Assembly: GCA_013044195.1 (NCBI GenBank)
Contig: JABEUV010000004.1
Coordinates: forward strand, 1-40,897
Direction of reading: 5' to 3'
Origin: Elusimicrobiota bacterium
Lineage (GTDB): Bacteria > Elusimicrobiota > Elusimicrobia > UBA1565 > UBA9628
DNA length: 40,897 nucleotides
Below, piece by piece: positions 1-40,897 of the stretch (positions within the stretch are counted from its first letter, which is position 1; each line of letters opens with the position of its first letter). The position numbers and the translations under genes were made by a program. The notes beneath the pieces were generated by a model. That model had not been told where the DNA came from. It ran no database searches and saw only the letters and a list, made by a program, of their open reading frames with translations.

Positions 1-95
1 ATTACTCCTCGAAGCTGGAGCCAGCTACCGGGCGCTCCGGCGCTTACCCGGACGGGACTCTCACCCGCTAGTCGTGTGCAGCTTTCAGGACGCAC
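1..95 (-). mobile_element. Probable 5' end of a group II intron (partial, runs off the window)
   Basis: Read on the minus strand from position 95, the sequence begins GTGCGTCC and continues with a GTGC/GCAC pairing, then GGGTGAGAGTCCC and a nested hairpin (CCGG-GCGC-TCCG-GCGC-CCGG, about 29-52 on the plus strand). A GUGCG start followed by a GGGUGAAAGUCCC-like stem is characteristic of domain I of bacterial group II introns. No reverse transcriptase or domain V/VI is visible because the element leaves the window. It could also be another structured repeat RNA. A multicopy intron would also explain why a contig ends here. Confidence 0.42.
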
Positions 96-207
96 CATGC
101 GCCGATGATATCAAAACCTCGGGGTCCGATCGACCCACCGGGGCATAGGCTTCTTCGCCCGGCCTTCGAATACCCAATGGCCCGCAGAGCAAGAAGCGGG
201 GGGCGGG

Positions 208-220
208 CATAATATGAGGT
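208..220 (+). promoter_or_regulatory. -10 box placed for a leaderless start of the 221 gene
   Basis: CATAAT lies at 208-213 and is followed by exactly 7 nt before the ATG at 221, which puts transcription start at or next to the A of the start codon. No convincing -35 is seen. GAGGT directly abuts the ATG, too close to act as a normal ribosome binding site. Confidence 0.4.
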
Positions 221-3200
221 ATGCGATCATCTCGAACCGTCGGTTCGCCGAAAACGAACGTATTCCCGCGGGCGCTGGCCCTGTGTCTCAGTGTGCTGAC
301 GGTCGCTCCGCAATCCCCCGCGCTCGCCGCGGCGGTGGAGTTCAGCCGCCCGTTTGAGCCGATCGCCGCCCCCGTCTTCGCTCCCGTCGCTTTGCCGACG
401 GTCCCCCTCGCCGGAATGCGAACCTCTCTCGGTGTTCTCGCCGCTCCAGCCCTCGAAGTCGGCGCTTCTCCCGCCGCGCTCGCGCCGGCCGCGGCGCCAG
501 CCGCCGCGGCGCCGGCCACCCTGCCGGCGCAAGGCGCCCCCGCCAGTGCGGCCGCTCCGGCCGAACCGGCCGCGGCGCCGCTGCCGGGACGCGCCGTCGC
601 GCCGAAAGCGAGCGACGTCCCCGAGGCGTCCAGCTTGGGGACGCTGGCTCAGCCGCACGCGGACGCCGCCGCCGGTCGGCGCATCTTCGACAACCAGCGG
701 CTCGACGGAGACGATGCGGCGGTCCCCTCGCCGACACCCAGCGCCGCCGCGTCCGTTGCGCCTCTGGCCGCCGCCGCCCCGGCCAGCGCGCCCACGCCGG
801 CCGCCCCGCCCGCGCGCACGGCCATCGCCTCGCGCATCGTCGTCGGCCCGGGCACGTTCCAGCTCAAGGACTTCATCGACATCACCGATCCCGCTCTGCG
901 CGCGCGCATTCAAAAAGCCCAGGCGGCCAAGGACATCGCGAAGATCAATCTCCTGATCGCGGCCTTCACGCCGCTGGCGCCCATCAACGCCGAGATGGTC
1001 TATGAGGCGCGCTTCATGGGCCCGAATGCCCCCACGCTGACGCCGGCCCAGCGCAAGGCTCAAGTGGACGCTTTCGTGCAGGCTCTCCCTCAACTCCTGA
1101 AAGACCGCGTGACCGAGACGCTGCGCAAGAACGGGGCCGTGGCCGAAACCGTCGACGGCGACATCACCGTCTACACCGTCCCGGACGGAGTCAAATTCTG
1201 GCTGGACCTCGTCAACTCGCCCAATCCCGACGAGCGCATGGCCGGACTCGTTTTTCTGGCCGAAACGAAGAACAGTCCTCTCCCGGACCAAGGGGCGCGC
1301 ATCGCCCGCGGCCTCAACCCGGGCTTCGACCTGAAAAGCCAGCTTCTCGACGCGCGACGCTTCAGCACCGAGGACTTGGCCGCCCTGGGCGAGACCGCGC
1401 GCGCCAACGGCCTGCAGGCCGCGCGTCACGGGCCCTACGTCCTGGTGGGCGGCGGCATCAGCTTCTTCGTGGCCAACGCCATTTTCGACGCCGCCGACGC
1501 GCTCAAGGACCCCACGCTGGCGGCGCGCTTCGCGCGCGTGACGCGGTTCGTCGCCGCGGAAAGTATTCCGATCGCCTATTCGCCCATGCCGGGAGCCGTG
1601 GCCTTCTACAATCCGCAAAGCGACGAGATGAACTACGTGCTTCCGGCCAGCAGCAGCGCCAGCCTCAACGCCACGGCCCACGAGCTCAACCACGCCCGCT
1701 TCAAGCGCTTCCTCGACGACTTGAAAAAGTGGCTCGCCTACCACAATTTCGCAATTCCCTTCGAGATCGACGGCCCGTCCCCTTTCGGACCGTTCGGCGC
1801 CTTCATGACCTTGCTCAACGAGCTCAACTCCTGGCGCATCGGACAGAGCTTCGACGGCGGCATGAAGGATAAGGACATCCTGAAGGTCCTCCTGCAAAGC
1901 TACGGTGGTGAGGCCGGCTGGGACAACGTCCAGCGCTTCGCTCAGGTCTGGACGGTGTCCGCCATCCGCGGAAAATCCGTGCCCAAGCTGATCCTCGAAC
2001 GCATCCGCGCCTTGAACGCGCTCGACGCCGCGCAGCTCCGTCAGTTGGGCGCCGACGCCGTGGCGCGAAAGGACATGTTCGCCGCGCAGAATTTCCTGAG
2101 GCTCGTGCGCGCGCGCTATCCGAAGGCCGACGCCGTCCCGGTGGACTTGGCGGCCCTCGTCGCGCAGATGAAATCCTTCCCGGACGCGGGCGTGGTCCAG
2201 CTCGCGCAGGCCGTCCTGCCCGACCCCGCGCCGGCCGCGCCCGTGGCGGCGCCGGCGGCCCCCGCCGCGCCCTCGCAGGCGAAGGCCGCGTTCGACGCCG
2301 ACGCCGTCCTCAAGCAGTTGTCCCAGGATTCGTTCCTGGGCATGTCCGATCCGGCGAAGGTGCGGACGGCCAAGGAGTATCTGCTCTGGCTCATCGCCAA
2401 GCGCGCCTTAAGCCTGGACGACCCGGCCACGCCCGGACGCCAAGCCCAAGCGCTCAAGCTCCTTTCCGACCTGTTCGACCGTTGGGGCTTCGCCACGCTT
2501 TACGGCGAACGCGCGCTCGTGTCTCTCAACAGCATGCAGCAGTCCATGGACAAAGCCAACGGCCGGCCGCCGTCGCCGGAGATGCGCAACCGTGCCGTGC
2601 AGAAAGACCACATTTTCTTCAGCCCGTGGCTGGTGGGCATGATCGCCGAGAAGATCTTCGACGGCCGCCCCGGCAACCACCGCGCCGGCTTCTTGGAATT
2701 GCTGCGCAGCCGGGTCTACCCCGAGGAAATGGTCTCTTTGGTCAAGGCGCTGGCCTACTTCCTCACGAAGGACGTGCGCACCCAGCCGACGCTCAACGAG
2801 TTGATGGTGGCGCGGATGTTCCTGTCCGAGCCCGCCCTGGAGATTTTTCCCACGCAGCGCGCCTGGGGCGACGTCGCGGCCGACGCCATGCGCCAAGACC
2901 CGGCGCAATTTCCCGGCATGCTTGAATCCTTAGCCGAATACTACCGCATCGGCCTGGGCGCGGCACTTCCGGGGGAGGAGTGGGGACGCTATACCTCCGT
3001 GAAGCTCGACGCAGCCCAACGCACGCAGGTGCTCGCCGCGCTGGGCGAGACCGCCCAGCGTCCCGAAGATTGGTCGCGCTACGAAAAGGCCCGCGACGCG
3101 CTGTGGGCCATGCTGGCCGACAAGTCTCCGCTGGCCCGGACGGCGGCGCGCTACGCCCTGGCCGGGCATCCCCCCTACTTGATCGGACTGGAAAACCAAC

Positions 3201-3394
3201 TGGCCGCCGTCTTGAACGGACCGCCCTCGCCCTTGCGCCTGGACGCCGTCGCCCTGGCCGCGATGACGCGTCCGGGATTCCTTCCCGCCTTGGACGCCGC
3301 GCTGGCTCGCCCAGATTTCGCCGCGACGGCCGACGAAACTCGTCTGCTGGGACCGCGGCAGGACGCGGACGCACCGGGCCTCTGGAAGCCCTGA
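221..3394 (+). CDS. Large exported protein with HExxH zinc-peptidase motif and helical-repeat C-terminus
   Basis: This is a 1057-residue protein whose exact family I do not recognise. Residues 1-37 form a signal peptide (basic n-region, hydrophobic core around 18-29, cleavage near ALA-AA). About 160 residues rich in Ala, Pro and Val follow, a likely unstructured linker. At 487-491 there is HELNH, and 43 residues later an NELNSWR segment (Glu534) that could supply the third zinc ligand, as in gluzincins. The region before the motif (205-480) is predicted globular. After a second Ala/Pro linker near 685-705, the last 350 residues look alpha-helical and HEAT-like. The inferred role is a periplasmic or surface-bound metallopeptidase-like protein; activity is not proven. 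The ATG at 221 is chosen because it gives an intact signal peptide. A strong hairpin starts at the stop codon. The leader style matches the N-terminus of the giant fusion at 7645-12573. Confidence 0.8.
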   Translation: MRSSRTVGSPKTNVFPRALALCLSVLTVAPQSPALAAAVEFSRPFEPIAAPVFAPVALPTVPLAGMRTSLGVLAAPALEVGASPAALAPAAAPAAAAPATLPAQGAPASAAAPAEPAAAPLPGRAVAPKASDVPEASSLGTLAQPHADAAAGRRIFDNQRLDGDDAAVPSPTPSAAASVAPLAAAAPASAPTPAAPPARTAIASRIVVGPGTFQLKDFIDITDPALRARIQKAQAAKDIAKINLLIAAFTPLAPINAEMVYEARFMGPNAPTLTPAQRKAQVDAFVQALPQLLKDRVTETLRKNGAVAETVDGDITVYTVPDGVKFWLDLVNSPNPDERMAGLVFLAETKNSPLPDQGARIARGLNPGFDLKSQLLDARRFSTEDLAALGETARANGLQAARHGPYVLVGGGISFFVANAIFDAADALKDPTLAARFARVTRFVAAESIPIAYSPMPGAVAFYNPQSDEMNYVLPASSSASLNATAHELNHARFKRFLDDLKKWLAYHNFAIPFEIDGPSPFGPFGAFMTLLNELNSWRIGQSFDGGMKDKDILKVLLQSYGGEAGWDNVQRFAQVWTVSAIRGKSVPKLILERIRALNALDAAQLRQLGADAVARKDMFAAQNFLRLVRARYPKADAVPVDLAALVAQMKSFPDAGVVQLAQAVLPDPAPAAPVAAPAAPAAPSQAKAAFDADAVLKQLSQDSFLGMSDPAKVRTAKEYLLWLIAKRALSLDDPATPGRQAQALKLLSDLFDRWGFATLYGERALVSLNSMQQSMDKANGRPPSPEMRNRAVQKDHIFFSPWLVGMIAEKIFDGRPGNHRAGFLELLRSRVYPEEMVSLVKALAYFLTKDVRTQPTLNELMVARMFLSEPALEIFPTQRAWGDVAADAMRQDPAQFPGMLESLAEYYRIGLGAALPGEEWGRYTSVKLDAAQRTQVLAALGETAQRPEDWSRYEKARDALWAMLADKSPLARTAARYALAGHPPYLIGLENQLAAVLNGPPSPLRLDAVALAAMTRPGFLPALDAALARPDFAATADETRLLGPRQDADAPGLWKP

Positions 3395-3419
3395 CGCAAT
3401 CCCCACGCGGGGATTGCGT
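3394..3419 (+). terminator. Perfect 11-bp stem-loop between the 221 gene and the CYTH gene
   Basis: ACGCAATCCCC (3394-3404) pairs perfectly with GGGGATTGCGT (3409-3419) around the loop ACGC. No T-run follows. Its 3' edge overlaps TAGAAT (3419-3424), the likely -10 box of the next gene, so the hairpin is either an imperfect terminator or a structure at the promoter. Confidence 0.5.
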
Positions 3420-3430
3420 AGAATAACCGC

Positions 3431-3952
3431 GTGGGCCTCGAGATCGAACGCAAGTTCCTGGTGACCGGCGACGGCTGGCGCGGCCGCGGACGCTCCTCGC
3501 GCCTGAGCCAGGGCTATCTATGCGCGTCCAAGGAACGCAGCGTGCGCGTGCGCCTGGACGGCCGCTCCGGAACCTTGACCATCAAGGGCCCGACGCGCGG
3601 CGCGGTCCGCGCCGAGTTCGAATATCCCATCCCCGCGCGCGACGCCGCGGCCCTGCTGGCGTTGTGCGAAGGCTCCCTGATCGACAAGACGCGCACGCGC
3701 GTGCGCTTCGGCGGCCTGCTGTGGGAAATCGACGAGTTCCACGGCGACAATCAAGGTCTGATCGTCGCCGAAGTGGAACTCTCCCGCGCGCGCCAGCGCG
3801 TCGTCCTTCCCCCGTGGGTCGGAGCGGAGGTGACGGGCGACGCGCGCTACCTTAATGCGTCGCTCTACCGCCGTCCCTACCGCGCGTGGCGCGCGCGAAA
3901 GTCCGCTACTACCAGGAAAAGCCGATTCCGCCGACGATCGCGTTCGAGCTGA
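3431..3952 (+). CDS. CYTH-domain triphosphate-binding protein (inorganic triphosphatase / class IV adenylate cyclase family)
   Basis: The N-terminus carries the signature EIERKFLV (residues 4-11). Alternating charged strands follow (RVRLDG, LTIKGP, AEFEYPI, DKTRTRVRF, WEIDEFHGDN, AEVEL), the acidic and basic residues that line the CYTH tunnel barrel. In bacteria most such proteins hydrolyse tripolyphosphate or other triphosphates with a divalent metal, and some are CyaB-like cyclases; the sequence alone does not decide. The GTG start is the only one that keeps EIERK near the N-terminus. TAGAAT ends 6 nt before it, so the mRNA may be leaderless. The expected domain ends near residue 152. The last 20 or so residues are very basic and lie over the 3' end of the convergent barrel gene (44-bp overlap), so the tail may be non-functional read-through. 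Confidence 0.85.
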   Translation: MGLEIERKFLVTGDGWRGRGRSSRLSQGYLCASKERSVRVRLDGRSGTLTIKGPTRGAVRAEFEYPIPARDAAALLALCEGSLIDKTRTRVRFGGLLWEIDEFHGDNQGLIVAEVELSRARQRVVLPPWVGAEVTGDARYLNASLYRRPYRAWRARKSATTRKSRFRRRSRSS

Positions 3953-4625
3953 GGCTGTTGATCACCAACGTGCCGTTGGTGACGCCGGTCCCGGTGTTGT
4001 TGATCACGCTATCCTTGACCGCAATCGGCATGAAGATGCCGCTGAAGCGATCTTCCAGGAACAGGTTGAAGTGCTCGGTCAGGAGCCAGCGGCCGCCGAA
4101 AAACAGATCGTAACCGACGGTCGCGGACGTGCCGACCGAGGGCCCCATCGTGTTCTGCGAGGCGCTGTAAGCCTGGTAGTTGTAGAACATGATCGGGATG
4201 TTGAGGCCCGCGCCGCCGTACAGACGAATGAAGCGCAGCGGTACTCCCAAAATCACGTCGCCTCCGGGCTGCAAGACCGTGCCGCCCGGGAAGGAGCGGA
4301 TCGGACTGTTGTCTGCGAAATACATCTGTTCCTTGACGCCGTAAGCCTGTAGGTTGAAGGCGGCGCCGTAGGAGAAGTGATCCGTCTTCGTCAGGCTGCC
4401 GATGCGGATGCCGCCGGTCGCTCCCGAAAGCTGATGCACGTTCGTGAGCTCGGTCCACTGAAGACCGCCGGGAGAACAGCCGCCGCCGTTGCAGTAATCC
4501 GTGTTCTGCAGGATCGACGTCGGCAGGAAGTTGATGCCGCCGCCGTAGATGTCCAGGATGCCCTCGGCCGAGGCCGGAACCGCCGCCGCGGCCGCAAGCA
4601 GTACGATCGCCACCATTCTTTTCAT
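3909..4625 (-). CDS. Predicted outer-membrane beta-barrel protein
   Basis: This is a 238-residue protein with a clear signal peptide (MKRMVAIVLLAAAAAVPASA, cleaved before EG). The mature part has alternating hydrophobic/polar, Gly- and aromatic-rich strands (IYGGGINFL, GGIRIGSL, FSYGAAFNLQAYGV, RLYGGAGLNI, GYDLFFGGRWLL, FNLFLEDRFSG, NAIVGGIGFSW). The C-terminal residue is aromatic (W), as in outer-membrane barrels inserted by BamA. The size suits an 8-stranded, OmpA/OmpW-like barrel. A CxxxxxC pair in the first extracellular-looking loop (DYCNGGGCS) may form a disulfide. It is transcribed alone from its own promoter, divergent from the HEAT-like gene and convergent with CYTH. Specific function is unknown. 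Confidence 0.75.
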   Translation of the reverse strand: MKRMVAIVLLAAAAAVPASAEGILDIYGGGINFLPTSILQNTDYCNGGGCSPGGLQWTELTNVHQLSGATGGIRIGSLTKTDHFSYGAAFNLQAYGVKEQMYFADNSPIRSFPGGTVLQPGGDVILGVPLRFIRLYGGAGLNIPIMFYNYQAYSASQNTMGPSVGTSATVGYDLFFGGRWLLTEHFNLFLEDRFSGIFMPIAVKDSVINNTGTGVTNGTLVINSLSSNAIVGGIGFSW

Positions 4626-4670
4626 TGTAAGCCCCCATGCGCGGCCCCGTCGCCGGTGCGGCGCGGGAAA

Positions 4671-4699
4671 ATGTTAGCAAGATTCACAAAAATCACCAA
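4671..4699 (-). promoter_or_regulatory. Sigma-70-like promoter of the outer-membrane barrel gene
   Basis: On the minus strand, TTGGTG (4699-4694) is followed 17 nt later by TAACAT (4676-4671), with a TGC extended -10 in front. The predicted transcript starts about 40 nt before the ATG at 4625. The remainder of the 4626-4829 gap shows no other clear element. Confidence 0.55.
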
Positions 4700-4829
4700 G
4701 CTTCTTACGGCAATCAAATCCCCATCAAATCGCAACACGCGCGGTAAGCGGTCCGGCTCGGCGCGCGTATGTGGGATGGGCGCACCGGCCCGCTTCCGCA
4801 TCAGAGGCCGGCTTCGCCCGGAGAACTTT

Positions 4830-5936
4830 ATGAACCGAATCGCCGCCGCCGCCGGAGTCGCAGTCGTCGCCCTCGCCGCCGTGGGATTGGGCCGCAAATA
4901 CTCCCAGCTGTCGCAGCTGGCGCAAACGCCGGATCCGCAGAAGACGTCCCGCCCCGCCGCCGTCGCGGCGGCCAATCCCGAAGGTCCCGCCGGCGGCATG
5001 GACGCCGCCGTGCGCGCCTTCCTGGCCGCTCAGCAGAACGCGTCGGACACGGACAAGCTGGTCCAGCTCAACGAGCTGATCTCCGCCATCGACGGTCCCG
5101 CCGAGGAGACGCAGGACCTGGACGCCGAGGACGCGCAGGCCGCGGCCGCCGCGGTGGTTTCGGCGCTGGACGCCGGCCCCGACACCAGCGCGGAAGGCCT
5201 GGAACTGCGCCGCCGCGCGGTGGGACTGCTGGCCGGACGCCTGGGCTCGCCCGCCGCGAAAGCCTACGTGCTGAAGGTCATGGAGGATGGCCCTCAGGAA
5301 CTGCGCGAGGAGGCGATCGCGCGCGTGGGCACGGCGCGCGGCGTGCGCGGTCCGGCGGTGTATACGGTAATCCGCGCGCTGGCCGACAAAGGCCTGGTCC
5401 CCGACACGCTCCTGCCCGAGGCCCTGCGCCGCACCGGCGGCCTGAAGGCGCGCGCGGCGCTGGTGACCTTGCTGAAGTCCACCGACAGCGCCAAGCTGGT
5501 GGACGGCTGCGCGGTGGCCTTGCAGGACTACCGCGACCCGGCGTTGCTGGGCGACGTGCTGGAGCGCTTGGAGCAGGTCGGCCGCTTGGAGACGGGGCGC
5601 ATGCCGTGGATCAGCGGCTCTTTGCTCACCGCGCACCTGAAGACCGCCGACCGCGCCCAGATGCGCCGCGGACTGATGGTCATGGCCGCGCGGCCGTCGC
5701 TGACGAAGATCGAGTTCGTGAAGGCGGCTCTCGACAGCCCGGACGTGGAGACGCGCCGCCTGGCGGCCGTCGCCGTGAACAAGGCCGTGCTCGCCAAGGC
5801 GCTCGACGCGACCACCGGCGAGGCCATGCTGGCCGGCCGCCTGCAAAGCGAGACGGAGCCGGTGCTCAAGGCCGAGCTGACCGGGGGCTTGGAGCGCGTG
5901 CGCGGTCTCCTGCCTCAGAAGATCGGTCAGCAGTAG
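4830..5936 (+). CDS. Membrane-anchored or exported HEAT-like repeat protein
   Basis: The protein has 368 residues. The start ATG at 4830 is supported by GGAG 8 nt upstream and by the hydrophobic N-terminus (residues 3-21), which is a signal anchor or signal peptide. A short linker rich in Ala, Pro and Gln follows, then about 280 residues of amphipathic helices in pairs (LELRRRAVGLLAGRLGSP, AKAYVLKVMEDGPQELREEAIARVG, LKARAALVTLLKST), typical of HEAT/Armadillo-like scaffolds. Such domains bind proteins; no catalytic motif is seen. It is followed by a strong terminator and is not in an operon with the gene behind it. Confidence 0.7.
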   Translation: MNRIAAAAGVAVVALAAVGLGRKYSQLSQLAQTPDPQKTSRPAAVAAANPEGPAGGMDAAVRAFLAAQQNASDTDKLVQLNELISAIDGPAEETQDLDAEDAQAAAAAVVSALDAGPDTSAEGLELRRRAVGLLAGRLGSPAAKAYVLKVMEDGPQELREEAIARVGTARGVRGPAVYTVIRALADKGLVPDTLLPEALRRTGGLKARAALVTLLKSTDSAKLVDGCAVALQDYRDPALLGDVLERLEQVGRLETGRMPWISGSLLTAHLKTADRAQMRRGLMVMAARPSLTKIEFVKAALDSPDVETRRLAAVAVNKAVLAKALDATTGEAMLAGRLQSETEPVLKAELTGGLERVRGLLPQKIGQQ

Positions 5937-5955
5937 AAGCGAAGTCGTAAGTTTT

Positions 5956-5990
5956 GGAGCCCCCCGTCTCGGCCGGGGGGCTCCTCTTTT
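5956..5990 (+). terminator. Rho-independent terminator after the HEAT-like gene
   Basis: GGAGCCCCCCG (5956-5966) pairs perfectly with CGGGGGGCTCC (5974-5984) around a 7-nt loop and is followed by TCTTTT. The T-run serves the plus strand. The hairpin also lies just past the end of the convergent gene at 6001, but on that strand no T-run follows. Confidence 0.85.
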
Positions 5991-6000
5991 CGGCCGGGCG

Positions 6001-7602
6001 TCAGCCGCGCAGCGCCGCGACGAACTCGTCGGCCGGCGCCACGCGCGAGAAGCCCTGCGCCAGGCTGCGCAGCGCGCCCAGATGGAGCGCCTCGTCGTGC
6101 GCGACGGTCGCGTCGGCGGCCACGAAGGTGCGAAAGCCGCGGTCGAAGGCGGAGCGCGCCGTGGATTCGACGCACAGGTTCGTGGCCAGGCCGCACAGCA
6201 CCAAATCCTCCACGCCGGCCGCGCGCAGGCACGCCGCCAAGCGCGGGTTGGAGAACGCGCTGTAGCGGGTCTTGCGCACGACCGTCTCGCCCGGCCGCGG
6301 CGCAAGCGCCTCGGCCACGCGGGACTCCGGGCGGCCGTCGCGGCAGACCTTCGCCCACCAGCCCGCCATCAGGCCCCCGTCGCGCGCCGGGTCGCGGTGC
6401 GCGTGGCGCACGAACAGCACCGGCCGACCGGCCGCGCGAAAAGCGTGAAGCAGGCGCACGGCCCCGGCCACGGCGGCGCGCGACTGCGGCAGATACGCGG
6501 GAGAATTGCGGTCGACGAAATAATCCAGAAGATCGACGACGAGCAGTCCCGCCTTGCCCGGGCGCAGCGGCTCGCCGCGCGTCTTGAAGCGAGAAATATC
6601 CGCCATCCAGCGCCGCGACATTTCCGGCATCGTGTCGGGGGAGACGTAGCACTCGCGTTCCAGGCGCTCCGCGCGCAGGCCGGCGCGGGCCTCGTCGCGC
6701 AGGACGTCCGACCACACCTGGCCGCACAACGTCGCCGCCGTACCTTCCTCAACAGAACTGGGAGACAGGATCACGGTAAATCCGCGCGCGCGCAGGTCCG
6801 CGGCCGCCGCCGCGATATCGGCCGGAGGCCGGCGCCACGACCGCGCGCTGGCGCTCGCCTCGGCGGCGCGCGTGGCATCGACGGCCGCGATCTTGATCAA
6901 GAAACGCTCCGCATCGAACGTCCGCGCCACCGCCTCGGCGTCAAGCGGCTGGTCGCAAGACAGCGCGAAGTTCAGCGTCACCTTGCGGTCGCCCGGCCGC
7001 CACCAGCGCCGCCCGAAGTCGGCCACGCGTTCCAGCGACCACGGCCGCGCGCGCATGACGCGCCGCCGCGCGGCCTCGTCGGTGGAATGCACGGAGAACT
7101 GCAGCTGGAAGCGCCCGCCGCCGTAGAGGCGGTCCTTGACTACGCGCATCTCCTCCAGGCACGCCGCGGCCGTCGGCGTGTCGGGAGCCACCGTGGAGAC
7201 CGCGGGCAGCAGGCCCGGCCCGCCCCACTCGGCGGCCAGACGCTCCAGCGCCCGCGGCGTCGCGTCATTGAGCGTCGGCTCTCCCATCCGCGCGAAGTGA
7301 ACCTTGAACTTCGGATGGCGGCGCGCGTCCAGCGCCGGGTTGTCGCGGACCGCGCGGCGGACCTGTGCCACGATCTCGGCGGCCGTCAGGTTGCCGCGCC
7401 AGCCGACGATTCCGCCGTCGCACATGCGGCAGCCGATGACGCAGCCGACCTGGGTGGATATTCTCAGCACCCATTTGTCCGCCTTCGCAACGCCGGGCGC
7501 CGTCGTGTCCACGAACTCGATCAGGCGCTCCCGGGCTCCGGACACCCGTGCCAGGTACAGCCGCCCCAGCGCGCCGATATCGCGCGTCGCCACTACCTTC
7601 AT
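6001..7602 (-). CDS. Fusion: RlmN/Cfr-like radical SAM domain + isochorismatase-type hydrolase domain
   Basis: The protein is 533 residues counting from the ATG at 7602; a TTG at 7620 is possible, and neither has a Shine-Dalgarno. Residues 1-310 match the RlmN/Cfr rRNA or tRNA adenosine C2/C8 methyltransferase core. The 4Fe-4S motif STQVGCxxxCxxC lies at C54/C58/C61. ARMGEP corresponds to GMGEP, SVHSTDEAARRRVM to the SLHA..R..(I/M)MP region, and TLCGQV holds the equivalent of the methyl-carrying cysteine (C293). The RlmN resolving cysteine 7 residues before the first cluster cysteine is an Arg here, and the N-terminal accessory domain is short. Residues 350-533 are an isochorismatase-like cysteine hydrolase with a complete triad: D357 (LLVVDLLDYF), K444 (VVRKTRYSAF) and C477 (GLATNLCVEST). 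The gene follows the giant fusion by 42 bp on the same strand and is probably co-transcribed. Neither substrate is known. Confidence 0.8.
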   Translation of the reverse strand: MKVVATRDIGALGRLYLARVSGARERLIEFVDTTAPGVAKADKWVLRISTQVGCVIGCRMCDGGIVGWRGNLTAAEIVAQVRRAVRDNPALDARRHPKFKVHFARMGEPTLNDATPRALERLAAEWGGPGLLPAVSTVAPDTPTAAACLEEMRVVKDRLYGGGRFQLQFSVHSTDEAARRRVMRARPWSLERVADFGRRWWRPGDRKVTLNFALSCDQPLDAEAVARTFDAERFLIKIAAVDATRAAEASASARSWRRPPADIAAAAADLRARGFTVILSPSSVEEGTAATLCGQVWSDVLRDEARAGLRAERLERECYVSPDTMPEMSRRWMADISRFKTRGEPLRPGKAGLLVVDLLDYFVDRNSPAYLPQSRAAVAGAVRLLHAFRAAGRPVLFVRHAHRDPARDGGLMAGWWAKVCRDGRPESRVAEALAPRPGETVVRKTRYSAFSNPRLAACLRAAGVEDLVLCGLATNLCVESTARSAFDRGFRTFVAADATVAHDEALHLGALRSLAQGFSRVAPADEFVAALRG

Positions 7603-7644
7603 GGACGAGTGGGAAAGCAACGCAACGGCCGCGTGGAGGAGCGC

Positions 7645-10600
7645 CTAGCGGCCGGAGGCCTGGATCGCGGCGGCCAGGCGGGCGAAGAGTTCCTGCGTGG
7701 CGTCCTGGTTGCGGACCGAGGACTGCACCACGTTGGGCTGGGTCTTGTCCCAGCTCTTGCCGACGGAGACCGCCAGCGCGCCGGGCAGGGCCTGCGCCAT
7801 GAACAGGTCGTTGCCCTCGGGCTTGAAGTCGTCGCCGAAGATCAGCACCTGGCTCTCGTCCTGCACCACGCCGCGCGCCTTCAGGATTTCGAACGCCTTC
7901 TTAGCACCAGTGCCCTTGTTCGCCTTGAAGTATTGGACGTAGGGAACCTTGTTCTCGCGCATGGTCGGGTAGGGCTTGAGCTGGACCAGGTAGCCGAAGC
8001 CGTCGCGCGCGTTGATCTGAGCGACGGCGTCGTAGAGCTCTTTCTCGCGCTCAATATGGTTGCGCAGTTCGATCAGCGAGCGGCTGTCCTCTTGGTAGAT
8101 CTTGTAGTCGCCGGGCGCCAGACCGATGGAGCGCGCGGCTTCCTCGAAGGCGGGCACGATTTTCTCATTCTCGGCCTCGGTGAAGCCGACTTCCTTCCAG
8201 GTCGGCGACTCGCGCGTCGGCGAGACGCCGGCGCCGTCATATTCATAGATGCGCGCGCCGGACTGGACCACATACATCATGTCCGCGCGCGTCCGGGGCG
8301 TCAGGCGGTCGCCCAAAAGGTTCGTCATGCCGTTGTGGTCGCCGGTGAAGAAGTGATTGGTCGAGATCACCACGCGCACGCCGGCGTCGTGCAGGGCCTG
8401 GATCAAGGCCGCCAGCCGCTCGCTGGCGACCACGGCCTTGTCGTCCGCATTCTTGTTCATCAAGGTGCCGTCGTAGTCCGTGATGACGACCTTGACGCCC
8501 TTCGCGGCCACGCGCGCGGCGATGCGCGCGGAAATCTGGTCCAGGGTCTCCGGCTGCGTCGCGGGCGCCGCCGACGCGTCCGTCTTGAACAAAGTCGGGG
8601 CCAAGCGCGCGCCCAGCTTGCGCGGCGCGGCCCACAGCAAAGCGCCGACCACCAAGAACATCCCCACCATCGGCCACAGCGCCGTGGGGAAGGCCGGATG
8701 GAACGCGCCGGCCAGCGCGCCGAAAGCCGCGTAGCCGAACGCGGCGGCGATGGAGCTCAGCGCGGAGCGCGCGCCCAGAATCTTGCCCGTGTGCGCCGCG
8801 TCGGCGCGGGCCTCGCCCTGCATGATGGTGTCGATGGCGATCTTGTTGGGCACGCTGACCAAGCCCACCAAGGCCAGGCTCAGCAGGAAGGCCGGCACGC
8901 TGCCCCAGAACGCCAGCGGCAATCCCAGCGCGGCCAGGCCCACGAAGGCGAAGCGCATCCAGCCGCGATCGGTGAGCTTGCGCGCGGCCGCGTCGAAGGC
9001 GAGTGCTACCGCCGTGCCCGCCGCCGCCGCGATCAGGTTATGAGGGAACAGCGAGAACGCCAGCCACGCGCCGAGCGTACCCAATGTGCCCGCGCGCACC
9101 GCCGTGTTCCAGCGTCCCGGCAGGCGGAGCAGAGACGAGGTCGCCAGCATCTGGCCGAAGAACAGCGCGCCCTGCAGGCGGCCCTGCAGAAGTCCGCCGC
9201 CGTTCAAATCGCGCGAGGCGAAGGGCACCAAAATGGACTGGACCGGGAAGACCACCAGCGCATACAGCGACCCCAGCACCGCGCCGGAGCGCAGCACCGA
9301 GCTTTTCCAGATGCGCTTGAGCCCCTCGGAGGTGGCGGCCAGACCCAGCAGCGACGCGCCGACCAGCGGCAAGGTCGCGAACTGCGGCGCGACGGAGTGC
9401 AGCACCGCGTAGAGCGCGGCACCCGCGCCCAGCAGACCGCCCCAGATCAGCGCGTCGCGACCGCGACCGGACGCCTGCGGCGCGGCCTCGGCCGAGGGGG
9501 CCGCGACGGCCGGACCGGCGACGCGCACGTTGGGAAGCGTGAACCACTGCACGGCCAGGCCCGCCGCGGCCAGTGCCGCGTTGACCGCGAACACGGCCGA
9601 CAGCCCCGGCAAAAGTCCCAGGTGCGCCGTCAGGCCGTCGATCCAGCTCCCCGCGGACAGGAACAGACCCAGCGCCACGTTGAGGCCGATGAAATTCAGG
9701 TTCGCCGCCGCGTTGAGCGCGGACAGGCGCTTGGCGTCGCCGCCCGCCAGCGCCGGCAGGATCTTGTCCTCGGCGATAAGAGAACTGGACACGTTCCAGC
9801 TGGTGACCAGCGCCACGGCCAGCAAAGGCCAGAAGCCGGCCGTGCCCGTGGCCACCAGCGCGGGCAGGGCCAGCGCCGTGATTAGGCGCACCACGTTATT
9901 GATCGCGAAGGAGTTTCTCTGGCTGAAGCGCTGGGCGATCACGCCGCTAACCGAGGAGAGCAGGATGCCGGCCAGCGCGCCCAAGGACATCAGGTCCGCG
10001 TAGCCTTGATGGCCGACCAAGGCCTGCGCGAAGATCGGATAAGCGATGGTGCCCGCCAGCACGTAGCCGGCCAGATACAGCGTGCGTCCCGCCAGCCAGC
10101 CGATCGTCGCGCGGCGGCGCGCCGCGGCGTCCAGACCCGCGACCTCGGGGCCGGCGGCGGCGGCGTTCAGGTCGGAGAGGCGGGTCGCGCCTTTGAGCAG
10201 CGCGCGGAACAGGCTCCACTGCGCACGCTCCCCGCGCGTCGGCGCGTCCGGGCGGGAGCGGTCGGCGTAGCGGTCCGGCGGAGGGCTAAGCGCGCGCTCC
10301 AGGCGGTCCTCGCCGGCCAGCACCAGGAACGGGTCGTGGTGGATCTTCAGCAGGAAAGAAGCCGAAGGGTAAAACGCGAACTCGGCGGCGTTGAGCGGGT
10401 GCGCGCGGGACTGCGGATCGGCGCTCCAGGATTTCTCCAGGCGCGCCAGGAACGCCGGCACGCGGCGCGAGCGCCCGTCGGCCGTCAGCACGTGCAGGTC
10501 GAAATCGCTCTTGGCCGTGGCCGCGCCGATGGCGAAGCTGCCCAGCACCACCACGCCCACCACGCGGTCGGGCGCGGCCGCGTCCTCGCCGCGCAGGGCG

Positions 10601-12573
10601 TCGCGCACGGCGGCGCGGAACGCCGCGATGGACGCCGCCTGCTCCTCGTGCTGGTAGGTCTCGGCCGAATCGTTGACGACGGGCAGCATCAAGCCCGCGA
10701 AGTAGCCCGCCAGCGCCTCGGCGGGCATCAGCGAGGCCGCGTGCAGGGCCTTGCGGATGTGCTTGCGCAGGTTGCTGTGGCTGCGCTTGGGGTTGTAGAG
10801 CTTGGCGCGCTCCAAGAATTCCGCGAAGGCCGCGCGCGCCGCGTCCCCCGTGCCGGAGAAGTACAGATCGTAAAGGCGCAGAGCCTCGCGGGTCACGTAG
10901 GCGTCGGAGCCTGAGCGCGAGCCCACGGTCTTCGTCCCGCCGATCATCCCCATCAGGCGCGTGTCCACGAAGAAGCCGCGCTCGTCCTTCACCAGGAGTT
11001 CCGGACGCTGCGCGCGCGCCGCCGCGCGGGCCGCGCGGTACTCGCGCCAATTCTCCACGTTGACGTCGAAGAAATAGTGCCGGCACGACTTCACCCAGAG
11101 CGTCGCCCAGCCCAGGAACTCGCGCACGCCGCGCCAGAAGCCGGAGGCCTCCCCGGCCATGCGCGAAGCCACCGACAGCAGAACGCGGCGCGAGGCGGCG
11201 GGGCCGCTTTCGCCCAGAACGAACAGGTTGGCGCGGCGCGCGTCGCCCGTGCCGCCCACCGACAAGGTCAGCGCGCCGGGCAGGGCCTTCTGCATCTCCG
11301 CGTCGCTGGCGTTGCCAAAAGCGGGAAGCGTGCGGCCGCTGACGTTGCGGGCCAGACGGGCCAGGCCGCCGAAGCGCGCGCCTTCGCGCGGGGCATACAT
11401 GCCGTCGCCCAGCGTCACCACGTCGCGCGCCGTCAGCCCGCGCTCCTGGGCGATAAAGCGCGCCGCACTCGCCTTCGTATTGACGGTCAGCGTGACGTAA
11501 GGAGGGTTGGCGGGATCCTTGGCGAAGCGCGCCTTGACCGTCAGGCCCGCGCCGCGCCGGTCCAGCTCAACCTGGAGCAGCGACGCCGCCCCGCGCAGTT
11601 GGTCCGGCGTGGAACCGACCTGCAGGCGCAAGGTGTAGGTGTAAGGACCCCACGCGTCCGCGCCCACGTCGCCCGCCAAAGAGGAGAATGCCCGCGCGCC
11701 GACTTCCGGAAAGCGCGCCCGCGCCGCGTCGGCGGCCGCGCCGACCACGGCCTTGACCGCGTCGGACATGGGCGGTTCCTGATGGACCAGCGCCGCCGCT
11801 TGGCCCGCGTCGTCGTAGCGGTAGACCCGGCCGCCCGCGTCCACGGCCACATACATCCCCGCCCGCGCGGCGGGCGGCAAGGTCGACAAAGCGTCCAGCA
11901 CGCTCTCCGGGCGGTCGCTGATCACGTCCACGGTCTTGCCCGCGGCGCGCACCGCTTCGACGGCTTCCACCATGTCCGGCGGCAGGCGGTGATCGAAGGC
12001 GGCGTTGGACTGGGCCAGGGTCTCGTCGAAATCGGACAGCACCGCGCGGCGGTCGGCCGCGGCGGCGATGAGGCGGTCGCTCAGCGCCGGACCGGCCGGG
12101 CGCAGGCTGAAGACGGTCCCGGTCAGGACCGCCGCGACTTTCAGCAGGAGCGCGTGGGCTTTATACGCCGCGAGAGATTGGATCGGCGCCGCGGCGTCGA
12201 CGGACGGCGCGGCCGGTGCGGCGGCCGGCGCGGCCGCGGCGGACGGGCGCGCGTCGTGGCCGGATTCGGCGGGGGCCGCCGCCGCCGGCAAGGCCGGTGC
12301 GGGAAAGGCGACCGCGGCCGAGACGGAAGGCGCCGCGGCGGCCGAAACGGAGAGCGACGGCGCGGCCAGGGGTGCCGCGACCGGCCCCAGCGCGGACGGC
12401 GACAACGCCAGGCCGGACGGGACGGTTCGAGGAACGCTCAAGACCGCCGTTTCGGCGACCGGAGCGCTCTCCAGAGCGGCGGCAAAAAGACGCGGCGCTT
12501 CCAGTCCCGGCGACAGCAGGATGAGAGCGAGGCAGAGTATCGAGGCGACCAGGCTTCGAGCTCGATCGATCAT
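7645..12573 (-). CDS. Giant exported/membrane fusion: HAD phosphatase - nucleotidyltransferase - MFS transporter - HAD phosphatase
   Basis: About 1642 residues. Positions below count from the ATG at 12582; the ATG three codons later (12573) is preferred because TACAAT overlaps the first ATG. The N-terminus is hydrophobic (12-25, signal peptide or anchor), followed by about 110 Ala/Pro/Val/Ser-rich residues. HAD domain 1 has DFDET (184-188) and LGDGMY (391-396), the C2-capped phosphatase pattern of the trehalose/sucrose-phosphate phosphatase type. A helical region follows. At 681-696 come GSFAIG and SDFDL, the minimal nucleotidyltransferase (Pol-beta) signature. Residues 829-1320 form 10 to 12 hydrophobic helices in two bundles, MFS-like. 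HAD domain 2 has DYDGT (1369-1373) and FGDDxxxEGND (1582-1592). Both HAD domains end in ALPGALxxSVG, so they look duplicated. A single open frame without frameshift supports one polypeptide. Role unknown; a sugar- or lipid-phosphate pathway is only a guess. Confidence 0.85.
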   Translation of the reverse strand: MIDRARSLVASILCLALILLSPGLEAPRLFAAALESAPVAETAVLSVPRTVPSGLALSPSALGPVAAPLAAPSLSVSAAAAPSVSAAVAFPAPALPAAAAPAESGHDARPSAAAAPAAAPAAPSVDAAAPIQSLAAYKAHALLLKVAAVLTGTVFSLRPAGPALSDRLIAAAADRRAVLSDFDETLAQSNAAFDHRLPPDMVEAVEAVRAAGKTVDVISDRPESVLDALSTLPPAARAGMYVAVDAGGRVYRYDDAGQAAALVHQEPPMSDAVKAVVGAAADAARARFPEVGARAFSSLAGDVGADAWGPYTYTLRLQVGSTPDQLRGAASLLQVELDRRGAGLTVKARFAKDPANPPYVTLTVNTKASAARFIAQERGLTARDVVTLGDGMYAPREGARFGGLARLARNVSGRTLPAFGNASDAEMQKALPGALTLSVGGTGDARRANLFVLGESGPAASRRVLLSVASRMAGEASGFWRGVREFLGWATLWVKSCRHYFFDVNVENWREYRAARAAARAQRPELLVKDERGFFVDTRLMGMIGGTKTVGSRSGSDAYVTREALRLYDLYFSGTGDAARAAFAEFLERAKLYNPKRSHSNLRKHIRKALHAASLMPAEALAGYFAGLMLPVVNDSAETYQHEEQAASIAAFRAAVRDALRGEDAAAPDRVVGVVVLGSFAIGAATAKSDFDLHVLTADGRSRRVPAFLARLEKSWSADPQSRAHPLNAAEFAFYPSASFLLKIHHDPFLVLAGEDRLERALSPPPDRYADRSRPDAPTRGERAQWSLFRALLKGATRLSDLNAAAAGPEVAGLDAAARRRATIGWLAGRTLYLAGYVLAGTIAYPIFAQALVGHQGYADLMSLGALAGILLSSVSGVIAQRFSQRNSFAINNVVRLITALALPALVATGTAGFWPLLAVALVTSWNVSSSLIAEDKILPALAGGDAKRLSALNAAANLNFIGLNVALGLFLSAGSWIDGLTAHLGLLPGLSAVFAVNAALAAAGLAVQWFTLPNVRVAGPAVAAPSAEAAPQASGRGRDALIWGGLLGAGAALYAVLHSVAPQFATLPLVGASLLGLAATSEGLKRIWKSSVLRSGAVLGSLYALVVFPVQSILVPFASRDLNGGGLLQGRLQGALFFGQMLATSSLLRLPGRWNTAVRAGTLGTLGAWLAFSLFPHNLIAAAAGTAVALAFDAAARKLTDRGWMRFAFVGLAALGLPLAFWGSVPAFLLSLALVGLVSVPNKIAIDTIMQGEARADAAHTGKILGARSALSSIAAAFGYAAFGALAGAFHPAFPTALWPMVGMFLVVGALLWAAPRKLGARLAPTLFKTDASAAPATQPETLDQISARIAARVAAKGVKVVITDYDGTLMNKNADDKAVVASERLAALIQALHDAGVRVVISTNHFFTGDHNGMTNLLGDRLTPRTRADMMYVVQSGARIYEYDGAGVSPTRESPTWKEVGFTEAENEKIVPAFEEAARSIGLAPGDYKIYQEDSRSLIELRNHIEREKELYDAVAQINARDGFGYLVQLKPYPTMRENKVPYVQYFKANKGTGAKKAFEILKARGVVQDESQVLIFGDDFKPEGNDLFMAQALPGALAVSVGKSWDKTQPNVVQSSVRNQDATQELFARLAAAIQASGR

Positions 12574-12589
12574 CACTTCCATTGTATCG
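12574..12589 (-). promoter_or_regulatory. -10 box for a leaderless start of the giant fusion gene
   Basis: On the minus strand TACAAT is followed by 7 nt (GGAAGTG) and then the ATG at 12573. The upstream alternative ATG at 12582 is formed by the last bases of the -10 box itself. A weak -35 (GTGGTG) lies 18 nt upstream. Confidence 0.4.
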
Positions 12590-12617
12590 GGGACCGCCCC
12601 GGAGCACCACCGCCGAA

Positions 12618-12662
12618 AGGCCTAGGCGGGTCGAACAGAAGGCCTAATTCCGTTGTTATAAT
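12618..12662 (+). promoter_or_regulatory. Promoter region of the ECF sigma operon with two AGGCCTA motifs
   Basis: An extended -10, TGTTATAAT, lies at 12654-12662 with no clear -35. Two copies of AGGCCTA (12618-12624 and 12640-12646) sit 22 bp apart just upstream, about two helical turns. The same heptamer clusters upstream of the protease gene at 25238-25307. They could be operators of a shared regulator. Confidence 0.4.
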
Positions 12663-12737
12663 CCCTGTCATTGCCCGGCTGTAAGTTCCCGCCGTCGCGG
12701 CGGGTATCCCCCACGAAAGGACGCAAAAGAGACCACG
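12663..12737 (+). other. Structured 5' leader of the sigma factor mRNA
   Basis: If transcription starts just after TATAAT (12662), the leader is about 70 nt. It contains a perfect 7-bp hairpin, CCCGCCG (12688-12694) with CGGCGGG (12698-12704) around TCG, followed by an unpaired A-rich stretch (ACGAAAGGACGCAAAAG). It may modulate translation from the GTG at 12738. It does not match a riboswitch I can name. Confidence 0.3.
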
Positions 12738-13253
12738 GTGGACGCCCAGATCGACCGCCTGCTCGCCCTGCACGCCGACAAGGCGTATGCCGTGGCGTTG
12801 AGAATGACCGGCAACCCGGCCGACGCCGGCGACGTGGTCCAGGACGCGTTCTTGCGCGCGATGAGATACTTCAAAAGCTACGATCCGACGTTGCCTTTCG
12901 AGGCCTGGCTGAACGCCATCCTGCGCAACGTTTACTTGAGCGCCCTGCGCCGGGAATACTCGCGCCGCTCGGTGTCCTTGTCCAAGCGCGTCGACGAGGA
13001 TTCCGCCGCACTGGAAGACGCCCTGGCCGACGCCGAGCCCGGCCCCGAACGCTGGGCAGAGGCCCGCGACGCCTCCGAACGCGTGCAGGCGGCGCTCTCG
13101 CGCCTGTCGCCGTCCTCGCGCCTGGCCGTGGCACTGGTGGACTTGGAAGGCTCGCCGCGCGAAGAGGCCGCGGCGGCGCTGGGCTGTTCGCTGTCGGCGC
13201 TGGACGTGCGCCTGCACCGCGGGCGACAGAAGCTCAAGGAGTTCCTCTCATGA
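12738..13253 (+). CDS. ECF-type RNA polymerase sigma factor
   Basis: The protein has 171 residues, normal for the extracytoplasmic-function group. Region 2 is at about 14-78 (AYAVALRMTGNPADAGDVVQDAFLRAM, then FEAWLNAILRN, typical of the -10-binding and core-binding helices). Region 4 is at about 115-168 (LSRLSPSSRLAVALVDLEG, then AAAALGCSLSALDVRLHRGRQKL, a helix-turn-helix that reads the -35). Region 3 is missing, as expected. The start is a GTG. The stop overlaps the start of the anti-sigma gene by ATGA. Its target promoters are unknown, but the GGAACTT-N15-CGTAT promoters in this window have the general ECF form and are candidates. Confidence 0.92.
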   Translation: MDAQIDRLLALHADKAYAVALRMTGNPADAGDVVQDAFLRAMRYFKSYDPTLPFEAWLNAILRNVYLSALRREYSRRSVSLSKRVDEDSAALEDALADAEPGPERWAEARDASERVQAALSRLSPSSRLAVALVDLEGSPREEAAAALGCSLSALDVRLHRGRQKLKEFLS

Positions 13254-13615
13254 ACTGCTCTTCCTTCGTCAACGTCCTCGATCTTTACCGGGAGAATCGG
13301 CTCTCGCCGCGGCGCGGGGCCGCGGCGCGCGCGCACTTGGCCGCCTGCGCGGCGTGCCGCGCCGTGGCCGCGCCGCTTCAGGCCGCGCCCGAGACCGCCT
13401 CCGCGGCGCTCAAGCGGCGCCTGGCCGACGCCCTGCGCGCCGCCGCGCCCGCCGATGCCAGCCCGGCGCGGACCGCGACGCCGCTGTGGCCGCGCGACGC
13501 CCGCGCGGTGGCGTTGGCCGCGGCGGCGCTGGCGCTCGTGGGCCTGCTCATCGCCGCGACGGGTGCGCCGTCGCAGTCGTCGGGCGGTGCCGCGACGGTG
13601 GCGGAGGAACCATGA
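13250..13615 (+). CDS. Zinc-binding membrane anti-sigma factor
   Basis: The protein has 121 residues. It carries the ZAS (zinc-associated anti-sigma) pattern C3-x25-H29-x3-C33-x2-C36. A low-complexity Ala-rich stretch and one transmembrane helix at about 82-106 (AVALAAAALALVGLLIAATG) follow, with a short periplasmic tail. Such proteins hold the partner sigma factor at the membrane until a periplasmic or redox signal releases it. Both neighbours overlap by 4 bp (ATGA), so the three genes are translationally coupled. Only about 15 residues lie outside, so the signal is unlikely to be sensed by a large periplasmic domain of this protein itself. Confidence 0.85.
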   Translation: MNCSSFVNVLDLYRENRLSPRRGAAARAHLAACAACRAVAAPLQAAPETASAALKRRLADALRAAAPADASPARTATPLWPRDARAVALAAAALALVGLLIAATGAPSQSSGGAATVAEEP

Positions 13616-15312
13616 AAAATTCCGATCCCGCCGTCTGGAGCCGCGCCGCGGAGCGGACCTTGCTGGCCCTGGTGTTTTTGGCGCCCTTCGCGGTTCACGG
13701 CCGCACCTTCGACCCCGCCGCGCTGGGCGACGCGCTGGCCCAGGCCGCGGCGCTGACGCTGGCGCTGGCCGCGACGATGAAGGGCCTGGCGCGCGGACGC
13801 TGGGACGCTCCAGCGGGCACCGCCGCCGTGCTCCTGCCCCTGGCCGCCTTTTTGGCCTGGATCGTGGCGCGCTGGGCCGCCGCGCCGTACCGTCTGGCGG
13901 CCCTGCCCGGTCTGACCGCGCCGCTGACCGCGGCGCTGATCCTGACGGCCGCCCTGCTGGAACTGGGCGGCGCGCGCCAGGCCGCGCGGTTTTCGTTCTG
14001 GTGCGCGGCTGCGGCCGTCCTGGCCGCCGTCGCGGCCGCCGCGCGCCGTCTGGGCGCGACCTGGACCACGCCGGGCCCGGACGCGCTCGCGGGTTTTGCC
14101 GCGGCGGCGCTGGCACCCGCGCTGGCGCTGGGCCTGGACCCCGAGTCCCCACCCGTTTTCCGCGCGTTCTCAGACCTGGCGGTCGCGGCCCTGGCCGCGC
14201 TGGCCGCCGCGTCCTGCGCGCGCGGGGCCGAAGCCTTCGCGCTGTGCGCCCTGGCCGTCGCCGCGGCCGTCGGTCGACTGATCCCGGGACCGCGCGCGCG
14301 CCGCGGCGCGAAAATCGCGCTGGCCTGCGCCGTGATCGGCGGCGCGGCGGCGCTGATCCGCGCGCGCGGCGGCGCGGCGGCGGCCTTGATGCCGTCGACC
14401 AGTCTTATCTTTGAATCCGGAAGCATCGCCGCGGCCCTGTTGATCTGGACGTGGGCCGCCTTCGCGCTGGCGGGACTGCGCGCCGCAGCGGAGTTGCGCC
14501 GGCGCGGCGCGGCGTCGGAAGCCGGCGACGCCGCCGCCCTGGCCGCGGGCGCCGCCGCCTGTGGCGCTGCGGCCGGACTGGGCCTGATTTCGTCGGCGGG
14601 TCCCGGCGCGTGGCTGGCGTGCGCCGCGGCCGGCGCCGCGGCGGGACTCCTGCCGCTGGCGCGGCCGCAAGCCGTGGTCCGCACCATGCCCCTGCCTTTC
14701 GGCCGCGACGCGCGGCGACTGCTGAGCGGCGGCGCGCTGGGCCTATTCGCCGCCCTGCTGGCGGCCCCCGTCCTGCGCCTGTCCTCTGACGTGCGCTACA
14801 ACCGCGCGCTCGCCGAGCTGCGCACGGGGCGTTACGACGAAGCGCTGGCCGACGCCGACCGCGTGCGTGCCGTAAGCCCCCTCTACCCCGCGGCGCTGGA
14901 ACTGCGCGGTCGCGCGCTGGCGGGGCTGGGCCGTCCGCAGGACGCGCTCGAGGCCTACGCGCGCCTGGACGGGTTGGTCCCGGATTTTGCGCGACTTCAC
15001 GCGCGCCGCGCGCAGGCCTACGCCGCGCTGGGCGACTGGTCCGCCGCCGCGCGCGAACGCGCGCGCCAAGACGCGCTCTCCCCCGACGACGTCACCGGCC
15101 TGGTGGCCTGGTCGCGCGCGGCGCGTGAGTCCGGCGATCTGGACGCGGCGCGGACCGCCGTGGCGCGCGCCGCCGCGCTCTCCCCAAATGATCCCGTGGT
15201 GCGCGACGAGCAGGCGTCCAACTCGCTCCTGGCCCGACGCTTGGCCGCGCGCCAGGCCGCGCGGCGCACGGCGCAGCGTCAGGCGTTCTTGAACAAGCGC
15301 CGCCCGCGCTGA
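13612..15312 (+). CDS. Polytopic membrane protein with C-terminal TPR repeats
   Basis: The protein has 566 residues. The first 385 or so hold about 10 to 12 Ala/Leu-rich transmembrane helices. From about 395, tetratricopeptide-like helices begin (YNRALAELRTGRYDEALADADRVRAVSPLYPAALELRGRAL, then further units to about 535), ending in an Arg/Gln-rich tail. The layout of many membrane helices plus TPR resembles O-antigen ligase/polymerase-like (Wzy/WaaL) proteins, but I see no decisive ligase motif, so this is only a possibility. It is the third gene of the sigma/anti-sigma operon (ATGA overlap) and may be the process the sigma factor responds to. Confidence 0.75.
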   Translation: MKNSDPAVWSRAAERTLLALVFLAPFAVHGRTFDPAALGDALAQAAALTLALAATMKGLARGRWDAPAGTAAVLLPLAAFLAWIVARWAAAPYRLAALPGLTAPLTAALILTAALLELGGARQAARFSFWCAAAAVLAAVAAAARRLGATWTTPGPDALAGFAAAALAPALALGLDPESPPVFRAFSDLAVAALAALAAASCARGAEAFALCALAVAAAVGRLIPGPRARRGAKIALACAVIGGAAALIRARGGAAAALMPSTSLIFESGSIAAALLIWTWAAFALAGLRAAAELRRRGAASEAGDAAALAAGAAACGAAAGLGLISSAGPGAWLACAAAGAAAGLLPLARPQAVVRTMPLPFGRDARRLLSGGALGLFAALLAAPVLRLSSDVRYNRALAELRTGRYDEALADADRVRAVSPLYPAALELRGRALAGLGRPQDALEAYARLDGLVPDFARLHARRAQAYAALGDWSAAARERARQDALSPDDVTGLVAWSRAARESGDLDAARTAVARAAALSPNDPVVRDEQASNSLLARRLAARQAARRTAQRQAFLNKRRPR

Positions 15313-15315
15313 GGC

Positions 15316-15819
15316 TTAGGGCGCGGCGGGCGCGCGCGACAGAGAGAGCGTGTTGGAGCCCTCGTTTTCGGCGAAGCGCAATTCCAAGCGCGCGACGGTG
15401 CCGTCTTCGATGCGCACGAAGCGCTCGCGCGGCTGGAACTCGTCGCCCAGGCGCGTCCACTCTCCGGCCGGAGGCAGAACCCACTGCTCCAGGCGGATGG
15501 GCAGGTTGCCCGGCGGGAGCTTGAGCTTGAGCGTGTGCTCCTGGGATTTCGGGCCGACGTCGGTGCGGCCGGCCTCGCGGCCGTCGACGAAGATCTTAGT
15601 GTAGGAAACACCGTCCTCGGACGGGTCGGGCACCGCCTCGCTGACGACCAGAAGGAAATTCGCGCCGACCACGTCCGGCGTGGGCGGGAACAGAGGGCGG
15701 GACGGACGCGCCGAGACCGGCGCGAGGGCGAGGGGAGCGCCCCCGGGTGCCGCCGCGCGATGGGCCGCGCAGGCGGACGCGGACACGGCGATCAGGACGG
15801 CGGGCAGAAGGCGTTTCAT
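15316..15819 (-). CDS. Small predicted lipoprotein
   Basis: The protein has 167 residues with signal peptide MKRLLPAVLIAVSASAC; the lipobox SASAC gives a lipidated cysteine at 17. The mature protein begins with a Pro/Ala-rich stretch and then about 110 residues of beta-rich sequence (SYTKIFVDGREAGRT, HTLKLKLPPGNLPIRLEQWVL, FVRIEDGTVARLELRF), resembling an immunoglobulin-like or PEGA-like fold. Its start overlaps the stop of the larger lipoprotein gene (ATGA), so the two are coupled and probably act together at the envelope. It is convergent with the TPR gene, 3 bp apart. No catalytic motif is seen. Confidence 0.75.
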   Translation of the reverse strand: MKRLLPAVLIAVSASACAAHRAAAPGGAPLALAPVSARPSRPLFPPTPDVVGANFLLVVSEAVPDPSEDGVSYTKIFVDGREAGRTDVGPKSQEHTLKLKLPPGNLPIRLEQWVLPPAGEWTRLGDEFQPRERFVRIEDGTVARLELRFAENEGSNTLSLSRAPAAP

Positions 15820-17360
15820 TTGACCAGGACCCGGAACGAGTATTTGTCGCGCACGTTGTTCTGCGCGGGATCGGCGGGCTTGAGGCGCACGTCGTAGGTG
15901 CCGCGGTCCAGCTCCCGCGTGAGCTGGACGGGCTCGCCTGGGTTGGCCGCAGACGCGTTGGCCAGCTCCTTGTATTCCTGGTCGAATAAGGTCAGCGTCG
16001 GCGTCACGTTGATCACGCCGGTCAGGTCCAGCTCGACCGTCGCTTTCTGAAAGAGATTGAACTCATACCAGTCCTGATCGCCCTTGGGCGCGAAGTAGCC
16101 GTCCACGGAGTCGCCGGGCTTGAGCGCCTGCGCGGTGGCCGTGGAGTCGTTGGGCTCCCACTCCAGGCCCGACTGCCACGGGGTGACCTTCTTGCTCAGC
16201 GTGTAGGCGTCGCGCGCGTCGGATTTCTTGCCGGTTTTTTCCGCGACGACCAGGTAATAGTCGCCCTTGGTCACGCCCCAGCCGGTGAGGACCTGCGGCT
16301 GTTCCTTGCCCGCGTCGTCGACGGCGACAAGGTCGTTGCCGTAGGCGTCCTTGAGCGCCAAGGTCAGCTCCATGCCGGGCACGCCGCCGACCTCGGCGCG
16401 CAGCAGGAACTTCGCGTCGGTCGAGATGGTGACCTTGTACCAGTCCACGTCGCCGGCCGGCGCGATGGTGCCTTGGATGGAGTCCAGCTCGAAAGGCGTG
16501 GCGTCGGCGCGCTGATTGTTGGGCTCGAACTCCGTGCGGCCCTGGTAGGGCAGAAGCTCGGTCATCAGGTCGAACGGGACGTCGGGATTGCCCGCGCCCG
16601 CATACTTGGAGCGCAGGCGCAGAAGATATTTGGCCGGGCCGCGCACGCCGAAATTGCGCAGGCTCTCGCCCTCGCCCACGCCGCCGGAGTCCGCAGTCTG
16701 CAGCTTGTAGCCGTTGGTGTCGTAGACTTCCAGGATGGGATCGACCTTGGGCACCTCGCTGACGTCCACGTTCAGCAAAAACAGACCCGGTTTCTGGATA
16801 TCGACGGAAAACCAATGCTCGTCCTGCGCCTGCGGATCGTCGCTGAGCAGATTGCGAGTCGGCCAGTACCAGCCGCGCACGGTGCCGTCGGCTTCGATGG
16901 GCTGGGCCGTCAGCGCCGAGGCGTTGGGCCTTCGCTCTCGGCCGCGCGAGGGCTCGAACGTGGTCTCCAGGCGATACTCCTGCGTGGGATTGTTCGCCGT
17001 CGGGTTTTTATTGGCGACCACCAGGTAATACGTCCCCGGCTGCACGCCCAGGCCGATGAAGCGCTCGTCGCCGCCCACGCCCGTCTCGTCGACGCGCATC
17101 AGCTCGCGCCGGTCCGCGTCGAACGCGGACAGCACGAAATCCATGTCCCGGATGCCGCCCACCTTGGCGGAAAGCACCCCCTCGGACTTCACATCCACCC
17201 GCCACCAATGCGGATCCTTGGCGTCCTTCATCGTCCCGACCCCGACGCCCCCCGCCTTCAACGCCGACGCCTGCTGATAGCTGAAATTCGCCCCCGACTC
17301 CCGCGCCGACCCGCACCCGGCCAAAAGCACCAGGAGGGTCAGGCCTTTCCATCTTTCCAT
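15816..17360 (-). CDS. Lipoprotein with repeated PPC-like (pre-peptidase C-terminal) beta domains
   Basis: The protein is 514 residues from the ATG at 17360 (MERWKGLTLLVLLAGC, lipobox LAGC, lipidated Cys16). An ATG at 17372 would add 4 residues. The mature protein has four similar beta-sandwich units. They share phrases such as EPNDSTATAQALKPGDSVDGYFAPKG and DQDWYEFNL, DVDWYKVTIS, DEHWFSVDI, PHWWRVDV, each followed by a Gly-rich TYYLVVA/DYYLVVA strand. This matches the PPC domain often attached to secreted peptidases, but no peptidase domain is present, so it is probably a binding or structural surface lipoprotein. It is followed by the small lipoprotein with a 4-bp overlap. On the minus strand a TG-A-TATATA extended -10 (17406-17398) overlaps the divergent transposase promoter. 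Confidence 0.82.
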   Translation of the reverse strand: MERWKGLTLLVLLAGCGSARESGANFSYQQASALKAGGVGVGTMKDAKDPHWWRVDVKSEGVLSAKVGGIRDMDFVLSAFDADRRELMRVDETGVGGDERFIGLGVQPGTYYLVVANKNPTANNPTQEYRLETTFEPSRGRERRPNASALTAQPIEADGTVRGWYWPTRNLLSDDPQAQDEHWFSVDIQKPGLFLLNVDVSEVPKVDPILEVYDTNGYKLQTADSGGVGEGESLRNFGVRGPAKYLLRLRSKYAGAGNPDVPFDLMTELLPYQGRTEFEPNNQRADATPFELDSIQGTIAPAGDVDWYKVTISTDAKFLLRAEVGGVPGMELTLALKDAYGNDLVAVDDAGKEQPQVLTGWGVTKGDYYLVVAEKTGKKSDARDAYTLSKKVTPWQSGLEWEPNDSTATAQALKPGDSVDGYFAPKGDQDWYEFNLFQKATVELDLTGVINVTPTLTLFDQEYKELANASAANPGEPVQLTRELDRGTYDVRLKPADPAQNNVRDKYSFRVLVK

Positions 17361-17373
17361 TCCGTGGCTCATT

Positions 17374-17401
17374 GGAACTTTTTGGGGGGGCAATTCGTAT
17401 A
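17374..17401 (+). promoter_or_regulatory. ECF-type promoter of the transposase gene (GGAACTT-N15-CGTATA)
   Basis: GGAACTT (17374-17380) and CGTATA (17396-17401) are separated by exactly 15 nt. The spacer contains T3 then G7. The ATG at 17411 lies 9 nt after the -10. The same architecture recurs at 20318-20345 and, on the minus strand, at 24100-24073. Confidence 0.6.
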
Positions 17402-17410
17402 TATCACAGT

Positions 17411-18232
17411 ATGCCTCGCCCCCCAAGAATACATTATCCAGGCGCCGCCTATCATGTGATGGCCCGCGGCGTCGACGGCCGCATCGTCTACACGGACGAT
17501 CGGGACCGACACAATTTTCTGCGCGCCCTGGGCCGCCTGAAACGCGAAGCTCCCTTTTCCCTGCTGGCCTACTGTCTGATGGGAAATCATTTCCATCTGG
17601 CCATTCAGGTCCGGGAAACCGCTTTGTCCAGCCTCATGCACCGATTGCTGACCAGCTACGTGATGACGTTCAACAAGCGTCACGAGAGGACGGGGCATTT
17701 GTTCCAGGCACGCTATAAAGCCATCCCCTGCCGCAACGATTCCTATCTTCTGGCGCTCGTCCGCTACATCCACATGAACCCCGTGCGCGCGGGACTGACG
17801 ACGGACCCCGCCCTCTGGCCTTGGTCCAGTCACGCGCAATATCGGTTCCCGGTCCGGCCGTCATTGACGGATACCGCTCTGGTGTTCAGCGCCTTACACG
17901 GAGGCGACGCATACGACACTTGGATGTCCCGTGCGGAGAACGAATTCGATCCCTGGCCTCAGGAGGCCGCGCCGTCCGACCCACCGCTCTTCGATGAAAG
18001 CGAGGAGAGCCCCCCGCTTGAGACGTTGGCTCAGGACAACTTTTGTCCAGCGGACCTTGCTCTCATGCGTTCCGCCGCCCGAAACCGCCATGCGGTGGCG
18101 CTCAAAAGAGCTTTTTCTAAATTGGCCGTCGGCCGAGGGCATTCGAAAACCGCGATCGCGCGCTGGTTGGGATGCTCTCTGCCCGGAGTCCACCATCTGC
18201 TCGCGCGCGAGGCAAACAACTTAACAACTTAA
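17411..18232 (+). CDS. REP-associated tyrosine transposase (Y1_Tnp, IS200/IS605-like TnpA)
   Basis: The protein has 273 residues. The HUH nuclease fold is shown by YHVMARG (14-20), the HFH metal motif in CLMGNHFHLAI (H60, H62) and the family segment RYIHMNPVRAGL (119-129) that follows the tyrosine-bearing helix. The C-terminal 100 residues are an extra domain ending in a helix-turn-helix-like segment (SKTAIARWLGCSLPGVHHLL). Such RAYTs cut single-stranded DNA at REP hairpins and are usually single-copy domesticated enzymes. An upstream TTG at 17372 is open in frame but lies inside the promoter, so the ATG at 17411 is preferred. The end of the gene, TTAACAACTTAAGGACTGACC, is a sequence I associate with the 3' ends of such genes and may be an element terminus. 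No flanking REP array is seen. Confidence 0.9.
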   Translation: MPRPPRIHYPGAAYHVMARGVDGRIVYTDDRDRHNFLRALGRLKREAPFSLLAYCLMGNHFHLAIQVRETALSSLMHRLLTSYVMTFNKRHERTGHLFQARYKAIPCRNDSYLLALVRYIHMNPVRAGLTTDPALWPWSSHAQYRFPVRPSLTDTALVFSALHGGDAYDTWMSRAENEFDPWPQEAAPSDPPLFDESEESPPLETLAQDNFCPADLALMRSAARNRHAVALKRAFSKLAVGRGHSKTAIARWLGCSLPGVHHLLAREANNLTT

Positions 18233-18242
18233 GGACTGACCC

Positions 18243-20264
18243 TCAAAAGTCGCGGGTGGGGCGGGTGAGGTAGAGGGATTTGACGAAGCGCATCCAGATG
18301 GGGGCGGCGACGGCGCCGCCGGCTTTGCCGGGGGGCATGGGGGCGCCGTCGTCGTGGCCCACCCAGACGGCGGCGGCCAGGTCGGGGGTGACGCCGGCAA
18401 ACCACGCGTCGCGGTAGTCGTTGGTGGTGCCGGTCTTGCCGGCGGCGGGGATGGTGAAGCCGGTCTTGACGGCGGAGCCGTGCGCGGAGCCGCCGGGACC
18501 CAGGACGCCCTTCATGACGTCGATCAAGGTCCGGCATGTTGAGGAGGAGAACACCACGGGACCGGGCCCCACCGGTGCCTGGCCCGCAATCAGGAGCTTG
18601 CCGTCGCGACCGTCCACCTCGCGCAGCCACCACGGGCGCACCGCGCGTCCGCCGGCGGGAAAGGGCGCGTAGGCCTGCGCCATCTGCACCGGGGTCACGT
18701 CGGCCGTGCCCAGCGCCAGCGTCAAGTTGCGCGGCCAGCCGCTCGGCGGGATGCCGGTCGCCTCTGAAAGCGCCGCGATGACGCGGTCGATGCTGATGTC
18801 CTGTAAAAGGCGGATGGCGACCGAGTTCAAGGACTTGTGCAGGGCCACGTCCAGGCGCACGGGGCCGAAATACTTGTTGCCGTAGTTGCGCGGCGACCAT
18901 TTGCCCCCGCCGGCCACCGGAAACGTGATCGGCGCGTCCAGCAGGACGGAGTCGGGGGCGTAGCGTCCGCTCTCGAAGGCCACGCCGTAGACGAAAGGCT
19001 TGACCGCGGAGCCCATCAGACGCCGTCCGTCGCTGGCGCGGTCCAGTTGGTTCTGGAAGGTGAAGCCGGAGCCGCCCACCAGCGCCAGCAAGGCGCCGTC
19101 CGTGGGGCGCACGGCCGCCAGCGCGCCCTCCACCGGGTCGCCCTTGCCCGCGGGCTCGCCGTTCTCATCGGGCCGCGCGCGCGGGTCGTTCTCGCGCGCC
19201 AGCCCCTCGCTGAGCGCGGCCTGCGCCGCCTTCTGCGCGTCCAAGTCGAAGGTGGTGCGGATGGTCAGGCCGCCGCGCAGCAGGCGCTCCTTGCCCACGT
19301 TCTTGAGCATCCGCCGCCGCACGAATTCCACCACGTAGGGCGCCTCGTTGACGCGCGTGCGCCAGAACGAGACGTCGGAGGCACCCCGCCGCCGCGCGAA
19401 CTCCGCCCAGAAATCCGACTCCACGCGCGCCGTCGCCGTGTCCGCCAGGTAGCCGTTCTTGACCATGCGCCGCAGGACCGTGCGCAGGCGCGCGCGCGCC
19501 AGCTCCGGCGCGTCCAGCGGCGAGTACTTGTTGGGGTTGGGGATCATCGCCACCAGCATCGCGGCCTCCCCCACGTCCAGCGCCGAGGCCGGCTTGCCGA
19601 AATAAAAATGCGCCGCGGACTCCACGCCGAAACAGCCGTGGCCGAAGTAGGCGAAGTTCAGATACATCAGCAGGATCTGGTCCTTGGTGAACTTCTCCTC
19701 CAGCTTGCGCGCGCAGAACAGCTCGAAGATCTTGCGGCCCAAGGTCTTCTTGCGCGTGGTGAACATCTGCTTGGCCAACTGCTGGGTCAAGGTGCTGCCG
19801 CCCTGCACGCGGCGCAGGCGCGTCAGCGTGAAGAAGGCCGCGCGCGCGGTGGCCGGCCAGTCCACGCCGTGATGGGCGTAGAAATGCGCGTCCTCGCTGG
19901 CCACCAGGGCTTTTTTCAGGTAGCCGGGCAGATCGTCGGGGGAGCGCACGTATTGCCCGCGCTCCACGGAGAACTCCGCGATCAAGCGGTCCTGGATATC
20001 CAGGATGCGCGTGGGCGTCGCCGCGACGGACAGCGCGGAGGCCATGTAGGGCACGTTGAAGACCTCGTCGCCGGAAAGCAGATACTGCTCCCGCCCGGGC
20101 TGGGACAGGTCCAGATAATACTGGTCCATCTTCTCGATGATCTGCGGCTCCAGGCCGCGGTAGCGCCGGTAGCCGGCCAAGAACATCCCGCCCGCCGCCG
20201 CGGCCGCCAGCAGAACCGCGCCCAGCGCGGCCAAGACGAGACGGCGCAGGACGCGTTTGACCAT
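18243..20264 (-). CDS. Class A penicillin-binding protein 1A (bifunctional transglycosylase/transpeptidase)
   Basis: The protein has 673 residues. An N-terminal membrane anchor (9-31) is followed by the GT51 glycosyltransferase domain, with catalytic Glu124 in ASEDAHFYAHHGVDW and the RVQGGSTLTQQLAK motif (152-165). The transpeptidase domain has all three catalytic motifs: S419-AVK422, S478-LN480 and K610-TG. It polymerises lipid II and cross-links peptidoglycan at the outer face of the inner membrane. Both active sites are intact. The gene stands alone, divergent from comF, with only 10 bp to the convergent transposase. The start ATG has no Shine-Dalgarno but has TATTAT 7 nt upstream. Confidence 0.95.
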   Translation of the reverse strand: MVKRVLRRLVLAALGAVLLAAAAAGGMFLAGYRRYRGLEPQIIEKMDQYYLDLSQPGREQYLLSGDEVFNVPYMASALSVAATPTRILDIQDRLIAEFSVERGQYVRSPDDLPGYLKKALVASEDAHFYAHHGVDWPATARAAFFTLTRLRRVQGGSTLTQQLAKQMFTTRKKTLGRKIFELFCARKLEEKFTKDQILLMYLNFAYFGHGCFGVESAAHFYFGKPASALDVGEAAMLVAMIPNPNKYSPLDAPELARARLRTVLRRMVKNGYLADTATARVESDFWAEFARRRGASDVSFWRTRVNEAPYVVEFVRRRMLKNVGKERLLRGGLTIRTTFDLDAQKAAQAALSEGLARENDPRARPDENGEPAGKGDPVEGALAAVRPTDGALLALVGGSGFTFQNQLDRASDGRRLMGSAVKPFVYGVAFESGRYAPDSVLLDAPITFPVAGGGKWSPRNYGNKYFGPVRLDVALHKSLNSVAIRLLQDISIDRVIAALSEATGIPPSGWPRNLTLALGTADVTPVQMAQAYAPFPAGGRAVRPWWLREVDGRDGKLLIAGQAPVGPGPVVFSSSTCRTLIDVMKGVLGPGGSAHGSAVKTGFTIPAAGKTGTTNDYRDAWFAGVTPDLAAAVWVGHDDGAPMPPGKAGGAVAAPIWMRFVKSLYLTRPTRDF

Positions 20265-20280
20265 GGACCCGATAATACCA
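20265..20280 (-). promoter_or_regulatory. Extended -10 promoter for a leaderless PBP1A transcript
   Basis: On the minus strand TGG-TATTAT is followed by CGGGTCC (7 nt) and the ATG at 20264. The TGn before the hexamer makes it an extended -10. The -35 region is weak. Confidence 0.5.
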
Positions 20281-20317
20281 AAGCCGCCGCCCCGGCCTTA
20301 CCGCGGCCGGATTGGAT

Positions 20318-20345
20318 GGAACTTTTCTGCGCCCCGGCGCGTATG
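20318..20345 (+). promoter_or_regulatory. ECF-type promoter of comF (GGAACTT-N15-CGTATG)
   Basis: GGAACTT (20318-20324) is followed 15 nt later by CGTATG (20340-20345), the same spacing as at 17374 and 24100. The ATG at 20352 begins 6 nt after the -10, so transcription would start at or next to the codon. This argues against the in-frame ATGs at 20316 and 20343. Confidence 0.5.
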
Positions 20346-20351
20346 CTCCGT

Positions 20352-21074
20352 ATGGGCTTCTGGACCGAGGCGGTTCTGCACGTCGTCCTGCCGCGCGCCT
20401 GCGTGCACTGCCGCCAAGACCTGGCTTTCGGCGACGACGGCCCTCTGTGCCCCGCCTGCGCCGCGGGCCTGCCGCCCGCGCCCGATCCCGGCTGCGTGCG
20501 CTGCGGCGCGGCGCTGGGCGTGCGGCGGGATTTTTGCGGCGCCTGCACGGGCCGCTTGTTTTCCTGCCGCCTGATCCGCGCGGCGTGCGCGCATCGAGGG
20601 CCCGCGGCGGCGCTGGTGCACGCCTTCAAGTTCCGCGGCCTGCCGGACGCGGCGCGCGCGGCCGGGCGCGCGCTGGCCGAGGATCTGGCGCGTCGGCCGG
20701 AGATGGGCGGCGCCGACGCGCTGGCGCCGGTGCCGCTGCACCCGCGCCGCGCGCGCGAGCGCGGTTATAATCAGGCCGAACTGATCGCGCGCGAGGTGGC
20801 CGCGTCGTCCGGCCTGCCCATGCTCGACGCGCTGGAGCGCCGCCGCGGCGGCGGTCCGTCCTGGCGGCTGGGCCGCGCCGACCGCCGCGCGGAGCTGTCC
20901 GGCGCGTTCGTGGTCCGTCCGGGCGCGGACGTGCGCGGGCTGCGCCTGCTGGTGATCGACGACGTGTGCGCGACGGCGACGACGCTTGAGGAGTGCGCCA
21001 AGGCTCTGCGCGCGGCGGGAGCGGCGGACGTGCGCGGCGGCGCGTTCGCGCGCGCGGGACGCTTTATTTCTTGA
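20352..21074 (+). CDS. comF: ComF-family phosphoribosyltransferase-like protein
   Basis: The protein has 240 residues. An N-terminal zinc ribbon has four CxxC pairs (CVHC, CPAC, CVRC, CGAC). A type I phosphoribosyltransferase fold follows: HAFKFRG, PVPLHPRRARERGYNQAELIA, and the PRPP loop LLVIDDVCATATTLEEC near 193-210. ComF proteins are linked to natural transformation, where they help process incoming single-stranded DNA. No other competence gene is nearby. Two more in-frame ATGs exist upstream, but they fall inside the predicted promoter. The end overlaps the convergent histidine kinase gene by 11 bp. Confidence 0.92.
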   Translation: MGFWTEAVLHVVLPRACVHCRQDLAFGDDGPLCPACAAGLPPAPDPGCVRCGAALGVRRDFCGACTGRLFSCRLIRAACAHRGPAAALVHAFKFRGLPDAARAAGRALAEDLARRPEMGGADALAPVPLHPRRARERGYNQAELIAREVAASSGLPMLDALERRRGGGPSWRLGRADRRAELSGAFVVRPGADVRGLRLLVIDDVCATATTLEECAKALRAAGAADVRGGAFARAGRFIS

Positions 21075-22968
21075 ACAGCCCGAACAGGCTCTTCCACCAC
21101 GGCTGGGCGGAGGGCTTGGCCCGCGCGGGGACGTCGGCCGCGCCGGCGATGTAGACGGGAAGAGTGAAAAAGAAATGCGCGCCCTTGCCCACGTCGCTGT
21201 CGATCCACATGCGGCCTTTCTGCAAATGCACCAGCGCCTTGGCAATCGACAGCCCCAGGCCCGTGCCGCCCACATGCGTCTCGCCGGAGGCGATCTGCAC
21301 GAACTTCTCGAAAATCCGTCCTTGCTCGGCCTTCGGGATGCCGGGGCCGGTGTCGGAAACGCGCAGCTCCACGTAGTTGATGCCGTTCTCGGCGCGCGGC
21401 GCCAACGCCACGTCGATGCGCCCGCCCGCGGGCGTGAACTTCAGCGCGTTCGACAGCAGATTGACCAGCACCTGAACCGTGCGCGGCGCGTCGGCCGCGA
21501 CCGGCGGCAGAGCGGGCGGCGGAACCAGGCTTAAGGTCACCTTCTTCTTCTGCGCCCACGGCAGGAGGCTGTCGACGGCCTCCTTGGCGATCTCGGCGGC
21601 GCCGCATTCGCGCGGATGCACGGTCATCTGGCCGGACTCGATCTTGGAGAAATCCAGGATGCTGTTGACCATGTCGGCCAGGCGGTCGGAGTTCTTGATC
21701 GCGGCGGCCAACATCTTGGCCTCGTCGGCGACCATATTCGGGCGGTAGTCGGTGTCGAGTATTTCCAGCGCGGCGCGAATGGACGACAGCGGCGCGCGCA
21801 GTTCGTGGGTCACATGCGCGATGAAGTCGCGCTGGACCTTCTGCAGTTCGCGGTGCTTGGTGGCGTCGGGCAGGGCGGTGACCATGCCCACGACCTTGCC
21901 CGCCTCGGTCTTGACCAGGGCGCTGGACGCGCGCAAAGTGCGCTGGGTGTCCTCGGCGCCCTGGGTTTTGACGTCCTTGGAGACGTCGCGATCGTTGGGC
22001 GTCTCGATCTCGGAGGCCAAGGTCACGACGAACTCGTCGCTGGCCTTGCCCGTGATGGTCTTGCCCGCGGCCTGCGCCAGCGACTCGCCGTAGATCTGCT
22101 CGGCGGTCGGATTCATCATCAGAATCTTGCCCTTCTCGTCGACGACGACCACGCCCTCGACCATGTTCGAGATCACATGGGTGGCGCGAGCGGCGTCGTT
22201 TTCGACGATCTTCTTTTCCTTCCTAAGCGGCTGAACCACCTCATCGACGCGCCGCGCGATGTCGCTCTCCAGCAGCTTGAGCACGCGTGCGATCACCTTC
22301 GCGCGCAGGACCGGGTCCGGCACCGCCTTTTCCACCAGCGCCATCAAGGTTTTTTCCAGCGAACCGGACGAGAGCGCGTCGCTGATTCCGCCGATTTGGG
22401 CGTCCAGGTCGTCGTCGCCGCCCGCGGCGCCGGCCTCCTCCTCGACCTTCTTCGTGGCTTTGGTGTAGACCGCCTCGCTGAGGGCCACGTGCGTCACGCC
22501 GCGCGCGGCCAGGTAGCCCTTCGGATCCGAGGTGATCGTCGCATCGGCGCGCGCGGCCGCCAGCTCGCACAGCGCGGCCACGTCGCCGTGCTCCAGGCCC
22601 GCACGGAAGCTCAGGCTGCTGAGCTTGTAGCGGTTGTAGAGATTGAGCACCGAGTTGGGCACCTGCGCCGTGGAGCCCACCACGCGGCCGTTGGCGATCA
22701 GCTTCTCGGCGTCCACGCCGACCACCAGCTCACCTTTCGGTGTCAGCGCGATAGCGGACTGCAGGTTGCTCAGCGCGGAGTCGATGGTCGCGGCGACGGC
22801 GGGATGGCCCACTTTGTAGAGCGCCATCTGTCCCAGCGCCTTGCCGATGGCCTTCATCGCCTCCAGGCACTGTTTCTCAAGGCCGGACCCGCCCGGCGCC
22901 GGGGACGGCGTCGGCGTCGCCGGCGGCGGCGGAGTGGACGGGGGCGGCGGCGTGGGAGTATCGGGCAT
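21064..22968 (-). CDS. Soluble PAS-containing sensor histidine kinase
   Basis: The protein has 634 residues and no transmembrane helix, so it is cytoplasmic. Residues 1-27 are a Pro/Thr-rich leader. About 30-145 is a helical domain of unknown function (GHPAVAATIDSALSNLQ, GELVVGVDAEKLIANG) resembling N-terminal regions seen in large regulatory proteins of myxobacteria. About 185-255 is a helical linker and 260-370 a PAS fold. HisKA has the phospho-accepting H388 in THELRAPL. The HATPase domain has the N box NLLSNALKF (503-511), G1 DTGPGI (539-544) and G2 GGTGLGL (567-573). All catalytic boxes are intact. No response regulator is adjacent, so its partner is elsewhere. Confidence 0.93.
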   Translation of the reverse strand: MPDTPTPPPPSTPPPPATPTPSPAPGGSGLEKQCLEAMKAIGKALGQMALYKVGHPAVAATIDSALSNLQSAIALTPKGELVVGVDAEKLIANGRVVGSTAQVPNSVLNLYNRYKLSSLSFRAGLEHGDVAALCELAAARADATITSDPKGYLAARGVTHVALSEAVYTKATKKVEEEAGAAGGDDDLDAQIGGISDALSSGSLEKTLMALVEKAVPDPVLRAKVIARVLKLLESDIARRVDEVVQPLRKEKKIVENDAARATHVISNMVEGVVVVDEKGKILMMNPTAEQIYGESLAQAAGKTITGKASDEFVVTLASEIETPNDRDVSKDVKTQGAEDTQRTLRASSALVKTEAGKVVGMVTALPDATKHRELQKVQRDFIAHVTHELRAPLSSIRAALEILDTDYRPNMVADEAKMLAAAIKNSDRLADMVNSILDFSKIESGQMTVHPRECGAAEIAKEAVDSLLPWAQKKKVTLSLVPPPALPPVAADAPRTVQVLVNLLSNALKFTPAGGRIDVALAPRAENGINYVELRVSDTGPGIPKAEQGRIFEKFVQIASGETHVGGTGLGLSIAKALVHLQKGRMWIDSDVGKGAHFFFTLPVYIAGAADVPARAKPSAQPWWKSLFGLFKK

Positions 22969-22990
22969 GGCCTAGAACGATATGACGAAG

Positions 22991-23018
22991 TTTATAGCCT
23001 TTTAGACGCCGCGCGCAA
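22991..23018 (-). promoter_or_regulatory. Sigma-70-like promoter of the histidine kinase gene
   Basis: On the minus strand TTGCGC (23018-23013) is followed by a 16-nt spacer and TATAAA (22996-22991). The predicted 5' leader is about 17 to 20 nt and has no obvious Shine-Dalgarno. Confidence 0.5.
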
Positions 23019-23056
23019 CCCCCCCGCGCCGACGACGGCGCGGGCGGCGGCCGCGC

Positions 23057-23497
23057 CTACAGGCCGATGTCCTCGTTCCAGAGGTCGGGCTTCTCGCGCA
23101 CGAAGCGCGCCATCAGCTCCACGCAGTCCGGGTCCTGAAGCACGTCGACCTTCACGCCGCGCGCGGCAAACAAATCCTCGTCGCCCAAGAAATTACGGTT
23201 CTCGCCCACGATCACGCGCGGAATGCGGTAGAGCAGGGCCGTGCCCGTGCACATCACGCAGGGGCTTAAGGTGCTGACCAAGGTCAGCTCCGGCCAGTCC
23301 CGGCGACGGCCAGCGTTGCGCAGGCAAACCACCTCCGCGTGCGCGGTGGGGTCGCCGGTCTGTACGCGCCGGTTGCGGCCGCGCGCCACCACGCGCCCCG
23401 CGGCGTCGGCCAGCACGGAGCCGATGGGCAGTCCGCCTTCTTCGTATCCGGCGCGCGCCTCTTCGTAGGCCTGGCGCAAAAGGGCTTTGGGATCCAT
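23057..23497 (-). CDS. Cytosine deaminase of the yeast (Fcy1) type
   Basis: The protein is 146 residues from the ATG at 23497; a GTG at 23512 would add 5. It has the zinc-dependent deaminase motifs HAE (H53, E55) and PCxxC (C80, C83). It follows yeast cytosine deaminase closely, from YEEARAGYEEGGLPIG through TLSPCVMCTGTALLYRIPRVIVGEN to a C-terminal WNEDIG. The residues that close the yeast active site over the pyrimidine are also present: F103 in GENxNF and W140/D143 in LWNEDIG. The predicted reaction is cytosine to uracil plus ammonia, in pyrimidine salvage. Bacterial CodA belongs to a different superfamily, so this is a distinct solution, though related guanine deaminases are not fully excluded. 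It is transcribed alone, after a terminator. Confidence 0.85.
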   Translation of the reverse strand: MDPKALLRQAYEEARAGYEEGGLPIGSVLADAAGRVVARGRNRRVQTGDPTAHAEVVCLRNAGRRRDWPELTLVSTLSPCVMCTGTALLYRIPRVIVGENRNFLGDEDLFAARGVKVDVLQDPDCVELMARFVREKPDLWNEDIGL

Positions 23498-23524
23498 GCC
23501 GAATGATCGCACATCCCGGACGGC

Positions 23525-23568
23525 GAAGACAAAGGGGCCCCCGGCACTGGCCGGGAGCCCCCGTCTTC
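23525..23568 (-). terminator. Terminator after the small exported protein gene
   Basis: A long stem pairs 23534-23545 with 23550-23561 (one mismatch, loop ACTG) and is extended by GAAGAC/GTCTTC at 23525-23530 and 23563-23568. On the minus strand the G/C stem is followed by TTTGTCTT. It separates the gene ending at 23586 from the deaminase gene. Confidence 0.75.
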
Positions 23569-23585
23569 GGTGAGCCGCCGTCCCG

Positions 23586-24038
23586 TTAGGACCGGCGCAG
23601 CCTCGAAATCACGTCGCGCTTGGACTTCACATCCTCACGAAGGAAGGCGCTTTGCGAGCGTCGCTTCTGGCGGGCGTCCTTCAAGAGCGCGGCATACTTG
23701 GCGCGCAGCGCCAGCCGCGCCTGCTTCTTGTCCGCCTTCTTGCCCGGCGCCTTCTTGAGCTGGGCCAGCTCCGCCTTTTCCTGCGCGGTGGTCTGCCGGC
23801 GCTCGGCCTTCAGCGCCTGGCCTTTCGCGGCGAAGTCGGCGCGCTCCTTCTTGATCTCCGCGCGCAGAACCTTGATCTGCTCCGCCGCCGAAGGGGCGAG
23901 GGCGGCCTTCTTGGCCTGAGCATGAACGTGCGCGTGCGTCTTGGCCGGGGCCAGGGGTGCGGCCGTGTTCATCACCGTCTGGGACATGGCCGCCGTGGCG
24001 GCCAGCGCGAACGTCAGGACCAGCATCGTCGTTTTCAT
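23586..24038 (-). CDS. Small exported basic helical protein
   Basis: The protein has 150 residues. The start at 24038 is fixed by AGGAGG 7 nt upstream and by the signal peptide MKTTMLVLTFALAATAAMSQ. The mature protein is rich in Lys, Arg, Ala and Gln. It is predicted to be almost entirely alpha-helical or coiled coil (AEQIKVLRAEIKKERADFAAKGQALKAERR and on to the end), with strong positive charge. This could suit a periplasmic chaperone-like or Spy/CpxP-like stress protein, but no LTxxQ motif is seen, so that is only an analogy. It has its own ECF-type promoter and its own terminator, so it is a single-gene unit, plausibly envelope-stress controlled. Confidence 0.75.
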   Translation of the reverse strand: MKTTMLVLTFALAATAAMSQTVMNTAAPLAPAKTHAHVHAQAKKAALAPSAAEQIKVLRAEIKKERADFAAKGQALKAERRQTTAQEKAELAQLKKAPGKKADKKQARLALRAKYAALLKDARQKRRSQSAFLREDVKSKRDVISRLRRS

Positions 24039-24072
24039 TTTTACATCCTCCTGCCCCGATGGGGGCAAGGAG

Positions 24073-24100
24073 TATACGCAGACCCCCCCAAAAAAGTTCC
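24073..24100 (-). promoter_or_regulatory. ECF-type promoter of the small exported protein (GGAACTT-N15-CGTATA)
   Basis: On the minus strand GGAACTT (24100-24094) is followed by a 15-nt spacer containing T4 then G7, and CGTATA (24078-24073). Compared with the transposase promoter, the T-run is one longer and the stretch after the G-run one shorter, so the spacing stays at 15. Confidence 0.6.
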
Positions 24101-24244
24101 ATCTTGGAGGCAGGCGAGAGACGCTCACGCCCTTTTTTTATGGCCCGCCATCGGGCCCGTCGAACTCGGGCGGGCTTGCGCGCCCGTCCTCTTTCGATTT
24201 CCTCAAGGCCCCGCCGCCCCGCGCTCTTTTCGAATCGCTCGGAC

Positions 24245-25210
24245 TTATTCGGCGAACGCGTCCGCTTTCGGAGCGACGGCAAGCGCCCGCAAAGCCGCCA
24301 GCCGCTGAGTCTCCAGGCCGGACTGCGACTTCGCGCTGGCGAACTGCAGCGACCCGTCCTGGCTGCGCAGGGTCTGCTCGGCGCTGTTGATGAAGTTCAT
24401 GTAGGGAGAGATGCGCGTGTAAATGCCGACCTGGGCGCAGGTCTTGTCTCCGCGGCTGGTCACGCCCCAGAGCAGTTCCTGACCGTTCACGTTCAGGAAA
24501 GCCGGGCCGCCGGAATCTCCGGAGCAGGAGCCCACGCCGCCGGTCTGATTCATAACGACTTCGGTCCGGCCGAGCGTCTGCTCCACGGGGACGTTGTTGA
24601 CGATGCGCAAAGTTCCCGCGCCGGTATCCTTGACGCCGTTGTCCACGCCGTAGCCGGCCAGCGTGACGTTCATGCCCGCCGTGATGGAATCGCCGGCCGG
24701 AAGCAAGGTGGCCGGGGCGTAGCCCGCGGGCAGTCCGCCGTCGAAGTGGAGGATCGCGATGTCGTGCGTGTCCGCGCCGGACTCGGCGCCGTTGACCGCA
24801 CCCTGCCAGCCGGGGTTGTAGACATAACCCGTGGGCGTGCGCAGCGGCGGCAAGGTGGTGGTCGTGGGCGTCACCGCCAAGCCGAAGACCAGCCGCATGT
24901 TCGCCGCGTTCACGGGGTTGTTGATGTCCTCGGCCACGCAATGGGCCGCGGTGACCACAATGTCGGCGGCCAGCAAGGAACCCGTGCAGATGTACTGCTG
25001 GGGCTTTCCGCCCGCCGTGGCGGGCGCCAGCTCGCCGACGATCAGAACCGTGGAGCTGGCGATCGCATCGCCGGCCTGGGCGGGATGGCCGCCGATGATG
25101 TTCAGCACCTGCGCGGAAACGGGCGAGAACGCGCTCAGCGTCAGTATCGCCGCGGCGACGGACCAAATGGTTTTGCGGCGGCGGGCAGCGGCGTTCGTGC
25201 TGAAAATCAT
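24245..25210 (-). CDS. Secreted chymotrypsin-fold (S1) serine protease
   Basis: The protein is 321 residues from the ATG at 25210, chosen for GGAG 6 nt upstream and for the signal peptide (about residues 1-33, SPVSA-QV). The catalytic triad is complete: H90 in VVTAAHC, D150 in THDIAIL and S233 in SCSGDSGGP. NIIGGHPA (37-44) corresponds to the IVGG activation site of trypsin-like enzymes. The S1-pocket position equivalent to trypsin Asp189 is Gly227, so trypsin specificity for Lys/Arg is unlikely. A C-terminal extension of about 45 residues follows the fold. It is likely periplasmic or secreted. The upstream region carries several AGGCCTA motifs. Confidence 0.92.
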   Translation of the reverse strand: MIFSTNAAARRRKTIWSVAAAILTLSAFSPVSAQVLNIIGGHPAQAGDAIASSTVLIVGELAPATAGGKPQQYICTGSLLAADIVVTAAHCVAEDINNPVNAANMRLVFGLAVTPTTTTLPPLRTPTGYVYNPGWQGAVNGAESGADTHDIAILHFDGGLPAGYAPATLLPAGDSITAGMNVTLAGYGVDNGVKDTGAGTLRIVNNVPVEQTLGRTEVVMNQTGGVGSCSGDSGGPAFLNVNGQELLWGVTSRGDKTCAQVGIYTRISPYMNFINSAEQTLRSQDGSLQFASAKSQSGLETQRLAALRALAVAPKADAFAE

Positions 25211-25237
25211 GATGTCTCCAGTGATGTGAGGGTCGTG

Positions 25238-25307
25238 AGGCCTAACGATTGTAGGCCTTGCGGGCCTACGCCGCATGAGGAATAAGGCCCATAATGAAAT
25301 AGGCCTA
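25238..25307. promoter_or_regulatory. Cluster of AGGCCTA motifs upstream of the protease gene
   Basis: AGGCCTA occurs at 25238-25244, its complement TAGGCCT at 25252-25258, a one-off copy GGGCCTA at 25262-25268, and the palindrome TAGGCCTA at 25300-25307. Copies two and three also form a hairpin (GTAGGCC/GGCCTAC). The same heptamer occurs twice upstream of the ECF sigma gene. A regulator binding site is inferred, not shown. Confidence 0.35.
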
Positions 25308-25433
25308 AAGTCCTATACGGTGGCGGCCTTCGAGCGAATGGTGAAGGGATATGTGGTCATGACTCCCACTGTGACCGATCTTGGAAAGCAGTTCCTAAAG
25401 TTCGTCTCTGACCCGAAGCCGCGACGCGATTAG
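25275..25433 (+). CDS. Possible small ORF of 52 residues
   Basis: An open frame runs from the ATG at 25275 to the TAG at 25431-25433, ending over the last 4 bases of the convergent MFS gene. The product would start MRNKAHNEIGLKSY and contain FERMVKGYVVMTPTVTDLGKQF. Its G+C is visibly lower than that of its neighbours. There is no Shine-Dalgarno and no family I recognise. It may be a real small gene, a fragment of an acquired gene or chance. Confidence 0.25.
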   Translation: MRNKAHNEIGLKSYTVAAFERMVKGYVVMTPTVTDLGKQFLKFVSDPKPRRD

Positions 25434-26779
25434 GGCCGCGCGGCGGGCGGATTTTCCATGGACGCGCCCAAAGACGCCGCGGCGTCGCCCGCGGATTCGG
25501 GCAGGAGGCCCATGCGGGCGTAGAGGGGGCGCACCGCCGCGTGGAATTCATCCAGGCGGCGCGAGAACCAGGCGGCGATAAGAAGGCAGCAGACGCCTTG
25601 CAGGATCACGGTGCGCGGCGCGCCGATGCGGTCGGCCAGCGCGCCGACGGCCAGGCTGCCGAAAGGCGAGGTGCCCAGGATGGAGACCATCAGGAAGCTC
25701 ATCACGCGGCCGCGCTTGTCGGGGTCCACGATGGTCTGGATGATCGTGTTGCTGGAGGCCAGCAGAAGCATGAAGCTGAAGCCGGCGGTCAGCAGGAACA
25801 CGCAGGACAGCCACGGGATCCGGCAGACGCCGAACGCCGTCAGCGACGCTCCGAAGCCGACGGCCGCGGCCAGGATGGCGCGGCCCAACTGGGCGACCGA
25901 GCGCAAGGTCGCCAGCCACAGCGCCGCAAGCAACGCCCCGGCGCCGGACGAGGTCATCAGCAGACCCAGCATGTGCGGCCCGCCGCCCAGGATGCGCCCG
26001 GCGAAAATGGGGATCAGCACCGCGTAGGGCACGGCCAGCAGGCTCACGGCGGCCAGCAAGGTCATGATCGTGCGGATGGGAACCGAGGCCGCGATATAGC
26101 GCCAGCCCTCCGTCAAATCGGCGCGCGCGCCCGCCGCGCGGGCCGGCCGCGGCGCGCGGGGTGCCACAGTCATGGCGGCCAGCGCCAGCAGAACCGCCAG
26201 GAAGCTCAGGCCGTCGGCCGTGAAGCACCAGGCCTCGCCGCGGGCGGCGATGACCACGCCGGCCACCGCCGGACCGATCAGGCGCGCCAGGTTGAACATC
26301 GAGGAGTTCAGCGCGACGACGTTGCTCAGGTCCTCGCGGTTTTCAATCAGCGAGATGACGAAGGCCTGACGGCAGGGCATGTCGAAGGCATTGATCAGGC
26401 CTTGCAGGACGTTGAGCGCCAGCAGGGCCGGGATCGTCATGCGGCCGGAGAAGGTCAGCGCCGCCAGCGCGAAGGACTGGAGCATGGAGATCGTCTGCGT
26501 GGTCATCAACAGGCGGTGCTGATCGACGCGGTCCACCAGTATGCCCGCCAGCGGCATCAGCAGAACCGACGGCAGCTGACCGGCGAAACCCACCAGCCCC
26601 AGCATCCGCGCCGAGCCCGTCAGTCGGTAGACCAGCCAGCTGGTCGCCGTCATCGTCATCCAGTTGCCCACCAGAGAGACGATCTGACCGCCGAAGAAAA
26701 GCCGGTAGTTGGGGTAGCGCAGGGCGCGGACCATGAAGGCCCAGTTTCCGCCGTCGGCGGTAGGCGCCGACACGCTCAC
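25430..26779 (-). CDS. MFS exporter of the EntS-like family
   Basis: The protein has 449 residues with about 12 transmembrane helices. It has the conserved N-terminal MFS_3 pattern RYPNYRLFFGGQIVSLVGNWM and the loop 2-3 motif GILVDRVDQHRLL. DKRGRVMSFLMV and ALADRIGAPRTVIL appear in the second half. This family includes the enterobactin exporter EntS and many macrolide/multidrug-efflux-like proteins. Substrate unknown. The GTG start overlaps the marR stop by 4 bp (GTGA), so the transporter is translationally coupled to its probable regulator. A MarR-regulated efflux unit is the likely role. Confidence 0.88.
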   Translation of the reverse strand: MSVSAPTADGGNWAFMVRALRYPNYRLFFGGQIVSLVGNWMTMTATSWLVYRLTGSARMLGLVGFAGQLPSVLLMPLAGILVDRVDQHRLLMTTQTISMLQSFALAALTFSGRMTIPALLALNVLQGLINAFDMPCRQAFVISLIENREDLSNVVALNSSMFNLARLIGPAVAGVVIAARGEAWCFTADGLSFLAVLLALAAMTVAPRAPRPARAAGARADLTEGWRYIAASVPIRTIMTLLAAVSLLAVPYAVLIPIFAGRILGGGPHMLGLLMTSSGAGALLAALWLATLRSVAQLGRAILAAAVGFGASLTAFGVCRIPWLSCVFLLTAGFSFMLLLASSNTIIQTIVDPDKRGRVMSFLMVSILGTSPFGSLAVGALADRIGAPRTVILQGVCCLLIAAWFSRRLDEFHAAVRPLYARMGLLPESAGDAAASLGASMENPPAARP

Positions 26780-27222
26780 GCGGCCCCCCCGTCCGAGGCC
26801 AACAGACGGGAGACTTCCTGAATGCGCCCCGCCAGTTCGCGGCGGCCGGAGGCGGGTAGGCGCCCCAACCGCGCGTCGATCTTCGCAAACGCGCGAGCGC
26901 GGATGGCGTCGATGCGCGCGGCCGCCTTCGCCGTCAACCTCAGCTCGATCTGCCGCCGGTCGGCGGGATGCGGGACGCGCTTGAGCAGTCCCTCCCGGAC
27001 CATCGCCTCGACCATCAAGGACGCGGCGGGCTGGCTGATGCCGAACTCCGCGGCCAGCCGCCCCACGCGCCCGCCCCCGCCGCGAACGAAGTGGAGCATG
27101 CGGAACTGCGTCAGCGTGGGTACGCCCGGCCCGGCGTCGGCGCGGAACTCCGCCTTGATGGTCTTGGTCAGGATCAAGGACAGGTCCACCAGCTCCCGCG
27201 CCAGCGAGGGCGTTCTTTCCAT
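26776..27222 (-). CDS. MarR-family transcriptional regulator
   Basis: The protein has 148 residues. The winged helix-turn-helix has LAAEFGISQPAASLMVEAMVREGLLKRVPHPADRRQIELRLT, the typical recognition helix and wing (DxR in the wing). Flanking helices form the dimer interface. It is the first gene of a unit with the MFS exporter. It probably represses itself, the exporter and perhaps the divergent hydrolase through the palindrome at 27234-27251, relieved by a small ligand. TATTAT lies 8 nt before the ATG and no Shine-Dalgarno is present, so the transcript is probably leaderless. Confidence 0.92.
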   Translation of the reverse strand: MERTPSLARELVDLSLILTKTIKAEFRADAGPGVPTLTQFRMLHFVRGGGGRVGRLAAEFGISQPAASLMVEAMVREGLLKRVPHPADRRQIELRLTAKAAARIDAIRARAFAKIDARLGRLPASGRRELAGRIQEVSRLLASDGGAA

Positions 27223-27230
27223 ATCACTCT

Positions 27231-27260
27231 ATAATATATAATATTATATATGTAAATCAA
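27231..27260 (-). promoter_or_regulatory. Promoter and 18-bp palindromic operator of marR
   Basis: The minus-strand promoter is TTGATT (27260-27255), N18, TATTAT (27236-27231). Between and over these lies ATATATAATATTATATAT, a perfect 18-bp palindrome at 27234-27251. A TATAAT also reads on the plus strand at 27237-27242 toward the hydrolase gene. A MarR dimer bound here would block both directions. Confidence 0.65.
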
Positions 27261-27288
27261 GGCGCCCGCCGCGCCCAGGAGAATGAAT

Positions 27289-27861
27289 ATGAACCTCGAC
27301 CCCCGCAAAACCGCCGTGCTTGGACTGGATCTTCAGCAAGGCATCTTCGGCTTCGTGCCCGGCGCCGCGGCGTGCGTGCCCGCCGCGGCCCGCGCCTTCG
27401 ACGCCGCCCGAAAGGCGGGCGCCCGCGTCCTTCACGTGGGGCTCGGCTTCGAGCCCGGCTATCCGGAGATCAGCCCCCGCCACCCGCGCTTCTCCATGCT
27501 CAAGGAGCGCGGCGTTTTCCTCAAGGGCTCCGATTCGGTCAAGTTCCATCCGGACGTGTTTCGCCCCGGAGAGACCGTCGTCTACAAGCACCGCGTCAGC
27601 GCCTTCGCCGGCAACTCCCTACACATGATCCTGCGCGCGCAAGGCGTCGAAAACCTGGTGCTGTTCGGCATCGCGACCAGCGGCATCGTCCTGTCGACCC
27701 TGCGCGCGGCCAGCGACCTGGACTTCCGCTGCGTCGTCGTCAAGGACGCCTGCTACGACGCCGACCCGGAGGTTCACCGCGTGCTCACCGAAAAGGTCTT
27801 CGCCGCCCAGGCGGAGGTCGTCGCCGCCGACGCGCTGGCCGCCGCGTTTCGCCCCGACTGA
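27289..27861 (+). CDS. Isochorismatase-like hydrolase family protein lacking the catalytic cysteine
   Basis: The protein is 190 residues from the ATG at 27289, which has AGGAG 7 nt upstream; the ATG at 27283 is too close to it. The isochorismatase fold is shown by the Asp motif VLGLDLQQG, the Lys motif VVYKHRVSAF and the segment FGIATSGIVLSTLRAA. In nicotinamidase-like members that last segment has Cys where Gly is found here. Several subgroups, including true isochorismatases, also have Gly, so the protein may be active by a non-cysteine mechanism or act on another substrate. It is divergent from marR across the palindromic operator, so it may be under MarR control and linked to detoxification along with the exporter. 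Confidence 0.85.
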   Translation: MNLDPRKTAVLGLDLQQGIFGFVPGAAACVPAAARAFDAARKAGARVLHVGLGFEPGYPEISPRHPRFSMLKERGVFLKGSDSVKFHPDVFRPGETVVYKHRVSAFAGNSLHMILRAQGVENLVLFGIATSGIVLSTLRAASDLDFRCVVVKDACYDADPEVHRVLTEKVFAAQAEVVAADALAAAFRPD

Positions 27862-27920
27862 AAAGCCCCAAGACGCCGGGCATTATGAGACAATAGTCCG
27901 TTGCGCGGAAAAATCCTCCC

Positions 27921-30900
27921 ATGATCGTCCTCCACGCCGGACTGCTTCGTGATCGCCTGTTCGCCTGGGGCGAAGCGCCCGCGCCCGCGTCCCCTCCGCG
28001 CGACGGTCCGCCCGGAGGGCCGCCGCCCCTGCCTTTCGGCGCCGCGCCGGAGGCGCTGGCCGCGGCGCTGAGCGCGGCGGGTCTGCCCGTCGCCGTGACC
28101 CGGGACGTCTACGCGCGCCAGGGCGGCGGCGCGGTGCGCCTGCGCAGCCGGCCCGCGCAGTTCCAAAGGCTGGCGGCGTGGCTGCCCACGGCCGACGGCC
28201 GCCCCGCCGCGTCCGACCCCTTGATCGGCGCGGCGCCGTCGCCCGGCGCGCCGTTGACTCTCGCGCCGTGGTCGGTGAACGCCGTCCTGCTCCAGCCCGG
28301 CGAGGTGATAGAACTGCTGGCGACCTGCGCCGGCAAACGCGCGCCGGCCGACGGCGTGCTGGTCGGCCGCGACCTGGCCTTCTGGGCGTCCGCGTTCGAG
28401 TTCGCGGCCTCCTTGACGGTCCGCCAGCGGATTTTGCCGGGGCTTGTCCTGGAGGGCGCGCGCCATCGCGCCGTCTGGAAGCCGGTCTACACGGGAAATG
28501 ACGCGCGGATGTTTCGCGAACTGGCCGCCGCCATGCCCGGCTCGGCCCGCGCGCTGAGCGACGTCGCCGCCGAGCGCCTTCCGGAGAATTCCCCGGAAGA
28601 ACTGCTCTCCGGCTTCATTCAGGACACGACGGACCGCATCACGCGCGCCGCGGCCCCCAAGTCGTCCGCCGCGTGGCGCGCCGCGGGCCTGCACGACCAA
28701 TGGCTGCGCGCGCTCAAGACCGCGGACAACCGTCCGTTGATCGGCGACGAGGAAGACCTCGCGGAGCTGGCCGCACAGATCGACCGCTGGCAGAGGCCGC
28801 TGACCCTGCGCGCCGCCTCCCCGTTCCGGCTCTGCTTCCGCCTGGAAGAACCGACGCGCGCGCGCGGCGCGTGGCGCGTGAGCTACCTTCTGCAGTCCGC
28901 GGACGATCACGGCGCGCTCCTGCCCGCCGCGTCCGCCTGGAACGGCGCGCGCGCGCCGCAGGCCCTGCGCCGCGAGGGCTTCAAGCCGCGCGAGTACCTG
29001 CTCTCGGCCTTGGGCCAGGCCTCGGGAATCTGCCCCGACATCGAAAAAAGCCTGCGCAAGCCCGCGCCGGACGGCTTCACCCTGGACGTTCGCCAGGCGC
29101 ACGAGTTCCTGACCTTGCGCGCCGTCGCGCTGGAGGAGGCCGGCTTCGGCGTCCTCCTGCCCGCCTGGTGGACGCGCTCCGGCGGAAAACTCCGGCTTCA
29201 CGCGCGGGCGAAGGCCTCCGCGCTGAGGATGCAGGGCGCATCGGGCCTGTCCCTGGACGATGCCGTCCGGCTGGACTGGAAGATCGCGCTGGGCGATCAG
29301 GACCTCACTCAAGAGGAGCTCGAGGCGCTGGCGGCGCTCAAGGAGCCGCTGGTGAACCTGCGCGGCCGCTGGGTGGAAGCCGGCGGCGAGGATATCCGCG
29401 CCGCGCTGGAGTTCTGGAAAAGCCGCGGCCGCGCGACTTTGCGCGACGTCGTCATGATGTCCCTAGGCGCCGGCCCCGCGACCGGCGGCCTGGAAATCGA
29501 CGGCGTGGAGGCGGAGGGTCCGCTCGGCGATTTTCTGGACCGCCTGCAGGGCAAGACGCAATACGCCGATCTTCCCGCGCCGAAACATTTCTCCGGCGAA
29601 CTGCGCCCCTATCAGGTGCGCGGCTTCTCCTGGCTGGCCTTCCTGCGCCGCTACGGACTGGGCGCCTGCCTGGCCGACGACATGGGCCTGGGCAAAACCA
29701 TCCAGGCCTTGGCGCTGATCCAGAACGACCGCGAGGCCGGCGTGGACCGCCCCGTGCTTCTGGTCTGCCCGCTGTCGGTGGTTTCCAATTGGCGGCAGGA
29801 GGCGCGCCGCTTCACGCCGGACCTGTCCTTGCTGGTCCACCACGGGCTGGACCGCAGCAAGGCCGCCGACTTCAAGGAGGCCGCCGCCAAGCATGCCGTC
29901 GTCGTGACCAGCTACGCCCTGCTGGCGCGCGACTTCTCGATCTTGCGCGAAATCCGCTGGAGCGGCGTGGTTCTCGATGAGGCGCAGAATATCAAGAACC
30001 CGCAGACCTTGCAGGCGCGCGCGGCGCGCGCGCTCCAGGCGGACTACCGCATCGCGCTGACCGGCACCCCGATCGAGAACCACGTCGGGGAGCTGTGGTC
30101 CATCATGGAGTTCCTCAACCCCGGCCTGCTGGGAAGCCAGGCCGACTTCCGCAGCCGCTACTTCATTCCTATTCAGCTGGGCGGCGACGTCCGGGCCGCC
30201 GAGCGCCTGACGCGCATCACCAAGCCCTTCATCCTGCGCCGCCACAAAACCGACAAGACCGTCATCCACGACCTGCCCAACAAGCAGGAGATGAAGGTCT
30301 TCTGCAGTCTGACCAAGGAGCAGGCGTCCTTGTACGCGGCCGTGGGCCGTCAGGCGCAGGACGCCGTGGACGGCGCCGACGGCATCCGCCGCCGCGGCCT
30401 GATCCTGGCCGCGCTGACCAAGCTCAAGCAGATCTGCAATCACCCGGCCAATTTCCTGGGCGACGATTCCCGCCTGGAGGGCCGCTCCGGAAAGCTCGCC
30501 CGCCTGTGCGAGATGCTGGAGGAAGTGCTGGAGTCCGGCGAGCGCGCGCTGGTCTTCACCCAATACTCCGAAATGGGCCGCATTCTCAAGCGCCGCCTGG
30601 AAGACGCGTTCGGCCGCGAGGTGCTCTTTCTGCACGGCGGCGTGCCCCAGGCCCAGCGCGACCTCATGGTCCAGCGCTTCCAGGCCGCGGGCGAAGGACC
30701 CGCCGTGTTCGTGCTCTCCCTGAAGGCGGGCGGAACCGGCCTCAACCTCACGCGCGCCAACCACGTTTTTCACTACGACCGCTGGTGGAACCCGGCCACG
30801 GAGGACCAGGCCACGGACCGCGCGTTTCGCATCGGCCAGTCCAAGGACGTGCAGGTGCACAAGTTCCTCTGCGCGGGAACGCTGGAAGACAAAATCGACG

Positions 30901-31028
30901 CGATGATCGAGCGCAAGAAGGACGTCGCGGCGCGCGTCGTGGGCTCCGGCGAAGGCTGGCTGACCGAGTTGTCCAACGCGGAACTGCGGCAGGTCTTCGC
31001 GCTCAGCGCCGAGGCCGTGGAGGAATGA
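27921..31028 (+). CDS. SNF2/HepA-type DEAD-like ATPase (Swi2/Snf2 family)
   Basis: The protein has 1035 residues. The first 560 or so are the bacterial SNF2-associated N-terminal region. The ATPase core follows: motif I ADDMGLGKT at about 584-592, motif II DEAQ at about 686-689, motif III LTGTPIENHVGELW, motif V LKAGGTGLNLTRAN and motif VI QATDRAFRIGQ. Helicase C contains LVFTQYSEM. Such ATPases move along double-stranded DNA or RNA polymerase complexes and remodel bound proteins. The stop codon overlaps the start of the SWIM gene, a pairing known in many bacteria, so the two probably form one complex. No nuclease or methylase is next to it. Confidence 0.93.
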   Translation: MIVLHAGLLRDRLFAWGEAPAPASPPRDGPPGGPPPLPFGAAPEALAAALSAAGLPVAVTRDVYARQGGGAVRLRSRPAQFQRLAAWLPTADGRPAASDPLIGAAPSPGAPLTLAPWSVNAVLLQPGEVIELLATCAGKRAPADGVLVGRDLAFWASAFEFAASLTVRQRILPGLVLEGARHRAVWKPVYTGNDARMFRELAAAMPGSARALSDVAAERLPENSPEELLSGFIQDTTDRITRAAAPKSSAAWRAAGLHDQWLRALKTADNRPLIGDEEDLAELAAQIDRWQRPLTLRAASPFRLCFRLEEPTRARGAWRVSYLLQSADDHGALLPAASAWNGARAPQALRREGFKPREYLLSALGQASGICPDIEKSLRKPAPDGFTLDVRQAHEFLTLRAVALEEAGFGVLLPAWWTRSGGKLRLHARAKASALRMQGASGLSLDDAVRLDWKIALGDQDLTQEELEALAALKEPLVNLRGRWVEAGGEDIRAALEFWKSRGRATLRDVVMMSLGAGPATGGLEIDGVEAEGPLGDFLDRLQGKTQYADLPAPKHFSGELRPYQVRGFSWLAFLRRYGLGACLADDMGLGKTIQALALIQNDREAGVDRPVLLVCPLSVVSNWRQEARRFTPDLSLLVHHGLDRSKAADFKEAAAKHAVVVTSYALLARDFSILREIRWSGVVLDEAQNIKNPQTLQARAARALQADYRIALTGTPIENHVGELWSIMEFLNPGLLGSQADFRSRYFIPIQLGGDVRAAERLTRITKPFILRRHKTDKTVIHDLPNKQEMKVFCSLTKEQASLYAAVGRQAQDAVDGADGIRRRGLILAALTKLKQICNHPANFLGDDSRLEGRSGKLARLCEMLEEVLESGERALVFTQYSEMGRILKRRLEDAFGREVLFLHGGVPQAQRDLMVQRFQAAGEGPAVFVLSLKAGGTGLNLTRANHVFHYDRWWNPATEDQATDRAFRIGQSKDVQVHKFLCAGTLEDKIDAMIERKKDVAARVVGSGEGWLTELSNAELRQVFALSAEAVEE

Positions 31029-31807
31029 TGTCCGGCATCAAGGCGCGGACCGCCCGGGGCTCCTTCGGCCGCAGCTGGTGGGGACGCCGCTGGATTTCGG
31101 TGCTGGAAAGCTTCGGCGGCAACCGCCTGGGCCGCGGCCGCGCCTACGCCCGCGCCGGACGGGTGCTCGACATCCGCGTGGCGAAGGGCCGGGTGACGGC
31201 GAACGTTCAAGGCGCGCGCGCCAGGCCCTATCAAGTGACCCTCCGCCTGCCGGCCTACGGCCGCCGCGAGCAGGCCGCGCTGATGAAAAATCTCTCCGGC
31301 CGCGCGCTGTACGCGGCCAAACTGCTGGCCGGAGAGATGCCTCCGGAAATCGAGGATCTGTTCCGACAATCCGGAACGGCCCTGTTTCCCCGAAGGCTGT
31401 CCGACCTGCGCAGTTCCTGCACCTGCCCGGACCGCGCCGCCCCATGCAAGCATGTCGCGGCCGTCTGCTACCTGCTGGCCGAGGAGCTTGACCGCGACCC
31501 GGCCCTGCTCCTCAAATTGCGCGGCCTGGCGCTGGACCGCCTGTTGTCCGGCCTGCCCGCGGGCCGGCCGCGACGCAAGGCGGCCGCACCCGTTTCCGCG
31601 GACCCGGCCGCGTTCTGGGGACGCGCAGACGCCCCGCGCGGCGCAAAGCTGGACCTGCGGCCGCCGCCGGTCGACGCGCCTCTGCTCAAGCAGTTGGGAA
31701 GCTTTCCCTTCTGGCGCGGCGAGGACGGACTGACGGAAGCGCTGGAGGACGTCCACAAGACCGCCTCACTGGCCGCGCTGGAACTGCTGATCCGACTGCG
31801 CGCTTGA
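31028..31807 (+). CDS. SWIM zinc-finger protein, partner of the SNF2 ATPase
   Basis: The protein is 259 residues from the ATG at 31028, which has GGAGG 4 nt upstream; an ATG at 31025 is also possible. Its centre has the SWIM motif CxCx(n)CxH in SCTCPDRAAPCKHVAAVCYLL (about 135-155). The N-terminus, SFGRSWWGRRWISVLESF, is typical of this family. The C-terminal part is Pro/Arg-rich and then helical. SWIM domains bind DNA or proteins. The -35 of the arg operon promoter overlaps its stop codon. Confidence 0.88.
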   Translation: MSGIKARTARGSFGRSWWGRRWISVLESFGGNRLGRGRAYARAGRVLDIRVAKGRVTANVQGARARPYQVTLRLPAYGRREQAALMKNLSGRALYAAKLLAGEMPPEIEDLFRQSGTALFPRRLSDLRSSCTCPDRAAPCKHVAAVCYLLAEELDRDPALLLKLRGLALDRLLSGLPAGRPRRKAAAPVSADPAAFWGRADAPRGAKLDLRPPPVDAPLLKQLGSFPFWRGEDGLTEALEDVHKTASLAALELLIRLRA

Positions 31808-31832
31808 CGCGGCCGCCGGCGTTTTGTATATT
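31804..31832 (+). promoter_or_regulatory. Sigma-70 promoter of the arginine operon
   Basis: TTGACG (31804-31809), a 17-nt spacer and TATATT (31827-31832) give a near-ideal promoter. Transcription should start near 31839, so the argR mRNA is almost leaderless. The first ARG box overlaps the -10. Confidence 0.75.
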
Positions 31833-31858
31833 TATACATCGTGATGAATAAATATACA
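31825..31858 (+). promoter_or_regulatory. Tandem ARG-box-like operators
   Basis: TGTATATTTATACA (31825-31838) and TGAATAAATATACA (31845-31858) resemble the ArgR consensus TGAATWWWWATTCA. Their centres are 20 bp apart, as in tandem ARG boxes bound by one ArgR hexamer. Box 1 covers the -10 and box 2 the start codon, so bound ArgR would block initiation. Confidence 0.7.
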
Positions 31859-32308
31859 CACGGCAGCGCGAAGTCCGCGCGCCAGGCCGCCATTCTGGAG
31901 GCCGTCTCCCAGGACGTCGTCGCCACGCAGAACGATCTGGTGCGGGCGCTTAAGAAGCGCGGCATCGACGCCACGCAGGTCTCCATCTCCCGCGACATCG
32001 CCGAGCTGGGCCTGGTCAAGGCGGGCGGCGCCTACAAGCCCGCGGCGGCCGACGCCGGCGCGCACGATCCGGAAATGCCCCTGCGCACCTTCGTGCGCAC
32101 GGTCTCCCCGGCGGGACCGAACCTGACGGTCGTGCGCTGCGACGCGGGAACCGCGCCGCGCGTGGGCCTGGTGCTCGACGGCCTGGCGCTGCCCGGCCTG
32201 GTGGGCACGTTGGCCGGAGACGACACCGTGTTCGTCGCGTCCCAGTCCGGCGCCGCGCAAAAGAAGCTCGTCGAATTCCTGGAAACAAGGATGGCCCAAG
32301 CGTCATGA
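31844..32308 (+). CDS. argR: Arginine repressor ArgR
   Basis: The protein is 154 residues from the ATG at 31844; a GTG at 31841 is possible and fits the predicted transcript start. The N-terminal winged helix has ARQAAILEAVSQDVVATQNDLVRALKKRGIDATQVSISRDIAELGLVK, the ArgR SR(D/T) recognition pattern. The C-terminal oligomerisation and arginine-binding domain ends in GTLAGDDTVFVAS, matching GTIAGDDTI. With arginine bound it should form hexamers and repress its own operon at the boxes that overlie its start. The stop overlaps the argG ATG (ATGA). Confidence 0.93.
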   Translation: MNKYTHGSAKSARQAAILEAVSQDVVATQNDLVRALKKRGIDATQVSISRDIAELGLVKAGGAYKPAAADAGAHDPEMPLRTFVRTVSPAGPNLTVVRCDAGTAPRVGLVLDGLALPGLVGTLAGDDTVFVASQSGAAQKKLVEFLETRMAQAS

Positions 32309-33510
32309 AAAAACCCGTGATCGTACTCGCCTTCAGCGGAGGATTGGACACCACATTCTGCGCGCTGTGGCTGCAGAAAGAGCTCAACGCCGACGTGAGG
32401 ACCGTCACCGTGGACGCCGGCGGCTTTACCGCCGAGGAGATCCGCGCCATCGAGGCGCGCGCCCGGTCCTTGGGCGCCGTCGAGCACCGCACCATCGACG
32501 GCCGCGCCGAGATTTTTTCCCGCTTCGCCGTACCTTTGATCCAGGGCAACGTCCTGCGCGGCCGCGCCTACCCGCTGTCCGTCTCCGCGGAGCGCGTGCT
32601 CCAGGCCGAGGTGGTCGCGCGCGTGGCGCGCGAGGTCGGCGCCGAAGGCGTGGCCCACGGCTCCACCGGCGCGGGCAATGATCAGGTGCGTTTCGACGCG
32701 GTGTTCTCGGTTTTGCTTCCCGGGGTGAAGGTGCACACGCCGGTGCGCGATCTGGGCTGGTCGCGCCAGCAGGAGACCGACTACCTGGCCCGCCTCGGCG
32801 TGCCCGTGCCCGCCAAGACCGTCTCCTACTCCGTGAACGCGGGGCTGTGGGGCACCACCGTGGGCGGCGGCGCCACGCACGACCCGTGGACGGAGATTCC
32901 GGACACGGCCTTCCCCGCGGCCAGCCAGACCGCCCCGGACTCCGGCCGCGACGTAGTCGTCGGCTTTGAGCGCGGCGTGCCGCGCTCCCTGGACGGCCGA
33001 CCCATGGACGGTGTGGCCTTGGTCCAGGCCCTGCACGCGCTGGGCCGGACCTACGCGCTGGGCCGCGGCGTGCACCTGGGCGACACGATCCTGGGCATCA
33101 AGGGCCGCATCGCCTTCGAGGCCCCCGCGCCGCTGATGCTGATCGCCGCGCACCAGGAGCTGGAAAAGCTGGTGCTGACGCGCTGGCAGGTTTTCTGGAA
33201 AAACCAGCTGGGCGAATTCTACGGCCAGATGCTCCACGAGGGACTTTACTTCGATCCCGTGATGCGCGACATCGAGGCGCTGATCGCCTCCAGCCAGTCC
33301 GCCGTCGCGGGCGAGGCGCGCCTGCGCCTGCGCCCGGGCCGCTTCGACGTCACCGGCGTCAAAAGCCCCTTCAGCATGGTGGCCGGAGCCGCCACCTACG
33401 GCGAGACCACGCAGCTTTGGAGCGGCGCCGAGGCCGCGGGCTTCGCCAAGCTCCACGCCTTGCCCATGACTTTGGCCGCCCGCGCGCGCGCCGAGAAGGT
33501 CGCCCAATGA
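32305..33510 (+). CDS. argG: Argininosuccinate synthase
   Basis: The protein has 401 residues, normal for the family. The ATP-pyrophosphatase P-loop FSGGLDT is at 10-16, and AHGSTGAGNDQVRF and GIKGRIAFEAPAP are the citrulline/aspartate-binding segments. It joins citrulline and aspartate using ATP to give argininosuccinate. It is the second gene of the arginine operon, with 4-bp overlaps on both sides. Confidence 0.96.
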   Translation: MKKPVIVLAFSGGLDTTFCALWLQKELNADVRTVTVDAGGFTAEEIRAIEARARSLGAVEHRTIDGRAEIFSRFAVPLIQGNVLRGRAYPLSVSAERVLQAEVVARVAREVGAEGVAHGSTGAGNDQVRFDAVFSVLLPGVKVHTPVRDLGWSRQQETDYLARLGVPVPAKTVSYSVNAGLWGTTVGGGATHDPWTEIPDTAFPAASQTAPDSGRDVVVGFERGVPRSLDGRPMDGVALVQALHALGRTYALGRGVHLGDTILGIKGRIAFEAPAPLMLIAAHQELEKLVLTRWQVFWKNQLGEFYGQMLHEGLYFDPVMRDIEALIASSQSAVAGEARLRLRPGRFDVTGVKSPFSMVAGAATYGETTQLWSGAEAAGFAKLHALPMTLAARARAEKVAQ

Positions 33511-34559
33511 AAGTGACGCTCGATAAGATCGCCTCGGTCACGCGCAACGCGCGCGTGCCGCGCGAGGTGCTGCTCGACGACCAGATCCAAGCCCGCGAGG
33601 GCCTGGTGCTGGCCGTGCGCATTCACGGAACCAAGACCGTCTACAACCAGGTCGAGGACGTGCACGGGCGCATGATCGGGCTCAACGACGGCGACGTGAT
33701 CGCCGCCGTGCTGGGCACGCGCCGCGCGCTGCGGGGCTACGCGGGCGTGGTGCCCGACAGCGTGAAGGTGGGCGACCGCCTGGACGTGCTGAACCTGGGC
33801 GGCGTGATCGGCAAGTGCACCTCGGTCAACATCGAGCTGGGCAAGCCTCTGCAGGCCGAAGTGCTGGGCCAGATCCTGCACTTCCCCCACCTGGGCGAGC
33901 GCGTGGGCGTGCCCGCCACCATCAAGACCGGCGCGGTGCCGTGGGCCGAGCGGCTGGAGCCCTCCGCGCCCATCGTCTACGTCGCGGGCACGTGCATGAA
34001 CGCGGGCAAGACCTTGGCCTGCGGTGAGATCATCCGCTACCTGGCGCGCAAAGGACGGCGCGTGTGCGGCGCGAAGCTCACCGGCGTGTCGCTGCTGCGC
34101 GACACGCTGAGCATGGTCGACCGCGGCGCGGTCTCAAGCCTTTCCTTCAACGACGCCGGCGTGGTCTCGACCTCCGGCGAGGTGTCCGTGCCCGTCGCCA
34201 AGGGACTCATCAACGCGCTCAACAAACAGGAACCCGACGCGCTGATCGTGGAGCTGGGCGACGGCATCCTGGGTGAATACGGCGTGCAGGAAATACTGCA
34301 CGACGCCCAGCTGATGGACGCCGGCACGGTCCACGTGCTGGCGGCCAACGATCCCGTCGCGGCCTGGGGGGCGGTCGAACTGTTCAAGAACCGCTTCAAG
34401 CGCCGCGTGGACGTCATCACCGGCCCCGCGACGGACAACGCCGTCGGCTCGGAGTTCATCGAGCGGCAGATGGGTGTGACCGCGATCAACGCGCGCATCG
34501 ACTACGACCGCCTGGGCGCGTTCGTGGAAGCGAAGCTTTTTGGAGGCCGGACGCCGTGA
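33507..34559 (+). CDS. Unassigned P-loop NTPase embedded in the arginine operon
   Basis: The protein has 350 residues. The N-terminal 150 are beta-rich (VREVL.. VRIHGTKTVYNQVEDVHGR), perhaps a barrel or ligand domain. A Walker A loop, GTCMNAGKT (161-169), follows, then CGAKLTGVSLLRDT and an acidic strand ALIVELGDGILGEYG (about 250-264). This order recalls the SIMIBI group of dethiobiotin synthetase/MobB/CobB-like enzymes and DUF1611 proteins. I do not recognise an assigned function. Its position between argG and argC, with ATGA and GTGA overlaps, ties its expression to arginine synthesis. The usual first-step enzymes (argA, argJ, GNAT acyltransferase) are absent from the window, so a role in acyl-glutamate formation or in regulation is possible but unsupported. 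Confidence 0.75.
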   Translation: MKVTLDKIASVTRNARVPREVLLDDQIQAREGLVLAVRIHGTKTVYNQVEDVHGRMIGLNDGDVIAAVLGTRRALRGYAGVVPDSVKVGDRLDVLNLGGVIGKCTSVNIELGKPLQAEVLGQILHFPHLGERVGVPATIKTGAVPWAERLEPSAPIVYVAGTCMNAGKTLACGEIIRYLARKGRRVCGAKLTGVSLLRDTLSMVDRGAVSSLSFNDAGVVSTSGEVSVPVAKGLINALNKQEPDALIVELGDGILGEYGVQEILHDAQLMDAGTVHVLAANDPVAAWGAVELFKNRFKRRVDVITGPATDNAVGSEFIERQMGVTAINARIDYDRLGAFVEAKLFGGRTP

Positions 34560-35590
34560 AGAAAATTCGAGTCGGCATTGAGGGCGGCGCGGGCTTCACC
34601 GGCGGGGAACTGATCCGCCTCCTGCTCGGCCACCCGAAAGTGGAGATCGCGGCCGCGACCTCCTCGACCTACCCCGGCCAGCCGGTGTTCATGGCGCACC
34701 CGAACCTGCGCGGCCGCACGGACCTGGCGTTCACGCGCAAACTGGAATACGCCAAGCTTGACTGCGTGTTCCTGGCCGGCGGCCACGGCGACGCGATGGC
34801 CAACGTCCCCGCAATACTCGCCGAGACCGGCCCGCGCCTGCGCCTCATCGACCTGTCCGGCGATTTCCGCCTCAAGGACGCCGGCCTCTACCCGCGCTGG
34901 TACACGCGCGAGCACAAAGCCCCGGATCTTTTGGCGAAGTTCGCCTACGGCCTGGTGGAACTCAACCGCGCCGAGATCGCGAAGGCGCGCTGGGTCGCCA
35001 ACCCCGGCTGTTTTGCGACCGCCACCGCGCTGGCGCTGGGACCGCTGGCGCAGGGCGGCGCGCACGGCGTCGTCTCCGTGACCGCGGTGACCGGCTCCTC
35101 GGGCTCCGGCGCGTCGCCGTCGGCGATCACGCATCACCCCACGCGCCACGCCAACCTGCGCGCCTACAAGCCCTTCGTGCATCAGCACGTGCCCGAGGTC
35201 GAGCAGATTCTCGATCGGCTGGGCGGCGGCAAGTCGTCTCTGAAGCTGTCGCTGATCCCCATCTCCGGACCGTTCGCGCGCGGGATTTACGCGGTCGCGC
35301 AACTGGAATTGCCGAAGGGCTGGACCGAGAAGAAGGTCCTCGGCCTCTACCAGGACGCGTACAAGGGAAGCTCCTTCGTGCGGCTGGTCCCGGAGCCGCC
35401 GTCGCTGAACGCGGTCAACGGCAGCAACCACTGCGACGTGTTCGTCGCGGTGCAGGACGGGCGCATCGGCGTGATCTCGGCCATCGACAACCTGGTCAAG
35501 GGCGCGTCGGGCCAGGCGGTGCAGAACCTCAACGTGATGATGGGCTGGGACGAGGCGGAAGGCCTGGCCTTCGCGGGGCACTACCCGTGA
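34556..35590 (+). CDS. argC: N-acyl-gamma-glutamyl-phosphate reductase
   Basis: The protein has 344 residues, GTG start. The NADP-binding loop is GGAGFTGG (10-17) and the catalytic Cys152 lies in ANPGCFATA. The later segments VTGSSGSGASPSAITHHPTR and AYKPFVHQHVPEVEQ resemble the Bacteroides ArgC more than the E. coli enzyme. That fits the N-acyl (acetyl or succinyl) ornithine route suggested by the downstream carbamoyltransferase. It reduces acylglutamyl phosphate to the semialdehyde. It overlaps argD by GTGA. Confidence 0.94.
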   Translation: MKKIRVGIEGGAGFTGGELIRLLLGHPKVEIAAATSSTYPGQPVFMAHPNLRGRTDLAFTRKLEYAKLDCVFLAGGHGDAMANVPAILAETGPRLRLIDLSGDFRLKDAGLYPRWYTREHKAPDLLAKFAYGLVELNRAEIAKARWVANPGCFATATALALGPLAQGGAHGVVSVTAVTGSSGSGASPSAITHHPTRHANLRAYKPFVHQHVPEVEQILDRLGGGKSSLKLSLIPISGPFARGIYAVAQLELPKGWTEKKVLGLYQDAYKGSSFVRLVPEPPSLNAVNGSNHCDVFVAVQDGRIGVISAIDNLVKGASGQAVQNLNVMMGWDEAEGLAFAGHYP

Positions 35591-36765
35591 GCGCCGCGCC
35601 CGACTGGAAGGCCCTGGAGGACGCGTACGTCCTGCCCACGTATGAGAAGTTTCCGTTCGTGCTGACGCGTGGCGAGGGCTGCTGGGTCTGGGACGACGCG
35701 GGAAACAAGTACCTCGATCTGTACGGCGGCCATGCGGTGGCAGCACTCGGCCACTCGCCGCGGGAAGTCGTCGACGCGATCACCCGACAGTCGCGCGAGC
35801 TTCTGTTCTACTCGAACCTGGTTTATCTGCGCGCGCGCGCCGAGGCCGCGCGGGCCCTGGTGGAGTTCTGCGGCGAAAAAGGCTCCCAGGTGTTCTTCTG
35901 CAACTCCGGCGCCGAGGCCAACGAGAACGCCCTGCGCATCGCGCGCTCCGTCACCGGCCGCGCGAAAGTCGTGGCGGCCGAAGGCGGGTTCCACGGCCGC
36001 ACCGCCGCCGCCATCGCCGCGACGGGCTATAAATATCGCAAAGGCCTGCCCGGTCTGGGCGCGGACATCGTCCATGTCCCCTTTGGAAATCTTGACGCCG
36101 CCGAGAAGGCCCTCGACGGCGCGGCCGTATTTCTATTGGAGCCCATCCAAAGCGTGCAAGGCGCCACCACGGCCACGGCCGAGTATCTCAAGGGGCTTGA
36201 GGCGCTTTGCGCCAAGACCGGCGCCCTCTTGATTTTCGACGAAGTGCAGACCGGTCTGGGCCGCGTCGGCGCGCGCTCCGCGCGCCACGCGTTCGGCGCG
36301 CGGCCGCACCTGCAGACGTTCGCCAAGGCCCTGGCCTCGGGCGTTCCCGCCGGAGCGGTTCTGGCCGTGCCCGAGGTGTCCCAAAAAGTGAAGCCCGGGG
36401 AACTGGGCTCCACGTTCGGCGGCGGACCGCTGGCCTGCGCCGCGATCACGGCCACCGTCCGCGCCGTGGAGGACCGCAAGCTTTGGGAAAACGCCGCCGC
36501 CATGGAGGCGCTCATCCGAAAGACGTTCGACTTCCCGCAGATCAAGGAAATCCGCGGCAAAGGCCTCCTGCTCGGCCTGGTGCTGGACCGACCGTCCAAG
36601 CCCGCGCGCGCGGAACTGCTCAAGCGCCGCATCTTGGTGGGCGGCGCCGACGACCCGAACGTGATCCGGCTGTTGCCCCCGCTGACCGTGGGCCCGGACG
36701 AGGTCGGCGCGCTTCGAAGCGCGCTGGCGGACATCTTCGCCGCGGAAACGGCCGCGGCGCGCTGA
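35587..36765 (+). CDS. argD: N-acylornithine aminotransferase (class III, PLP)
   Basis: The protein has 392 residues, GTG start. PLP-binding elements are NSGAEANENALRIAR (106-120), DEVQTGLGR (218-226) and the Schiff-base Lys247 in LQTFAKALASG. STFGGGPLACAA is the phosphate-binding loop of the other subunit. It transfers an amino group from glutamate to acylglutamate semialdehyde, giving acylornithine. Members of this family also act in lysine synthesis. It is followed by a 54-bp gap, the only one in the operon. Confidence 0.93.
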   Translation: MSAAPDWKALEDAYVLPTYEKFPFVLTRGEGCWVWDDAGNKYLDLYGGHAVAALGHSPREVVDAITRQSRELLFYSNLVYLRARAEAARALVEFCGEKGSQVFFCNSGAEANENALRIARSVTGRAKVVAAEGGFHGRTAAAIAATGYKYRKGLPGLGADIVHVPFGNLDAAEKALDGAAVFLLEPIQSVQGATTATAEYLKGLEALCAKTGALLIFDEVQTGLGRVGARSARHAFGARPHLQTFAKALASGVPAGAVLAVPEVSQKVKPGELGSTFGGGPLACAAITATVRAVEDRKLWENAAAMEALIRKTFDFPQIKEIRGKGLLLGLVLDRPSKPARAELLKRRILVGGADDPNVIRLLPPLTVGPDEVGALRSALADIFAAETAAAR

Positions 36766-36819
36766 AGGAACTATCACCGGTGCTACTGATTATCGTTAGT
36801 TGCTCGACGCATTAACCCA
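36766..36819 (+). promoter_or_regulatory. Only intergenic gap inside the arginine operon
   Basis: This 54-bp AT-richer gap holds a small palindrome (CACCGGTG, 36775-36782) and TGATTAT (36787-36793), a weak extended -10 candidate. There is no Shine-Dalgarno before the ATG at 36820. It may contain an internal promoter. Confidence 0.25.
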
Positions 36820-37866
36820 ATGCAGACTCTTCGCCATTTCACCCACCTCAAGGATTTTTCTCCCGCTGAATTTCTCGCGCTGGCGGATGCCGCGCGCGCG
36901 TTGAAAAAGACCTCTCCGAAGGGCGCGCCGCTGGCGGGAAAAAGCCTGGCGTTCTGCTTCATGAATCCGTCCTTGCGCACGCAGGTGTCGTGCGAGGTGG
37001 CGGCCGCGTCGCTGGGCGGTCACCCCATCACCTTGAGCCTGGGCGCGGGCGGCGGCGGGACGTGGGGCATGGAGTCCGTGGAAGGCTCGGTCATGGACGG
37101 CGCGGCGGCGGAGCATCTCAAGGAAGCCGTGCCCGTGCTGGGCCGCTTCTGCGCGGCGCTGGGCCTGCGCTCCTTTCCCGCGGGCAAGAGCTGGGACGAG
37201 GACAAGGCCGAGCCGGCCCTGACCGCTTTCCGAAAATATTCGACGGTGCCGGTGATCAATTTGGAGTCCGCGTCCGGCCATCCCTGTCAGGCGCTCGCCG
37301 ACCTGGTCACCATTCAGGAACGCATGAAGCCCCGAGGAAAGAATTTCCTGCTGACGTGGGCGCCGCACGTGAAGGCCCTGCCCATGGCCGTGCCCAATTC
37401 CGCCGTGGAGATGGCGTCGATGGCGGGCATGAACGTGACCATCGCGCGGCCTGAAGGCTACGACCTTGATCCCGAAGTCATGAAGCGCGTGGCGGACAAC
37501 TGCGCGCGCCAAGGCGGGACGCTGAACGTGACCGACGACGTGACCGCCGCTTACGACGGCCGGCACGTGGTCTACGCCAAGTCCTGGGGCTCCCTCCGGA
37601 ATTACGGAAAGCCGCCGTCCGCGGACGCGGACTTCCGCGCGAAGTGGATGGTCACGCCCGCCAAGATGAAGCGCACGGACTCCGCTCTTTTCATGCACTG
37701 CCTGCCCGTGCGCCGCAACGTCGTCGTCGCCGACGCGGTGCTGGACGGGCCGTGGTCGGTGGTGATCGACCAGGCCGAGAACCGCCTGCACGCCGCTAAG
37801 GCCGTCCTTCTGCACCTGCTCACCCAGACGTCCAAAACCGCCGCTCCCAGGAGAACCATCCGATGA
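36820..37866 (+). CDS. argF': N-acyl-L-ornithine carbamoyltransferase (AOTCase/SOTCase type)
   Basis: The protein has 348 residues. It follows the Xanthomonas N-acetylornithine and Bacteroides N-succinylornithine transcarbamylases, not ordinary OTCase: FMNPSLRT (phosphate loop, 48-54), VPVINLES.SGHPCQALADL, LLTWAPHVKALPMAVPNS, VYAKSWG and MHCLPVRRN. It transfers carbamoyl from carbamoyl phosphate to acylornithine, giving acylcitrulline. The residue that sets acyl specificity (Glu92 in the Xanthomonas enzyme, Pro90 in the Bacteroides enzyme) aligns with Ala97 in VMDGAAAEH. The acyl group is therefore uncertain; a small residue leans toward succinyl. The second Arg of the STRTR-like loop is Gln (SLRTQ). 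Stop and argB start overlap (ATGA). Confidence 0.93.
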   Translation: MQTLRHFTHLKDFSPAEFLALADAARALKKTSPKGAPLAGKSLAFCFMNPSLRTQVSCEVAAASLGGHPITLSLGAGGGGTWGMESVEGSVMDGAAAEHLKEAVPVLGRFCAALGLRSFPAGKSWDEDKAEPALTAFRKYSTVPVINLESASGHPCQALADLVTIQERMKPRGKNFLLTWAPHVKALPMAVPNSAVEMASMAGMNVTIARPEGYDLDPEVMKRVADNCARQGGTLNVTDDVTAAYDGRHVVYAKSWGSLRNYGKPPSADADFRAKWMVTPAKMKRTDSALFMHCLPVRRNVVVADAVLDGPWSVVIDQAENRLHAAKAVLLHLLTQTSKTAAPRRTIR

Positions 37867-38822
37867 CCGACACGCCCATCATGCTCAAGCAGGCCGTTCC
37901 CTACATTCGGATGTACAAAGGGAAGACCTTCGTCGTGAAGGTCGGCGGGCGCGTGGTGGGACGGCGCGACACGCTGGACGCGCTGGTGGAGGACGTCTCC
38001 TTGCTCCAGCAGGTCGGCATCCGCGTGGTGCTGGTGCACGGCGGCGGCCATCAGGCCACGGAGCTGGCGCGCAAGCTGGGGCTGGAGCCGGAGTTCGTGG
38101 CCGGACGCCGCATCACCGACGCGCAGATGCTGGAGGTCGCCAAGATGACCTACGCGGGCACCTTGAACATCGACATCCTTTCTTCTTTCCGCGCGCATCA
38201 CACGCCGGCCGTCGGCGTGTCGGGCGTGGACGGCGGATTGATCGTGGCGCACCGGCGCCCGAAGAAGACGATGGAGAAGAACCCGGGCGAGGCGCCCGTT
38301 GAGGTGGACTTCGGCTTCGTCGGGGATATCGAGTCGGTCGATCCCAAGATGCTGTTGAACCTGCTGGACGCGGGCATGACGCCGGTGATCTCCTGCCTGG
38401 GCTGCGACCCGGAGGGCCTGATCCTGAACATCAACGCGGACTCCATCGCCGAGGCGGTCGCGCGCGCGCTGAAAGCCGAGAAGCTCATCGTCGTCACCGA
38501 TACCGAGGGCCTCCTGCAGGACGTGGGCGATCCCACCAGCCTGGTGTCCTACACCGACGTCGAAGAGGTGGAGGCGTTTAAGAAGGCCGGCCGGCTCACC
38601 GGCGGCATGCTGCCCAAGGCCGACGCCTGCATCCGCGCGCTGCGCGGCGGCGTGAGGCGCACGCACATCATCAACGGCCTGAAGGCCGGCGCGCTACTGC
38701 GCGAAGTGTTCACCAACGCGGGCAGCGGCACGATGATCGTCGAGAAGCGCGAGCGCCAGGCCTATCAGGCCGCGGAGCTGGCCGTCGCGCCGGAGACGAC
38801 GCTGAATTCCACGGCCGCATGA
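37863..38822 (+). CDS. argB: N-acetylglutamate kinase
   Basis: The protein has 319 residues, about 20 to 60 longer than typical. It has the amino-acid-kinase pattern: VVKVGGRVV, VLVHGGGHQA, the VAGRRITD loop, LNINADSIAEAVARAL, VTDTEGLL, LTGGMLPKADA. It phosphorylates N-acyl-glutamate with ATP. An N-terminal helix before VVKVGG (about 20 residues) resembles the arginine-sensitive forms, so feedback inhibition is possible. It overlaps its neighbours by 4 bp on both sides. Confidence 0.94.
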   Translation: MTDTPIMLKQAVPYIRMYKGKTFVVKVGGRVVGRRDTLDALVEDVSLLQQVGIRVVLVHGGGHQATELARKLGLEPEFVAGRRITDAQMLEVAKMTYAGTLNIDILSSFRAHHTPAVGVSGVDGGLIVAHRRPKKTMEKNPGEAPVEVDFGFVGDIESVDPKMLLNLLDAGMTPVISCLGCDPEGLILNINADSIAEAVARALKAEKLIVVTDTEGLLQDVGDPTSLVSYTDVEEVEAFKKAGRLTGGMLPKADACIRALRGGVRRTHIINGLKAGALLREVFTNAGSGTMIVEKRERQAYQAAELAVAPETTLNSTAA

Positions 38823-39877
38823 TCTCCGCCGTCGAACTGCTCCAAGACTTGGTCCGCATCCCCTCCCCCAGCGGGCAGGAGGACGCGGTGGTCGCGCGCC
38901 TGGAAGACGCGTTTCGCCAATTGGGCCTGGCGCCGTCGCGCCACGGCCGCAACCTGACCGCCCTTCTGGACGGCGGCGAGGGCCCGCTACTTCTGCTCAA
39001 CTCCCACACCGACACCGTGCCCGTGGGCACGGAGTGGACGAAGGCGCCGCTTTCGGCGACCATAGAAGACGGCCGCCTCTACGGCCGCGGCGCCAACGAC
39101 GCGAAAGGTCCTCTGACCGCCATGATCCTGGGTGCGGCGCGCGCGTTTCAACAAGACGCTCCGAAAGGCCGCGTCCTGCTGGCCGCCTCTTGTGAAGAAG
39201 AAGTTCTGGGCCAGGGACTTGAGAAGCTCCTGCCGCTTCTGCCGCGCCCGGACGCCGCCGTGGTGGGCGAGCCGACGGGACTGAGGCCCGCGGTCGCGCA
39301 GAAAGGCCTGATCGTTTTGGAGATCACCGCCGCGGGACGCTCCGCGCACGCCGCCCACGGCGGCGGGCTCAACGCCATCGAGGCCGCGGCGCGCGACGTG
39401 CTGGCGCTTTCGAAAATCCGCTTTGAAAAGATGCACGCAGCGTTGGGCTCGCCCACTTTGAACGTGACCCAGATCAACGGGGGCGCGCGCCACAACGTGA
39501 TCCCGGACCGCTGCACGTTGGTCGTCGACATCCGCACCACGCCCGACTACGCGCCCGAGGAGATCGTCGCGACCGTGACGCGCGCGGTGGAAGGCCGAGT
39601 GCGCGTGCGCTCCTCGCGCCTGGGCTCGGTGGAGACGGATCCCGCCCATGCCGTGGTGCAGGCCGCGCTGTCGGCCAATCCGTCCGCGCGGCCCTACGGC
39701 TCGCCCACTTTGTCGGATTGGGTTTTTCTCAAGGGCATTCCCACCGTGAAAGTCGGCCCCGGCGAGTCGCAACGCTCGCACACGCCCGACGAATTCATCG
39801 AGGTCGCGGAGCTGGAGGCGGGCGTGATTTTCTACGAGCGGTTGATCCGCGACTACTTCGCCAAGGCGGCCCAATGA
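38819..39877 (+). CDS. argE: M20-family deacylase, probable N-acylcitrulline/N-acylornithine deacylase
   Basis: The protein has 352 residues. M20 zinc-peptidase motifs are SHTDTVPVG, YGRGANDAKGPLTAM, the catalytic glutamates in SCEEEVLGQGL, GEPTGL and the C-terminal histidine in RSHTPDEFIEVAEL. The dimerisation domain is at about 160-265. Because the neighbouring carbamoyltransferase acts on acylornithine, the natural substrate here is more likely acylcitrulline, as for the Xanthomonas enzyme. It hydrolyses the acyl group to release citrulline for ArgG. DapE or LysK activity is not excluded by sequence. Confidence 0.88.
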   Translation: MISAVELLQDLVRIPSPSGQEDAVVARLEDAFRQLGLAPSRHGRNLTALLDGGEGPLLLLNSHTDTVPVGTEWTKAPLSATIEDGRLYGRGANDAKGPLTAMILGAARAFQQDAPKGRVLLAASCEEEVLGQGLEKLLPLLPRPDAAVVGEPTGLRPAVAQKGLIVLEITAAGRSAHAAHGGGLNAIEAAARDVLALSKIRFEKMHAALGSPTLNVTQINGGARHNVIPDRCTLVVDIRTTPDYAPEEIVATVTRAVEGRVRVRSSRLGSVETDPAHAVVQAALSANPSARPYGSPTLSDWVFLKGIPTVKVGPGESQRSHTPDEFIEVAELEAGVIFYERLIRDYFAKAAQ

Positions 39878-40897
39878 AAAAACTTTGGCAGACGCGCGCG
39901 GACCTGGACGCCGCCGTCGAGGCCTACACCGTCGGCAACGACCCCGCGCTGGACTCCCGCCTTCTGCGCTATGAAGTCTACGGCTCCCTGGCGCACGCCG
40001 CCGGACTGACCGCCATCGGCGTGCTGACCAGCAAGGAATACGCCGCCCTGCGCAAAGAACTGACGCGCCTGCACGACAAGCCCGGGGCGTTTGCCGTCAC
40101 CCGCGCACAGGAAGACATCCACACCGCGGTCGAACAGCATCTGACCCGGCGCCTGGGCGAGATCGGCGCGAAAGTCCACGCCGGCCGCAGCCGCAACGAC
40201 CAGGTCCAGGTGAATTTGAGGCTGTATATAAAGGACCGCCTGCTGGCCCTGCACGCGCGCGCCGGAGAAGCCGCCGCCGCGTGGGCCGCGTTCGGCGCGC
40301 GCCGCCAAAACATCGTCATCCCCGGCTACTCGCACCTCCAGCGCGCGATGCCCACCACTTTGGGCCACTGGGCCGCTTCCCACGCCGAGGCCCTGCAGGA
40401 CGGACGGCGCGCCCTGCGCTTCGCCTTCGATGAGGCCGACGCCTGCCCGCTGGGCTCCGCCGCCGGCTACGGCGTCATGCTCCCCCTGCCGCGCGCGCGC
40501 GTGGCGCGCCTGCTGGGATTCTCCCGCGTTCAGCGCAACACCTTGCGCGTGCAATCCTCGCGGCCGCGCCTGGAAGCCGCGGTCCTGTCCTCGCTCTGCC
40601 TGCTGGCCCGCGACCTGGGCGTGCTGGCCTGGGACCTGTCGCTGTATTCCACGGCCGAGTTCGGCTTTCTGAAGCTTTCCGACTCCTTCACCACCGGCTC
40701 CAGCATCATGCCGCAGAAGAAAAACCCGGACGTGGTGGAGCTGACGCGCGCCCGCGCGGCGTTGTTTCCCGGCTGGCTGGCGCAGGTCCTGGCCGTAGGC
40801 GCCCTGCCCTCCGGCTATCACCGCGACTATCAACTCACCAAGGGCGTGCTGTTCTCCGCGCTGGATGAAGCGGAGCGCATGCTCGACATCGCCGCGC
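39874..40897 (+). CDS. argH: Argininosuccinate lyase (3' end outside window)
   Basis: The first 341 codons are present and run off the right edge. Family motifs include AQEDIHTAVEQ, HAGRSRNDQV, GYSHLQRAMPTTLGHW and the fumarase/lyase signature GSSIMPQKKNPD with the catalytic serine loop. It cleaves argininosuccinate to arginine and fumarate, the last step of the pathway. The start overlaps the argE stop by ATGA. Confidence 0.95.
   Translation, partial: MKKLWQTRADLDAAVEAYTVGNDPALDSRLLRYEVYGSLAHAAGLTAIGVLTSKEYAALRKELTRLHDKPGAFAVTRAQEDIHTAVEQHLTRRLGEIGAKVHAGRSRNDQVQVNLRLYIKDRLLALHARAGEAAAAWAAFGARRQNIVIPGYSHLQRAMPTTLGHWAASHAEALQDGRRALRFAFDEADACPLGSAAGYGVMLPLPRARVARLLGFSRVQRNTLRVQSSRPRLEAAVLSSLCLLARDLGVLAWDLSLYSTAEFGFLKLSDSFTTGSSIMPQKKNPDVVELTRARAALFPGWLAQVLAVGALPSGYHRDYQLTKGVLFSALDEAERMLDIAA

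What the first reader, a model, noticed from the sequence alone, without database searches (positions are those of the whole stretch)
6001..7602. Radical SAM (RlmN/Cfr-like) domain fused to an isochorismatase-type hydrolase, with the resolving cysteine replaced
The radical SAM half keeps the 4Fe-4S cysteines and the methyl-carrier cysteine (C293, in LCGQV). It has Arg where RlmN and Cfr have the cysteine that resolves the protein-substrate bond. That change should block the known methyl-transfer cycle, so the chemistry may be new. The hydrolase half has a full Asp-Lys-Cys triad, and a fusion of the two families is unfamiliar to me.
Basis: partly seen in the sequence, partly recalled or inferred. 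Interest (0 to 1): 0.72.

Follow-up and report, generated by a model that had tools for sequence, protein, structure and literature searches.

The report
RlmN-like radical SAM–amidase fusion enzyme
This gene encodes a real, conserved but uncharacterised enzyme that joins a relative of the ribosome-methylating enzyme RlmN to an amidase; the whole family, and a sister family in phages, has lost one of RlmN's two catalytic cysteines while keeping the other, so it probably does a different reaction on a different target.

Summary
Window 6001-7602 (-) encodes one 533-aa protein: residues 1-316 fold like RlmN without its N-terminal RNA-binding domain, residues 345-533 are an isochorismatase-superfamily cysteine hydrolase. 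The CxxxCxxC and carrier-like C293 are present, and Arg47 stands where RlmN has resolving C118. The fusion is not an artefact: the rSAM family occurs in 52 of 340 Elusimicrobiota genomes, mostly as this fusion, sometimes as adjacent genes. The loss of the resolving cysteine is family-wide: 0 of 48 bacterial and 0 of 80 phage relatives have Cys there, while C293 is kept in every row that covers it. The usual residue is Met (Thr in phages); Arg occurs only in this copy and its 94% sibling. In most relatives a CxxC-less, thioredoxin-reductase-like flavoprotein lies just upstream; this genome has lost it, and its copy has drifted at other conserved sites, yet stays under purifying selection (dN/dS 0.18). 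Best reading: a non-RNA branch of the RlmN/Cfr superfamily that probably keeps the methyl-cysteine first half-reaction, acts on an unknown small molecule, and resolves its adduct without C118. Substrate unknown. New variant of a known kind.

The parts
6001..7602 (-). Bifunctional CDS, 533 aa (ATG 7602, stop 6001): RlmN-like radical SAM module fused to a cysteine hydrolase
6655..7602 (-). RlmN-like radical SAM module, residues 1-316; no N-terminal RNA-binding domain
   Evidence: VIA Z 27.8 to RlmN 80-375; TIGR00048 profile 99-352
7516..7518 (-). Glu29, invariant (48/48); candidate equivalent of the RlmN E105 base
   Evidence: equivalence inferred from motif and strand position, not measured
7462..7464 (-). 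Arg47, at the position of the RlmN resolving Cys118; Met in most relatives
7420..7443 (-). CxxxCxxC 4Fe-4S motif (C54, C58, C61), followed by the family-specific Asp62
6871..6894 (-). KIAAVDAT: degenerate here; family KITPVNPT, matching a conserved N in RlmN
6724..6726 (-). Cys293, position of the RlmN methyl-carrier Cys355; Cys in every row covering it
6571..6654 (-). Interdomain linker (residues 317-344); spacing C293 to hydrolase start is 56 residues in most fusions
6004..6570 (-). Isochorismatase-superfamily cysteine hydrolase domain (residues 345-533), triad D357 / K444 / C477

Best explanation
A bifunctional enzyme from an unnamed branch of the RlmN/Cfr superfamily that has left RNA for a small molecule. 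The rSAM module binds SAM at its 4Fe-4S cluster and, as in RlmN, probably first methylates C293; 5'-deoxyadenosyl radical then makes the Cys-CH2 radical, which adds to the substrate. There is no C118, so the adduct is released another way: by a different base, by the substrate itself, or by electrons from the partner flavoprotein. In most relatives that partner is a CxxC-less, TrxR-like FAD/NAD(P) protein encoded just upstream, probably an electron donor like TrxR-like FNRs. The fused hydrolase then cleaves (or first prepares) a carboxamide or ureide bond of the same compound. Shown: architecture, conservation, operon and co-occurrence. Inferred: each chemical step. Unknown: substrate and product. 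This copy is a derived, flavoprotein-less branch that must use another reductant and may act on a shifted substrate.
For: Fold and cofactor motifs. C293, CxxxCxxC and GEP kept in the rows that cover them while the C118 column is never Cys in 48 bacterial and 80 phage relatives. RNA-binding N-terminus absent, and the genome has its own true RlmN above cut-off. Shared family-specific residues D62, R105, P140, Q168, N211, K237, T239, against other residues in RlmN. Tree separates RlmN by a long, fully supported branch. Hydrolase physically linked by fusion or neighbouring genes, including hydrolase-flavoprotein-rSAM runs in L049, L050, L183. Flavoprotein in 42 of 52 family genomes and in none of 288 others; CxxC absent, FAD and NAD(P) motifs kept; TrxR-like FNRs without CxxC are known electron-transfer proteins (PMC10294844). 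The residue-47 change goes with flavoprotein loss. Purifying selection here: dN/dS 0.18, rSAM 0.17, hydrolase 0.12.
Against: No assay and no known substrate. C293 retention does not prove methyl-Cys chemistry; it could be an H-atom donor. Neighbour genes beyond the flavoprotein differ between lineages (B12-rSAM, MoaA-like rSAM, tyrosine phenol-lyase family, CoA operon) and point to no single pathway. Phage relatives lack the hydrolase fusion and the flavoprotein, so those parts are not needed for the core reaction. The flavoprotein profile was built from genes next to the family, so the co-occurrence figure is partly circular (lowest family score 271 bits, next 258), although positions confirm adjacency. 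E29 = E105 rests on motif position only.
Confidence: 0.42

Rival explanations
1. C293 no longer carries methyl. The rSAM module abstracts H directly from the substrate with 5'-dAdo radical, and C293 acts as an H-atom donor or radical relay, as the conserved Cys does in spore photoproduct lyase; the product is a redox or rearrangement product.
For: A Cys that finishes a radical reaction by giving an H atom is known for spore photoproduct lyase (PMC9692996). Loss of C118 removes half of the class A machinery; R105 replaces a Gly beside the GEP motif in all 128 relatives, so the active site is remodelled.
Against: The carrier loop CGQ/CGN, the following Gly and the candidate base E29 are kept, more than a lone H donor should need.
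Confidence: 0.3
2. It is an RNA methylase after all, with a different resolving residue, and the hydrolase is an unrelated passenger.
For: Closest characterised sequences and folds are RlmN and Cfr. Phage sisters sometimes lie near a tRNA-His guanylyltransferase-like gene.
Against: No N-terminal RNA-binding domain; separate true RlmN in the genome; hydrolase and flavoprotein coupling conserved across the phylum; C118 is essential in RlmN and its counterpart in Cfr (PMC9692996).
Confidence: 0.08
3. In this genus the rSAM half is a degenerate remnant and only the hydrolase still acts.
For: This copy and its sibling lost the flavoprotein genome-wide, changed Met47 to Arg, TPVNP to AAVDA, and S292 to L; two other flavoprotein-less lineages and a paralogue also changed residue 47.
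Against: rSAM half dN/dS 0.17, close to the hydrolase half (0.12); cluster cysteines, GEP, E29, R105 and C293 all intact.
Confidence: 0.15
4. The system serves pantothenate/CoA metabolism: rSAM, flavoprotein and hydrolase act on a pantothenate-pathway compound.
For: In several genomes of one family the flavoprotein and fusion genes directly follow DUF2520-panB-panC-coaC-coaB-coaX-panD; in the distant G132 a DUF2520-panB-panC-coaC-coaB-panD cluster lies about 4.5 kb away.
Against: Most lineages, including this window, have no CoA genes nearby; the window genome's panB is on another contig.
Confidence: 0.1

Closest known systems
RlmN (23S rRNA/tRNA adenine-C2 methyltransferase), class A radical SAM methylase; PDB 5HR7, 3RFA, 6FZ6
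   Same: Barrel fold (Z 27.8), CxxxCxxC, GEP, carrier Cys in CGQ, candidate E105 equivalent
   Different: No resolving Cys, no N-terminal RNA-binding domain, R105/D62/Q168/K237 replace RlmN residues, fused hydrolase, flavoprotein partner
Cfr (23S rRNA adenine-C8 methyltransferase); PDB 9P0P
   Same: Weak profile similarity over the rSAM core (1.2e-7 to 1.4e-8); carrier Cys kept
   Different: Cfr keeps its resolving C105; far below Cfr model cut-offs
phrog_24834 phage radical SAM family (function unknown), e.g. Bacteroides phage Versailles WAK79139.1
   Same: Same signature: no Cys at the C118 site (Thr), D62, R105, P140, Q168, N211, K237, T239, Cys293; joins the Elusimicrobiota stand-alone forms in the tree
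   Different: No fused hydrolase and no flavoprotein next door; His at 242, CGN instead of CGQ; variable neighbours (DNA methylase, MetK, nicotinamidase and NAPRT in some)
Isochorismatase-superfamily cysteine hydrolases: NicF (3UAO), PSPPH_2384 (3IRV), RutB, N-carbamoylsarcosine amidohydrolase
   Same: Fold, Asp-Lys-Cys triad
   Different: Fused to an rSAM module; family-conserved W416 and C420; substrate unknown
[quoted passage not shown]
   Same: TrxR fold without CxxC, FAD and NAD(P) motifs
   Different: By profile and fold nearer to true TrxR than to described FNRs; restricted to this gene neighbourhood; absent from the window genome

Membership tests
RlmN/Cfr class A radical SAM methylases | Radical SAM CxxxCxxC motif and RlmN-type barrel | tested here: met
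RlmN/Cfr class A radical SAM methylases | Methyl-carrier Cys (C355/C338) | tested here: met
   C293 present in every row covering it, (presence only; methylation not testable)
RlmN/Cfr class A radical SAM methylases | Second, resolving Cys (C118/C105) | tested here: not met
   Arg here; Met/Thr/Leu/Trp in relatives, never Cys; no other conserved Cys in the rSAM half
RlmN/Cfr class A radical SAM methylases | N-terminal RNA-recognition domain of RlmN | tested here: not met
   Model aligns to RlmN from residue 80 only; profile from 99
RlmN/Cfr class A radical SAM methylases | NCBIfam RlmN or Cfr model cut-off | tested here: not met
   55.9 bits against 290; 34.5 against 530
RlmN/Cfr class A radical SAM methylases | Methylation of A2503 or tRNA A37 | not testable with these tools
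   needs biochemistry
Isochorismatase-superfamily cysteine hydrolases (PF00857) | Pfam domain above gathering score | tested here: met
   151.4 bits against 27
Isochorismatase-superfamily cysteine hydrolases (PF00857) | Asp-Lys-Cys triad | tested here: met
   D357 42/42, K444 41/42, C477 40/42
Isochorismatase-superfamily cysteine hydrolases (PF00857) | Amide or ureide hydrolysis | not testable with these tools
   substrate unknown
Thioredoxin reductase (upstream gene of relatives) | Redox-active CxxC | tested here: not met
TrxR-like FNR (upstream gene of relatives) | TrxR fold, FAD and NAD(P) motifs, no CxxC | tested here: met
TrxR-like FNR (upstream gene of relatives) | Electron transfer to ferredoxin, flavodoxin or an rSAM cluster | not testable with these tools
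   needs assay

The most novel reading that the evidence does not exclude
A new subclass of methyl-cysteine radical SAM enzymes, spread through Elusimicrobiota and phages, that has moved from RNA to another substrate and completes Cys-CH2 transfer without a resolving cysteine. In the bacterial form a dedicated flavoprotein and an amidase complete the reaction on a small molecule, so the covalent adduct that is a dead end in RlmN C118A becomes a productive intermediate.
Probability: 0.3. Interest if true: 0.85.

Novelty: new variant of a known kind. Interest (0 to 1): 0.64.

Why it matters
In RlmN and Cfr the resolving cysteine is essential; without it the enzyme stays stuck to its substrate. 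A conserved family that keeps the carrier cysteine but never has the resolver would be a natural case in which that step is done differently or the cysteine has a new job. It offers a testable system (rSAM + flavoprotein + amidase, one operon) for how class A radical chemistry can be retargeted away from RNA, and it gives a first handle on a large unannotated phage family (phrog_24834).

Tried and rejected
Sequencing error or split gene: rejected, fusion conserved in >30 genomes. Another Cys replacing C118: only 54, 58, 61, 293 (rSAM) and 420, 477 (hydrolase) are widely conserved; C148 and C216 are private to this branch or this copy, C318 is found in about a third of rows. C420 lies in the hydrolase, which phage relatives lack. 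Family beyond Elusimicrobiota in cellular genomes: the single genome-contig scan, a single-sequence query, returned Elusimicrobiota titles except one titled only 'bacterium'; plasmid hits were canonical or annotated RlmN where checked; other phyla could not be scanned, so phylum restriction is not claimed. Of the annotated phage hits checked, Versailles has the Thr signature, Arash has Cys and Moorella phage has Gly at the site. Neighbour-based pathway: B12-rSAM-STAS, MoaA-like rSAM, SPASM rSAMs and tyrosine phenol-lyase each occur in subsets only. NAD link in phages (nicotinamidase-like gene + NAPRT in L108/109, 131, 132, 142) is suggestive, but those phage hydrolases do not match ours by blastp. 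Literature: no held paper pairs RlmN with isochorismatase; 'radical SAM + isochorismatase + fusion' gave only incidental hits.

Full report
Observation. The ORF at 6001-7602 on the minus strand is intact and codes for 533 aa. Pfam and NCBIfam find an isochorismatase domain in the C-terminal half (3.6e-44) and weak RlmN/Cfr similarity in the N-terminal half, well under the curated cut-offs. AlphaFold2 on 43 family sequences gave a confident model (pLDDT 93.7, pTM 0.85). Residues 1-316 superpose on E. coli RlmN residues 80-375 (Z 27.8, 278 aligned, rmsd 3.2) and 337-532 on maleamate amidohydrolase NicF (Z 27.5). The RNA-binding N-terminus of RlmN is therefore absent.

Active-site residues. In a joint alignment of 48 bacterial family members, 80 phage relatives and 9 RlmN-type proteins, the column of the RlmN resolving cysteine is Cys in 9/9 RlmN, never Cys in the bacterial family (39 Met, 3 Thr, 2 Arg, 2 Trp among the four commonest) and Thr in 80/80 phage rows. 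The carrier cysteine is Cys in all 48, all 9 and 79 of 80 rows (one row has a gap there). D62, R105, P140, Q168, N211, K237 and T239 mark the family and the phage group against RlmN. The window's Arg47 occurs only here and in its 94%-identical sibling. No other cysteine of the rSAM half is widely conserved. E29 is invariant in the bacterial family and lies in an IEFVD motif resembling the VETV motif that holds RlmN's E105; most phage rows carry a similar LEFL-type motif. That equivalence is inferred from motif and position; the automatic alignment did not place the two glutamates in one column. E105 deprotonates the carrier Cys, and C118 is essential as base or resolver, according to the review PMC9692996.

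A family, and its spread. Searching 340 Elusimicrobiota genomes with the family profile gives a clear gap: the rSAM family scores about 330 bits or more in 52 genomes, while RlmN-type matches stay below 100 bits (one diverged paralogue in G044 scores 238). Most are fusions with the same 56-residue spacing between carrier Cys and hydrolase start, 31-40 in some lineages. In others the two halves are separate neighbouring genes (L043, L045, L049, L050, L051, L183), and in L044 they lie about 6 kb apart. A tree separates RlmN by a long branch with full support and places the stand-alone bacterial forms L049, L050 and L183 with the phage clade (support 98). The phage proteins belong to phrog_24834, function unknown.

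Operon. A TrxR-like flavoprotein gene lies immediately upstream of the rSAM gene in nearly every locus with enough flank. It keeps FAD and NAD(P) motifs but has no CxxC and folds like TrxR. Proteins of that type without CxxC act as NAD(P)H:ferredoxin/flavodoxin oxidoreductases (PMC10294844). Phylum-wide, 42 genomes have it, all among the 52 with the rSAM family; because the profile was trained on these neighbours the statistic is partly circular, but the positions are independent support. Of the ten without a hit, G008 and G063 have incomplete family genes, G015 and G043 have a partial flavoprotein gene cut by a contig end, and six lack it: the window genome G000, its sibling G017, G032, G036 (only 62% complete), G046 and G051.

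This copy is derived. Apart from Arg47, the window protein and its sibling replace KITPVNPT by KIAAVDAT and S292 by Leu. Among rows whose lineage or paralogue lacks the flavoprotein, 6 of 7 have a residue other than Met at position 47; among the other rows, 38 of 41 have Met, and the three exceptions are the stand-alone forms. Rows are not independent; these correspond to about four losses plus one paralogue. dN/dS between window and sibling is 0.18 (rSAM 0.17, hydrolase 0.12), so the gene is not decaying freely.

Mechanism. Retention of the first half of the class A machinery (cluster, carrier loop, candidate base) together with family-wide loss of the resolver, loss of the RNA-binding domain, and strict coupling to a flavoprotein and an amidase argues for a small-molecule enzyme in which a Cys-CH2 adduct is made and resolved differently. 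The main rival is that C293 has become an H-atom donor. Neither can be decided from sequence. The substrate is unknown. Pathway hints disagree: a CoA operon directly upstream in one bacterial family and a pan/coa cluster nearby in the distant G132, tyrosine phenol-lyase family genes and B12-rSAM genes in others, nicotinamidase-like and nicotinate phosphoribosyltransferase genes near some phage forms.

Verdict. What matters is a new, widespread, uncharacterised branch of the RlmN/Cfr superfamily lacking the resolving cysteine, and the window holds one of its more derived members.

Noticed in passing
window 7645-12582 (-): 1645-aa ORF just upstream of the finding, with a weak HAD-like hydrolase match near residue 1366 and, from reading the sequence, an MFS-like membrane segment between two HAD-like parts.
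   Followed up: partly
window 27283-27861 (+): A second, stand-alone isochorismatase-family protein (192 aa, PF00857 1.5e-31) in the same window.
   Followed up: partly
L090-L169, L172: Phage radical SAM family phrog_24834, with Thr at the RlmN C118 site; some lie near DNA methyltransferases, SAM synthetase, nicotinamidase-like, nicotinate phosphoribosyltransferase or Thg1-like genes.
   Followed up: partly
L046 1147-8182 and homologous loci L040, L047, L185-L188: CoA operon DUF2520-panB-panC-coaC-coaB-coaX-panD directly followed by the flavoprotein and fusion genes; DUF2520 stands at the head of the cluster where a PanE-type reductase would be expected (inference).
   Followed up: partly
L061 7034-9016 and about 9 other loci: B12-binding radical SAM protein with a C-terminal STAS domain, often next to the fusion gene.
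   Followed up: no
L055 2795-4201: Tyrosine phenol-lyase/tryptophanase family gene near the fusion in several genomes (L051, L054, L055, L057, L194).
   Followed up: no
L053 6142-7446: Diverged second copy of the radical SAM module without hydrolase in a genome that also has the normal fusion.
   Followed up: no

Follow-up and report, generated by a model that had tools for sequence, protein, structure and literature searches.

In this Elusimicrobiota genome, one gene encodes a predicted protein of 1645 residues that combines two phosphatases with a nucleotidyltransferase and a membrane transporter, and the order of its parts is conserved within the genus. The domain families are known, while the conserved phosphatase-nucleotidyltransferase-transporter-phosphatase chain appears to be undescribed; nothing was found in the literature on this architecture.

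The window, i.e. the whole stretch of DNA analysed (40,897 nucleotides), is contig C279 of a 3.36 Mb genome (G000) made up of 299 contigs and 92% complete. The gene occupies positions 7645-12582 of the minus strand, where 1645 codons follow one another with no stop interrupting the frame. The first-pass annotation had described one uninterrupted frame of about 1640 codons, which is borne out; the end it gave at 12573 is an internal ATG (residue 4), the next in-frame start after the ATG at 12582. Both starts were inspected and a convincing ribosome site was found at neither. From the N- to the C-terminus, the protein displays an export-like leader, an Ala/Pro-rich linker, a first HAD phosphatase domain (HAD1), a Pol-beta-type nucleotidyltransferase (NT), an MFS transporter and a second HAD phosphatase domain (HAD2), located as follows.

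7645..12582, minus strand: whole fusion ORF with all four parts, 1645 aa; start codon ATG at 12582, second possible start in frame at 12573
12478..12582, minus strand: residues 1-35, leader; basic N-terminus, core of hydrophobic residues, LLSPGLEAPRLFAA with AxA-type site
12178..12477, minus strand: Ala/Pro-rich linker, residues 36-135; 53-residue run without charge
11155..12177, minus strand: HAD1 phosphatase domain, residues 136-476; profile matches and invariant motifs
12019..12033, minus strand: HAD1 motif I DFDET, residues 184-188, read from the sequence; D/D/T invariant in the family
10213..11085, minus strand: residues 500-790 (approximate limits), NT module; nucleotidyltransferase core with a helical N-part
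10498..10542, minus strand: NT signature GSFAIGAATAKSDFD, residues 681-695, read from the sequence; GS and DxD invariant in nine members
8623..10107, minus strand: MFS transporter, about residues 826-1320; HMM match, helix and charge pattern
7663..8535, minus strand: HAD2 phosphatase domain, about residues 1350-1640; DYDGT (1369-1373) and GDDFKPEGND (1583-1592)

Domain assignments

HAD2 is the clearest of the domains. It is matched by the HAD-IIB model TIGR01484 (2.7e-9 at residues 1366-1504), by the T6PP-like PRK14501 (3.7e-7) and, just above threshold, by Hydrolase_3 (21.2 bits, cut-off 20.9). The structure model carrying it, computed from an input alignment of three sequences, is confident over HAD2 only; there the predicted fold resembles PDB structures of trehalose-6-phosphate phosphatases and of an IMP-nucleotidase (E 3.4e-7 to 3.8e-5), and Foldseek retrieves T6PP at 5.7e-7. 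Both the motifs and the Rossmannoid fold of the HAD superfamily are present. Assignment as a trehalose-6-phosphate phosphatase was nevertheless rejected on the basis of curated scores, which reach 15.8 for TIGR00685 (cut-off 68.05) in the window protein and 12.8 for Trehalose_PPase (cut-off 27) in the orthologue L006.

Taken by itself, HAD1 is only weakly matched (YqeG, 2e-5). Residues D184, D186, T188, K370, GD392-393 and D427 are invariant among nine family members and motif II is S or T across the family alignment, so that the HAD superfamily hallmarks (DxDxT, motif II S/T, motif III K and motif IV acid) are all found. Hydrolase_3 is matched by five of the nine HAD1 homologues, and BT4131, a sugar phosphatase, is retrieved with the family profile (8.8e-5).

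The NT domain is likewise weak when taken singly (NTP_transf_2, 0.0022). This profile is however matched by all nine NT family members (best 2e-6), Polbeta being matched too, and the window domain scanned alone scores 21.6 for a cut-off of 21. Across the same nine members GS 681-682, D693 and D695 are invariant (GS...SD.D), and the domain thus combines a profile match with the G[GS]x(9-13)Dx[DE] pattern of the Pol-beta superfamily. The candidate position for the third catalytic carboxylate is acidic in some family members only. Activity is therefore uncertain, and the domain may be inactive or regulatory. An identification as class I adenylate cyclase was also considered: Adenyl_cycl_N is matched by five of the nine members (best E 1.1e-3), and the proposal was discarded since the window protein scores 13.9 bits for a cut-off of 27.

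The transporter region matches TIGR00900 with an E-value of 4.5e-15, at a score of 55.9 for a cut-off of 319.6, and its relatives in L060 and G066 exceed the Pfam MFS_1 cut-off. Six helices are counted in its N-terminal half and more than six hydrophobic stretches in its C-terminal half. AlphaFold models built from the three-sequence alignment reach a mean pLDDT of 57 for NT, with no PDB match, and of about 35 for the MFS region; the low confidence presumably reflects a lack of alignment depth. Altogether, the two HAD assignments and that of the nucleotidyltransferase made by the first-pass annotation survive, as does, more tentatively, that of an MFS transporter.

Conservation and reshuffling of the modules

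The four-part order is intact in two further genomes and very probably in a third. The orthologue in G037 (L005, 798-5729) has 1643 aa in the full order at 92% identity. That of G039 (L006, 2-4702) has at least 1566 aa at 76% identity, its leader being cut by the contig edge. In G041 (L046), contig C349 ends after HAD1-NT-MFS (about 57-62% identity) and contig C175 starts with HAD2 at 64% identity; these two contigs, broken between MFS and HAD2, very probably hold one gene. All four genomes belong to one genus. Only fragments of HAD2 and HAD1 are found in G043. The dN/dS ratio ranges from 0.08 to 0.55 and is below 1 in all segments, the intact frame of G000, G037 and G039 being under purifying selection. 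Among the 147 sampled genomes of the class, the four-part order is absent outside this genus, and the earlier statement that no described protein has this order stands uncontradicted.

A 539-aa frame on the minus strand (6001-7620) combines an RlmN/Cfr-like radical SAM domain (RlmN, 3.3e-15) with an isochorismatase hydrolase (3.4e-44) and lies 24 bases downstream of the fusion gene. This neighbour is kept in L005 and replaced in L006, by eye, by an anaerobic ribonucleotide reductase-like gene; a functional link between the two genes was rejected on account of this replacement. On the other side, an ECF sigma factor gene (12738-13253, plus strand) is divergent from the fusion gene, the two therefore sharing an upstream region of about 155 bases.

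The modules also turn up elsewhere in the class, in other combinations. NT is present in 29 of the 147 class genomes, mostly in frames of 370-630 aa, and the first five stand-alone frames that were read have signal-like starts and linkers. Although NT is mostly a separate gene elsewhere, the frame is unbroken here and the fusion conserved, and the combination of separate homologues with a frame break, named by the first-pass annotation as one way of refuting the fusion, is not encountered. HAD1 is present in 40 of the 147 genomes. Many genomes of the order encode proteins with the arrangement leader-HAD1-MFS, about 1050-1380 aa in length (nine were read), and other HAD1 proteins have different C-terminal parts. 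Of the 56 genomes of the order, 27 contain HAD2-like domains, a count that includes weak matches, some of which are HAD1; elsewhere HAD2 stands alone behind a leader or follows a ClpB-type double-AAA+ ATPase. The latter arrangement of leader and linker, ATPase and HAD2 was observed in L039, L040 and L041 (the ATPase of L041 by eye), with a signal peptidase II domain (Peptidase_A8, 7.7e-8) between ATPase and HAD2 in L040. An independent NT-MFS fusion (L060, 1-3054, family f4) has both domains above the Pfam cut-offs. A 1176-aa frame (L050, 522-4049) ends with an NT domain after a long N-part. One further candidate, L004, proved to be a false antisense match.

Two frames, each on a single MAG contig, are of exceptional length. 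The whole 31,716-base contig G066:C42 (L063 and L064, family f5) is one frame of 10,571 codons that is closed at neither end and has 0 stops as compared with 240-534 in the other frames; it contains subtilase, M48, MscS, glycosyltransferase, HAD1, MFS, PD-(D/E)XK, NT and HAD2 domains. In G057 (C5:8767-62031, L073-L076), a frame of 17,755 codons with stops at both ends begins with a PG leader (TTPGLDFYQVFAQ), includes a HAD1 domain and resembles the G066 frame in pieces. Huge proteins have been reported to be enriched in some bacterial phyla, Elusimicrobiota among them (PMC11573180).

The trees indicate how the parts met. In the HAD1 tree, the four-part proteins group with two HAD1 proteins devoid of MFS, L002 and L043 (100/99), and the leader-HAD1-MFS proteins form a separate clade (100/99). 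The four-part MFS domains are also set apart from those of the leader-HAD1-MFS proteins (88/95), in a tree with long branches on two rows. Since both trees separate the two kinds of protein, HAD1 and MFS probably met independently at least twice. Repeated fusion usually marks parts working together, and the repeated joining supports a functional coupling in general, but not specifically the channelled import or export, activation and dephosphorylation of one metabolite suggested by the first-pass annotation. The coupling is dispensable in at least one case: in the window's own genome, L003 (601-3273), otherwise nearly identical to its sister L036 (1860-5579), a HAD1-MFS protein, has cleanly lost HAD1 in frame between linker and MFS (junction AAANP/EASLEL). 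The modules thus appear to be repeatedly joined and yet separable.

The same genome contains the HAD1 paralogue L002 (604-3024, minus strand), 57% identical, with two later hydrophobic segments; a subtilisin-like protease gene (3206-4474, plus strand, by eye) is divergent from it. A PepSY-like domain was seen by eye in L043 and in L002, for which Pfam gave no confirmation.

Leader and membrane orientation

The leaders of the fusion family have basic N-termini, a hydrophobic core and, at their end, SPase I-like AxA sites, and the export signal announced by the first-pass annotation is, judged by these sequence features, real. The residues PG follow the hydrophobic core in 13 of 17 module-protein leaders as compared with about 1 of 42 signal-like ORFs (Fisher 8e-9), a value to be read with caution, the 17 leaders being non-independent, the PG and single comparison cases having been counted by eye and the motif having been noticed before testing. 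The comparison set was drawn from a 400-kb sample of the same genus by a rough ORF-based detection of leaders. After rough collapse to families the enrichment amounts to 4e-4. The window protein and other module proteins have a PG-containing leader in common. In the distant orthologue, conservation is lowest in the linker (residues 36-135).

The orientation predicted for the transporter does not agree with such a leader. In the MFS N-terminal half of 12 family members, the N-side loops contain 137 K/R and the opposite side 8, a ratio inflated by the greater length of the N-side loops, and 3-5 K/R follow the last MFS helix in the members with full sequence there. According to the positive-inside rule, this pattern places both transporter ends, and hence HAD1, NT and HAD2, in the cytoplasm. 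Two ways of reconciling leader and orientation were tried and rejected. A second membrane helix in the linker is not borne out, since the hydropathy maximum of this segment varies inconsistently from -0.1 to 1.9 across members, and a helical hairpin of the leader and residues 142-160, which would return HAD1 to the cytoplasm, is contradicted by the amphipathic nature of this stretch in homologues. No consistent membrane helix was found between leader and HAD1 in the family members.

The signal-like leader is thus in conflict with the predicted cytoplasmic orientation of HAD1 and NT. The topological puzzle raised by the first-pass annotation is real and larger than was thought, as leaders of this type also stand in front of Clp ATPases, of MFS proteins and of the 17,755-codon frame. 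The conflict recurs with the Clp double-AAA+ ATPases, which require ATP. How a signal-peptide-like start can precede ATP-using, cytoplasm-facing domains is a testable question of topology.

Possible functions and relation to known systems

Our favored interpretation, to which we give an even chance, is that of a single membrane protein in which HAD1, HAD2 and NT would be tethered to the MFS carrier and face the cytoplasm. The conserved frame, the kept motifs, the recurrent joining of HAD1 and MFS and the charge pattern all argue for it. Both HADs, of the sugar-phosphatase type, would dephosphorylate a small sugar-phosphate-like metabolite beside the carrier, the carrier would move the dephosphorylated product by proton coupling, and NT would nucleotidylate either a metabolite of this pathway or one of its partner proteins. 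The SPase I-like AxA leaders, the loss of HAD1 in L003 and the non-conserved third NT carboxylate count against this arrangement.

Several other explanations were weighed. An assembly artefact joining separate genes has to be considered in a MAG of 299 contigs; with the same unbroken order found in the G037 and G039 orthologues (92% and 76% identity), it can practically be dismissed. The fusion could also be meaningless, in a lineage that readily fuses neighbouring or transposed genes, the domains acting independently as if they were separate. The occurrence of the modules singly or in many other combinations, the unbroken transporter frame of L003 after its loss of HAD1 and the general tendency to very long genes seen in the 10,571- and 17,755-codon frames (cf. 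PMC11573180) would agree with this explanation; it is nevertheless rather unlikely, as HAD1-MFS and NT-MFS were each joined more than once and the HAD1-NT-MFS order survives about 40% protein divergence.

Were the leader a working Sec signal, it would be cleaved, HAD1 and NT would be periplasmic and the MFS would be inverted or have an odd number of helices. The AxA-type sites, basic n-region and hydrophobic core found across the family, as well as the similar starts of stand-alone NT proteins, are what such a signal predicts, but the MFS N-terminal half and the residues that follow the last helix show a positive-inside pattern, and such leaders are found in front of NT and Clp AAA+ domains, which use NTPs, so that this is improbable. 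A polyprotein, split by proteases after synthesis into separate enzymes and a transporter, would account for the two related frames far longer than ordinary proteins, one of which has subtilase and M48 proteases beside HAD1, MFS, NT and HAD2, and for the low-complexity linker between leader and HAD1. The window protein however has no protease domain, the linker that leads to its HAD2 is short (about 30 residues) and no cleavage motif was identified, so that this explanation seems quite doubtful.

Beyond the tethered membrane protein favored here, a broader and distinctly tentative proposal is that of an undescribed class-wide system in which a distinctive leader would direct or anchor combinatorial cytoplasm-facing modules to the membrane, from separate genes to single chains exceeding 17,000 residues, with the window gene as an intermediate. 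Such a leader would comprise a hydrophobic core, PG, an AxA-type site and, in most cases, an Ala/Pro-rich linker, and the set of modules would include HAD phosphatases, NT, MFS, Clp ATPase and signal peptidase II. The repeated fusion of the parts offers a route to function for poorly understood transporters and phosphatases.

Compared with known systems, both HADs share the motifs of HAD-IIB sugar phosphatases of the Cof/T6PP/BT4131 type, with the HAD1 profile leading to BT4131 and the predicted HAD2 fold being that of the T6PP-type members. Unlike these enzymes, the two HADs are fused in one chain around NT and MFS, and their scores lie below the curated cut-offs of all named subfamilies except that of Pfam Hydrolase_3, barely passed by HAD2. 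NT has the GSx10DxD signature of Pol-beta nucleotidyltransferases (NTP_transf_2; MntA, aminoglycoside NTases; the class I adenylate cyclase N-domain) but differs from them by its own conserved helical N-part and non-conserved third carboxylate, and fits no named Pol-beta subfamily. The transporter resembles the MFS proteins of TIGR00900 (H+ antiporter, 2A0121) in its HMM match and in a basic loop 2-3 similar to motif A, and departs from them by the additional hydrophobic stretches of its C-terminal half and by the leader and enzyme domains joined to it. The leader-HAD1-MFS proteins of the same order have leader, linker, HAD1 and MFS arranged as in the window protein; they contain neither NT nor HAD2, and their HAD1 and MFS lineages differ from those of the window protein on the trees. 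Finally, with regard to the huge proteins of Elusimicrobiota and Omnitrophota (PMC11573180; PMC10066038), very long frames also exist in the present class and carry the modules described here, whereas the window protein, unlike those huge proteins, has only 1645 aa.
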